Source: a virus
Length of the DNA: 42,156 bases
IMG/VR virus record: IMGVR_UViG_3300013129_000007
Location: 1 to 42,156 of that record
Direction: 5' to 3' (one strand)
Numbering within the stretch: the first letter of the stretch is position 1; every line of letters starts with the position of its first letter. Positions 1-42,156 of this stretch are shown here, piece by piece. A model generated the notes under the pieces. It was not told the DNA's origin, did not search any database, and saw only the letters and a program-made list of their open reading frames with translations. The position numbers and the translations under genes are program-made.

Positions 1-1089
1 ATCACTACTGATTTTAAGACCTACCTAACTAGGGTTGGTTCTAGAAATTTATTGAATAATAAATTTTTACCTAAATATTTTTCCTTAAAAGATTATAGTA
101 TTAACTACGCAGTAAGTGCTGTAACAGATTCAGTTTTAATTAAAACTGTTACAGGTGATGATACAAAAAGTTTTTATAACGGTGGTGAAGATTTAAAAAT
201 GGTTTCAGATGAAACAACAAGTACTGTTACACAAATAGCTAAAAGAGAGTTTTCATTTATTAATGAGTGTGATAATACTGAATACGGTAATATTGTTGCT
301 ACTATAAATTTAGGTAATTATCTACAGGCAGCTAGAGAAAATTTATCAGATTTAGATAACGTTTCTAGTGGTTATAAACCTTACTTAAGATTGTATGATA
401 TTGTTAAAACTTATGAATACACAGAAAATGCTTTTGGACAGTATAGTTTATGGGACACAAAAAATATTAATATAGACTATTCATTTGAAACTGATAACGA
501 TTATAGAAATTATTTGTTATTCGATAATACTCACATTTTTAAAGAAGGTAATACATCTCGGATTGAGTATAATACAAATAGATTTGCATCACCTTTTAAG
601 GCCACAGTAAGTACTTACAGAGCTGAAAATGGTATTGTAACTCTTAATGGTCCTTTTACTATATCATTATATCCTTTAAACGGTTTATTTTATAAGGTTG
701 ATGGTACTTATTTAAGACCAGAAGAATTAACTGAATCTACATATAATAACAGTCTTAATATTATACCTTCTGTTAAGTTTAATAATATTTACCACGATTT
801 AAAAAATGATGCTTCAGTTAGAACTTATAAGTCCCCAGTGAATAATGTGTTATTTAGATTTGACGGTCTTTTAAATTCAGCTATTGTAGCCGCTAAAAAT
901 TTGTTTAATTTTTATGGTAAACCATCGGCTTTGGATTCAAATGTAAAAGTTATTCCTATAAACATGAGTTTAAATATTAACACAAGTGATGGTGTTAAAC
1001 CTAAATCAGCAATGTTAAAACTTAATTTAACTTTGGATACCACAGAAACCACTTGGGTTTCTACTGGTCAAACAATAACTATAAACTAA
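1..1089 (+). CDS. Probable virion structural protein, 5' end outside window
   Basis: The frame is open from base 1 with no stop, so the TTG at base 52 is not the true start and the gene begins before the window. The visible part, about 362 residues, is rich in Asn, Thr, Ser and Tyr, with short alternating hydrophobic stretches typical of beta-rich phage tail or baseplate proteins. I see no catalytic motif, signal peptide or membrane segment. The next gene starts 10 bases downstream, suggesting one transcript for the first three genes. The structural assignment rests on composition and neighbours, not on a recognised family. Confidence 0.6.
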   Translation: MTTDFKTYLTRVGSRNLLNNKFLPKYFSLKDYSINYAVSAVTDSVLIKTVTGDDTKSFYNGGEDLKMVSDETTSTVTQIAKREFSFINECDNTEYGNIVATINLGNYLQAARENLSDLDNVSSGYKPYLRLYDIVKTYEYTENAFGQYSLWDTKNINIDYSFETDNDYRNYLLFDNTHIFKEGNTSRIEYNTNRFASPFKATVSTYRAENGIVTLNGPFTISLYPLNGLFYKVDGTYLRPEELTESTYNNSLNIIPSVKFNNIYHDLKNDASVRTYKSPVNNVLFRFDGLLNSAIVAAKNLFNFYGKPSALDSNVKVIPINMSLNINTSDGVKPKSAMLKLNLTLDTTETTWVSTGQTITIN

Positions 1090-1099
1090 TTAATTTAAA

Positions 1100-1408
1100 A
1101 TGACAGAAACACTTACAATATCAGCATCAAATTGTATAAGTTGTGTTAATAAAGGGGTCACACCAAGGTATTTAGACAATAATAAAGTTGTTTACGGGCC
1201 AAATTTAAAATTTAGAATAATAGACTCCTTCGACCCAAACGCTAAATTGTTTGGAGCAACTAACTTTTTTGGATTTTCAATTTCTGAATATGGGTCTTTA
1301 GTTTATAAATTGGCTGGTACTAAAATCGACCAACAAAAAATAGGATTTCCTAATGAAGACCAAGTTTACTTAACACTTAAAAACGGTAAATACGTTTTAG
1401 GGCTTTAA
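1100..1408 (+). CDS. Small probable virion-associated protein
   Basis: This 102-aa protein starts at an ATG with an A-rich upstream region. It has no membrane segment or known motif. Two Cys (CISC near residue 12) lie near the N terminus, and the rest looks like a small beta-sheet domain (VVYGPNLKFRIID, YLTLKNGKYVLGL). It is sandwiched between two larger proteins of virion-like composition, so a small tail or baseplate component is plausible. I do not recognise the family. Confidence 0.5.
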   Translation: MTETLTISASNCISCVNKGVTPRYLDNNKVVYGPNLKFRIIDSFDPNAKLFGATNFFGFSISEYGSLVYKLAGTKIDQQKIGFPNEDQVYLTLKNGKYVLGL

Positions 1409-1439
1409 AAAATAAATAAGAAGAATTAATAAAAATAAA

Positions 1440-2561
1440 ATGAGCACAATTTTAAAAGAAATAAGTAGTGTCACATACAGAGAAACAATAGATAAAGGTG
1501 ATTTAAACACTGTGTATGGTAGTGATTTAAGTTTTATATTATCTGATATCAGTGCTAACACATATTCTCATTTATGGATGGGTCCTATATTCTCAGTACC
1601 TTGTACAAGTACAATGAAAGAACCTTTTACTGTTAGTTATTTAGATGGTGGTTATTCTGGGACATCTTCAGAATATTTAGTTACAGATGTTAGTAGTAAC
1701 ATTATTTTAGCTAGTATTGGTAGGTCTAGTTTTGAGACTGGTATTGATGGTCTAAATTTTAGGATTAATATCCCTCTAGATTCTACATATACTGGTAGTA
1801 CAACTTTAAGTGGTTTAAGTGCTACTACACTTTATGGTTCTTACATGAAAACTTATTTGTATGACCAAAAGGCAACTAACGGACCTTGTGCTTTAAATGT
1901 TTTAGATGGTTTATATTCTGAAGAATCTAGTTTGGTTACTAGAGAAATCGGTGAAGGTTTACCTTATAATGAAGGAGTTAACCCTGAACCAAATGGATAT
2001 TATAATAGTGGGTTAGTTTATCTATTCTGTGATGACATTAGAAAACCTAATGTTTCAGCAACAACAGTGTCAACAACTAATTCTTGGGCAACAGGGTTTG
2101 GTAATGAAGGACCTTATACATTGTATAAGAAATTCCCTTTTAATTATATGACAAATGAATTAGAAGGTTTATATATGGACCAACCCGTAGGAGCGGTAGA
2201 CCTTTTAGGTGGTAATGTTACCATCTTTAATAAACATTTGGTTAACGCGTTTAATTTTTCATCTTCTACTGGTGGAACTAGTACGTCAGGTGCTACTTTT
2301 TCATCTACAGATGCTAACGCAACTTTTAAATCTTTAACATTATCACAAAAATTAGATATTACTCTTATAGCTGGTAAAAATGAATTTGTAACATCATCAA
2401 ACCCAACTTGGGACCCTACTACATGTAATGGTAAAATTTATATAACACATTTTGAGTTATATGATGAATCAGGACAAGTTGTGGCCGTTGGTGAAGCTAA
2501 AGAACCGATACTTAAAGAATCTACAGATTTAATAGTAATAGAAACCTCAATAGGGATTTAA
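1440..2561 (+). CDS. Probable virion structural protein
   Basis: 373 aa, very rich in Ser, Thr, Gly and Tyr, with long runs of beta-prone sequence and a Ser/Thr/Gly linker near residues 275-290. There is no enzyme motif. The start ATG follows an A-rich leader, and an AAATAAATAAG stretch lies 15-30 bases upstream. The composition resembles the first gene of the window and fits a tail or decoration protein. It ends 21 bases before the resolvase gene, which has its own TATAAATA box. Confidence 0.55.
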   Translation: MSTILKEISSVTYRETIDKGDLNTVYGSDLSFILSDISANTYSHLWMGPIFSVPCTSTMKEPFTVSYLDGGYSGTSSEYLVTDVSSNIILASIGRSSFETGIDGLNFRINIPLDSTYTGSTTLSGLSATTLYGSYMKTYLYDQKATNGPCALNVLDGLYSEESSLVTREIGEGLPYNEGVNPEPNGYYNSGLVYLFCDDIRKPNVSATTVSTTNSWATGFGNEGPYTLYKKFPFNYMTNELEGLYMDQPVGAVDLLGGNVTIFNKHLVNAFNFSSSTGGTSTSGATFSSTDANATFKSLTLSQKLDITLIAGKNEFVTSSNPTWDPTTCNGKIYITHFELYDESGQVVAVGEAKEPILKESTDLIVIETSIGI

Positions 2562-2569
2562 TAATTTTA

Positions 2570-2577
2570 TATAAATA
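2570..2577 (+). promoter_or_regulatory. TATAAATA box upstream of resolvase gene
   Basis: An exact TATAAATA, the late-promoter element of T4-type phages, lies 5 bases before the resolvase ATG. The same octamer appears near the starts of several other genes in the window. In such AT-rich DNA it could be chance, and so close to the ATG it would give an almost leaderless message. Confidence 0.3.
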
Positions 2578-2582
2578 GTTTT

Positions 2583-3230
2583 ATGAGTGAAGAAAGAAAG
2601 AGTGGCAGAATCATGTCACTAGATGTCTCTACAAAGACAATTGGCATCGCCTTATTTGAAGGTGATGGAACTCTAATGGAGTTGACCCATATCACCCCCG
2701 TGATTAAACCTAAACCTGAATCTAAAATGGAGGAACTTTTTAAGAAGGTTGATGCATTTGAAAAATTAATTACTAGATATATTGAATTAGATATTGAAAG
2801 AGTTGTCATTGAAGAACCTCTTTTAAGTAGTAACAATGTTTATACAATCGCAACATTATTGAAATTTAATGGTATGATTTCTAAAGTTGTTTCTGAAGTA
2901 TTGAATGTGATACCAGAATTTATATCTTCTTATGATTCTAGAATGTATGCTTTCCCTGAATTAGTTCAAAAAAGAGAAACAAATAAAAAAGGTGAACCTT
3001 ATAAAGAAAAAGATATTGAAAGAGCTAAACCTGTTTTATTTGGTGGGTACCCATGGGATATTGATAAAAAACAAGTCATATGGGAAAAGGTTGCCAACCT
3101 CCAACCACAAATTGTGTGGGAATATGATAAAAACGGTAAACTTAAGAAAGAGAATTTTGACATGACCGACGCATTTACTTCAGGTAGAGCTATAATGTGT
3201 AGGGATGGTATATGGAATTGTAAAAATTAA
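2583..3230 (+). CDS. RuvC-like Holliday junction resolvase / RNase H-fold nuclease
   Basis: A 215-aa protein with the acidic residues expected of a RuvC-type RNase H fold. LDVSTKTIG (Asp14) forms strand 1, VVIEEP (Glu77/Glu78) follows a helix, and a C-terminal FDMTDAF (Asp193, Asp196) completes the metal site. Such proteins cut branched DNA formed during phage recombination and replication and can act before packaging. The length suits a phage RuvC-like enzyme. The neighbouring primase and nuclease genes support a DNA-metabolism role. Cleavage specificity cannot be read from sequence; a RuvX-like or other RNase H-fold nuclease remains possible. A rho-independent terminator follows it. Confidence 0.7.
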   Translation: MSEERKSGRIMSLDVSTKTIGIALFEGDGTLMELTHITPVIKPKPESKMEELFKKVDAFEKLITRYIELDIERVVIEEPLLSSNNVYTIATLLKFNGMISKVVSEVLNVIPEFISSYDSRMYAFPELVQKRETNKKGEPYKEKDIERAKPVLFGGYPWDIDKKQVIWEKVANLQPQIVWEYDKNGKLKKENFDMTDAFTSGRAIMCRDGIWNCKN

Positions 3231-3236
3231 CTATTT

Positions 3237-3269
3237 AAAATATCGGTTTTTGACCGATATTTTTGTTTT
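3237..3269 (+). terminator. Rho-independent terminator after resolvase gene
   Basis: Ten-base-pair stem 3237-3246 with 3254-3263 (core ATATCGG/CCGATAT), 7-base loop, ending in a T-rich run. The T-run also holds the TTG of the next promoter, so terminator and promoter overlap. Confidence 0.85.
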
Positions 3270-3293
3270 ATATAAAAATTATTAGTATATTTG
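3263..3293 (+). promoter_or_regulatory. Bacteroidota-type promoter (TTG-N20-TATATTTG)
   Basis: TTG at 3263-3265, 20-base spacer, TATATTTG at 3286-3293, a perfect match to the Bacteroidota -33/-7 consensus TAnnTTTG. The next ATG is only 3 bases after the -7 box, so transcription probably starts at or very near the start codon. Confidence 0.75.
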
Positions 3294-3296
3294 TTT

Positions 3297-3773
3297 ATGA
3301 CTGAAAATAAAAAATTAGCATTAGAATGTTTATGGGAAGAAGCTAAGATGTATTCTAACCTGTACTATTCAACAGAAAACCATTATAAAAAACATAAATA
3401 CGTTTCACATTTTAGAAGTCCAATCTATGATGAAACAAATATAGCTCTTTTTCAAAAAGACTTTATTTCAGAGAAAGCTTTTAACAATGAAGGTAGGGTT
3501 ACAGATGAACATTGTAATGGTAGGACTAATTGTTCTAAAAAGTTATTAGAAAAAATTCATTTAAAAGAAATAACCACTTTTGAACAATTTATTGATTTTT
3601 TAAAAAATTATTGTTATACAATAAAAATACTATCGGAAGAAAATGTATTAGTATCTACTTACCTTAAAAAAAATAAGGATAAAAACTTTATTGAAGCATA
3701 CAGTGAACTAGGTATTATAATTTGTGATAAAGATGGTAATAAACTAGAAAAAATAGATTTACCCGTTATTTAA
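3297..3773 (+). CDS. Hypothetical protein, probably from a leaderless message
   Basis: 158 aa from the ATG at 3297. A longer reading from a TTG at 3291 would lie inside the -7 box, so I prefer the ATG. The protein is charged, has no membrane segment, and contains a central region with VTDEHCNGR and several Cys. I recognise no family. It has its own promoter directly after a terminator, so it opens a new transcription unit that runs into the primase gene 3 bases later. Confidence 0.6.
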   Translation: MTENKKLALECLWEEAKMYSNLYYSTENHYKKHKYVSHFRSPIYDETNIALFQKDFISEKAFNNEGRVTDEHCNGRTNCSKKLLEKIHLKEITTFEQFIDFLKNYCYTIKILSEENVLVSTYLKKNKDKNFIEAYSELGIIICDKDGNKLEKIDLPVI

Positions 3774-3776
3774 ATT

Positions 3777-4742
3777 ATGGCCAACAACACTCTTTTATTT
3801 GGTGTAATAACAGACATTCTTGGAAAACCTAAAAAAAGTAATCAAACAAAACAACAGTTTTCATTTGATTGTCCTGTTTGTTCTGCCGAAAAAAGTATGT
3901 ATGATGGTGATGGAAAGGGTAACCTTGAAGTAAATTTATCTGATGGTATTTTCCATTGTTGGGCTTGTGGACAAACACATGGAACACATGGTAGTTTAAA
4001 AAAACTATTTAGAAAGTTTGCCAATAAACAACAATTAGATACTCTAAAAAAATTAGGGGTATCAGTTTCAGAAATAAAAACTGAAAAAAAGAAAAAGAAT
4101 GTTATTGAAGATTTAACTCTTCCTGAAACATTTGTTGAATTTAAAGACTCAAACCCTAAATCATTAGAACATAAAAGAGCCTGGAATTACCTAACCAAAG
4201 AAAGAAAACTCAGTGAGGAAACAATAACCAAGTATAGAATGGGTTATACAATTGGTGGACCTTATGCTAATAGAATTGTTTTACCTTCTTATGATAATGA
4301 GGGTAAATTAAATTATTGGGTAGCTAGAACTTACATAAACCAAAAACCAAAATACCTTAATCCTGATTCTGATAAAGAAGAAATCATTTTTAATGAATGT
4401 TGTTTAAGTTGGGATTCGGATATATACATTGTTGAAGGCCCTTTTGACCATATTGTTGTTCATAACTCAATACCCATTTTAGGTAAAAAAATATCAGATA
4501 AATTAATGCATTGTTTATTGAACAGACCTACAGCTAATATTGTACTTTTATTAGATGCGGATGCTTGGAATGACACCAAACAACTGTATTCAAAGTTAAA
4601 TGTTGGTAAACTTCATGGTAGAATTAAAGTGGTTAAATTAAAAGGAGAATTTGACATTTCAAAAATAAATGAGGATTTTGGTAGAGAAGGAGTTATTCAA
4701 GCAATGAGAAGTGCTCGTTATATTAAGGAAAGTGAATTATAA
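3777..4742 (+). CDS. DnaG-type DNA primase (zinc ribbon plus TOPRIM)
   Basis: 321 aa. The N terminus has a zinc ribbon of primase type, Cys32-x2-Cys35 (CPVC) and Cys61-x2-Cys64 (CWAC). The TOPRIM fold follows, with the catalytic Glu in IYIVEGPFD (Glu220) and the metal-binding DxD in LLLDADAW (Asp260, Asp262). It should make RNA primers for lagging-strand synthesis of the phage genome. It is shorter than bacterial DnaG (about 600 aa) and has no C-terminal helicase-binding domain, as in many phage primases. No replicative helicase is visible in this window. The start ATG lies 3 bases after the upstream stop. Confidence 0.88.
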   Translation: MANNTLLFGVITDILGKPKKSNQTKQQFSFDCPVCSAEKSMYDGDGKGNLEVNLSDGIFHCWACGQTHGTHGSLKKLFRKFANKQQLDTLKKLGVSVSEIKTEKKKKNVIEDLTLPETFVEFKDSNPKSLEHKRAWNYLTKERKLSEETITKYRMGYTIGGPYANRIVLPSYDNEGKLNYWVARTYINQKPKYLNPDSDKEEIIFNECCLSWDSDIYIVEGPFDHIVVHNSIPILGKKISDKLMHCLLNRPTANIVLLLDADAWNDTKQLYSKLNVGKLHGRIKVVKLKGEFDISKINEDFGREGVIQAMRSARYIKESEL

Positions 4743-4784
4743 TGTTTAATACAGGAGATATGGTAAATTTTAATAAATAATATT

Positions 4785-4997
4785 ATGGGATTTAATAAAA
4801 GATATGTTAGTAAAGAAATCTTAATAGAAAGATTTAAACTTGGTGGTTATCAAGGTATTTTAGATTATATAGGGAATTCAGATGCTTTATTTGGTTTAGA
4901 TGAAGAAATAAAAGACGTATTAGATATAGCATATTGTGATAATTGCCCAACTAAAAAGGATATAGAAATTAAAAAAATATTATATGGCAAATTATAA
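4785..4997 (+). CDS. Hypothetical small protein
   Basis: 70 aa, mostly helical by composition, with a CDNC pair near residue 51 that could bind metal. It overlaps the next gene by 14 bases. No family recognised. Between the primase stop and this start lies a 12-codon reading frame (4743-4781) that I do not count as a gene. Confidence 0.5.
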   Translation: MGFNKRYVSKEILIERFKLGGYQGILDYIGNSDALFGLDEEIKDVLDIAYCDNCPTKKDIEIKKILYGKL

Positions 4998-5202
4998 TTA
5001 TGTTAATATTAAGATTAATGAAGAACTCTTAAGGAGAATAGAAAATCTAGAAAGAAAGGTAGATGATTTACAGACTAGAAATCAAAAACTAGAAAACATT
5101 ATGAGGGATTCTTTTATTGGTTTTAAATTTAACAATCAAAAATATGAAACTGATGGTGTGAGACAATTTAATGCCATTAGAGATATTCTTAATAGAATAT
5201 GA
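4984..5202 (+). CDS. Small coiled-coil protein
   Basis: 72 aa. Residues about 12-42 form a clear heptad-like coiled coil (LLRRIENLERKVDDLQ continuing through NQKLENI), followed by a short charged tail. It overlaps both neighbours (14 bases upstream; stop and start intermeshed downstream), so it belongs to the primase-nuclease operon. Function unknown. Confidence 0.55.
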   Translation: MANYNYVNIKINEELLRRIENLERKVDDLQTRNQKLENIMRDSFIGFKFNNQKYETDGVRQFNAIRDILNRI

Positions 5203-5936
5203 AAAGAGAGTGTGATGTTTACCTAGAACCGATAGAACACGTTTATATCCATAAAAAAACGGGTGAAAAATTTAAATCGGTTACTACAGTTCTAAGTATG
5301 TTAGAACCACATTTTCCTGCAGAAGAAGTAGCTCTTAGAATTTCCCTACAATCAGATGATGTTAGAAAACCTGAATACCGAGGAATGTCACAACAACAAA
5401 TTCTAGACGAGTGGACTAGAATAAATAAGGAGGCTAACGAATATGGTACAGAAATTCACGAAATTCTTGAGAGGTACCTTTTAGCAAATAAAATATATAT
5501 CCCCAAATCCGATTACGAAAGAAAAATCATCACACTATTCCAAGAAGTAGATGATATGTGGGGCACTATTTATCCTGAAACAGTTTTATTCTCAGCTAAA
5601 CATAAGTTAGCTGGGACAGCGGATATCATTGAAGATTGTGGTGATTATTTTAATGTACGTGATTTTAAAACAAACAAAAAAATAAATTACATATCAGAAT
5701 ATGGTCATTGGTTGAATGCTCCCGTATCACACCTAACAGATTGTCAGTACAGTATTTATAGCTTACAGATGTCAATCTACGCTTACATGTATCAAATGGA
5801 AACTAGAAAAAAGGTTGGTAAAATGAATTTATTTTATTTAAATCCTGAAACAGAAAAATTTGAAGTTATTTACGTGCCGTATATGGGTTTAGAGGCTAAA
5901 AAATTACTTTCATGGTATCACGAAAATTATAATTGA
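5199..5936 (+). CDS. PD-(D/E)XK superfamily nuclease
   Basis: 245 aa with the signature order of RecB/Cas4-like nucleases. A helix carries GTEIHEILE (His87, Glu88), then comes LAGTADII (Asp142), then VRDFKTNKK (Asp155-x-Lys157), and a final helix with QYSIYSLQ, which matches the QxxxY motif. Such phage enzymes act as exonucleases in recombination, host DNA breakdown or end trimming. The sequence gives no polarity or substrate. The last 10 bases overlap the 3' end of the GIY-YIG endonuclease gene on the other strand. The current C terminus may be a replacement brought in with that insertion. Confidence 0.75.
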   Translation: MKRECDVYLEPIEHVYIHKKTGEKFKSVTTVLSMLEPHFPAEEVALRISLQSDDVRKPEYRGMSQQQILDEWTRINKEANEYGTEIHEILERYLLANKIYIPKSDYERKIITLFQEVDDMWGTIYPETVLFSAKHKLAGTADIIEDCGDYFNVRDFKTNKKINYISEYGHWLNAPVSHLTDCQYSIYSLQMSIYAYMYQMETRKKVGKMNLFYLNPETEKFEVIYVPYMGLEAKKLLSWYHENYN

Positions 5937-6670
5937 CCACATTTTTTAGGGAATCTTTCACACCATTTTTTATTAGCAATTTCTAAACCATATTTTTCTA
6001 TCCACACATCTTTTACAGCCTTACCAAACATAGGGTTTTTTTCACCACTCCTATCCACATTAGGTCTTGGTTTATAAGGTACTTTAGAACCTAATCTACT
6101 AGGTGGTTTAATATTTTTTAATTTATGATTTTCACTAATTTTTTTCTTTGTTTTTTCTGGTAATGATTTATTTTTATTAGCGTGGTTTTTACTAATATTT
6201 TTTTTATGTTCTTCAGAAAGTTTACGGTTAGTTAAGGATTTTTTCATTTTTTCTACAGATTCTTTAGATTTTGGTCTACCTTTATGAGCTTTTGATAAAA
6301 GTTTTCTAACATGTTCAGAAATCACCTTTCCTTTATTAGACTCACTAATTTTTTTCTTTGTTTCTTCAGATAAAGAAATACCTCTATTACTTTCAGCTAT
6401 TTTTCTTATATTGTAACCATTAATATTAAAATTAATCCAGTACTGTTCCCTTTCTGTTAATAATTCTACATCACATTCTTCAATAACCTCAAATATAAAA
6501 TTTTCTATACCATATTTATTGACAGAATTTTGTAGAATATTATTTGGGTGTATATTTTTTTTAAGTTTGTTTTTATGTACATAAAACCTATTATCGATAT
6601 CTATTGATGAACCGATATAAGTTTTATTATTTATTTTATTAACTATCTTATATATTCCCGTCTTTTTCAT
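5927..6670 (-). CDS. GIY-YIG homing endonuclease with NUMOD3 repeats
   Basis: 247 aa. GIYKIVNKINNKTYIG at residues 4-19 is the GIY-YIG core, followed by catalytic Arg in DIDNRF and Glu in LTEREQYWI. After the nuclease domain come repeated NUMOD3-type DNA-binding units (LSEETKKKISESNKG and four or five variants at about 100-195). It is free-standing, not inside an intron, and runs against all surrounding genes. The start ATG overlaps the end of the small ribbon-helix-helix gene, so the two are co-transcribed. A GACCAC hexamer occurs at both edges of the insertion (5935 and 6845). Confidence 0.9.
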   Translation of the reverse strand: MKKTGIYKIVNKINNKTYIGSSIDIDNRFYVHKNKLKKNIHPNNILQNSVNKYGIENFIFEVIEECDVELLTEREQYWINFNINGYNIRKIAESNRGISLSEETKKKISESNKGKVISEHVRKLLSKAHKGRPKSKESVEKMKKSLTNRKLSEEHKKNISKNHANKNKSLPEKTKKKISENHKLKNIKPPSRLGSKVPYKPRPNVDRSGEKNPMFGKAVKDVWIEKYGLEIANKKWCERFPKKCGQL

Positions 6671-6794
6671 TTTTAATAAATTCTTTAATTTTATTTTCTA
6701 TAAATTTAGATTTATTTATACTTAATTTTTCACTAATTTGCTTAAATTGATTGTATAATTTTTCATCAATTGTGATTGTAACCCTTTTTTTCAT
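6648..6794 (-). CDS. Ribbon-helix-helix DNA-binding protein, 48 aa
   Basis: Short gene starting at the ATG complementary to 6792-6794 and ending 23 bases inside the endonuclease gene. The peptide begins MKKRVTITIDEKLYNQF, with an alternating beta strand (RVTITID) and then two helices (LYNQFKQISEKL, NKSKFIENKIKEFI). That is the pattern of Arc/CopG/MetJ ribbon-helix-helix repressors. An 18-base palindrome lies 8 bases upstream and is a natural candidate operator. I infer that it represses its own gene and the co-transcribed endonuclease. Confidence 0.72.
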   Translation of the reverse strand: MKKRVTITIDEKLYNQFKQISEKLSINKSKFIENKIKEFIKNEKDGNI

Positions 6795-6802
6795 ATAATA
6801 TG

Positions 6803-6820
6803 TATTTATACTTATAAATA
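6803..6820. promoter_or_regulatory. Palindrome TATTTATA-ct-TATAAATA, candidate operator/promoter
   Basis: A perfect 8-bp inverted repeat with a 2-base spacer, just upstream of the ribbon-helix-helix gene. Read on either strand it contains the T4-late-type octamer TATAAATA, so it could be a bidirectional promoter, the operator for the adjacent repressor, or both. Confidence 0.4.
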
Positions 6821-6870
6821 TTACTATACATTTAAAAAATGTTAGACCACTGATTAAAAGTTAATAAAAA

Positions 6871-7038
6871 ATGAATGCTTTAGAATTAATAGAAAAAATA
6901 AAAGAAAAAGAATATCACCCAGATATAATTTTTCTTAAAAACAGGCTTATTGAATTGTTTAATAAAGAAGAGTATGAAAAAATAAGTCGTATACAAAGAT
7001 GGATTGAAGAATTAATAGAATTTTATAACGTAAATTAA
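6871..7038 (+). CDS. Hypothetical small helical protein, 55 aa
   Basis: ATG at 6871 after an A-rich leader (AATAAAAA). The peptide is Lys/Glu/Ile rich and predicted helical (MNALELIEKIKEKEYH, then NRLIELFNKEEYEKI). It fills the space between the homing-endonuclease insertion and the DUF4338 gene. No family recognised. It has phage-like spacing and composition, and its acceptance rests on an intact frame and good start context. Confidence 0.45.
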   Translation: MNALELIEKIKEKEYHPDIIFLKNRLIELFNKEEYEKISRIQRWIEELIEFYNVN

Positions 7039-7113
7039 ACCTAATTTTAAGATTTATAAACTGTTTATTGTTACAATAAATTTTACTATCATTAATAATA
7101 AAAAACAAAATAT

Positions 7114-8265
7114 ATGAGTCAAAACATTGAATTTGAACCTAAGTTAACAATAGAAGAAACCCTTGAAATAAAAGATAAATTCATGGGGTTTTATAAAGAC
7201 CTTGAATCTATTCAGGATTATTTTCTAGAACGTAAAAAAGAAAAAATTATCGGAATTGACCACGATAAATATACTAAGGACATGTTTACTGATTATAACA
7301 TGGAACCAAAAGATATGGAATTTGAACTGGAGGTTATCGAAGGTAATGTTTTTAGTCCTGCAACACAAATAATTACTTCCCTACCTTTAGAATCACAAAT
7401 TGGTAGACAAATCATGATGGCTGTTAAAGAAAAAACAACTAATAAATATATTGGGTTTATTCGTATGGCATCACCTGTATTATCCATCAAACCAAGAAAC
7501 GATTATTTTGGTCAAACGGTTAGAGCCACAGCTGTTAATAGACATATGATTAATGGTGCCATCATTGTACCAGTACAACCTTTTGGGTATAACTATTTGG
7601 GTGGTAAGTTATTAGCACTTATAGCTTGTTCACATGAAGTTAGAAACATGTTAAAGGAAAAATATGGTGATAAGATTGATACTTGTTTTATGGAGACAAC
7701 TTCTCTTTATGGTGACATCAAAGGGATGAGTCAGTATGATGGTTTAAAACCTTTTGTTAGATATCAGGATATGACCGAATCTGATTTGTTTTTATTCCCT
7801 ACTGAAGAGGTATACGACCCGATTAGACGTAAGATGCGTGAATTATATGGTAAACCTGAATGGAACGGAAACACTGTTGACCCAGGACCATCGGGACCAA
7901 AAATGAGAGAGTTTAATAAAGCAATCTCAATCCTTAAAAATCACCTTAGACATTATGATATGGTGGCTTATAATGAGTTTCATTCTTTTACTAAGACACA
8001 CATGAAAGCTAAAACTAAGAAAAGATACTACTATTCTAATTTTGGTTATGATAATGTAATTGAACATATTAACTCTGAAGGTAAAACCCCCTTAGTTGAA
8101 GGACAAAATTTTCACAAACATAATCTTTCTTATATGGTTGAATGGTGGAAGAAAAAAGCACAGTCTAGATATTTTTCATTAAATGAAAGGGGGTTATTAC
8201 GTAAAGATTTAGAAATATATACATTAGATAGGATTAATAACAGTAATATTGATATGATTAGATAA
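7114..8265 (+). CDS. DUF4338 / DruA-like protein
   Basis: 383 aa. The order of conserved segments resembles DUF4338, the family of the DruA protein of Druantia defence systems. There is an IGRQIMMAV region, IGFIRMASP, then NGAIIVPVQPFGYNYLGGKL and LALIACSHEV, followed by TCFMETTSLYGD and YDGLKPF. The recognition is by eye and the biochemical role of the family is not settled. In this phage it lies in a DNA-metabolism region. The C terminus (RINNSNIDMIR) is overprinted by the 3' end of the endonuclease gene on the other strand (8224-8265). A second version of this C terminus lies stranded at 9198-9245, so the present end is probably a replacement. Confidence 0.55.
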   Translation: MSQNIEFEPKLTIEETLEIKDKFMGFYKDLESIQDYFLERKKEKIIGIDHDKYTKDMFTDYNMEPKDMEFELEVIEGNVFSPATQIITSLPLESQIGRQIMMAVKEKTTNKYIGFIRMASPVLSIKPRNDYFGQTVRATAVNRHMINGAIIVPVQPFGYNYLGGKLLALIACSHEVRNMLKEKYGDKIDTCFMETTSLYGDIKGMSQYDGLKPFVRYQDMTESDLFLFPTEEVYDPIRRKMRELYGKPEWNGNTVDPGPSGPKMREFNKAISILKNHLRHYDMVAYNEFHSFTKTHMKAKTKKRYYYSNFGYDNVIEHINSEGKTPLVEGQNFHKHNLSYMVEWWKKKAQSRYFSLNERGLLRKDLEIYTLDRINNSNIDMIR

Positions 8266-9159
8266 AAAAGATAATAATTTTTCTTTAATATTATCTTTAT
8301 ATGATATTCTTAAAAGAGGTATGTTGTTATTTTCACAATACACCTCTTTTATTTTATCCCTTAATTTAGTATTTTTAAAACCCTCTTCACCACCATTAAA
8401 TTCTCTAATACGGTAATGTTGTTCACCATCACATTCAACACATATATTGTATTTAGGTAAATAAAAGTCAAATTTTAATAATTTTTTATTTTTACAACCC
8501 ACAAAACTTTTTTGTGGAATAAATTTTATGTTTAAATTATTTAACAATTTTGTTACTTGGTTCTCTAGTTTAGAGTTTTTACATTTTGGACACCCTCTCC
8601 CCTGTAAATGACTTGATGGGGATTGTTTAAAGACACCATGATTTTTACATATGATATCTATTTTTTTAAATGACCCACGGTAGTCAACTTTAGTATATTC
8701 ATATCTTTCCCCATGTACTTCTTTAGCTTTATTTATAAAAGTTGGTGTGTCATTGCTTAACTTTTTTATCATATTAGATTTAGAACATTTTGGACAATTA
8801 CCGCCATTTAAGTGAACACCAGCTTTCTGAGTAAATTTACCATGTATGGGACACACTATATCAATATCTTTATACGTACTTATATATTTAATATCATTAT
8901 AATAGTATTTATTATTATGTACTTTTTCACATTTTTTTATAAATTCATTTTCCGTATAAATATTATGTCCAGCACAAATTTTACAACCACTACCTTTTAA
9001 ATGGTAAGTAGGCTTTTGTTCAAAAGTACCGTGATTTTTACAAATTATTTTAATAGGCACAAAACAACCCTTATACTCTACATTAGAATAATCATATTTA
9101 TCACTATGCACTTTTTTAGCTTTTTCTATAAATAATTTAGTATCATATTTATTGTTCAT
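8224..9159 (-). CDS. EDxHD/Vsr-like homing endonuclease with zinc-binding repeats
   Basis: 311 aa. Three repeats of about 60 residues carry paired cysteines and His in the pattern DIICKNHGxFxQxPxxHL followed by GCxxC (about residues 37-62, 95-125, 167-193), resembling DUF723 DNA-binding repeats. The C-terminal third has a Vsr-like nuclease core, LLKFDFYLPKYNICVECDGE with QHYR, as in the EDxHD homing endonucleases of phages (I-Bth0305I type). It runs against its neighbours, and its last 42 bases are antisense to the end of the DUF4338 gene. GATATTTATAAATA lies 18 bases upstream of its start. Confidence 0.82.
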   Translation of the reverse strand: MNNKYDTKLFIEKAKKVHSDKYDYSNVEYKGCFVPIKIICKNHGTFEQKPTYHLKGSGCKICAGHNIYTENEFIKKCEKVHNNKYYYNDIKYISTYKDIDIVCPIHGKFTQKAGVHLNGGNCPKCSKSNMIKKLSNDTPTFINKAKEVHGERYEYTKVDYRGSFKKIDIICKNHGVFKQSPSSHLQGRGCPKCKNSKLENQVTKLLNNLNIKFIPQKSFVGCKNKKLLKFDFYLPKYNICVECDGEQHYRIREFNGGEEGFKNTKLRDKIKEVYCENNNIPLLRISYKDNIKEKLLSFLSNHINITVINPI

Positions 9160-9197
9160 TTACAATTATTTTATTTATAAATATCTTTAATTACATA

Positions 9198-9245
9198 AAG
9201 GCTCAAAAAAGAATTGAGAATAACGAGGTTGATATGGTTAGATAA
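9198..9245 (+). pseudogene. Stranded native 3' end of the DUF4338 gene
   Basis: In frame this reads KAQKRIENNEVDMVR-stop. The live gene ends RINNSNIDMIR-stop: codon by codon R-I-x-N-x-x-[VI]-D-M-[VI]-R-stop is shared, and the last 15 bases match at 14 positions. The stop overlaps the next gene's ATG as TAATG, the usual junction in this genome, so this is the original end. It has no start of its own. Confidence 0.72.
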
Positions 9246-9574
9246 TGAAAGGTAATAAACTTAAACATTCTTTTGTTAAAACAGATAAATTAGAAAGTGA
9301 TTTTGTTGAAGAGTCACAAAATATTAGCTTTATTCACACTACAAGAAGAGTGGTTGACAATAACAATATTGTTGTAATTTATGAAAGGGTTCTGGATAAT
9401 ATTTTTTTAAACTCAGAGTATAATTTTACAGAACGTTTAAAAAATGAAATGTACCAAAAACTATTAAATCATTTAATTGAAGAAGATTATATTGAATTTA
9501 GGGTACACCACAATCAGTTTAGTAATCATACAGATTTCTCTATGAGAATAAAAGCCAGTAAAAACGGTAATTAA
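9245..9574 (+). CDS. Hypothetical protein
   Basis: 109 aa, ATG overlapping the stranded stop as TAATG. The N terminus MKGNKLKHSF resembles the C-terminal tails of two other proteins in the window (GNLKHSF at 13226, KLIHKF at 13827). The rest is an alpha/beta mix with no recognised motif: a beta hairpin around TRRVVDNNNIVVIYERV and a helix at YNFTERLKNEMYQKLLNHL. It is followed after 1 base by the P-loop gene. Confidence 0.55.
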   Translation: MKGNKLKHSFVKTDKLESDFVEESQNISFIHTTRRVVDNNNIVVIYERVLDNIFLNSEYNFTERLKNEMYQKLLNHLIEEDYIEFRVHHNQFSNHTDFSMRIKASKNGN

Positions 9575-9575
9575 T

Positions 9576-9995
9576 ATGTACGTAGAGATATCTGGTAGAG
9601 GAACGGGTAAAACCACAAGAATGGTTGATGATATTGTAAATTTTTTGGAGACAAATGGTGATAAATCAGCTTTGGTTGTCGCACCTACTAATTCAACAAG
9701 GAGGTTGATAAAGGAGATGATTTTCCAAAAATGTGGGTTATCTTGTTTAAATAGAACCATAACTTCACATAGAATGTTACCACCTGGTAGAACAATGAAA
9801 CAATATGTTGATGAGTTTTTTCATGTACCCGAAAAATATTTGTTGGTTGATAAAAACACTTATTATACGGGAACACCTAAAGATGAAACCATTAACGGAA
9901 TTTATGAAGAAATTTATACAACATATAAAAATCAGTTAGGTGATATTGTTGTAATTAAACCATTAAAGAAACATGGATTTACAAGAAATAATTGA
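9576..9995 (+). CDS. Small P-loop NTPase
   Basis: 139 aa. GRGTGKTT at residues 7-14 is a Walker A motif, followed by a helix and a beta strand (SALVVAPTNSTRR) in the style of helicase/terminase P-loop folds. QYVDEFF at about residue 77 could serve as Walker B. At 139 residues it lacks the later helicase motifs, so it is either a minimal ATPase or the N-terminal half of a larger ancestor. It overlaps the next gene by 23 bases. Confidence 0.6.
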   Translation: MYVEISGRGTGKTTRMVDDIVNFLETNGDKSALVVAPTNSTRRLIKEMIFQKCGLSCLNRTITSHRMLPPGRTMKQYVDEFFHVPEKYLLVDKNTYYTGTPKDETINGIYEEIYTTYKNQLGDIVVIKPLKKHGFTRNN

Positions 9996-10374
9996 AAAAT
10001 GGGGTCAATTAGGTTTTTTGGACGGTTTACCTGAACAATTTAAAGGTGATGCTGCTATGGCTTATGAAAAGGCTTCCACTATATTAGTTAGTGATTGTCA
10101 TTTATATGGTAGTGATGATTTATTATTTACGAACATATTCTCTGTTATATATAGAATCACTAAAACAGGTTTAGTTGTTAAAAACGTACCACATTTAATA
10201 GAACTTTTTAATCAGTTTTTAATTGACAATAGGCAAGTTATGGCAGATATGCATGGGGTGGATTTTGATGTTGAACCTGAAATGTGTAGAATATTTGCTG
10301 AAGACTATTGTGATTGGATTAAAGATAATCCCGAAATGGACCCAATAAAGTACGTACCAAAACATAAATTATAA
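9973..10374 (+). CDS. Tandem paralogue 1 (GQLGF / PxKxV...KL family)
   Basis: 133 aa, first of three consecutive genes whose products share an N-terminal motif (here EKWGQLGF) and a C-terminal motif (here PIKYVPKHKL), with unrelated middles. The middle here is mostly helical and acidic. No enzyme motif or membrane segment. Stop and next start overlap as TAATG. Function unknown; the shared ends suggest a common partner binding both ends or tail. Confidence 0.6.
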   Translation: MDLQEIIEKWGQLGFLDGLPEQFKGDAAMAYEKASTILVSDCHLYGSDDLLFTNIFSVIYRITKTGLVVKNVPHLIELFNQFLIDNRQVMADMHGVDFDVEPEMCRIFAEDYCDWIKDNPEMDPIKYVPKHKL

Positions 10375-10664
10375 TGGATTTATATTACATTTTTTTTAAA
10401 AGATGGTTTAAAGCACAATATGGTCACTTAGGATTTACGGTTTCAAATTGTTATTCTGGTAGTGATCTAATATTTAGAATTGATATTTTACAGTACAATG
10501 AAATTACTAGATTGAATAATCTTAATCTAGAAAAAATAATGGATTTTACTGCAGGTAATAGTGATTTAAGAAAAATGTTGTTTGATGCTTTATTTAGACA
10601 ATATGGTTATAGATTAGATGGTGATTTTACGCCAACAAAACAAGTAAAAGAATTTAAATTATAA
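10374..10664 (+). CDS. Tandem paralogue 2 (GHLGF / PxKxV...KL family)
   Basis: 96 aa. The N terminus contains KAQYGHLGF at about residues 13-21 and the C terminus is PTKQVKEFKL, matching its two neighbours. An aromatic-rich start (MDLYYIFFKRWF) precedes the motif. The central part (RIDILQYNEITRLNNL) looks like a small alpha/beta domain. It overlaps both neighbours by a single base. Function unknown. Confidence 0.6.
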   Translation: MDLYYIFFKRWFKAQYGHLGFTVSNCYSGSDLIFRIDILQYNEITRLNNLNLEKIMDFTAGNSDLRKMLFDALFRQYGYRLDGDFTPTKQVKEFKL

Positions 10665-10969
10665 TGGACGAAATTTCACAATGGTTTGAAGAGGAGTTTG
10701 GTCATTTAGGTTTTATGATAACGCCACTGATGTATAATCCCGAAACTTTTACACCAGTTAGAGGTGTATTATGGAGAAGACCTGACGGTAATCATGTAAA
10801 AACTAATATCGGTATATACCCAGAATTAGTTGATGATTTAATTTCACATGTAGACCCTGTTGTGGAATATAAATCATTACTTAGAGATTCTGTAAATAAT
10901 TTTTTAGAATCACAAGACTATACAAAAGACTTTAAACCGAACAAAAAAATTAATAAACTTAAATTATGA
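10664..10969 (+). CDS. Tandem paralogue 3 (GHLGF / PxKxI...KL family)
   Basis: 101 aa. It carries EEFGHLGF at about residues 9-16 and ends PNKKINKLKL, the third member of the set. The stop TGA overlaps an ATG (ATGA at 10966) that would normally start the next gene. That frame instead runs straight into the LAGLIDADG endonuclease insertion. Confidence 0.6.
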   Translation: MDEISQWFEEEFGHLGFMITPLMYNPETFTPVRGVLWRRPDGNHVKTNIGIYPELVDDLISHVDPVVEYKSLLRDSVNNFLESQDYTKDFKPNKKINKLKL

Positions 10970-10998
10970 AAGAAATAAAAGTTATATACAATATAATT
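10966..10998 (+). pseudogene. Stranded native 5' end, probably of the gp47-like nuclease gene
   Basis: ATG overlapping the previous stop as ATGA, coding MKEIKVIYNI before the endonuclease gene's 3' end begins. The live nuclease gene beyond the insertion starts MFNKEKIILMSDIHI. The order Lys-Glu then a hydrophobic strand is alike in both, which is what a displaced N terminus of the Mre11-type first strand would look like. Only ten codons are available, so this is suggestive, not firm. Confidence 0.45.
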
Positions 10999-11983
10999 AA
11001 TTTTCATTTATACGACTTCTAATATATTTCCTAAATAAACCAACCCCATCCCACTTCTTTCCATATAAAAAATTGGACAATTTTATTATATCATTTTTTT
11101 TATTGACTCTAACTTCACTAAATTTAGAGCACTCTTTAAAAACATTCCTTATTTTATACGTTATTAATAAACTATCCATTAAATCAGTAATGAACCCCCA
11201 GTCATAATTATATGGGCCAGTTACACTAAAACTAACACACCCTCTTTTTTTATTTAAAGGAAAACTGCCATCACCATCTAAAAACCCTCTAAAAAAATAA
11301 GGTATATTCTTTTTTGGTATGTCTTTAAGTAATTTAATTGGCGGTATATTAGATTTTTCATGAAAATCATAAATACATAACCAATCAAAATAAGGTTTAC
11401 AGTAAACATTAAAAGAACTGTATCTATTTTTTTCATCTTTAAAATTCCAATTACCATACCTAGGTAATATTTTTTTTAAAGAGTTTAACATATCTTCTTT
11501 AAGTAGTGTCATAAAAATTCTATTATTCTTTATACAACCATCCGCCCACATAAAACCTAAAAAATATACAACTAATTTATCGTTAAGATTACGTAAGTCT
11601 TCATGTAATATTTTAAAATCTTCTTGATTTTTCAATGACTCCCGATTTAACATACTATTAACATATATATTACTTTTGGTTTTAGTGTTTAAATATATAC
11701 CCATAGAATAAGCTTTATATTTTATAGATTTTTCCGGCTTGTTTATTTTAGACAAACACTCATTAATACCCCCATTTGGGTAACAATTTTTTAAGATGTT
11801 CACCTGTTTTTCCGACCAAAATTCACGAATACTATAATTATTTATTGGTTCTATAAAATCCTTCTCATTATAATAGTTTTTATAACCATCATTTTTTATT
11901 GGTTTTATTTTATATTTTTTTGTTAAAAACTTAAAAGAGTGTTCCTTTAAATTATATTTTTTGATTATTTCCTTTTTAGTCAT
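10997..11983 (-). CDS. LAGLIDADG homing endonuclease
   Basis: 328 aa. Two LAGLIDADG helices are plain: VVYFLGFMWADGCIK (about residue 138) and PYFFRGFLDGDGSFP (about residue 228), each ending in the catalytic Asp. A monomeric two-motif enzyme is expected. The N-terminal 90 residues carry a helix-turn-helix-like segment (IIKKYNLKEHSFKFLTKKY) and a second region beginning WSEKQVNILKNCYPNGG, probably for extra DNA contacts. It is free-standing, on the opposite strand, and lies at the 5' side of the gp47-like nuclease gene. Confidence 0.9.
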   Translation of the reverse strand: MTKKEIIKKYNLKEHSFKFLTKKYKIKPIKNDGYKNYYNEKDFIEPINNYSIREFWSEKQVNILKNCYPNGGINECLSKINKPEKSIKYKAYSMGIYLNTKTKSNIYVNSMLNRESLKNQEDFKILHEDLRNLNDKLVVYFLGFMWADGCIKNNRIFMTLLKEDMLNSLKKILPRYGNWNFKDEKNRYSSFNVYCKPYFDWLCIYDFHEKSNIPPIKLLKDIPKKNIPYFFRGFLDGDGSFPLNKKRGCVSFSVTGPYNYDWGFITDLMDSLLITYKIRNVFKECSKFSEVRVNKKNDIIKLSNFLYGKKWDGVGLFRKYIRSRINEN

Positions 11984-12035
11984 AATTGATTATTTTTTAG
12001 GTTAATTAACGCATTACAAAAAATAAATATGCCCT

Positions 12036-12833
12036 ATGTTTAATAAAGAAAAGATAATTTTAATGTCAGATATCCATATAAGACTATTTAAAAGATTGGA
12101 TGAATATTCAGAACAATTTGAAAAGGTTTATGAAATAATAGAAAGAGAGAAACCATGGTATATAGTTTTAGGGGGTGATATTTTTCACAATAAAAATAAT
12201 CTATCACCTGAAGCAATAAGTTTAACTTCATCTTTTTTTAGAAAATTAGCTAATCTATGTGAGAATTTAATAATAATACCAGGTAATCACGACTTATTAA
12301 CAAATAATCAAGATAGGTTAGATTCTATAACACCCATAGTAGATAGCCTAGATATTAAAAATTTATTTTATTTAAAAAATAGTGATTGTTATGAAATAGG
12401 TGATCATGTTTGGTGTTTATGGTCTCAAATAGAAGGGAATAGAAGACCTGAAAATATAGAAGTTTCATTAAATACAAAAACAAAAAAACATATAGGTTTA
12501 TATCATGGGGTTATTTCAGGTATGATAACAGATATAGGTTTTAGTTTTGAAGATGGGATAAGATCTGATGAATTTGACGGTATGTATTATACTTTATGTG
12601 GTGATATACATAAAAGACAGATTTTTTATACAACCGATAAAAGACCTATAATTATGATCGGGAGTTTGATCCAACAAGATTTCGGTGAATCTGTGGATAA
12701 TCATGGGTTGTGTATCATTAACACAAAAGAAGATACTTTTACTTTTAAAGAAATACCATCTGATTATGGTTTTTACACGTTTAAAATAAATTCAATTGAA
12801 GATATTGAAGAAGGTTTAGAAAAATTGGTGTAA
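12036..12833 (+). CDS. Mre11/SbcD/gp47-like recombination nuclease subunit
   Basis: 265 aa calcineurin-type phosphoesterase with all core motifs: SDIH (Asp12, His14), GGDIFH (Asp48), PGNHD (Asn84, His85), a later YHG, and CGDIHKRQ. With the gp46/Rad50-like ATPase at 15047 it should form the SbcCD/gp46-47 complex that resects double-strand ends for recombination-dependent replication. It is shorter than SbcD (about 400 aa) and lacks most of the C-terminal capping region, as in T4-like versions. The N terminus may have been replaced during endonuclease insertion. The stop overlaps the next ATG (TAATG). Confidence 0.88.
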   Translation: MFNKEKIILMSDIHIRLFKRLDEYSEQFEKVYEIIEREKPWYIVLGGDIFHNKNNLSPEAISLTSSFFRKLANLCENLIIIPGNHDLLTNNQDRLDSITPIVDSLDIKNLFYLKNSDCYEIGDHVWCLWSQIEGNRRPENIEVSLNTKTKKHIGLYHGVISGMITDIGFSFEDGIRSDEFDGMYYTLCGDIHKRQIFYTTDKRPIIMIGSLIQQDFGESVDNHGLCIINTKEDTFTFKEIPSDYGFYTFKINSIEDIEEGLEKLV

Positions 12834-13027
12834 TGGAACCTAGAAAATATATAAAAAAATACAATTTTGATGGATTTGATTATGAAGCTGAATTGTATAA
12901 ACTTTTAGATAATATTACTAAAAGAATACAAATTAATAAAAGAAATAGGCGTGATAGGTCATGGGTAGTTACATCACCTAGAGTGGCTGAAGTTTTAAAT
13001 AATTTAGAAGATGAAAATAGGGGATAA
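12833..13027 (+). CDS. Hypothetical small basic protein
   Basis: 64 aa, basic (IQINKRNRRDRS), ending in WVVTSPRVAEVLNNLE. That tail is faintly like a strand-helix unit seen in some phage capsid proteins, but the match is too short to use. It overlaps both neighbours (1 and 17 bases) in the gp47-gp46 operon. No family recognised. Confidence 0.5.
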   Translation: MEPRKYIKKYNFDGFDYEAELYKLLDNITKRIQINKRNRRDRSWVVTSPRVAEVLNNLEDENRG

Positions 13028-13226
13028 AGTAAGTTTTGAAAGTAAAAATAATGGTACCATGATAGGGACTATTATTGATAAAGAAGTGCCTAGATGTAAA
13101 TGTAAAGGTATGGGTAGATGGGTTATCGATTTTAATGGACAAATTAAAAAAATAGCAATAAATGTACATGGTCTAAAACCTTACGACATAAACCCCAAAA
13201 TGGGTAATTTAAAACATTCTTTTTAA
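13011..13226 (+). CDS. Hypothetical small SH3-like beta protein
   Basis: 71 aa. The start, MKIGDKVSFESKNNGTMIGT, has the GDxVxF pattern common in small SH3/KOW-type barrels, followed by a CKCKG cluster (Cys29, Cys31) and more beta strands. The C terminus is GNLKHSF. Such folds often bind nucleic acid or proteins, but nothing here is decisive. Confidence 0.5.
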   Translation: MKIGDKVSFESKNNGTMIGTIIDKEVPRCKCKGMGRWVIDFNGQIKKIAINVHGLKPYDINPKMGNLKHSF

Positions 13227-13227
13227 T

Positions 13228-13827
13228 ATGAATAGGGGTTTATCTACACAAGAAAAGATATCTAAATTAGTTAGTAATAGTTTTCATAATATAGATAATA
13301 ATATTAGAAACGGTGAACAATTTTCACGAGAAAATTATGAAAATTTTCGTGAACAACTGGTGGCTTTAATGGAATATTTTGATGGTCAGAAAGTTTATGT
13401 TTTAGACTTACCCGCAAATATAATACCACACCCCGAAGCTAGACGTAGAACAGTTGACCCTGAATTAGCTAATACACCAATTAATAAAACTTTATTAGTT
13501 AGTGCTCAAAATTTTCATGATTTTTACCAACTAACACAAAATATATCTGAATTGTTAGAACAAGGTAAAGAAGTTTTTTTATACACAATAGATATAGTTA
13601 GAACTTTTGACCCAATGAATTTCGAACCAACTTTTAGACCTATTTTAAGATATGGTTCTATAGATTTAGATTATTGGTATAACCCACAATATGTTGAACA
13701 AGTAGGTGAACCAATTCAACCTGAAAGATATTTTGAAAGATATACAGTTAATAGAAATACCACAATTGATACAGACAAAGACAAACCAAAGTCTATTGGT
13801 GATAGTAAATTAATACATAAATTTTAA
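13228..13827 (+). CDS. Hypothetical protein
   Basis: 199 aa, ATG one base after the previous stop. The N-terminal 50 residues are helical and charged; the centre has alternating strands and helices (KVYVLDLPANIIPHPEARRR, KTLLVSAQNFHDFY, EVFLYTIDIVR). The tail is polar and ends SKLIHKF, resembling the neighbour's LKHSF ending. No catalytic motif seen. Confidence 0.55.
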   Translation: MNRGLSTQEKISKLVSNSFHNIDNNIRNGEQFSRENYENFREQLVALMEYFDGQKVYVLDLPANIIPHPEARRRTVDPELANTPINKTLLVSAQNFHDFYQLTQNISELLEQGKEVFLYTIDIVRTFDPMNFEPTFRPILRYGSIDLDYWYNPQYVEQVGEPIQPERYFERYTVNRNTTIDTDKDKPKSIGDSKLIHKF

Positions 13828-14322
13828 ATGGAAAAGGCACATAGAATTAAAAATAATATTTTTCTTGATAATAGAGGTTCTTTTAGTCCCCTATCATTAA
13901 AAACATTAGATAAAGATTGGGTTCAAAGCAATGTTAGTGTAAATCCTAATAAATGGACCTTAAGAGGTCTACATTTTCAAAAAGGAGCTTATTCACAAGC
14001 CAAATTAATTAAAGTTATACACGGAAGAATATTAGATTTTGTTCTTGATATGGGTGTAGATGGTAATGAAGATTTACAGTTTTTTGAAATGAGTCATGGT
14101 GATGAAATTTATGTACCTAGAGATTACGCACATGGATTTATAACTCTTGAGGAAAATACAATAGTACAATATTTAGTAGATAATGATTATCATCCACAAT
14201 CAGAAGGTTCTTTGGTTTGGTCTAGTTTCCCTGAAATTACTAAAAAGATGTTAAAAATTGATCGTAGTTTTGATGGTGGTTTGATTGTAATATCAGATAA
14301 AGACTTAGTTGAGAAATTATAA
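13828..14322 (+). CDS. RmlC-type dTDP-4-dehydrorhamnose 3,5-epimerase
   Basis: 164 aa cupin of the RmlC family. It shows the motifs DNRGSF, LRGLHFQKG (with the catalytic His), QAKLIKVIHGRILDFVLDM and YVPRDYAHGFITLEE. The enzyme epimerises C3 and C5 of dTDP-4-keto-6-deoxyglucose on the way to dTDP-rhamnose. In a phage it may alter host surface sugar or decorate virion components. No other rhamnose-pathway gene is visible here, so it would act on host-made substrate. It is slightly shorter than the usual 180 aa. It sits tightly in the recombination operon (1-base gaps on both sides). Confidence 0.85.
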   Translation: MEKAHRIKNNIFLDNRGSFSPLSLKTLDKDWVQSNVSVNPNKWTLRGLHFQKGAYSQAKLIKVIHGRILDFVLDMGVDGNEDLQFFEMSHGDEIYVPRDYAHGFITLEENTIVQYLVDNDYHPQSEGSLVWSSFPEITKKMLKIDRSFDGGLIVISDKDLVEKL

Positions 14323-14997
14323 ATGGAACTACCTAAAGACTTAAAAGATGAAATATGGGAATATTGCCGGTTAAACGATATAACCGATTTGAATGCTTTT
14401 ATGGTTAGGATGTTAAGACAAGGTTATACGACAGAGAAGTATGGGCCTACACCGTTTAAAATAGGTCAATCAGAACCACAAATAGTTGAAAAAGAAGTTA
14501 TCAAAGAAGTGGAAAAAATTGTTGAGGTGCCTGTTGAAATAGTTGTTGAAAAAGAAGTGATTAGGGAAGTGCCTGTTGAAGTAGAAAAAATTGTTGAGGT
14601 AATTAAAGAAATCCCAATTGAAGTAATTAAGGAGGTTATTATTGAAAAACCGAGTGAAGAAACTGAAAAATGGGTGGAAAAAGAGGTAATTGTTGAAAAA
14701 CTAGTGGAAGTACCTGTTGAGGTTATTAAAGAAGTAGAAAAAATTGTTGAGGTACCTATTGAAGTAATTAAAGAAGTAGAAAAAATTGTTGAAGTTGGTG
14801 ACCCAGAAAAAGTAAAAAAACTAGAACAACAAATAGAAAACCTTAAAATAGAATTAGAACTAGAAAAAAATAGAAGGTTAGAAAAAAAGAAAGTAGAACA
14901 ACCTAAAGAAGACACTAATCAAAGAGGACTTTTAGGTAACGTAATAAGTTGGGTGTCTAAATCTGAAAGAGAGAAAAAAGACCTTTACGAAGAATAA
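14323..14997 (+). CDS. Val/Glu/Lys repeat protein with helical ends
   Basis: 224 aa. Residues 1-45 form a compact helical head (DEIWEYCRLNDITDLNAFMV, then GYTTEKYGPTP). Residues about 55-165 are degenerate repeats of EKEVIKEVEKIVEVPVEV type, then a coiled coil (KLEQQIENLKIELELEKN) and a charged tail. The repeat is low complexity, so similarity searches will mislead. The head is the conserved part, known to me from other large phages without a function. Repeat DNA of this kind is prone to length change. Confidence 0.6.
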   Translation: MELPKDLKDEIWEYCRLNDITDLNAFMVRMLRQGYTTEKYGPTPFKIGQSEPQIVEKEVIKEVEKIVEVPVEIVVEKEVIREVPVEVEKIVEVIKEIPIEVIKEVIIEKPSEETEKWVEKEVIVEKLVEVPVEVIKEVEKIVEVPIEVIKEVEKIVEVGDPEKVKKLEQQIENLKIELELEKNRRLEKKKVEQPKEDTNQRGLLGNVISWVSKSEREKKDLYEE

Positions 14998-15046
14998 CTA
15001 CTTTATTTACTTCTAAATTTTTCTTATAATTAAAGAAAAACTGTTT

Positions 15047-17419
15047 ATGTCTGAAGTAAAAGAAAAAGTGTTAACAATCCCTAGTAAAGCAAAAATAAGA
15101 GTAGTGTGGGAAGATAATCCTGAAAACTACACAAAAGAAAGGTCTAATAGAATAGCAAAATATATTGCTGAAAAATACGATAATAATAACGTACAAGTTA
15201 TCTTTAAACCTAAAAAAGTAACTACGGAAGCAGGTGAAGTCGAAATGACTGTTGCCGATAACGTAATGGACACCAACTACCAAAGAAAACTTTTTAAACA
15301 ATGGGTAACAGATAATAAAGTAGATGTTGATTGGGACAGACTTTTACGTTTAGATGATAAAGTAAATGAAAAACTTTCACAACAAAGAGAAACTGATTAC
15401 AGATATAGGAACTGGTATATAAAAGAATTAGAATGGTCTAATTTCCTTTCTTATGGTGATGGTAACAAAATATCCTTTAAGGAGCTTGAGGGAATTACGG
15501 TAATCACTTCAGAACCTTTAAACATGGGTGGTAAAACAACATTGGCCTTAGATTTATTATTGTTTTTATTCTTTAACACAACCACCAAAGGTAACACTGC
15601 TATCAAAATGTTTAATCTCTTTAGAGATAAAGATGAAGTTTCAGTTAAAGGTAAAGTGGCTATAGATGGTGTTGATTATATCATAGAACGTATTGTCACT
15701 AGAAAATTAAAAAGAGGTGGTAATGAATATACAACAAGGACTGATCTTTCTTTTTATAGAATTTTACCTGATAATACTATAGAAAACTTAGAAGGGGAAC
15801 AACGTAGAGAAACTGAAGAATTTATTAAAAAATCAATTGGTTCGGTAGATGATTTTTTATTAACAATTATAGCTGATGCTGATAATTTGGAAGATATAAT
15901 CCATACTAAACCTACTGAAAAAGGTAGGATTCTTTCTAGGTTTATTGGTTTGGAAGTGATAGAAGATAAAGAAACCATAGTTAAGGATATGAAATCTTCT
16001 TGGGCTAAAAATTTAAAATCAGACCAATATAATATTACCGATTTAAATTCTGAAATAGAAACCCTAAGCAAAAGTATTGAAGAAAAAGAAAAGTCTATTA
16101 TTGATAATGAAATAGAAATTAAATCTTTAACTTCTAGTATTAAATCTTCTACTGAAAAGAAAGAAGTTTTGATTTCTAAAAAAGTAGAAATTGATGGTGA
16201 GGTTATTAATTTAAGACCTGAAGATATTGATAGGGAGATAGATTCTATTGTTGAAAAAGGTAAAAAGAAAAAAGAAGAATACGAATCAGCTAAAGAATCT
16301 TTTGACAAGATGGTTGAGCCTGAATATGATGAAGATTTACATAGAGATTATGTTAAACAAGAAAGAGATTTAAGTTTAGAGGTAGAAAGAGCGAAATCTA
16401 AAATCAAAGAAACCCAAGTAAGAATTAAAAATTTGGAAGAGGGTGAATTTTGTTCTTTATGTAAACAACCTTTAGCTGATGTAGACCATTCTGAAGAAAT
16501 AGAAGAAAATAAAAAATTATTAGAAGAGTTAAACTCAAGTTTAGGTTCTTTAAGTGAGGAGTTACTTGAAATTAATAAATTAGTTTTAGAACAAGATAAG
16601 ATTAAATCTTCTGTATCTGAGTATGATAGAACTTCATTAATGGTTGATAAACTAGAATTAGACTTAGAAAAATTTAGAATAGAAAGAAAAGAAAAATTAG
16701 ACCTTAAAAAAAGGTATGAAGATAATCTAGAAAATATTGAAAAGAACAAAGAACTTGATAGTCAGATTTTAGGTTATAATTCTAAGATATCTAATTTAGA
16801 GGTAGAAAGAACTGGTAAAATTAAATTAGGAGAAAGACTTTCAAACGAGATTGAACAACATAAAACACAAATAAGTAAAAATGAAGAATATATTAAAACA
16901 ATAAAAGCTGAAGAAGAAATAAAATTAATCTTTGAGGTTTACCAAAGAATGGTAGGTAAAAATGGGATTCTTAAAATGATTATGAAAAGTGTTATGCCTT
17001 TAATCAACTCTGAACTAGATAGACTGTTAATTGATACCGCCCCATTTAAATTAGAGGTGGACATTAATGATAAAAAAGAAGTTGAATTTTTGATAACAAA
17101 AGAAAACGAAAAAGGTGAGGTAGTTAAATATCCTGTAAATGAATGTAGTGGGTTTGAGAAGACTGTATCCTCATTAGCTTTAAGATGTGTGATGTCAAAA
17201 ATTAGTTGTCTACCAAAACCTAATATAATTGTATTCGACGAGATATTTGGTAAAGTAGCAAACACAAATTTAGAACTTGTGGGTAACTTTTTCCAAAAAT
17301 GTTCAGAGATGTTCCCTAATATATTTTTGATTACCCATAATGAAATAATTAAAGATTGGGCAACAAAAATAATCACCATCAATAAAAAGAATAATATTTC
17401 ATCATTGTTAATACAATAA
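15047..17419 (+). CDS. Rad50/SbcC/gp46-like recombination ATPase subunit
   Basis: 790 aa. The ATPase head begins near residue 125 (WYIKELEWSNFLSYGDGN) with a Walker A variant ending GGKTT at 161-165. Long antiparallel coiled coils follow, with a zinc hook Cys469-x2-Cys472 (CSLCKQPL) at their tip. The second coiled coil leads to the C-terminal head, with ECSGFEKT in place of the usual LSGGE signature and Walker B IIVFDEIFG (Asp731, Glu732). It pairs with the nuclease at 12036 to resect DNA ends. The first 120 residues are an extra N-terminal domain not seen in SbcC or T4 gp46. Confidence 0.9.
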   Translation: MSEVKEKVLTIPSKAKIRVVWEDNPENYTKERSNRIAKYIAEKYDNNNVQVIFKPKKVTTEAGEVEMTVADNVMDTNYQRKLFKQWVTDNKVDVDWDRLLRLDDKVNEKLSQQRETDYRYRNWYIKELEWSNFLSYGDGNKISFKELEGITVITSEPLNMGGKTTLALDLLLFLFFNTTTKGNTAIKMFNLFRDKDEVSVKGKVAIDGVDYIIERIVTRKLKRGGNEYTTRTDLSFYRILPDNTIENLEGEQRRETEEFIKKSIGSVDDFLLTIIADADNLEDIIHTKPTEKGRILSRFIGLEVIEDKETIVKDMKSSWAKNLKSDQYNITDLNSEIETLSKSIEEKEKSIIDNEIEIKSLTSSIKSSTEKKEVLISKKVEIDGEVINLRPEDIDREIDSIVEKGKKKKEEYESAKESFDKMVEPEYDEDLHRDYVKQERDLSLEVERAKSKIKETQVRIKNLEEGEFCSLCKQPLADVDHSEEIEENKKLLEELNSSLGSLSEELLEINKLVLEQDKIKSSVSEYDRTSLMVDKLELDLEKFRIERKEKLDLKKRYEDNLENIEKNKELDSQILGYNSKISNLEVERTGKIKLGERLSNEIEQHKTQISKNEEYIKTIKAEEEIKLIFEVYQRMVGKNGILKMIMKSVMPLINSELDRLLIDTAPFKLEVDINDKKEVEFLITKENEKGEVVKYPVNECSGFEKTVSSLALRCVMSKISCLPKPNIIVFDEIFGKVANTNLELVGNFFQKCSEMFPNIFLITHNEIIKDWATKIITINKKNNISSLLIQ

Positions 17420-17434
17420 CTATTATTATCTTTG
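17405..17434 (+). promoter_or_regulatory. Bacteroidota-type promoter (TTG-N19-TATCTTTG)
   Basis: TTG 17405-17407, 19-base spacer, TATCTTTG 17427-17434, matching TAnnTTTG. It lies in the last codons of the gp46-like gene and would give the next gene a leader of about 20 bases that includes GATATTTAT at 17440. Confidence 0.65.
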
Positions 17435-17461
17435 TTGAAGATATTTATATAAAAAAGGGGT

Positions 17462-17890
17462 ATGGAAAATAAAAGGTTTATGATTATTATTTTAGGTTCA
17501 TCAAGAGGGATTGATTCTGACCTAAATGAAATTGCTGATGGTGAATATGGTGTTAACTATGTTGATGGTAATGGTATTTTTATTGCAACTTTTTATAGTA
17601 ATCTTAACACACTTGAAATACATGAATTGTTAGTTGATAGACCAGCATTTCTATTGTTTGATATTTCTAAAGATACACACGCTGTCAACCTACCAACAAA
17701 ATATTATAAAGGGTTATTCCCTGAAATAGATGAGGTGTTACCAAAAGTAAAAACTGAACCTAAAGTTACTAAAAAGAAAGTTGAAAGTGACTTGATTAGT
17801 ATTGATCAAATCTTAGATAAGTTAAGAGAAAATAATTTTGATACATCTTGTTTAACAGAAAAAGAGAATGAAATTTTGAAAAATTACTAA
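17462..17890 (+). CDS. Hypothetical protein
   Basis: 142 aa with its own promoter. The N-terminal 80 residues look like a small alpha/beta domain (RFMIIILGSSRGI, FIATFYSN, RPAFLLFDIS). The C-terminal half is a Lys-rich linker (KVKTEPKVTKKKVE) and a helical end. No family recognised. It precedes the sigma-factor unit. Confidence 0.55.
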   Translation: MENKRFMIIILGSSRGIDSDLNEIADGEYGVNYVDGNGIFIATFYSNLNTLEIHELLVDRPAFLLFDISKDTHAVNLPTKYYKGLFPEIDEVLPKVKTEPKVTKKKVESDLISIDQILDKLRENNFDTSCLTEKENEILKNY

Positions 17891-17905
17891 AAGTTATTAT
17901 ATTTG
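17876..17905 (+). promoter_or_regulatory. Bacteroidota-type promoter for the sigma-factor unit
   Basis: TTG 17876-17878, 19-base spacer, TATATTTG 17898-17905. It should start transcripts about 20 bases before the TTG start of the next gene and carry on into the sigma gene. Confidence 0.7.
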
Positions 17906-17930
17906 TAAAAACTTTTAAAAATTTCAAACT

Positions 17931-18326
17931 TTGGACTACGAAAAAATAATTAAATCAGGTGAAAGAGTTGATTGGTATGGTGTACAAGTACCACAAGAAT
18001 TAATTACACCCTCAGTTTTAATGTGGTGTGAACCTTTGTTACATGAGATAGATGTTTTAGAGGCAGAACTAAACGACCTTAAAGGCACAGAAAAAGAAAA
18101 AAGAAAGAACACAATAAATTTATTATTAAATAACATTAAAAAGGCCCCTTACAATTTGAATGGTGACTTTTATTTAATAAAGAAAAAAAGATATGAAGCT
18201 GAATTAAAGCAAGAAGACGAAGAAAAAAGTAAAAAGAATAAAAAGAAAACTGTTACTAAGACAACTAAAATAAATAGTGATAAGTCTACAAAAAACAGTA
18301 ATTTAATTTTTGGAAAAAATAAATAG
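17931..18326 (+). CDS. Hypothetical protein with Lys-rich tail (TTG start)
   Basis: 131 aa from a TTG start. No ATG gives a complete N-terminal domain, and the promoter 26 bases upstream fits. Residues 1-50 contain DWYGVQVPQELITPSVLMWC, then a coiled-coil-like helix. The last 40 residues are a very basic Lys/Thr/Ser tail (KSKKNKKKTVTKTTK) likely to touch nucleic acid. It directly precedes the sigma-factor ATG. Function unknown. Confidence 0.5.
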   Translation: MDYEKIIKSGERVDWYGVQVPQELITPSVLMWCEPLLHEIDVLEAELNDLKGTEKEKRKNTINLLLNNIKKAPYNLNGDFYLIKKKRYEAELKQEDEEKSKKNKKKTVTKTTKINSDKSTKNSNLIFGKNK

Positions 18327-18330
18327 CTAT

Positions 18331-19146
18331 ATGGTTACGAATAAAAAATACATCGACACATCTGAAGACAGCATTTCAAACTACCTAAAAGAGGTTAGAA
18401 AAATTAATGTTTTAACTCCTGAAGAAGAACTTGAGTTAACTAAAAAAATAGCTGAGGGAGACCAAAAGGCTATCGACGCATTGGTTAATGCGAATTTACG
18501 TTTTGTTATTTCAATAGCAAAAGAATATCAAGGACAGGGATTACCACTTGTAGATTTAATTAACGAGGGTAACTACGGTCTTATTAAGGCAGCAAGAAAG
18601 TTTGACCACACCCGTGGTTTTAGATTTATTTCTTACGCTGTTTGGTGGGTTAAACAATCCATCTTACAATCCCTTTGTGATAACTCTAGAATGGTTAGAC
18701 TACCAGTTAACATCACAAATCAGTTATCAAAAATCAAAAAAGAAATAGCTTTATTTGAACAAGAAAACCATAGATTACCTGTTGATGGTGAAATGGACCT
18801 TTCTGTTTTAAATCACCCTACATGTGGTTCTTTGAATGAGAAGATAAACGAAGATGGTGATGAGGTATTGGATGTTATTCCTGATAACACTTTTGAAAGA
18901 CCTGATGATGATATTTATTCTGAAGAAATCCTTAAAAATCAATTAGAAAAAACTCTTTCAGTATTGAGTGATAGAGAGAAGGAAATCGTTAGTATGTATT
19001 TTGGTCTTGATGGTCAACCTATGACTTTGGAACAAATTGGTGAGGAATATGGTTTAACTAAAGAACGTATTAGACAAATCAAAGAAAAGAGCCTTAGAAA
19101 GTTAAGAGCTAATTCAGAAAATCTTTTTGAATTTATTTACAAATGA
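18331..19146 (+). CDS. Primary-type sigma-70 factor
   Basis: 271 aa from the ATG at 18331; the TTG at 18310 would overlap the previous gene needlessly. There is no region 1.1. Region 1.2 is SISNYLKEVRKINVLTPEEE; regions 2.1-2.4 run through NANLRFVISIAKEYQGQGLP, DLINEGNYGLIKAARKFD and FRFISYAVWWVKQSILQSL; region 4.2 is LEQIGEEYGLTKERIRQIKE. The architecture resembles the short primary sigma of Bacteroidota, with region 3 reduced. It probably directs host RNA polymerase to phage promoters, and the window's promoters fit that class. Base composition is less AT-rich than the neighbours. Confidence 0.92.
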   Translation: MVTNKKYIDTSEDSISNYLKEVRKINVLTPEEELELTKKIAEGDQKAIDALVNANLRFVISIAKEYQGQGLPLVDLINEGNYGLIKAARKFDHTRGFRFISYAVWWVKQSILQSLCDNSRMVRLPVNITNQLSKIKKEIALFEQENHRLPVDGEMDLSVLNHPTCGSLNEKINEDGDEVLDVIPDNTFERPDDDIYSEEILKNQLEKTLSVLSDREKEIVSMYFGLDGQPMTLEQIGEEYGLTKERIRQIKEKSLRKLRANSENLFEFIYK

Positions 19147-19148
19147 TT

Positions 19149-19178
19149 TTGCCAATTAAAATCTAACCCTTATATTTG
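19149..19178 (+). promoter_or_regulatory. Promoter of predicted small RNA (TTG-N19-TATATTTG)
   Basis: TTTTG ending at 19151, 19-base spacer, TATATTTG 19171-19178. It begins immediately after the sigma-factor stop and points at the short stretch that ends in a strong terminator. Confidence 0.7.
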
Positions 19179-19182
19179 TATT

Positions 19183-19264
19183 ATAAACGATGAGATAATT
19201 AAATGTTCTTCTTGTCAGAATACATGATAGAACAGCCACGGTCAGAATACCGTGGTTTTTTTTT
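19183..19264 (+). ncRNA. Predicted small RNA of about 80 nt downstream of the sigma gene
   Basis: A consensus promoter and a strong terminator enclose about 80 bases without a convincing gene. A 10-base direct repeat GTCAGAATAC occurs twice, once in the body (from 19214) and once starting in the terminator stem (from 19241). The only frame (ATG at 19203) would have to read through the terminator hairpin, so an RNA product is more likely than a peptide. Confidence 0.5.
19236..19264 (+). terminator. Rho-independent terminator
   Basis: Seven-base-pair GC-rich stem CCACGGT (19236-19242) with ACCGTGG (19249-19255), 6-base loop CAGAAT, then nine Ts. It also separates the + strand unit from the convergent minus-strand gene that ends at 19263. 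Confidence 0.9.
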
Positions 19265-19658
19265 ATGGTACAAATATTTGTAATTGACCAGCACTTACTG
19301 TAAAATCAGGTTTTTTCATTACAGTAATAGTAACCAAATTCCAATGATTGGTATCCAACTTTTCAGGACTAACAACCACGTTTAAATAATCACCACCATC
19401 TCTTGAAACAATAAACCTTCTATTTGGCCTAATTTCACCGTCTATAATACTATAAACTATTTGTTCTTTAGCACCATCAAGTAATCTAACAATATCAAGG
19501 TCATATATTTTTTCACCACCACCATGTCTCCATTTTCTTTGAGCGGTGTGACCACCAATATCATGGTATAAATCAAAAGTAAAAGTGATTTCACTACTTA
19601 ATTCGTGAAATTTTTCCTCCCTTAAAATTGTTTCTTTTATTAATGATTTAATATTCAT
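19263..19658 (-). CDS. Hypothetical protein with structural-type N-terminal helix
   Basis: 131 aa. It begins MNIKSLIKETILREE, the amphipathic leader seen in other proteins here (MKNLIKQVLKEE at 23544, MKKYLLKEI at 33702). The core (HTAQRKWRHGGGEKIYDLDI, then QIVYSIIDG, RRFIVSRD, LVTITVM) has the His, Arg and strand order of a small DUF4258/BrnT-like fold, but I cannot confirm that. TATAAATA lies 10 bases upstream of its ATG on the minus strand. Confidence 0.5.
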   Translation of the reverse strand: MNIKSLIKETILREEKFHELSSEITFTFDLYHDIGGHTAQRKWRHGGGEKIYDLDIVRLLDGAKEQIVYSIIDGEIRPNRRFIVSRDGGDYLNVVVSPEKLDTNHWNLVTITVMKKPDFTVSAGQLQIFVP

Positions 19659-19729
19659 ATTTAATAAATATTTATATAAGTAGTAAATTATAGACTTTTA
19701 AGTCAAAATAAATTAAGATTAAAAAAAAA

Positions 19730-20065
19730 ATGATTATGAAAAATTTTATTGAAATGGTTAAAAAGTATAAAATTCACATTTTAGCTACACTATTTTTTAT
19801 TTTTTTTATGAGGTCTTGTATTAAATCAGGTCAAGTGGGAAAATTAGAAAAAGTAAAAACAAGTAATGAAAAAGTTATAGATAGTTTAAATAACCTTATT
19901 AATGGTCAAAGAGATACTATTAATAATATTTCAGAGGTTATTAGACAAGAAAAATTAAAAGTTCATAGAGATTATGATAATTACATTTCTTCTAAAGATA
20001 GAGGGGAACAACTTATGGAATTACACAGAGTTGTTAAGAGTAACATTCAAAACTTAGAAAAATGA
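19730..20065 (+). CDS. Small membrane-anchored coiled-coil protein, spanin-like
   Basis: 111 aa. One N-terminal membrane segment (HILATLFFIFFM, about residues 17-28) is followed by a Cys (RSC) and then a long charged coiled coil to the end. This is the layout of inner-membrane spanin (Rz-type) or other lysis-linked anchors, and cell-wall enzymes lie nearby. A second in-frame ATG 6 bases later is an equally good start. It overlaps the next gene by 4 bases (ATGA). Role inferred from topology only. Confidence 0.5.
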   Translation: MIMKNFIEMVKKYKIHILATLFFIFFMRSCIKSGQVGKLEKVKTSNEKVIDSLNNLINGQRDTINNISEVIRQEKLKVHRDYDNYISSKDRGEQLMELHRVVKSNIQNLEK

Positions 20066-20970
20066 AAAAAATGATTGAATGGGTTAAAGATAACCCTAAT
20101 AGAACTATGTTCCTGTTACCTATTATATTGGTGGCAGGAATTTCTATATCACACGTAGTATCTTGGTATGATATTGCTAACCCTATGAGTTGGGCAATAT
20201 ATCTATCAATAGCTATTGAAGTTGGTGCAATGACAGCTCTTGTTGCAGCAACAAATAGAATTAAAGGCGGGGTTTGGTTTATGTTTGGACTAATCACACT
20301 AATCCAAATGATAGGTAATATTTTTTATTCATTTAAAGAAATAGATGAAAACGGTGAACTATTTAAATCTTGGGTTGAACTAACAGGACCTTTTTGGGAC
20401 TTGTTCTCTGATTCAACAGATATCTCTTCAATGAAAAGATGGTTAGCCTTTTTGGAAGGTGGTTTATTACCTATAATTTCATTAACCTCACTACATTTCT
20501 TTGTTAAATACGAAAAATCTGAACCTAAAAAAGAAGAAAAAACTGATAGTGAACCTATTGACACTAAAAAAGTTTGGAAAAAAGTTAATGAACTTAAAGA
20601 AGAGGGTAAATTACCAATACCACCGACTGAAGAAGAATTAATGGATGAACCTACAGCTTTGGCTTTTACACCTTATGTTGATGAAGAAATTATAGATGAC
20701 GATTTAGTTGAAGGTTTAATAGATTTACAACAACAAGTAAGTGAATTAAGACCAGAATCTACCCAAATTGAAAATGAGGATGACGAACAACCAAATTTGG
20801 TTGAGGAAGAAAATCCTGAAGATGAGTTAATAATACCAATCGAAGAAGAACCTAAATCAGAACCTTTAGAAACTAAATTAGGACCTACTTTAGGGGAACA
20901 ATTAAGTAAAACTTGGAAAAATATTATAAAAAATAGAAATAACAATAATAATAATATTTCTAGATTTTGA
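20062..20970 (+). CDS. Integral membrane protein with acidic cytoplasmic tail
   Basis: 302 aa. About four membrane segments lie in residues 15-160 (MFLLPIILVAGISISHVV, WAIYLSIAIEVGAMTALVAA, VWFMFGLITLIQMIGNIFYS, LPIISLTSLHFFV). The rest is a very acidic, low-complexity tail rich in Glu and Pro, ending in Asn repeats. No transporter family is recognised. The position between a spanin-like protein and an amidase suggests a role at the host envelope. Confidence 0.6.
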   Translation: MKKMIEWVKDNPNRTMFLLPIILVAGISISHVVSWYDIANPMSWAIYLSIAIEVGAMTALVAATNRIKGGVWFMFGLITLIQMIGNIFYSFKEIDENGELFKSWVELTGPFWDLFSDSTDISSMKRWLAFLEGGLLPIISLTSLHFFVKYEKSEPKKEEKTDSEPIDTKKVWKKVNELKEEGKLPIPPTEEELMDEPTALAFTPYVDEEIIDDDLVEGLIDLQQQVSELRPESTQIENEDDEQPNLVEEENPEDELIIPIEEEPKSEPLETKLGPTLGEQLSKTWKNIIKNRNNNNNNISRF

Positions 20971-21563
20971 TAGATACTGAAAAATATAAGTTACCTAAAG
21001 ACAATTATTATAACCAAATCTATAAAAAAACACAAATAGTTATTGGTCATAATAATAGAAAAGATATGAGACATTATAATGCGTGGTTACAAAGACATAA
21101 TGGCAAATATAAAAAAACATCCACCTTTACAATAGACCTAGACGGTAAAATATACCAACACTTTGACCCAAATTATTACTCTGATTTTTTGGAGATAGAC
21201 CGAGACAAGTCAAATATCTCAATACTTTTAGTTAATCCAGGTTGGTTAGATTTAGATGTGAATTATAATATCTATCATGATTGGTTAGGACATACTTATA
21301 GTAAAAAAATAGAAAACATTGTTAATAGAAGTTGGAGGGGCCATGATATTTGGGTTAAATACACTGACGAACAATATACTTCTTTAAAAAATCTAATTAC
21401 AGAACTTTGTAATAGATTTAACATTGAAAAAGAATTCATCGGGTCTAATGTTTATAACGAAAACGTTGATATTTATAATGGAATAACCTTTAGAAGTAAT
21501 TATTCACAAGAAATAAAAGATATTAGTCCGGCTTTTGACATGGACATATTAAAAAACCTTTAA
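20967..21563 (+). CDS. N-acetylmuramoyl-L-alanine amidase-like (Amidase_2) protein
   Basis: 198 aa, TTG start inside the previous stop (TTGA); no nearer start exists. Layout as in Amidase_2/PGRP folds: TQIVIGHNNRKDMRHYNAW, a strand pair with STFTIDLDGKIYQHFDP, ISILLVNPGW, then a helix SLKNLITELCNRFNIEKEF. Such enzymes cut the amide between muramic acid and the stem peptide. The zinc ligands are not all in the usual positions, and the C-terminal SPAFD replaces the common DPGPxF, so activity is uncertain. It could be a virion peptidoglycan protein instead of a soluble endolysin. Confidence 0.6.
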   Translation: MIDTEKYKLPKDNYYNQIYKKTQIVIGHNNRKDMRHYNAWLQRHNGKYKKTSTFTIDLDGKIYQHFDPNYYSDFLEIDRDKSNISILLVNPGWLDLDVNYNIYHDWLGHTYSKKIENIVNRSWRGHDIWVKYTDEQYTSLKNLITELCNRFNIEKEFIGSNVYNENVDIYNGITFRSNYSQEIKDISPAFDMDILKNL

Positions 21564-21564
21564 A

Positions 21565-22146
21565 ATGGACGATAGAAAATTTTTAGAAAAAATAAGACAG
21601 TTACAAAAAAGTGGTAAACAAATTAGTCTTACTGAAATAGAGGATATTAAAACAATCAAAAAAGATAAAATGTTTTTGTTTGAAGAAGATTTGCCTCAAA
21701 CAAATCAAATGGTCACCACTCAAACAGAAGATGCTCAAACTATAGAACCAGACGAACAAAGAGAAGAGGAAAACACTTTTAAAACTACAACAAAAGCTAA
21801 ATTGGTTAAGTTTAATCCAATAAAAGTTTATAAAGAAAATGTTGAATGGTCAGGTTATTTAATTAGAGAAAAAATTAATTGGTATTACTCTTTAGACGAG
21901 ACTACTATCAATGGTGTTAGAGTATCTAGTGGTTGTTTTATAGATACAACAGCATTAATACAGTTAACTGATGAAACTTTAGAAGTACTTAAAAAAGTAA
22001 GTGCTTATTATGATATATGGAGTGAAGCATGGTCCTCCAGATTAACAGGTGGTCCTAATACCGAAGGGGAAACTACTGGGGGTGCTGAACCCACAGGTGA
22101 AACTGGTGGTACTGAGGCTGCTGGTGGAAATCCATTTGGTTTTTAA
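21565..22146 (+). CDS. Hypothetical, probable virion protein with Gly/Thr-rich end
   Basis: 193 aa, no membrane segment. Residues 1-60 are helical, 60-85 polar, 90-150 a compact beta/alpha domain (VEWSGYLIREKINWYYSLDE, VSSGCFIDTTALIQL). The last 30 residues are a Gly/Thr/Glu low-complexity tail ending NPFGF. Short intergenic gaps place it in the structural/envelope operon. Confidence 0.5.
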   Translation: MDDRKFLEKIRQLQKSGKQISLTEIEDIKTIKKDKMFLFEEDLPQTNQMVTTQTEDAQTIEPDEQREEENTFKTTTKAKLVKFNPIKVYKENVEWSGYLIREKINWYYSLDETTINGVRVSSGCFIDTTALIQLTDETLEVLKKVSAYYDIWSEAWSSRLTGGPNTEGETTGGAEPTGETGGTEAAGGNPFGF

Positions 22147-22148
22147 TT

Positions 22149-22961
22149 ATGAAAGGAATTAATTTAAAAGATACTATACTATTTGGTGGCATTTTTGTCC
22201 TAATCATTTTACTTATGATGAGTAGATGTGAAAATAGTAAAATGCAAAAAGACCTGTACGACCAAGTAAGAAAGGCAAACATGGAGATTGTTAAAAATAG
22301 TAAACTGATTAAAGAAAAGGATGGTCAATATTCTAAATTGGTTAATAATTTTAACACACAAAAAGATTTATTAAATCAATTAAAAGAGGAAAATAAGGAC
22401 CTATATAAAACTATTAAAAAGAACGATGAAAAATTGTTAATGATTACCAATACCTTGGTTACATTACAAAAACAAGTTGTTGAAGGTTTTGGTAAATTTA
22501 ACCCAAATGACAGTAATTTAATAGACCTAAGTATAAAGTATCCAAACGACAAAGATTGGTTTATTTCTTGGGATGGTTCTGTACATAAAAAAACGGCTTT
22601 CTTTAGAGGTGATTGGAGTTTTGGTAAACTGCCTTTAAAAATAGTTTTAACACAAACCGAAGATGGTTTATGGAACAGTAGACTTATAGGGCCTGAATGG
22701 TTAGTGGTAGATGATATGAAAATTGATGCATTAGACCCTAAAGAAATGCCACCGAGTCCTTATATACCACAACCAAGAAATTACGGTTTTATTTTAGGTG
22801 GTGGATATATTAGAAGTTTTCCAAACACAACAAATAACGCTTTATCTGTAGGTGTAGGATTTTATTTGAAAAATCATTCTTTGATTATCAATGGAGCAAG
22901 TAACAATACAGTAGGCTTTAATTATTATTATAAGTTTATTAGTTTTAAAAAAAGTAATTAA
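22149..22961 (+). CDS. Membrane-anchored coiled-coil protein with beta-rich C terminus
   Basis: 270 aa. Membrane segment at residues 11-24 (LFGGIFVLIILLMM) with a following Cys (SRC), then a coiled coil to about residue 105, then a globular beta domain. The last 55 residues form alternating strands (YGFILGGGYIRSF, ALSVGVGFYL, NNTVGFNYYYKF) like an outer-membrane barrel fragment. That layout, inner-membrane anchor to outer-membrane contact, suggests an envelope-spanning lysis protein. It is an inference from topology; the family is not recognised. Confidence 0.5.
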   Translation: MKGINLKDTILFGGIFVLIILLMMSRCENSKMQKDLYDQVRKANMEIVKNSKLIKEKDGQYSKLVNNFNTQKDLLNQLKEENKDLYKTIKKNDEKLLMITNTLVTLQKQVVEGFGKFNPNDSNLIDLSIKYPNDKDWFISWDGSVHKKTAFFRGDWSFGKLPLKIVLTQTEDGLWNSRLIGPEWLVVDDMKIDALDPKEMPPSPYIPQPRNYGFILGGGYIRSFPNTTNNALSVGVGFYLKNHSLIINGASNNTVGFNYYYKFISFKKSN

Positions 22962-22963
22962 AG

Positions 22964-23287
22964 ATGGATAAGGAAAATATTAAAAAATTATTAAAAGAGA
23001 TTAGTGACAATAATCACAAAGAAGTTGTAGTTTACGCTCTTGAGGGTTGTCCAGCATGTGAAGAATTAAAAAAGAAATTTGATAATATTGGACTGACTTA
23101 TGAAAATGTTACTATGAACGGTAATGAAAATATGTGGAAAGAACTTGAAGATATGGGTGGTAGTGATTTCGCTCCACAAGTTAAGGTTGAGGGGTATCTA
23201 ATAAAAGAAGATGAGTATGATACTGTAAACGAGTTAATAAGTCAAACTTTAACAAATTTACTAGGAAGAAAAATAATCGTAAGTTAA
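22964..23287 (+). CDS. Glutaredoxin-like thiol oxidoreductase
   Basis: 107 aa with an N-terminal helix, then VVVYALEGCPACEELKKKF holding the active-site Cys-Pro-Ala-Cys, and GSDFAPQVKVEGYLI where glutaredoxins keep the cis-Pro before a strand. Phage glutaredoxins often reduce ribonucleotide reductase, but none is visible here. A strong terminator follows, ending the transcription unit. Confidence 0.85.
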   Translation: MDKENIKKLLKEISDNNHKEVVVYALEGCPACEELKKKFDNIGLTYENVTMNGNENMWKELEDMGGSDFAPQVKVEGYLIKEDEYDTVNELISQTLTNLLGRKIIVS

Positions 23288-23291
23288 AATT

Positions 23292-23318
23292 AACCACCCA
23301 ATGGGTGGTTTTTTTTAT
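23292..23318 (+). terminator. Rho-independent terminator after glutaredoxin gene
   Basis: Eight-base-pair stem AACCACCC (23292-23299) with GGGTGGTT (23303-23310), 3-base loop, T-run to 23317. Followed by the GATATTTAT motif at 23327 and a new small gene. Confidence 0.9.
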
Positions 23319-23370
23319 TTGTGGGTGATATTTATTAAAAAATAATAATCGATTATTAAAAACTCACAAA

Positions 23371-23535
23371 ATGGCAAAAGTATTAAGATACACTGAAGAA
23401 GAATTTGTAACTCTATTAGAAAACATCGTAAAAAGAGTTAAAAAAGAAGAAATGTTAGAGGAAGCTAGAAAAAATAGAAGAGCTAATCTATCAGAAAGAT
23501 TCGAAAGAGAAAGAAGAAATAACCGTAGATCTTAA
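23371..23535 (+). CDS. Small charged helical protein, 54 aa
   Basis: ATG at 23371 follows an A-rich leader. The peptide (MAKVLRYTEEEFVTLLENIV, then an Arg/Glu-rich helix ending NNRRS) is strongly helical and basic at its end. It lies 8 bases before the next gene and heads the structural run. Similar small charged proteins in phages serve as scaffold or DNA-binding factors; no family is recognised. Confidence 0.65.
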   Translation: MAKVLRYTEEEFVTLLENIVKRVKKEEMLEEARKNRRANLSERFERERRNNRRS

Positions 23536-23543
23536 TTCAACCA

Positions 23544-23813
23544 ATGAAAAATCTTATTAAGCAGGTCCTCAAGGAAGAGTTAACTCGTGCAGATAAGGCT
23601 GAGATTAAAAAATTAGCTAGAACTGAATTTGAGGACATGCTTAAAAGTACTGGAATTAAATCCAAAATAGAGGATTTGGTAAAGAAACAACTTAGAAATG
23701 ATAAAGCAACACAAAAAGAAGTTGCTGAAATCACTCAAAAAGTTTTGGTACAATTCTATAAAACCCTTTGGAATAGAAGGTCTTTTTGGGTTAATAAATT
23801 AGATAATATCTAA
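23544..23813 (+). CDS. Small helical protein with structural-type leader
   Basis: 89 aa, helical throughout, starting MKNLIKQVLKEELTR. Related leaders begin several proteins here, which suggests a common route, for example packing into the prohead. The C terminus is aromatic (FYKTLWNRRSFWVNKL). It sits between the 54-aa gene and a large structural gene. Function unknown. Confidence 0.6.
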   Translation: MKNLIKQVLKEELTRADKAEIKKLARTEFEDMLKSTGIKSKIEDLVKKQLRNDKATQKEVAEITQKVLVQFYKTLWNRRSFWVNKLDNI

Positions 23814-23821
23814 ATAAGGTT

Positions 23822-25381
23822 ATGTTTAATCAAATAACTGATAGTTACGGAAACACTTTAACACTTTACGATGGTTTAAGAGTTAGATTGGAAGAAATGG
23901 CACCAGACCCAGACCCTATCCCTGATGGTACTGAAGGTACTATTACATGTGACCAAAGAGGTAGATGTACTGATGATATTGGAAAAATTTTTGTTAAATG
24001 GGATAACGGTAGAAACCTACATTTAATACCAGGTGAGGATAAATTTATTTTTTTACCTAACCCAACTGATCAAATAGACCTTATATCACATTTAGGTGAA
24101 GCTAGTGGTCCTCTTACAACAAAATATACTAGAGAAGTTAAACAAGCTTTTAACAACACAAAACCAAGGGTAAAAATAAAAACTGAGGTAAAAAAGGTTA
24201 AAAAATCTAAAAAGGAAGAAGATTTAGAGGAAACCATGACAGCTGGTGGTACTGGTGGAGCAATAAATTATTCTTATACACCTAAATTAGAAAATAAAAT
24301 TATTAAAGGAAGTACGTTTTTAAATGAAATGACCAATACTGGAGCAATATCATCTACAGTAGATTTTTTAATAACTAATTTAATAGGTTGGGGTACACTT
24401 GAAGACATAAGTCCACCTTGGCCTTCATTATCAAAAAAGTCTGATAATGGTCAAAAAGAAAACTGGTGGTGGCAAAAAATACCTACTTATAATGGAGGTG
24501 TTATTACTGATTTAACAGCACAAACAGATGAGACTTGGGATGATGATAAATTAACAGTAGATACTGTTAACGATTTAAGTGTGTTTAAAAAAGAAATTGA
24601 TAAAGACCCCAAGAAATATAAACAATCTGTTATAACAATAGGTAAAGGTTTTGATTTAAATATTGACCCTTATAACGAGGATTGGAGAAGTTCTTTACAA
24701 AAAGGTATAGAATTAAAGGTGGGTGAGGTAGATAAACCGATACAAGCTTTTAATGTGATGAATCTTAAAAAAGAAGATATAATAAGATTAACTGATGAAA
24801 TATTATCTGAGGGTAAGAAAAAAGAAAAGGTACACACAAAAAAATGGGATCGTTGTGTCGAAAAGGTAGAGAAAAAAAATAAAGAAAATAATACTGATTA
24901 TAACCCTTATGCTGTCTGTCAAAAATCAATAGGATATGAGGGTTCAATTAAAAAATCACATAGAAGAGAAGAAGAATTAGATGAAACAACAACATTTGGT
25001 TCTGTATTTGGTTCAGGATTTCCTGTAACCCCCACATTCGCGGCTAAGGGTGGTAAACACATACCTTCAAAAAAACCTATATGGAAAGGTGGACAAATAA
25101 TTCAAAAAATAGAAAATGATGGTGTTTTAAACGAATCTAAGACTGATTTATTTACTGAAGTTAACAAAGTTAAATTTGTTCCAACAGGAGGCAAATACGT
25201 AAAAATTAAAGATAGATGTGCCAAATACAACAATCAACCATGGTGTAGTCAAGGAGCTATAGATAAACCTTTAGAACTAAGTGATAATACTTTTGAGAAC
25301 ATTAAAAACATTTCAGAAAAAACAGGTTTATCTGAAGAATACATTATAAATAAGATAATGAGCAAATTAAACGAAAAATAA
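23822..25381 (+). CDS. Multidomain virion protein with DUF4314-like N terminus and repeated LxE sites
   Basis: 519 aa. Residues about 15-78 resemble DUF4314 (GLRVRLEEMAPDPDPIPDGT, later IFVKWDNGRNLHL). After it come polar linkers with repeated sites LEETMTAGG (135-143), LNEMTNTGA (167-175) and LDETTTFGS (386-394), similar to the LxE cleavage sites of T4-type prohead proteases. A Cys-bearing helical unit around 335-380 (WDRCVEKVE, PYAVCQKSIG) ends in KKSHRR. I infer a virion or scaffold protein that may be proteolytically matured. Confidence 0.6.
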   Translation: MFNQITDSYGNTLTLYDGLRVRLEEMAPDPDPIPDGTEGTITCDQRGRCTDDIGKIFVKWDNGRNLHLIPGEDKFIFLPNPTDQIDLISHLGEASGPLTTKYTREVKQAFNNTKPRVKIKTEVKKVKKSKKEEDLEETMTAGGTGGAINYSYTPKLENKIIKGSTFLNEMTNTGAISSTVDFLITNLIGWGTLEDISPPWPSLSKKSDNGQKENWWWQKIPTYNGGVITDLTAQTDETWDDDKLTVDTVNDLSVFKKEIDKDPKKYKQSVITIGKGFDLNIDPYNEDWRSSLQKGIELKVGEVDKPIQAFNVMNLKKEDIIRLTDEILSEGKKKEKVHTKKWDRCVEKVEKKNKENNTDYNPYAVCQKSIGYEGSIKKSHRREEELDETTTFGSVFGSGFPVTPTFAAKGGKHIPSKKPIWKGGQIIQKIENDGVLNESKTDLFTEVNKVKFVPTGGKYVKIKDRCAKYNNQPWCSQGAIDKPLELSDNTFENIKNISEKTGLSEEYIINKIMSKLNEK

Positions 25382-25408
25382 AGATATTTATTATAAAAAA
25401 CATAAAAG

Positions 25409-26374
25409 ATGTCAAATTATATTAATAAAATAGTTAAAAATAAAATAAAAACTTTATTGGAGACTAAAGGATTTGAGGATATGGAAGTGACTTTTGGTCT
25501 TAAATACAAAAGTGATAATCTTTCTGATGCAGAAAAAGCACAATTTGGTACACTAGAAACCATTCAAGATAAAGAAACGGGGTTAGTTAATTTAGGTAGT
25601 GCTAAAGTACAACCAGCTTTGGATAAGGTACATAAAACTGATGTACAAGATGCTGAAGAGTATTACAAAATGGTTTTAGATAGAATGAAAAACTTCCAAG
25701 AAACTTCTGAATCTGAACCATCACAAATTGGTGAAGCTTTTGAACCTAAAAAAGTTAACAGAGAAGATTCCCAAACTGAACCTGAAGAAGTTTATAGTAC
25801 AGAAGCTTTGGGACCTGGCATGTTGGCTTTAAGATATGATGATGAGGGAACGTCAAAACATGATCTATTAATGAAAAGAATGGATGACATGAACGGTAAT
25901 GACTCAACTTATAAAAAGTTAAGAGGATATTCAGAGAAGTACTTAAAACATAAATATGGTACTCCTGATGAATACCATTATACACCAAAAGTTAGAACTA
26001 CAGATAAACCTATTGCTGAATCAAAGTATTCTGATGTAATTGAGGAAAATATCTTTAAAACAAAAGGTGAAATTAAATCAAAAGAACAAGTTATTAGATT
26101 AACTGAAAAATTACCTTCTAGAGTTAAGATTGATGAGACTGTATTTGCTATCACCGATGGTAACAACTATTACAGATTAATATGGGAAGGTGAAGAAGAT
26201 GGTGAAGCGGTAATTACTCATGAGAAAAATACTAAAGTGGTTAACGAATCTATAGATAAAATGAAACATTTGTGGAATTTTAATTCATCAAAAACAATAT
26301 CAACAAAAGGGATTGTTAGTGAGAATGAAAACAACCAATTTAAAAAGATGTTCAGAAATTTAAAAAACAAATAA
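25409..26374 (+). CDS. Probable virion or scaffold protein
   Basis: 321 aa, no membrane segment. The start, MSNYINKIVKNKIKTLLETK, is a helical leader like those of its neighbours. The middle is acidic and polar, and a small beta domain lies at about 225-275 (VFAITDGNNYYRLIWEGEED). GATATTTAT sits 18 bases upstream. Placement next to the DUF4314-like protein and before the lysis genes fits a structural role. Confidence 0.5.
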   Translation: MSNYINKIVKNKIKTLLETKGFEDMEVTFGLKYKSDNLSDAEKAQFGTLETIQDKETGLVNLGSAKVQPALDKVHKTDVQDAEEYYKMVLDRMKNFQETSESEPSQIGEAFEPKKVNREDSQTEPEEVYSTEALGPGMLALRYDDEGTSKHDLLMKRMDDMNGNDSTYKKLRGYSEKYLKHKYGTPDEYHYTPKVRTTDKPIAESKYSDVIEENIFKTKGEIKSKEQVIRLTEKLPSRVKIDETVFAITDGNNYYRLIWEGEEDGEAVITHEKNTKVVNESIDKMKHLWNFNSSKTISTKGIVSENENNQFKKMFRNLKNK

Positions 26375-26375
26375 A

Positions 26376-26627
26376 ATGAAACAAAAAATTAAATGGTTTA
26401 TTAAAGAAATAATGAATATGTATTCTACTACAGATTCTTATTTTTCTAAAAAAAGAATTGAGTCTGGTGTAGCTTTTGTTATCGCTCAATGGGGTATGAT
26501 TTTTTTCTTGTTAGAAAAACATAAAACTTTAAGTATGGGGGAATTCCTATTATGGGCATCAGCCGAATTTGCTGTAGCTGGTTGGATGATAAGTAAAATT
26601 CAAAAAGAAAAGACAGAAAATAAATAA
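26376..26627 (+). CDS. Small two-helix membrane protein, holin candidate
   Basis: 83 aa with two hydrophobic helices (SGVAFVIAQWGMIFFLL and GEFLLWASAEFAVAGWMI) and basic ends. It precedes the GH19 endolysin, separated by a terminator. Size, topology and position fit a class II holin, which makes the membrane lesion that releases endolysin. No sequence family is recognised, so this is context-based. Confidence 0.6.
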   Translation: MKQKIKWFIKEIMNMYSTTDSYFSKKRIESGVAFVIAQWGMIFFLLEKHKTLSMGEFLLWASAEFAVAGWMISKIQKEKTENK

Positions 26628-26631
26628 TATT

Positions 26632-26657
26632 AAACCCTCTTTAAGAGGGTTTTTTTA
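26632..26657 (+). terminator. Rho-independent terminator before endolysin gene
   Basis: Stem AACCCTC (26633-26639) with GAGGGTT (26645-26651), short loop, T-run. It separates the holin-like gene from the endolysin, which then has its own TATAAATA-containing leader. Confidence 0.88.
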
Positions 26658-26691
26658 TTAGATATAATATTTATAAATAAAAAAAAAAGTT

Positions 26692-27306
26692 ATGAGTTTA
26701 AAAAAGTTACAAGAAAAGATAGGTGCAACTCCTGATGGTTCATTCGGACCTAATACCTTAAAGAAAGCTATGGAGTATTATAAAATGACTCCTGAAAGAG
26801 CGGCACATTTTTTCGCTCAAACAGCCCACGAAACAGGTGAATTTAAATTATTTAGTGAGAACCTGAACTATTCAGCTAAAGGTTTACAAAATATATTTGG
26901 TAAATACTTTCCTGGAAATTTGGAAGAATCTTATGCTAGACAACCAGAAAAAATAGCTAATAGAGTTTATGCTGATAGAATGGGTAATGGTAATGAGTCT
27001 TCTGGTGAGGGTTGGAAATATCGTGGCAGAGGAGCTTTACAATTAACCGGTAAATCAAACTATAAAGCTTTTTCTGATTATTTAAAAAATCCTGAAATCA
27101 TGGATAACCCTGATTTGGTGGCTAATGATTTAGCTTTTGAATCCGCCATGTTTTTCTTTGATAAAAATAAGTTATGGTCAATATGTGACAGTGGTGTCAA
27201 TGACGCTTCAATATTATCGTTAACAAAAAGAATTAATGGAGGTACAAATGGTTTGGAACATAGGTCAGAATTGACTAAAAAATATTATGGTTGGTTAAAA
27301 AAATAA
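26692..27306 (+). CDS. GH19 chitinase-like endolysin (muramidase)
   Basis: 204 aa. AAHFFAQTAHETGEF (Glu47 catalytic) and KLFSENLNYS (Glu56) match the GH19 active site, and YRGRGALQLTGKSNY is the family's hallmark substrate-binding segment. It should hydrolyse the glycan strand of peptidoglycan. No signal peptide, so it needs a holin; a candidate is next door. The N-terminal 20 residues (GATPDGSFGP) look like a truncated peptidoglycan-binding repeat. Confidence 0.92.
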   Translation: MSLKKLQEKIGATPDGSFGPNTLKKAMEYYKMTPERAAHFFAQTAHETGEFKLFSENLNYSAKGLQNIFGKYFPGNLEESYARQPEKIANRVYADRMGNGNESSGEGWKYRGRGALQLTGKSNYKAFSDYLKNPEIMDNPDLVANDLAFESAMFFFDKNKLWSICDSGVNDASILSLTKRINGGTNGLEHRSELTKKYYGWLKK

Positions 27307-27309
27307 ATT

Positions 27310-27918
27310 ATGAGTTATACAAGAGAACAAATTGAAATGGCTGTTAAAGCAAAAGGTTATAAATGGTTTGACGATGAATCAAATAAAAGTTATGATGTTA
27401 ATATTGTTGGTGTAAGAAATACTTCACCTGCAGTGTATAAAAAAGTTACAAATGTTTTTGATGACCATTTAACTATATCATTCAAAGATGAAACAGGTAA
27501 TTGGCAATTCTACTGTTGGATGGGTACTTGTGACCCAGGTAAAAAGGGGGTTCAAGAATTCCATAATAGAAATGGTGTTGCAAGACTTGTACCGGGTCAG
27601 TATAGAGGTGTATGGAAAATTGACAAACACCAAGGAAAATATGACGCCCTTTGTCAAAGAAATGGTAATGTTACTGTATGGAGAGACGCTAACAGAGATT
27701 TAGTATTTGAGGAAACTACGACTGACACTGGTATGTTTGGTATCAATATACATAAAGCAGGTCAAGATTCAACTTGGGTTGAAAATTGGAGTGAGGGATG
27801 CCAGGTATTTAAAAGGGTAAAAGACTTTGATGTGTTTATGTCTATATGTAAAAAGGCGTCTAAAATACATGGAAACAAATTTTCTTATACCTTGTTAGAG
27901 TCTACAGACATAAATTAA
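27310..27918 (+). CDS. L,D-transpeptidase-fold (YkuD-like) cell-wall protein
   Basis: 202 aa. The C-terminal third has FGINIHKAG (His148) and WSEGCQVF (Ser161, Cys164), the HxxG...SxGC catalytic pattern of YkuD-type L,D-transpeptidases. Phages use this fold as a peptidoglycan-modifying or cleaving enzyme. It follows the GH19 endolysin with a 3-base gap, so both are made together. Whether it cuts or cross-links cannot be read from sequence. Confidence 0.7.
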   Translation: MSYTREQIEMAVKAKGYKWFDDESNKSYDVNIVGVRNTSPAVYKKVTNVFDDHLTISFKDETGNWQFYCWMGTCDPGKKGVQEFHNRNGVARLVPGQYRGVWKIDKHQGKYDALCQRNGNVTVWRDANRDLVFEETTTDTGMFGINIHKAGQDSTWVENWSEGCQVFKRVKDFDVFMSICKKASKIHGNKFSYTLLESTDIN

Positions 27919-27960
27919 TAGGGTTTACAATAGAAATCTATTATTTATTAATTAATTTAT

Positions 27961-28443
27961 ATGAACAGAATTAATAAAATATTAAATACATTAGATTTCA
28001 TAGAGTACATATCCAAACCTATGGATAAAAAAGATATTTCTTTAATTTATAAAGTTAACAGAGTTTATCCAGAAAGAGCTGAACTTATGTTAGACTTTAT
28101 TCAGTCACTTTATAACAAAGTTATAGATACTTACATGGGGGATAGTTTAATGTCTGAAGATAATCAATTAGAACATTTTAAATGGTGTTGGGAAACAACT
28201 ATAAAAGATTTTAAAAAAGAATTTATATTTTTTGAGAATAAGGGTTTACTACATGATTATTTTTCAGTATTTGTTTTAGAAACTTTCTATAAAGAAATAG
28301 ATAAAAGTGAAAAATTTGTTGAAAACACTTTATATTTTATATATAATAGTTTTAATTATAAAAAAATAAGAACAAAATCTGAATTAGATAATTTTTTAGA
28401 TTTGTACAAAATTTTTAATAAAAGTTTTAATGTAGGTATTTAA
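27961..28443 (+). CDS. Hypothetical helical protein
   Basis: 160 aa, mostly helical, with several aromatic clusters (HFKWCWETTIKDF, DYFSVFVLETFY). No motif, membrane segment or family recognised. Stop and next ATG overlap as TAATG, opening a run of small genes up to the terminator at 29915. Confidence 0.5.
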   Translation: MNRINKILNTLDFIEYISKPMDKKDISLIYKVNRVYPERAELMLDFIQSLYNKVIDTYMGDSLMSEDNQLEHFKWCWETTIKDFKKEFIFFENKGLLHDYFSVFVLETFYKEIDKSEKFVENTLYFIYNSFNYKKIRTKSELDNFLDLYKIFNKSFNVGI

Positions 28444-28667
28444 TGGATACACAAAAAAAGTTAGAAATTATTACAAACCACTTACTTTTAGAAAAGAAAA
28501 AAGCTGAATTGGAACTAGAGAGATTCATTAATAGTGATGCGTCAGTTGATGATATCTGTAAAAACATTGATGATAAATTAAATAATTACAGAAATACAAT
28601 AGCTAATGTTTCGTTATGGTTGGAATTTTTAGAACCTTCAAATAAACCCGAAGAGGGAAATAAATAA
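28443..28667 (+). CDS. Small coiled-coil protein
   Basis: 74 aa, charged helix (KLEIITNHLLLEKKKAELEL) followed by a second helix. No recognised family. It lies directly before the Hc1-like gene. Confidence 0.5.
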   Translation: MDTQKKLEIITNHLLLEKKKAELELERFINSDASVDDICKNIDDKLNNYRNTIANVSLWLEFLEPSNKPEEGNK

Positions 28668-28678
28668 TAATAAAAAAA

Positions 28679-28867
28679 ATGTCAAACAGAGTTACAGAAT
28701 TTGAAACACTTCTAGAGTCTTTTAAAGATGATTACCTTAAATTTGTTGAAAAAGGTAATAATACTGCAGGAACTAGAGCTAGAAAATCTTTACAAGATAT
28801 GCGTAATCTTGCTAAAGAAGTTAGAGATGAAATCAGTAGTACAAAGAAACAGAAAACTACAGCTTAA
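28679..28867 (+). CDS. Hc1/histone H1-like DNA-binding protein
   Basis: 62 aa. A helical domain (FETLLESFKDDYLKFVEKGN) followed by NTAGTRARKSLQDMRNLAKE closely follows the Hc1-like family of Bacteroidota and Chlamydiae, in which GN-x-AGxRARK is the signature. A Lys-rich tail (STKKQK) completes it. It probably binds and compacts DNA, phage or host. It is a host-range clue, since this family is typical of Bacteroidota. Confidence 0.75.
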   Translation: MSNRVTEFETLLESFKDDYLKFVEKGNNTAGTRARKSLQDMRNLAKEVRDEISSTKKQKTTA

Positions 28868-29061
28868 TGGATGTTTCATCTAAAATAATGTTTTTTATCT
28901 TCATTATGTCTTGTTTAAACATATTAAGACATGGGTGGAGAATTGTAATAGAATTAAGAAAAGAGGAACCCCAAAAAATACAATACACAAAAACTGAGAT
29001 TGTACTTTTGGGTTGTTCCCTTTCTTTTATTCTAACTGTATTATTTACAGGTTTTAATTAA
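28867..29061 (+). CDS. Small two-segment membrane protein
   Basis: 64 aa with hydrophobic helices at about residues 6-20 (IMFFIFIMSCLNIL) and 43-60 (EIVLLGCSLSFILTVLF), separated by a charged loop. Overlaps the Hc1-like stop by one base. Could be a second holin-like or a superinfection-type membrane protein; nothing decides. Confidence 0.55.
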   Translation: MDVSSKIMFFIFIMSCLNILRHGWRIVIELRKEEPQKIQYTKTEIVLLGCSLSFILTVLFTGFN

Positions 29062-29071
29062 AAGTTATATC

Positions 29072-29533
29072 ATGATACAAAATAAATTAGATAGTTTAAG
29101 CCCTTATTTTAAAGGTATAAAGGTTGCTGAAAATTATAGGGTAGTTGAATTTATCTTAAAGAAATCTTGGTCCTTAGAGGAAAACGAAGAGATACAGGTA
29201 AGTCAAAAAGAAACTAAAGAAAGTAGTGGTGTGTTGTTTACAATGTTTTATTCAGACACTAAAACATTTGATGAGATAATAGATTTTGTTGAGGATAAGA
29301 TAATTAATTACAATCTAGAAGTAGAGGAAAAAGAAAGACTTTTAAAAGCTAAAGTTGAAGAACTCAAAAGAGTTTTTGAAATGAAGAGTTTGGATGAATT
29401 AAATCATCTTAAATTTACCACTGAAGAAGATTCCCTAAAATTAAATTCAAAATCACCAAACCCATCAAATGGAGTTGGCAGTAATGTGAGTACAGCCTCT
29501 GTTACAGAATCTAAAGTAGAAAAAGTTTCATAA
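29072..29533 (+). CDS. Hypothetical protein
   Basis: 153 aa. Beta-rich start (YRVVEFILKKSWSLEENEE), a coiled-coil-like helix (EKERLLKAKVEELKRVFEM) and a Ser/Asn/Val-rich disordered end. No family recognised. Two bases separate it from the next gene. Confidence 0.5.
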   Translation: MIQNKLDSLSPYFKGIKVAENYRVVEFILKKSWSLEENEEIQVSQKETKESSGVLFTMFYSDTKTFDEIIDFVEDKIINYNLEVEEKERLLKAKVEELKRVFEMKSLDELNHLKFTTEEDSLKLNSKSPNPSNGVGSNVSTASVTESKVEKVS

Positions 29534-29535
29534 TT

Positions 29536-29916
29536 ATGGGAGTCCCTAAAAATTTTCATCAAATGAACAACATACCTAAAATTGTTGAAGCTTTAAACGA
29601 TTTAACTTTCTATGATTTTGAATATAAAATTGTTTTAACGGAAGAATATAATAAAAAATTACGTGAAGCAGAGATATTAGGTCATTTTATTGATAATGAT
29701 TTAAATGTTGTACAAAGAATTAGTGATTTGGAGTTATTATGTACTAAAAGTTTTAGTGCCACTGATGATGAAACAGCTATCAGAAAATTGAATGAGTGGT
29801 TATTAGGTAAAAAAGAAAATAATCAAATATCTAGTTTTGAAATTATTACCTTTGTAACGAATTCATTTAAAGAAAAATTAGAAGAAAAAGGATTAGATAA
29901 AATTTTATCATTATAA
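29536..29916 (+). CDS. Hypothetical protein
   Basis: 126 aa, mostly helical (KIVEALNDLTFYDFEYKIVL). No recognised motif. It is the last gene before a palindromic terminator shared with the convergent minus-strand gene. Confidence 0.5.
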   Translation: MGVPKNFHQMNNIPKIVEALNDLTFYDFEYKIVLTEEYNKKLREAEILGHFIDNDLNVVQRISDLELLCTKSFSATDDETAIRKLNEWLLGKKENNQISSFEIITFVTNSFKEKLEEKGLDKILSL

Positions 29917-29942
29917 AAAAAAGGGACTTAAGTCCCTTTTTT
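29915..29942. terminator. Bidirectional terminator between convergent genes
   Basis: Near-perfect palindrome AAAAGGGACTTAAGTCCC followed by T's on the + strand and preceded by A's, so it serves both the + gene ending 29916 and the - gene ending 29941. Confidence 0.85.
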
Positions 29943-30279
29943 AATTTTGGAAAGCTCTTTCCATCATTTCTTGTAGAGTATGTATTAACCATACAGCTCC
30001 ACCCGATAATAAACCATTTAAGAAGACTGATAATAATACATCATTCATCCCCAAAGAACCCATCGGGGTTAAATGTGAAAACCCAGAAGAACACATGATT
30101 AAAGATAAAGCAAAACCCATCCAAGTACCCAAACACATAAAACAGGTAAATAATTTGTGTAAACTGTAACCCCCTTCACCAAACTTCTTTAGGTAATTTC
30201 TCCAACCCTCAAATATGGAACCGTATATCATATTATTACAAGCCCCATATGAAATTAAAATAAATGTTAATAAAACCAT
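29941..30279 (-). CDS. Small membrane protein with CxxC, DUF1360-like
   Basis: 112 aa with three to four hydrophobic segments. LFTCFMCLGTWMGF (about residues 43-56) matches the CxxCxGxWxG feature of DUF1360-like membrane proteins known from phages and bacteria. Function of that family is unknown. It is one of the few minus-strand genes that is not a mobile element, facing a divergent intergenic region of about 107 bases. Confidence 0.55.
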   Translation of the reverse strand: MVLLTFILISYGACNNMIYGSIFEGWRNYLKKFGEGGYSLHKLFTCFMCLGTWMGFALSLIMCSSGFSHLTPMGSLGMNDVLLSVFLNGLLSGGAVWLIHTLQEMMERAFQN

Positions 30280-30386
30280 ATACTATTTTTGTTTAATAAT
30301 AATGGTAATTTATCTTAATGAAAATAGTTAGAGATATTTATATAGGCAAACCTTTTCAAATTTAAAGAAAATGGTTATTTTTAATT

Positions 30387-30842
30387 ATGGTGAGAAAAAC
30401 TATTATAATGATTTTGTTTATTATATTAAGTAATAATTTGAAATCACAAAAAGCTTATATAGAAAAATACCAATTAATTGCTGATAGTTTGGAATGTGTT
30501 TACGAGATACCTAGTTCAGTGATGTTAGCTATTGGTTTTTATGAATCCGCTGGTGGTAAAAGTAAGGTGGCTTTATTACTGAATAATCATTTTGGTATTG
30601 TGGGTCCTAATAACCTAATGGAGACACATAAAATTTATTCTAGGTACCGTTATTTTAATTCGGTGATAGCATCCTATGAAGGTTTTTGTAAACTTGTTAC
30701 TGGTAAAAAGTTTTATAGTAAATTAAAAGGTTCTGATAATAGTAGTGATTGGGTTTATGCTTTACACTCTGTTGGTTATGCTTCTTCTGGTCAATGGTCT
30801 GTTAAAATAAATAAACTAATAAAAAATTATAATATCGATTAA
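30387..30842 (+). CDS. Secreted GH73-type glucosaminidase
   Basis: 151 aa. The first 20 residues are a signal peptide (VRKTIIMILFIILSNNLKSQ). The mature part has IPSSVMLAIGFYESAGGKSK with catalytic Glu53, NNHFGIVG, a region RYFNSVIASYEGFCKL and a final helix, as in FlgJ/LytG-type endo-beta-N-acetylglucosaminidases. Its signal peptide would send it to the periplasm without a holin. It may aid DNA entry or lysis. GATATTTAT lies 46 bases upstream. Confidence 0.82.
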   Translation: MVRKTIIMILFIILSNNLKSQKAYIEKYQLIADSLECVYEIPSSVMLAIGFYESAGGKSKVALLLNNHFGIVGPNNLMETHKIYSRYRYFNSVIASYEGFCKLVTGKKFYSKLKGSDNSSDWVYALHSVGYASSGQWSVKINKLIKNYNID

Positions 30843-30843
30843 C

Positions 30844-31041
30844 ATGGAAAGGGAAGATTGGGAGATTGAACTTGAAAAACGTAAAATGTTACAAGATAGT
30901 TTTGTTACTGAAATGAAAAAAAATAAATTTATTGAGGAAATTAAAGGTGGTTTGGGTGAAGATATTGTGAAAAATCCTAATACCGTACATAAGAAACCTA
31001 GTTTTTTTAATAAACTAAAAAAATTTTTAATTAATGACTAA
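30844..31041 (+). CDS. Small charged protein
   Basis: 65 aa, helical start (DWEIELEKRKMLQDSFVTEM), basic C terminus (KKPSFFNKLKKFL). Overlaps the next gene by 8 bases. No family recognised. Confidence 0.5.
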   Translation: MEREDWEIELEKRKMLQDSFVTEMKKNKFIEEIKGGLGEDIVKNPNTVHKKPSFFNKLKKFLIND

Positions 31042-31270
31042 TTTAAAAGAATATATTGATTTTGCTGTTACTTTGACTGAGATGGAAGAAGTAAAAAATA
31101 ATAAATTTCCGTTACCATCAGAGATAAGTTTTAAATTAAATCATTTTGAACATTCTGCTTTACAAGTACAAGTTCATGATGCTAAGGGGTTGGATAGGGA
31201 ATCACTTGAACATAAAAAAGAATTTACCATAGAAATATTTGGTATTGATTTTAAATTTATAGAAAAATAA
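31034..31270 (+). CDS. Small hypothetical protein
   Basis: 78 aa, mixed alpha/beta (LKEYIDFAVTLTEMEE; ISFKLNHFEHSALQVQVH; FTIEIFGIDFKFI). Stop overlaps the RNase HII ATG as TAATG. No family recognised. Confidence 0.5.
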   Translation: MTNLKEYIDFAVTLTEMEEVKNNKFPLPSEISFKLNHFEHSALQVQVHDAKGLDRESLEHKKEFTIEIFGIDFKFIEK

Positions 31271-31863
31271 TGGCACTTAAATCATATTTAAACGAAAACT
31301 TAATAGAAGCCGGAATTGATGAAGCTGGTAGAGGTTCCCTTGCTGGACCTGTTTTTGCATCCGCTGTAATATTACCTAAAGATTTTACTTCAGAACTTAT
31401 AAAAGATTCTAAAAAACTGAGTAAAAAAAATAGGTATAAAGCTTTTGAAATAATAAAAGAAAATGCTATCTCATGGTCTGTTTCGTTTGTTGATGCTGAA
31501 GACATTGATAAATATAATATTTTAAGAGCGACTTTTGGTGCTATGAATAATGCTATAAGTAAATTAAATATCGAACCTGAACATATTTTAGTTGACGGTA
31601 ATATTTTTGATTCTTTTTCTGATATACCTTATACATGTGTTGTTAAAGGTGATAATGAGTACCTATCTATAGCTGCAGCATCAATTATAGCTAAAATACA
31701 TAGAGATGAATATATGGAAAATATTCATGAAAAATTTCCTTTATATAATTGGAAGAAAAATAAAGGTTATGGTAGTAAAGAACATATTAATATCATAAAG
31801 GAGGATGGTATAACTTATTATCACAGAAAAACCTTTTTAAATAAAATTCTTGTAAGTGCTTAA
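31270..31863 (+). CDS. rnhB: Ribonuclease HII
   Basis: 197 aa with all four catalytic acids: GIDEAGRGSLAGP (Asp17, Glu18), HILVDGN (Asp109) and SIIAKIHRDEYM (Asp146). RNase HII removes RNA from RNA:DNA hybrids and single ribonucleotides, useful for primer removal beside the phage primase. Length fits the family. A phage copy of the type II enzyme is less usual than an RNase H of T4 type. The next gene starts with GTG inside its last codons. Confidence 0.92.
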   Translation: MALKSYLNENLIEAGIDEAGRGSLAGPVFASAVILPKDFTSELIKDSKKLSKKNRYKAFEIIKENAISWSVSFVDAEDIDKYNILRATFGAMNNAISKLNIEPEHILVDGNIFDSFSDIPYTCVVKGDNEYLSIAAASIIAKIHRDEYMENIHEKFPLYNWKKNKGYGSKEHINIIKEDGITYYHRKTFLNKILVSA

Positions 31864-32062
31864 CGATATAAAAAAATATATAAAAGTTATAAAAAAAAGA
31901 ATAGAGGGTATTGTTCCTGAAGAGGAAATAACTTCTATAATGTCTGAAATAAATGATATAGTTTTAAAAAATTGGGTGAACGAAAAAGACTATAGATTAA
32001 CCAAACAACAAGTACTAGGTTTAGTTAGAAAACATATCGCTAAAAAATATAGTAATAATTAA
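31856..32062 (+). CDS. Small basic helical protein (GTG start)
   Basis: 68 aa from GTG at 31856, overlapping RNase HII by 8 bases. Basic and helical (IKKYIKVIKKRIEGIVPEEE). Its stop shares the tetramer TTAA with the stop of the convergent minus-strand gene. No family recognised. Confidence 0.45.
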   Translation: MLNDIKKYIKVIKKRIEGIVPEEEITSIMSEINDIVLKNWVNEKDYRLTKQQVLGLVRKHIAKKYSNN

Positions 32063-32700
32063 CGACTAGAATCTCTATATAAACGGTTATAAGATATACC
32101 AGTTATAACGTGAATCTTTTTATACCAAACCTTCCTATCAACTTTCTGAATAGATCCAAAAAATAATACGTCTTTTATTTTTGAATCAAAACAATACTTT
32201 CTTATTTTATTATAAAGTCTAATACATTCATCTAGATTTTTACAAGTAACCATATGTAAGTAATCACCTTCTATCACTATTTTATTATTTAACATAAAAA
32301 CTTGTTTGGTGTTTTTGGTGGAAAGTTTAGGTAACAATACATGATTTAATATTTCAGAGGCATTTAATTTCCTATTAGCACCCGTAACATTAAATTGTTC
32401 TTCTATTTGATAGTTGGCCTCATCTATAACAACCCACTCATCAGATTCTAAAGACTCAGTAATAATCTTACCAAAACTGTCTCTAATCAGAATACTTTTA
32501 TCACCCTCTTCTTTCTTTTTAAATAAAAAAACTTTATAATTAACTTCAGTTAACTTTTTATCTCTATAAATAAATTTTTTTGGTAAAAATGTTTCTTTAT
32601 TATTTAAAATTTTTAAACGATTATTAGCATCATACAATCTTGAATATGTATGTAAAACTTTAATTTTTTTGTAATTTTCGTATAAAACAATTTGAAACAT
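32059..32700 (-). CDS. Hypothetical protein
   Basis: 213 aa, alpha/beta, starting MFQIVLYENYKKIKVLHTYS with alternating strands and helices to the end (HVITGISYNRLYR). No catalytic motif seen. I have the impression of related proteins in other large phages, without a function. Divergent from the DnaJ gene with only 19 bases between starts, which include TATAAATA. Confidence 0.5.
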   Translation of the reverse strand: MFQIVLYENYKKIKVLHTYSRLYDANNRLKILNNKETFLPKKFIYRDKKLTEVNYKVFLFKKKEEGDKSILIRDSFGKIITESLESDEWVVIDEANYQIEEQFNVTGANRKLNASEILNHVLLPKLSTKNTKQVFMLNNKIVIEGDYLHMVTCKNLDECIRLYNKIRKYCFDSKIKDVLFFGSIQKVDRKVWYKKIHVITGISYNRLYRDSSR

Positions 32701-32719
32701 GTAATTATAAATATAAGAA

Positions 32720-33685
32720 ATGGATAAATATTATAAAGTTTTAGGTTTAAATTCTGACGCTTCTGAGGAAGATATAAAAAAATCTTACCGTAAACTCAGT
32801 AAAAAATATCACCCTGACTTAAATCCTGATAACCCTGAGTCTGAAGAAAAGTTTAAGGAAGTTGTTGAAGCTTATGAAATTTTAACAGGAAAACAAAAGC
32901 CTAAAGAACAACAAGGTGGTAACCAAGGTTTTAATCCTTTTGACATATTCAGTCAGTTTGGTGGTAACCCTTTTGGGGGTGGTATTAATAAAGGTAAAAC
33001 CATTTTATATAATTTAGAACTAGAATTAGAAGAAGTCTTCAATGGAGTAACAAAAGGACTTGTAATACCAAAAAGAGTTATATGTCAACCATGTCAAGGA
33101 CATGGAGGGTTAAACCCACAAAAATGTAACCAATGTAATGGCCAAGGAGCTGTTAGACAAGGTAATTTTATGTTTATGTGTAATAATTGTGGTGGAAAAG
33201 GGGTGTTATATTCAACAAGGTGTGGTACATGTAATGGTTTAGGTACCAATATCGAAAACAGGGAATTCAATATAACCCTACCAAAAGGTATAAATAATGG
33301 CACTCAAATATTGAAACAAGGTTTTGGTAATGAAGTTAGAGATGGTATAAATGGGGATATTTTAATAAATATTATTATTAAAAAACACCCTGTTTTTGAG
33401 TTAGATGGTATTAATCTTAAATCTTTAATAGAAGTCCCTATCTTAGATATATTTTTAGGAACTGAGATTAATTTTACAACATTAGACGGTGATGTCAAAG
33501 TTAAAATACCTAGATTATCAGACCCAACAAAACCATTTAGGTTAAAAAATAAAGGTATGTATAATAGAGATGAGACTAGAGGTGATTTGTATATAGACAT
33601 AAAACCTAAATTCCCAATAGAATTAACAACACAAGAAGAAGCTTTATTAAACGCTTTAAAAAATTCACCGAGTTTTTGTAATTAA
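32720..33685 (+). CDS. dnaJ: DnaJ-like co-chaperone
   Basis: 321 aa. J domain at 1-60 with HPD (31-33), Gly/Phe-rich linker ([19 protein letters not shown]), four zinc-binding repeats [24 protein letters not shown] and CGTCNGLG, and the two C-terminal substrate domains. It should stimulate host DnaK during phage folding and assembly. It is shorter than host DnaJ (about 380 aa), mainly in the linker. No DnaK is visible here. Confidence 0.93.
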
Positions 33686-33701
33686 AAGATATTTATAAGA
33701 T

Positions 33702-34910
33702 ATGAAAAAATATCTTTTAAAAGAAATAATGGGTGTCCCCAAAGAAATTGATCCTTGGGTTAAAGCTCTAAAAAGTTTGATCGTACAAGTAATAAAGGAC
33801 GAAGAGAGACATGGTTGGGAACATTCTGGTGAAATAAGTTATCAAGATCCTGAAACTGGTGAAGAAATTACAGAAGATATTTATAAAAGTGAAAACATAT
33901 TTTTTAAAGGTGATGAGGTGATGAATATGTTAATGAATGAGATGGGATTTTCAGACATGAAAGATTTCATAAATTCTAAAGAGTTTCAAGAATTACCAAT
34001 ATGGAGACCCACACTCACAATTAATATTATAGCATTACCACAAAAACTATTAAGTCAACATGATGATACGGTAAGTGCGTCAGTTGGTTTAATGCCTGAC
34101 CAAAAGTTTAGTAACATAGGTAAAGTAAAAGTTTTACCTAACATGGATTTAGAATTTACTGTTACAGTAGAAAAAGAAGGTATCTCTAACAAAGACATTA
34201 ATGAATTAGAAGAAACAATATCACATGAATTATTACACGCATACCAAAAAATTAATCAATTAAAAGGTGGTGGTGAAAGTCATTTTGGACCTGAGACTGC
34301 TTTAAATGCTTTAGCTAATAACCAATTTTTTAATCAAGTGAATATAGAATGGTGGAGTAAATTTTTACGTTTAATTTATTTACACCTTTCATTTGAAATC
34401 AATGCTAGGGTAACACAATTATATTATCGTTTAAAAAATAAAGATATAAAAACAAGTGAAGATTTTATTCGTGAATTAGAAAAAACTGGTGTTTGGAAAC
34501 AAATGAAAATGTTAGAAACTTTTAATGCGGAGGAATATATAAATGGGTTTGAATTACCTTCTGATGAACCAGATTTATCAAATCCATTAGCTTTTTTACA
34601 TAATTTATTTAAAGATTCTCATTATAAAAGTATGGGTGTTGATGTGGGTTCCGATGAAAAAGCTATTAAATCCTTAATAAATTTATGGGATGAGGTTTTA
34701 TCTAAAGGTGTAGAGGCAATGAATAAAATGGGTGTTAATCTTACGATGGAAAAGGTTCCAAAGAAAGCAAAAGAAGATCCATATGTGTTTTTTAAGTTCT
34801 TTGAAGATAGGTTCCATAAAAAGGCTGAGACGTGGAAAAGAAAGATGTATAAAGTTGGTTCATTAATTTTACAAGAAAAAGATGATACCTCTTTACAAAC
34901 TGAAAAATAA
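33702..34910 (+). CDS. Putative zinc metalloprotease, virion-associated
   Basis: 402 aa. HELLH at 175-179 (ISHELLHAYQK) is a zincin motif, with a later FEINARV segment that could supply the third ligand. The start, MKKYLLKEIMGVP, is the helical leader of other structural proteins here. The middle (ILALPQK region through SVGLMPD) and the long helical C terminus are unknown. It may process structural proteins or act on host proteins; substrate is not deducible. GATATTTAT lies 6 bases before the ATG. Confidence 0.6.
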   Translation: MKKYLLKEIMGVPKEIDPWVKALKSLIVQVIKDEERHGWEHSGEISYQDPETGEEITEDIYKSENIFFKGDEVMNMLMNEMGFSDMKDFINSKEFQELPIWRPTLTINIIALPQKLLSQHDDTVSASVGLMPDQKFSNIGKVKVLPNMDLEFTVTVEKEGISNKDINELEETISHELLHAYQKINQLKGGGESHFGPETALNALANNQFFNQVNIEWWSKFLRLIYLHLSFEINARVTQLYYRLKNKDIKTSEDFIRELEKTGVWKQMKMLETFNAEEYINGFELPSDEPDLSNPLAFLHNLFKDSHYKSMGVDVGSDEKAIKSLINLWDEVLSKGVEAMNKMGVNLTMEKVPKKAKEDPYVFFKFFEDRFHKKAETWKRKMYKVGSLILQEKDDTSLQTEK

Positions 34911-34951
34911 TAATTAGAGTTATAATATAATAAGACAAAAAAAAGAGTAAA

Positions 34952-35365
34952 ATGATTAAAGAAGGTAGTAAAGTAAAATTACACTATACTGGTAAGTTCG
35001 AAGACCAAAATGTTTTTGATTCTTCAGTAGGTAGAGAACCATTAGAGTTTACAGTAGGTGAAGGAATGTTGATTCCAGGTTTTGAACGTGGAGTTATTGG
35101 TATGGAGCCAGGAAATACTAAAACAATTGAAATTGAACCTGAACAAGGATATGGTGAACTTAGAGAAGATCTTCTACAAGAAGTAAACGTTTCACAATTA
35201 CCACAAGGTGTTAAGGTTGGTGATGTGCTTTCAGCTGATACCCCAGCAGGTCCTATCAATGTTGTTGTTAGAGAAATCAACGGCGATAACGCAACAGTTG
35301 ATGCTAACCACCCACTAGCTGGTAAAAAATTGATTTTTGAATTGGAGATTGTTGAGGTAGCTTAA
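34952..35365 (+). CDS. FKBP-type peptidyl-prolyl isomerase, SlyD-like
   Basis: 137 aa. VKLHYTGKFEDQNVFDSSVG, FTVGEGMLIPGFERGVIGM and the C-terminal GKKLIFELEIVEV are FKBP core, with the insert-in-flap layout of SlyD in the middle (residues 65-115), but without SlyD's metal-binding tail. It should assist proline isomerisation and folding, alongside the nearby DnaJ. Followed by a strong terminator. Confidence 0.9.
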   Translation: MIKEGSKVKLHYTGKFEDQNVFDSSVGREPLEFTVGEGMLIPGFERGVIGMEPGNTKTIEIEPEQGYGELREDLLQEVNVSQLPQGVKVGDVLSADTPAGPINVVVREINGDNATVDANHPLAGKKLIFELEIVEVA

Positions 35366-35390
35366 TTTTAAAAATTCATAAAAAAAAAAT

Positions 35391-35422
35391 AATCCCATAT
35401 GTTATCATGTGGGATTTTTTTT
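35391..35422 (+). terminator. Rho-independent terminator after FKBP gene
   Basis: Eleven-base-pair stem (AATCCCATATG with CATGTGGGATT, one G-T pair), loop TTAT, run of eight Ts. The T-run leads straight into the next -7 box. Confidence 0.9.
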
Positions 35423-35423
35423 A

Positions 35424-35431
35424 TATATTTG
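35424..35431 (+). promoter_or_regulatory. TATATTTG -7 box 4 bases before a start codon
   Basis: Consensus -7 element directly after the terminator; no good TTG at -33 because that position falls in the terminator stem. The ATG lies 4 bases downstream, so the message is probably leaderless. Confidence 0.5.
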
Positions 35432-35435
35432 TGAT

Positions 35436-35612
35436 ATGAAAAAACCTTGTAAGGAATGTCCACATCTTATTCGTAATCGTCATAATGATATGATTGTGGA
35501 GTTCGGTAAAAGAACCGGAAAGAAACACAACTGTCATATGACGGAAGGAAAAAAAGATTTGTGGAATGTAACGGATAATAAACTTGAATGTTATGGAAGT
35601 AAAAATGATTAA
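35436..35612 (+). CDS. Small Cys-rich protein, DUF6283-like
   Basis: 58 aa from the ATG at 35436; an earlier in-frame start at 35409 would lie inside the terminator and promoter. KKPCKECPHL, then CHM and ECYG, give four Cys and several His, a small zinc-binding pattern seen in DUF6283 proteins of phages. Overlaps the next gene by 8 bases. Function unknown. Confidence 0.6.
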   Translation: MKKPCKECPHLIRNRHNDMIVEFGKRTGKKHNCHMTEGKKDLWNVTDNKLECYGSKND

Positions 35613-35904
35613 AGAAATTAAAAAATGGGTATTGTTTAATATCTTGAAAGGTAAATTACATCTTTTAAGGTTAAAACATTTTTTAAGAACAGGAAGAGAT
35701 ATTGAAATGTTACCACCACCGCAAAAAGATTATGTTAGAGTTTATTTTTTTGAAATAGAACACGGAGATTATTTTTTGAAACATCACGAAATCCCATCAT
35801 ATTTAGGGGAAAAGTTTTGTGAAGATTTCAATAATAAAAATGGTAAGTTAATGGGTTTAACAAGGGAAGAAGTGGTTAGATGGGTTATTGAAAATAAAAA
35901 CTAA
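35605..35904 (+). CDS. Hypothetical protein
   Basis: 99 aa from ATG 35605 (shares ATGATTAA with the previous stop); earlier starts at 35584/35590 are possible. Basic helical start (KEIKKWVLFNILKGKLHLLR), then a compact domain (YVRVYFFEIEHGDYFLKHHE). No family recognised. Confidence 0.5.
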   Translation: MIKEIKKWVLFNILKGKLHLLRLKHFLRTGRDIEMLPPPQKDYVRVYFFEIEHGDYFLKHHEIPSYLGEKFCEDFNNKNGKLMGLTREEVVRWVIENKN

Positions 35905-35916
35905 TTTTTATCTTTG
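35888..35916 (+). promoter_or_regulatory. Promoter TTG-N18-TATCTTTG, 4 bases before a start
   Basis: TTG at 35888-35890, 18-base spacer, TATCTTTG at 35909-35916, then TAAA and ATG. Lies across the end of the previous gene. Probably yields a leaderless message. Confidence 0.6.
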
Positions 35917-35920
35917 TAAA

Positions 35921-36223
35921 ATGAAAGTAGAATCAAAATTTGGAATATATACAATGGAAACAAAAAGTAATACACAAATAAGTACAGATAAACTAGGTGT
36001 TTTTATTGAAAGGCTTAAAAAAATAGGAATAGATGTAAAACTATCGGGAAACTTTCCTTGGGTTTATATTGATGAAATCTGTGGAAAAAGAGTGACTGAA
36101 ACGTTTCAAGCAAATCATGGGTTTACTGTAATGTTTTTACCGGGAAGAAATGACTCACCGGTTTCAGACTTTACAGATATTAAAGAAATATTTAATTTAA
36201 TTAGAAAATACGTCAAAAAATAA
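35921..36223 (+). CDS. Hypothetical protein from probable leaderless message
   Basis: 100 aa from ATG 35921; a TTG at 35888 would sit in the promoter. Alpha/beta domain (IERLKKIGIDVKLSGNFPWV, GFTVMFLPGR, a final helix IKEIFNLIRKYV). No family recognised. Intergenic DNA of 89 bases follows, with a weak promoter before the Ro-like gene. Confidence 0.55.
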   Translation: MKVESKFGIYTMETKSNTQISTDKLGVFIERLKKIGIDVKLSGNFPWVYIDEICGKRVTETFQANHGFTVMFLPGRNDSPVSDFTDIKEIFNLIRKYVKK

Positions 36224-36244
36224 AGGATTTTTTAGGTCAGTGTA

Positions 36245-36275
36245 TTGACAAATAAGAAAATAGGTAGTAATATTG
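36245..36275 (+). promoter_or_regulatory. Weak promoter before Ro-like gene (TTG-N20-TAATATTG)
   Basis: TTG 36245-36247, 20-base spacer, TAATATTG 36268-36275 with one mismatch to TAnnTTTG. Leader of about 35 bases to the ATG at 36313. Confidence 0.4.
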
Positions 36276-36312
36276 AGGACTGTTTTAAAAGAAAGAAATA
36301 AAATTAACGATT

Positions 36313-37734
36313 ATGTCACGATTAACTGAAGCTTTACAAACTGAGAATGTAACCACTAAAAATGGTATGACTACAAATTCATCATCATTGAATGAGTGTG
36401 TTAATCTCTTTTTCTCTATCGGAGCGATGAGAGGTAAAGGTAAAGATAGAGTTGTGTCCTTATTTTCAAAGGCCTTCAATGAAGACCCTAGAACTGCGAT
36501 GAGAATTCTTTTTTGGTCTAGGGATATTAGAGAGGGTGCTGGTGAAAGACAAATCTTTAGAGATGTTATGTCTTATTTGGCACAAAACTATCCACAAACA
36601 GTTAAGACTAATCTTGACTTAATCCCTGAGTACGGAAGATGGGATGACGTTCATGTTCTATTCGGGACTGAATTGGAAAACGATGTCGTCACACTTCTTG
36701 TACATGGGTTAAGAAACCCTGAAACAGCCTCTTTGGTTTCAAAGTGGATGCCAAGAAAGGGTTTGGTATTTAACAAAGTACGTAAAGCCCTAAAGGTTAC
36801 ACCTAAAGAGTTAAGAAAGATGGTTGTTTCTCTATCTAAAACTGTTGAACAAAAAATGTGTTCAAAAAGATGGGAAGAGATTGAGTACCCAAAGACACCT
36901 TCTTTGGCTATGTCAAGATACACCAAAGCTTTTGGTCGTAATGATAGTGAAAGATTTAAATCATTCATTGAATCTTTGAAAAAAGGTGAAGTGAAGATTA
37001 ACGCCGGAGCCCTCTATCCTTACGATATTACTAAAAACCTTAGATTTGGTAGTAATAAAGATTTGGCTAACGAACAATGGAAAGCTCTTCCTAATTGGAT
37101 GGAAGGTTCTAACGAACTAATCCTTCCGATGGTTGACGTTTCAGGTTCAATGGCATGTACTGTTGGAGGTAACCCTAACCTTACATGTATGGAGGTGGCT
37201 ATTTCTTTGGGTATGTATATCTCAGAAAGAAATGAGGGTTCATTTAAGGATATGTTTATGACATTTTCTTCTACCCCTCAAATCCAAAAGTTATTGGGAC
37301 CTTTGAGTGATAGATATAACCAATTAGCTAGAGCTGATTGGGGTATGTCAACAAATTTATACTCAGCATTCAAAACTATTTTGAATCAGGCAGTTAAATT
37401 TAACATCCCACAAGAGGAGATGCCAAGTAAGATTCTTATCTTGTCTGACATGGAATTTGATGTCGCGACAGGAAGAAGAGAACATTCAGCCTTGTCAATG
37501 ATTGATGAGATGTACGCTGAAGCTGGTTATGTAAAACCTGGAATTATTTTCTGGAATTTACACGCCAATGGGGGTAACTTCCCAGCAAGATTTGATGATG
37601 AAGGAACAGCTTTAATTAGTGGTTTCTCACCATCAATCCTGAAATCAGTCTTGTCTAACCCTGATAGCTTAACACCTATCAACATTATGAACGAGACTGT
37701 TAATTCAGAACGTTACGAACCTGTTACAGTTTAG
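36313..37734 (+). CDS. Ro60-like protein (DUF2828/TROVE type) with vWA MIDAS
   Basis: 473 aa. The N-terminal two-thirds are helical HEAT-like repeats with the family segment AMRILFWSRDIREGAGERQI, then PEYGRWDDVHVL, typical of DUF2828/TROVE proteins. The C-terminal von Willebrand A domain has a full MIDAS: DVSGS (Asp275, Ser277, Ser279), a Thr in WGMSTNLYS, and ILSDMEFD. Ro proteins bind Y RNAs and misfolded RNAs in a ring and take part in RNA quality control. Here the gene is followed directly by a large structured non-coding region, the expected position for an RNA partner. Gene and RNA are both less AT-rich than their surroundings. Confidence 0.75.
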   Translation: MSRLTEALQTENVTTKNGMTTNSSSLNECVNLFFSIGAMRGKGKDRVVSLFSKAFNEDPRTAMRILFWSRDIREGAGERQIFRDVMSYLAQNYPQTVKTNLDLIPEYGRWDDVHVLFGTELENDVVTLLVHGLRNPETASLVSKWMPRKGLVFNKVRKALKVTPKELRKMVVSLSKTVEQKMCSKRWEEIEYPKTPSLAMSRYTKAFGRNDSERFKSFIESLKKGEVKINAGALYPYDITKNLRFGSNKDLANEQWKALPNWMEGSNELILPMVDVSGSMACTVGGNPNLTCMEVAISLGMYISERNEGSFKDMFMTFSSTPQIQKLLGPLSDRYNQLARADWGMSTNLYSAFKTILNQAVKFNIPQEEMPSKILILSDMEFDVATGRREHSALSMIDEMYAEAGYVKPGIIFWNLHANGGNFPARFDDEGTALISGFSPSILKSVLSNPDSLTPINIMNETVNSERYEPVTV

Positions 37735-37736
37735 AA

Positions 37737-38292
37737 CCTATAGGTGATGAAAGATACTCGGTATCTAAACTGTTAAAGTTCTTTGAAATATTGTGGTATT
37801 AAGGAATAATTGCAGCAAATTTAAAAAAACAAGCTATAATTTCGAGAAAGAAGGGAGTGATAAACCCCCTAACTACAAGGGTGTAAAGGTGAAGGCCGAG
37901 GACCACTCACGGTTAGGTAAATATATCAAAACGATTCCGTTACCACACAAAATTAAAGGTGTACTGGATTGGGGGTGAACGAACTCTCTTTAAGTCCGAC
38001 AGAAGAATGGTTTCTGCAAATTTTTCTAAAAAACTTGTAAGAACGATCAGAGGTTTTACCAATTTACCTCAAAATAAATTATAAATTGGCAACCATAGGA
38101 GAGTTTAAACGTGGGAAAATCCCACACTTAAGGTTGTAAAACATACCTCTTGATTATCACAAGTGAAAATGATAATTGGATTTGTCTCAATTAAATAAAA
38201 GACACCCGAACTTGAATGGGCTAATAATAACAGGGTGGGTTAGTACCCCACTGAAAATAATAGTAAGATCACCATTCTGACACCTAAATTTT
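37737..38292 (+). ncRNA. Large structured RNA of about 550 nt beside the Ro-like gene
   Basis: No convincing gene lies between the Ro-like stop and a terminator 560 bases on. The ends are complementary (TAGGTG 37741-37746 with CACCTA 38281-38286). Visible hairpins: AGATAC/GTATCT at 37751-37765, CAGAA/TTCTG near 38000-38016, GTGGG/CCCAC near 38111-38124 and GTGGG/CCCAC near 38235-38251. An H-type pseudoknot lies at 38050-38089. A hand count of 37861-38160 gives 113 of 300 G or C, well above the neighbouring genes. It could be a Y-type partner of the Ro-like protein or one of the giant phage RNAs (ROOL or GOLLD class); no splicing or tRNA-like features were recognised. Confidence 0.7.
38050..38089 (+). 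other. H-type pseudoknot inside the structured RNA
   Basis: Stem 1 GAGGT (38050-38054) with ACCTC (38066-38070). Stem 2 CCAATTT (38059-38065) with AAATTGG (38083-38089). Loop 1 is 4 bases, there is no gap between the stems, and loop 3 is a 12-base A-rich stretch. This is the classical geometry of a stable pseudoknot. Confidence 0.72.
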
Positions 38293-38293
38293 T

Positions 38294-38319
38294 AAAGGGA
38301 GAGAAATCTCCCTTTTTTT
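38294..38319 (+). terminator. Rho-independent terminator with GAAA tetraloop
   Basis: Nine-base-pair stem AAAGGGAGA (38294-38302) with TCTCCCTTT (38307-38315), closed by a GAAA loop and followed by Ts. It ends the RNA or the Ro-like gene plus RNA unit. Confidence 0.92.
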
Positions 38320-38362
38320 ATGTAATTAATTGATATTTATTTGTAGTTAAATTATTATTAAA

Positions 38363-38557
38363 ATGTCTAGAATTGAAGAAATTGTTTTTAAATCCATTGA
38401 ATTGGGTATTCAAGAAAGATTGTATACTAGAGTTAATAAAATGATTGGGAACTCAGAATATAAACACTTTGAGTTACATAGATTATATGAAATAGCTTTA
38501 GAAAAAGAAAAGGAAGTTTTACACAATAATAATTTATATAAACCACCCATTGGCTAA
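38363..38557 (+). CDS. Small protein, 3' end formed by the inserted element
   Basis: 64 aa, helical (VFKSIELGIQERLYTRVNKM, then LHRLYEIALEKEKEV). Its last three to four residues and stop codon (TAA at 38555-38557) lie in the right-end hairpin of the TnpB element, so the original C terminus was probably longer. GATATTTAT lies 23 bases before the ATG. Function unknown. Confidence 0.5.
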   Translation: MSRIEEIVFKSIELGIQERLYTRVNKMIGNSEYKHFELHRLYEIALEKEKEVLHNNNLYKPPIG

Positions 38558-38569
38558 AGACCAATGGGT
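38545..38569. repeat. Right-end hairpin of the TnpB element
   Basis: Nine-base-pair stem with CCCATTGG/CCAATGGG and loop CTAAAGA. On the element's coding strand it reads CCCA-TTGG-TCTTTAG-CCAA-TGGG, matching the left-end hairpin in its outer stem and whole loop, with paired changes between. Such hairpins are TnpA recognition sites in IS200/IS605 elements. It also ends the tnpB frame. Confidence 0.8.
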
Positions 38570-38720
38570 TTTGTAGGATTAACCCTAACTGGGTGGTTTA
38601 TAACACCGCTTACATCCGTAAGAGATAAATCTCCATCAGATTTACTTTTATATTTTCTTAATATATTACAAGCACCATTCACATCAGCATTAATTAATTT
38701 ACCTTCTTTTGTTTTAAATA
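38546..38720 (-). ncRNA. Predicted reRNA/omega RNA at the 3' end of tnpB
   Basis: In TnpB elements the guide RNA scaffold overlaps the 3' end of tnpB and the right end, with the guide supplied by flanking DNA outside the element. By that rule the scaffold would be here, ending in the 38545-38569 hairpin, and the guide would be read from about 38544 downward. The extent is an estimate; only the hairpin is directly seen. Confidence 0.35.
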
Positions 38721-39822
38721 AACCTCGTTTAATTCGTCTACCTAAATAATTATCTTTTTTACTTATAGGTTCTAAATCTAATGAGGAGCATTTGCTTGTG
38801 TAACTTTCCTCTTGTAAAACATAATTAATTCCGTAATATTCACATTTTGTTTCTAATTTTCTTTTTAAAATACCGAATGGTACCGAAACAAAGTTCTGAT
38901 TATTTACTTTACCCATATTAATTTCATTCTTTATACTTTTAAAATCACCTATAACTATTGTACCAATATCATTATTAATACAATATTTAACTATTTTATT
39001 CACACTCTGATTAAAGTAGTTATTTATATAATTTTTTCTATATTCACTTAATTTAATAAATTTTTTTGTGTTTTTATCTTTGATTTTATTTTTTTCATAT
39101 TCATTTTGTAATCTGGCTTTTTGTTTATTATAATAATGGTTTACTGATTTAAGTGGTTTACCATCTATAATAAATGATGTTTTATTTTTAGTATTATAAG
39201 ATGTTAAAAGATTATCTAAACCACAATCAATACTTAAAATATTATTATGATTTATTTTTTTTATATTATTTTTACCAACATAAGTAATAATTAATTCATA
39301 TTCTTTACCACCATAAATTGGTTTAATCTGTAATTGTTGTAATCTATTGGTCTTAATATTTTTCGGTAGGTTAAATACAACATCACGCTTTGATATACCA
39401 TATTCTTCTCTAAATTGTTTACTAAGACCCATATATATTTTACCATCTTTAACTCTAGAACTTCTACCAGCGACTAATACTGACCATCCCGATTCTTTAT
39501 CTAAATAAGATGGAATATTAACTGTACTAGAATATTTACCCTTTTGTTTTAATTTAAGTAATGAGAAAAATGATTTAAAATTTCTATCAACCAATCTATG
39601 GGTTTGTTGTGAGGAATCAGTTATAAGTAATTTATAATTAATATCATCTTTAATTAAATGATACTGATCAACATAATTTAAATACGAATTATTATCAAAA
39701 TAATATTGTCTAATATTATAAACACAAGTATTATATAAACGAGCCGAATGGTATGATAATTTATCTATAATAAATCTATCTTCATCATTTAATTTAAGTT
39801 TATATTTTTGTGTTAATATCAT
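38554..39822 (-). CDS. tnpB: TnpB RNA-guided nuclease (IS605 OrfB family), zinc-ribbon-poor lineage
   Basis: 422 aa. The RuvC acids are all present: NILSIDCGLDNLLT (Asp199), VLQEESYTSKC (Glu339) and INADVNGACNI (Asp380). The zinc ribbon usual between the last two is gone: a single Cys in TSKCSSLDLE and no later CxxC, replaced by YLGRRIKRGLFKTKEG, a variant known in some TnpB lineages. The N-terminal RNA- and DNA-binding half looks complete, so the protein is probably active. It cuts DNA at sites set by its guide RNA and preserves the element. Confidence 0.9.
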   Translation of the reverse strand: MILTQKYKLKLNDEDRFIIDKLSYHSARLYNTCVYNIRQYYFDNNSYLNYVDQYHLIKDDINYKLLITDSSQQTHRLVDRNFKSFFSLLKLKQKGKYSSTVNIPSYLDKESGWSVLVAGRSSRVKDGKIYMGLSKQFREEYGISKRDVVFNLPKNIKTNRLQQLQIKPIYGGKEYELIITYVGKNNIKKINHNNILSIDCGLDNLLTSYNTKNKTSFIIDGKPLKSVNHYYNKQKARLQNEYEKNKIKDKNTKKFIKLSEYRKNYINNYFNQSVNKIVKYCINNDIGTIVIGDFKSIKNEINMGKVNNQNFVSVPFGILKRKLETKCEYYGINYVLQEESYTSKCSSLDLEPISKKDNYLGRRIKRGLFKTKEGKLINADVNGACNILRKYKSKSDGDLSLTDVSGVINHPVRVNPTKPIGL

Positions 39823-39861
39823 AATTCCCTATATATAAATATAGGAAAAGTCTAAAAAAAC

Positions 39862-39892
39862 TTGTTTTTAGATAAAATAATTATTATATTTA
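39862..39892 (+). promoter_or_regulatory. Outward promoter candidate inside the element (TTG-N20-TATATTTA)
   Basis: TTG 39862-39864, 20-base spacer, TATATTTA 39885-39892, one mismatch (A for G) to TAnnTTTG. It lies between the tnpB start and the left-end hairpin and reads into the Mom-like genes 87 bases on. Confidence 0.4.
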
Positions 39893-39924
39893 AATTATTA
39901 ATTAAAACTTAAAGAAGGAAAAGT

Positions 39925-39971
39925 AATTCGTTTCCTCCCACAAACTAAAGATTTGTGGGTTTCCACGAATT
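39925..39971. repeat. Left-end hairpin of the TnpB element, extended
   Basis: Inner stem CCCACAAA (39937-39944) with TTTGTGGG (39952-39959) and loop CTAAAGA, the same loop as the right end. An outer stem AATTCGT (39925-39931) with ACGAATT (39965-39971) extends it to 47 bases, ending 8 bases before the Mom-like ATG, so it also lies in that gene's leader. Confidence 0.8.
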
Positions 39972-39978
39972 AAAAATT

Positions 39979-40710
39979 ATGAACACAGAGAAAATACAGA
40001 AGTTCATCAACAGAGAACTTAAGGCTAAAGACATTTTCTACTTAAAAGAAGTAACCAAAAAAGAAGCTTACGATTTTGTTAAAACTTACCACTATTTAGG
40101 TGAGGCTAAATTTTTTGCTAAATATTCTTATGCTGTAATTAACAAAGAAAATGAAGAGATTGTTGGTGTTGCTACTTTCTCTAATCCACAAGGTAATGTT
40201 GCATTAAAAGGTTGGTTCGGTTTATCTAATGATGACCAAACTGTTTTGGAACTTAGTAGACTTTGTGTATTACCTGATTTAAACGGAACTAACGCAACTT
40301 CTTATCTTTTGGGTGGTAGTATTAGATTATTAAAGAAAGAAGGTATTAGGGCAGTTATTACGTTAGCTGATGATAGTAGACATAGTGGTAGCATTTACCA
40401 AGTTTGTAATTTCACATACTATGGTTTAACAGATAAGAAATCAGATTTCTTTAGATGGGACGGTAAGGTTAACCCTAGGGGTTCAACAAAAGAAGTTCAA
40501 GGTGTGTGGATTCCTAGAACAAGAAAACATAGATATGCTTACATTATTGACAACTCACTTAAGTGTTTATATAATCAAGAAATAAGACCACAAAAAGGTG
40601 ATACTAATGAATACGATTGTTGTGCTGGAACTAAACAAGTTTATGACAACAGATTTAAAAAATGGTATTCTTGCCCTAAGTGTGATGAAATAGGTGAATT
40701 AGCTTTTTAA
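39979..40710 (+). CDS. Mom-like GNAT-fold DNA modification protein, first copy
   Basis: 243 aa from ATG 39979; an earlier in-frame start falls in the element hairpin. YHYLGEAKFFAKYSYAVI, VGVATFSNPQ, ELSRLCVLPD, then a helix GSIRLLKKEG, ITLADDSRHSGSIYQ and CNFTYYGL follow the Mom family of phage Mu, which adds a carbamoylmethyl group to adenine N6. A C-terminal zinc-like cluster (DCCAG and CPKC) is an addition. If active it would protect phage DNA from restriction. Stop and next start are 1 base apart. Confidence 0.72.
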   Translation: MNTEKIQKFINRELKAKDIFYLKEVTKKEAYDFVKTYHYLGEAKFFAKYSYAVINKENEEIVGVATFSNPQGNVALKGWFGLSNDDQTVLELSRLCVLPDLNGTNATSYLLGGSIRLLKKEGIRAVITLADDSRHSGSIYQVCNFTYYGLTDKKSDFFRWDGKVNPRGSTKEVQGVWIPRTRKHRYAYIIDNSLKCLYNQEIRPQKGDTNEYDCCAGTKQVYDNRFKKWYSCPKCDEIGELAF

Positions 40711-40711
40711 G

Positions 40712-41506
40712 ATGAAATATTTTTTTGAAATAAAGGAGATTGAGAAAAATTTAGCAATAGATTTTGTACAAGAAAGACATTACTCAAAAGTTATGCCCAA
40801 ATTAACCAAACATTGGTTGGGTTGTTTTTTAAAAGATGAGTTGGTTGGTGTTGTAACTCTAGGTTGGGGAACTCAACCATTACAAACCATTAAAAAGTTA
40901 TTCCCTAATTTAAAATCTGAAGACTATTACGAAATAGGTAAAATGTGTATGGATGATTCCATGCCTAGAAATTCAGAATCACAGATGTTGGCTCAAGTGG
41001 TTAGATGGATGAAAAAGAATTTACCTGAAAAGAAATTCCTTTATACATGGGCAGATGGTATCGTAGGTAAGGTAGGGTATGTTTATCAAGGGTATAATTT
41101 TTATTATGGTAACTTTATATGGACTGATATCTATATTTCACCTTTGGGGGAAAAGATACACCCACGAAGTTCAAAAGTTTTATTAAAAGAAAATGCTGAG
41201 TTTTTGGGTAAAGAAAAGTTATTTTGGATGACCCCTGATTTCATGAAATTGAAGGGTATCCGTAGAATCAGAGGTAAACAATTTAGATATATATTCCCAC
41301 TAAATAAAAAATCGAAAGAATTATTAAGAAGAGAATCCACCGTTATTTGGAACAAAATATACCCAAAAGAAATTGACCTACAATGGAAAGAACAAAAAGG
41401 TAAGGGTGAATATGTTTTATTAGAGGGTAAACCTGAAATGGATTTAAGTATTGTTGAATATAATCAAAACAATGTTAATGCTCACAAAAAAAGTGTGAAT
41501 GTTTAA
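40712..41506 (+). CDS. Mom-like GNAT-fold DNA modification protein, second copy
   Basis: 264 aa, same architecture as the first copy but diverged: FVQERHYSKVMPKL, WLGCFLKDELVGVVTLGWG, YYEIGKMCMDDSMPRNSES, RWMKKNL, FLYTWADGIVGKVGYVYQG, YNFYYGNF. The core His, Gly-rich turn and helix order are those of Mom-like GNAT proteins. The C-terminal 90 residues are an unknown extension. A tandem pair suggests either two modification steps or a specialised second subunit. Followed by 101 bases with a strong promoter for the next gene. Confidence 0.68.
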   Translation: MKYFFEIKEIEKNLAIDFVQERHYSKVMPKLTKHWLGCFLKDELVGVVTLGWGTQPLQTIKKLFPNLKSEDYYEIGKMCMDDSMPRNSESQMLAQVVRWMKKNLPEKKFLYTWADGIVGKVGYVYQGYNFYYGNFIWTDIYISPLGEKIHPRSSKVLLKENAEFLGKEKLFWMTPDFMKLKGIRRIRGKQFRYIFPLNKKSKELLRRESTVIWNKIYPKEIDLQWKEQKGKGEYVLLEGKPEMDLSIVEYNQNNVNAHKKSVNV

Positions 41507-41557
41507 AATTTCTACTATATTTATCATTTGTTATACACAGTATTTTTGTGTGGTGGG

Positions 41558-41588
41558 TTGACATTAACAAAATAAATTAGTATATTTG
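41558..41588 (+). promoter_or_regulatory. Bacteroidota-type promoter (TTG-N20-TATATTTG)
   Basis: TTG 41558-41560, 20-base spacer, TATATTTG 41581-41588, giving a leader of about 15 bases to the ATG at 41608. One of the best matches in the window. Confidence 0.75.
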
Positions 41589-41607
41589 TAAAAAAAAAAT
41601 AAAAATT

Positions 41608-42021
41608 ATGGAATTATTAAAAGCACTTAAAGAAGACAACAAGTTAATCCAAAAATGGGATGATATACAATTTTTGGATAAAGCTAAAAATAAACGAAAT
41701 TTAGCGTTAGCTTGTGAATTATCCACTTTGTATTTATTAGATAATATTGAAAAATACAATGGAGATATTACCACATTAACACATCCAGTTATTGTTAGAA
41801 TATTTAGAAAAATCGAAGAAGATTTACCAACTGAATTTATATTTAATAAGGTGATTGAAATAATCACAGAATTAAAAATTAAACTTGATGAATTTCAAAA
41901 AAGTGATGAATTTGTTAATAGAGGAAGTGTAAGTGAAAAAGGTGTTGTAGATGTTGAAGCTGAATTTGTTGCTAATTTTTCGGATAATTTTCCGTTTGAG
42001 TTTGGTTCAGTGCGTGGCTAA
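41608..42021 (+). CDS. Hypothetical protein
   Basis: 137 aa, mainly helical (LLKALKEDNKLIQKWDDI, LACELSTLYLLDNIEKY, a long C-terminal helix), with an acidic end. No membrane segment or known motif. Has its own strong promoter. A small GTG frame (42014-42100) overlaps its end. Confidence 0.55.
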   Translation: MELLKALKEDNKLIQKWDDIQFLDKAKNKRNLALACELSTLYLLDNIEKYNGDITTLTHPVIVRIFRKIEEDLPTEFIFNKVIEIITELKIKLDEFQKSDEFVNRGSVSEKGVVDVEAEFVANFSDNFPFEFGSVRG

Positions 42022-42100
42022 AAAAATATTGTGTATAACGGATACAGATATACCCAGTTTGGGATTAAATAGTAGAAACTTTAAAATTAAGATAAAATGA
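42014..42100 (+). CDS. Possible 28-aa coupling peptide
   Basis: GTG at 42014 overlapping the previous stop and ending TGA within the next gene's ATG (ATGA at 42097). The peptide is basic (VAKKILCITDTDIPSLGLNS, then RNFKIKIK). The tight overlaps at both ends are like real junctions here, but the length makes this weak. Confidence 0.25.
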   Translation: MAKKILCITDTDIPSLGLNSRNFKIKIK

Positions 42101-42154
42101 ATAAAGAAAAACAAGAGTGGGATAAACATCTAACACCCAAATTGGGTATATCTG
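42045..42154. repeat. Inverted repeat of 19 bases around the last gene's start
   Basis: CAGATATACCCAGTTTGGG (42045-42063) is complementary to 42136-42154 with a single G-T change. The 72-base loop holds the start codon of the last gene, so a hairpin would enclose its initiation region. Confidence 0.5.
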
Positions 42155-42156
42155 AT
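42097..42156 (+). CDS. Start of an unknown gene, cut by window end
   Basis: ATG at 42097 and 20 codons (MNKEKQEWDKHLTPKLGISD), open to the end of the window. The start context is A-rich (AAGATAAAATGA) and overlaps the small GTG frame. Too short to identify. Confidence 0.5.
   Translation, partial: MNKEKQEWDKHLTPKLGISD

Follow-up and report, generated by a model that had tools for sequence, protein, structure and literature searches.

A phage gene whose product has a predicted Ro60-like fold is followed by a structured non-coding RNA of ~530 nt that contains two copies of one conserved module, and this module is found again next to other genes of the protein's family (DUF2828), in phages and in cells. 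We consider it likely that the two products form a phage ribonucleoprotein, in which a Ro60-like ring protein would be paired with a dedicated downstream Y-type RNA that carries two docking modules and large effector inserts. The window, by which we mean the whole stretch of DNA that was analyzed, is a 42,156-base IMG/VR virus record. The features described below are collected in Table 1.

Table 1. Features of the DUF2828 gene, the leader and the RNA, with positions in the window.
Feature	Position	Strand	Basis
DUF2828/DUF7788 protein, predicted Ro60-like fold (helical N-terminal part and C-terminal vWA domain, complete MIDAS)	36313..37734	+	Pfam and PHROG; AlphaFold2 and Foldseek; MIDAS conservation
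Leader hairpin, arms ACAGTTTAGA/TCTAAACTGT around invariant 20-mer AGGTGATGAAAGATACTCGG (37742-37761)	37726..37773	+	viral contig comparison
boxA-like GTTCTTTGAAA, putative antitermination signal	37778..37788	+	recurrence near leader hairpin
Structured non-coding RNA, two modules and terminator	37790..38319	+	alignments A1 and A4; covariation
Module 1	37792..37947	+	covariation; motif common to other DUF2828 loci
Module 1 outer helix	37792-37798/37941-37947	+	
Module 1 inner helix	37803-37807/37934-37938	+	
Module 1 core TTGCAGCAA	37810-37818	+	
Module 1 insert hairpins	37852-37866, 37879-37908	+	
Module 2	37958..38284	+	covariation
Module 2 outer helix	37958-37962/38280-38284	+	
Module 2 inner helix	38005-38011/38271-38277	+	
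Module 2 core TTTCTGCAA	38011-38019	+	
Module 2 3' TGA	38278-38280	+	
H-type pseudoknot 1	38050..38089	+	stem 1 38050-38054/38066-38070; stem 2 38059-38065/38083-38089
H-type pseudoknot 2	38149..38175	+	stem 1 38149-38152/38160-38163; stem 2 38154-38159/38170-38175
Intrinsic terminator GGGAGA-GAAA-TCTCCC-T7, GAAA tetraloop	38297..38319	+	sequence

The DUF2828 protein has a predicted Ro60-like fold

The gene encodes a protein of 473 amino acids that matched DUF7788 (1.1e-44) and DUF2828 (3.5e-40) in Pfam, and family 850, 'RNA-binding protein', in PHROG (5.8e-152). The Pfam TROVE sequence signature was not found in the protein, where DUF2828 and DUF7788 stand in its place, and Pfam vWA_Ro60 gave a match at E 0.17 only, under its cut-off.

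We modeled the protein with AlphaFold2, using an alignment of the window and IMG/VR loci (24 relatives), and obtained a predicted fold with a mean pLDDT of 79.7. A Foldseek search of the PDB with this model returned five matches at E<=0.001, all of them Ro60/TROVE structures: 9kop, 9l5y (Ro60 dimer of Thermus phage phiLo), 2nvo (Deinococcus Rsr), 1yvr (Ro autoantigen) and 9nf8 (human Ro60). The TM values of the best matches to the model were 0.40-0.57. The predicted structure has the HEAT-repeat ring and vWA domain that characterize Ro60/TROVE proteins. Pfam does not place the sequence in TROVE, so we use the cautious term 'Ro60-like fold' for what the model predicts. The first-pass annotation had described a DUF2828/TROVE-type protein with a complete vWA MIDAS. 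TROVE is thus apt for the fold and not for the Pfam sequence family; the MIDAS is indeed complete, and its five residues (DxSxS, T, D: D275, S277, S279, T347, D379) are unchanged in 19 diverse relatives.

The gene-free stretch encodes a conserved, covarying RNA

About 550 bases without a gene had been noted behind the protein gene, and this was borne out. We found no credible gene in 37735-38362 (~630 bases after the reading frame), and the longest open reading frame within 37735-38320 encodes 61 amino acids. ARAGORN found no tRNA in the window. Likewise, no Rfam family, including ROOL, GOLLD, OLE and YrlA, matched the window at gathering scores, and a loose scan of the gene-free stretch gave chance-level matches only (E 2-10). 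The ROOL, GOLLD and OLE covariance models were unmatched by the ~530-nt RNA and the YrlA model (RF02553) was unmatched in the stretch up to E 10. The same kind of scan gave a ROOL match in Listeria phage A511 and is therefore able to detect this family. The structured RNA accounts for most of the region that was first marked out; positions 37726-37788 form a separate 5' leader (below).

Both modules of the RNA follow one plan: an outer helix, a small internal loop, an inner helix of ~5-7 bp, and then a core. After the inner helix, each module has UUnCWGCAA, a variable insert, and a returning strand, usually followed by YG. The inserts are ~115 nt in module 1 and ~250 nt, with two pseudoknots, in module 2. 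The several hairpins and the GAAA-loop terminator of the first-pass annotation are present, and the terminator is kept at the same place in most relatives. A single H-type pseudoknot had been proposed; there are in fact two, both backed by covariation. A further pseudoknot between the two halves of the RNA (TTGCAG/CTGCAA) was considered and dropped, the two sequences being copies of one core motif and not partners.

Pairing is conserved among relatives far beyond what shuffled and slid controls give. The covariation tests took in all structure elements except the terminator hairpin. RNAalifold, applied to a ten-sequence alignment, identified 27 compensated pairs. Curation, with both pseudoknots included, gave a structure of 78 pairs that was 96.4% paired; two-sided changes were seen in 21 of these pairs compared to 8.8 in shuffled alignments. 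With 14 sequences, two-sided changes were found in 31 of 77 modelled pairs (shuffled mean, 11.9) and in 62 cells (18.7 in shuffles); 95.4% of cells were paired, compared to 35-49% in the slid control. In pseudoknot 1, compensatory changes affected five of the seven pairs of stem 2 and two of the five pairs of stem 1 (14 sequences). Since these counts leaned on the helix choice of RNAalifold, we also checked four sequences outside the derivation of the structure. They kept 258 of 275 pairs (94%) with 27 compensatory changes, whereas slid partners in the same four sequences were 37-49% paired with 0-4 compensatory changes.

Entire hairpins are gained or lost among relatives, and pseudoknot 2, for example, is entirely deleted from module 2 in L016, L017 and L059. 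This coming and going is as expected for an RNA and not for a gene. Nothing was found in favor of a decayed gene or a chance structure; the covariation, the conservation and the lack of a long frame leave that reading, which the first-pass annotation had named as its own possible refutation, with next to no probability. A self-cleaving ribozyme, or an element resembling a group I/II intron, might also be compact and pseudoknotted with conserved unpaired nucleotides, which the alignment of this RNA contains. However, Rfam gave no ribozyme or intron match, and no gene is interrupted, the DUF2828 reading frame ending normally. We think it very improbable that the RNA is of this kind.

The RNA stays behind the DUF2828 gene in relatives

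The RNA keeps its place after the DUF2828 gene in relatives whose protein is as little as 55-59% identical. BLASTN matched the stretch in further viral contigs, again behind this gene; identity was 80-83% in nearer clades, and the matches were patchy in more distant ones. The module-1 motif occurred in exact form in 20 viral contigs, all with the DUF2828 gene directly upstream, and 16 of 17 contigs with the module-2 motif had the gene there too; the 17th starts within the RNA. The expectation that the RNA would be present downstream of relatives of the gene therefore held.

Two of the loci, L017 and L074, belong to one 380-kb jumbo phage contig (IMGVR_UViG_3300030102_006934) with two DUF2828 paralogues, of which one has a two-module RNA and the other a single module of ~131 nt.

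One module recurs beside DUF2828 genes in phages and cells

The module that occurs twice in the ~530-nt RNA is common to other DUF2828 loci. Among distant relatives, one module was found in L079, two in L020, L049, L053, L058, L059, L062 and L063, and three in L021-L029. The helix sequences differ among relatives yet stay complementary (GAATGG/CCATTC, GGATAG/CTATCC, GGTTTC/GAAACC, GACCAA/TTGGTC, and others). When cores were picked regardless of pairing, 40 of 61 had a matching helix and YG, compared to 7.3 expected when the downstream sequence was shuffled.

In 58 viral and phage loci, we found 77 sense modules near DUF2828 compared to 3 antisense, and a density of 5.4 modules per 10 kb near DUF2828 compared to 0.4 elsewhere, counts that overstate independence since many of the viral loci are closely related. 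Three modules lie directly upstream of the DUF2828-family gene in Listeria phage A511, and upstream modules are also found in Campylobacter and Enterococcus phages. Felixounavirus momo has four modules spread among tRNA genes, and modules also occur in a Staphylococcus phage (three), Enterococcus phage EfV12 and Campylobacter phage F357. There was no clear module beside the gene in KVP40-like, Citrobacter Ci1 and Aeromonas PX29 loci. Fifty cellular DUF2828 loci had 104 sense and 17 antisense modules, mostly tandem and upstream of the gene, some of those in GC-rich genomes being surely due to chance. The cellular carriers include Treponema, Clostridia, Chloroflexi, Methanobrevibacter and a Woesearchaeon.

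The first-pass annotation had offered a choice between a new class and a giant phage RNA with a protein partner. Judging from the recurrence of the module, the RNA is not an isolated class, and is best described as an enlarged two-module member of a set of DUF2828-linked RNAs in phages and cells. This linkage also bears on whether the RNA could be an ornate one of the ROOL/GOLLD kind that works without protein, as an oligomer or cage, and is a mere neighbor of the gene. Its size, pseudoknots and phage location would suit such an RNA. We find the reading improbable, given that the RNA has its modules in common with DUF2828 loci of both phages and cells, and that Rfam ROOL, GOLLD and OLE were unmatched by a scan that detects a ROOL-like RNA in A511.

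A leader hairpin and a boxA-like element precede the RNA

The leader hairpin overlaps the DUF2828 stop codon. It is followed by GTTCTTTGAAA, a putative boxA of the kind known from rRNA leaders. The exact 20-mer AGGTGATGAAAGATACTCGG was found in 95 viral contigs. Across 66 distinct contexts, the arms of the leader vary yet pair, with a mean stem of 8.1 compared to 5.7 for swapped arms. A TAnnTTTG promoter box was present <=60 nt upstream of the leader in 48 of the 66 contexts (3.3 expected), and GTTCTTTRA was present <=140 nt downstream of the hairpin in 40 (0.08 expected). The conserved arrangement suggests an antitermination leader.

The leader hairpin with the boxA-like GTTCTTTRAA (L110-L192) is also found ahead of tRNAs, other non-coding RNAs and genes. 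The window scans gave no Rfam match for it, and its likely role is in antitermination in phages of Bacteroidota. In several phages (L112, L115, L117, L119, L141, L154, L164, L165 and L187), the same leader is followed by another conserved non-coding stretch, ACATAGTAGA..GTTCTACATAGT..ACGGCCGCCTATGGTCGT..AAATAAACTACGAAAG.

There was no TAnnTTTG promoter close upstream of the leader in the window, so the RNA here may be processed from the transcript of the DUF2828 gene. The missing promoter, the overlap of the leader with the stop codon, and the adjacency of the modules to the gene would all fit a 3' untranslated, autoregulatory element of the DUF2828 mRNA that is bound by the protein to control its own synthesis, with no free ribonucleoprotein. 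However, modules lie upstream of the gene in cells and in the Listeria, Campylobacter and Enterococcus phages, and among tRNA genes in Felixounavirus, indicating that they have no set place with respect to the mRNA. In addition, the RNA of L020 is preceded by a TAnnTTTG promoter of its own, which lies between it and the gene, and the RNA in the window has its own terminator and large, conserved inserts. We consider autoregulation unlikely, if the most plausible of the alternatives to a ribonucleoprotein.

Genome surroundings

A TnpB/OrfB-like gene (38554-39822, minus strand) is inserted beside the RNA, and is found also in L001 and L002. Its adjacency raises the idea that the RNA is a guide RNA (omega or re-RNA) of this gene. 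The gene is on the opposite strand, though, and in L003 and further relatives, which still have the RNA, no such gene was seen beside it; we give this idea hardly any weight. Two adjacent Mom-like (DNA modification/GNAT) proteins are encoded at 39955-41506. The window also contains a gene for a phage sigma factor (18310-19146; PHROG 351, 3.5e-62) and several TTG-N-TAnnTTTG promoter-like sites, which are consistent with a virus of Bacteroidota, the probable source of the window.

A proposed ribonucleoprotein

The phage ribonucleoprotein of the first-pass annotation gains support from the modeled fold of the protein, the structure of the RNA and its linkage to the gene, and the recurrence of the module beside the same gene family; physical binding is the step that we infer, together with two proteins per RNA, transcription, antitermination and the downstream function. 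We propose that a Ro60-like ring protein and the Y-type RNA encoded directly downstream, in the same orientation, would form the complex. The DUF2828 protein would grip the putative docking module (the helix, UUnCWGCAA, the returning strand and YG), which is present in two copies per RNA. The leader hairpin and the boxA-like element would probably allow RNA polymerase to transcribe this long untranslated RNA to its end.

The module could be the frame on which a Ro-type protein docks, and its insert an interchangeable effector that is tRNA-like in Enterococcus and Mycobacterium phages and large and pseudoknotted here. The inserts might be effector domains that recruit a second factor, such as a nuclease, the ribosome, or another host or phage RNA-processing protein; alternatively, they might gate the cavity of the protein. 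Directed RNA decay, quality control and ring gating are candidate functions for the complex. More tentatively, and with somewhat less than even confidence, we suggest that two Ro60-like proteins dock on a single RNA, one at each site, and are assembled around its large pseudoknotted effectors, which would be an undescribed phage RNA-processing machine.

If this more tentative suggestion is correct, the RNA partners of DUF2828 proteins in general, whether bacterial, archaeal or phage, would form one family defined by a shared docking code. With an obvious partner candidate next to this large, structured phage RNA, and a short putative docking motif repeated within it, protein binding can be put to a direct test. 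The motif would also give a simple rule for finding the RNA partners of hundreds of DUF2828 proteins labelled 'hypothetical' or 'RNA-binding' in widely used laboratory phages (Felixounavirus, mycobacteriophages, Listeria phages) and in bacteria such as Treponema and Clostridia.

Comparison with known systems

The locus resembles those of Y RNA/YrlA and Ro60 (Rsr) in that the RNA gene lies next to a gene for a protein with a predicted Ro60 fold, and in that a basal helix module holds an insert or effector domain. In contrast to Y RNAs, the RNA is ~530 nt and not ~100, it has two putative docking modules in one molecule, and its candidate partner is a DUF2828/DUF7788 protein and not a Pfam TROVE protein. 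A likeness between UACWGCA and the 3' strand of vertebrate Y RNA was dropped because its polarity could not be mapped.

The inserts in the window are not tRNA-like, with no YrlA or tRNA match, whereas those of the DUF2828 family members in Enterococcus and Mycobacterium phages are YrlA-like. There, Rfam YrlA matched tRNA-like inserts within the elements at 45.2 and 39.8 bits (E 8e-7 and 3e-5), below the gathering score of 69, and since the model also responds at such scores to ordinary tRNA-containing genomes, these matches are support and not proof. The T-arm precedes the D-arm in these inserts, the permuted order typical of YrlA.

Among phage proteins, the mycobacteriophage 'Ro-like RNA binding protein' (PHROG 850) is homologous to the DUF2828 protein, and the phiLo Ro60 dimer (9l5y) has the same fold as that predicted here. 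Our literature search found no giant partner RNA described for phage Ro-like proteins. A mycobacteriophage homologue is toxic if over-expressed (PMC13148394), which would fit an activity on host RNA and proves nothing.

In Listeria phage CKA15, the Rsr-like protein CKA15_055 was found in virions, and Y RNAs have been suggested near its gene, where abundant non-coding RNAs occur (PMC12282133). The related phage A511 is similar in having its three modules directly upstream of the Rsr-like gene; those of CKA15/A511 are short upstream modules and not one large RNA. In A511, L082:3507-4058 (record 26196-26747) matched ROOL at 87.5 bits (E 3.6e-16), under the gathering score of 99.1. The most abundant unexplained transcript of CKA15, a P100-like phage, lies at 26,236-26,727 (PMC12282133); given how its coordinates match the A511 interval, it is probably a ROOL RNA.

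Like ROOL, GOLLD and OLE, the RNA is large, structured and pseudoknotted, and it differs in having no sequence or structure match to them. ROOL and GOLLD are phage-borne, with no function described for the phage-borne forms (PMC12286853). No protein partner is known for ROOL (PMC12286853), whereas a candidate protein partner adjoins the RNA described here.
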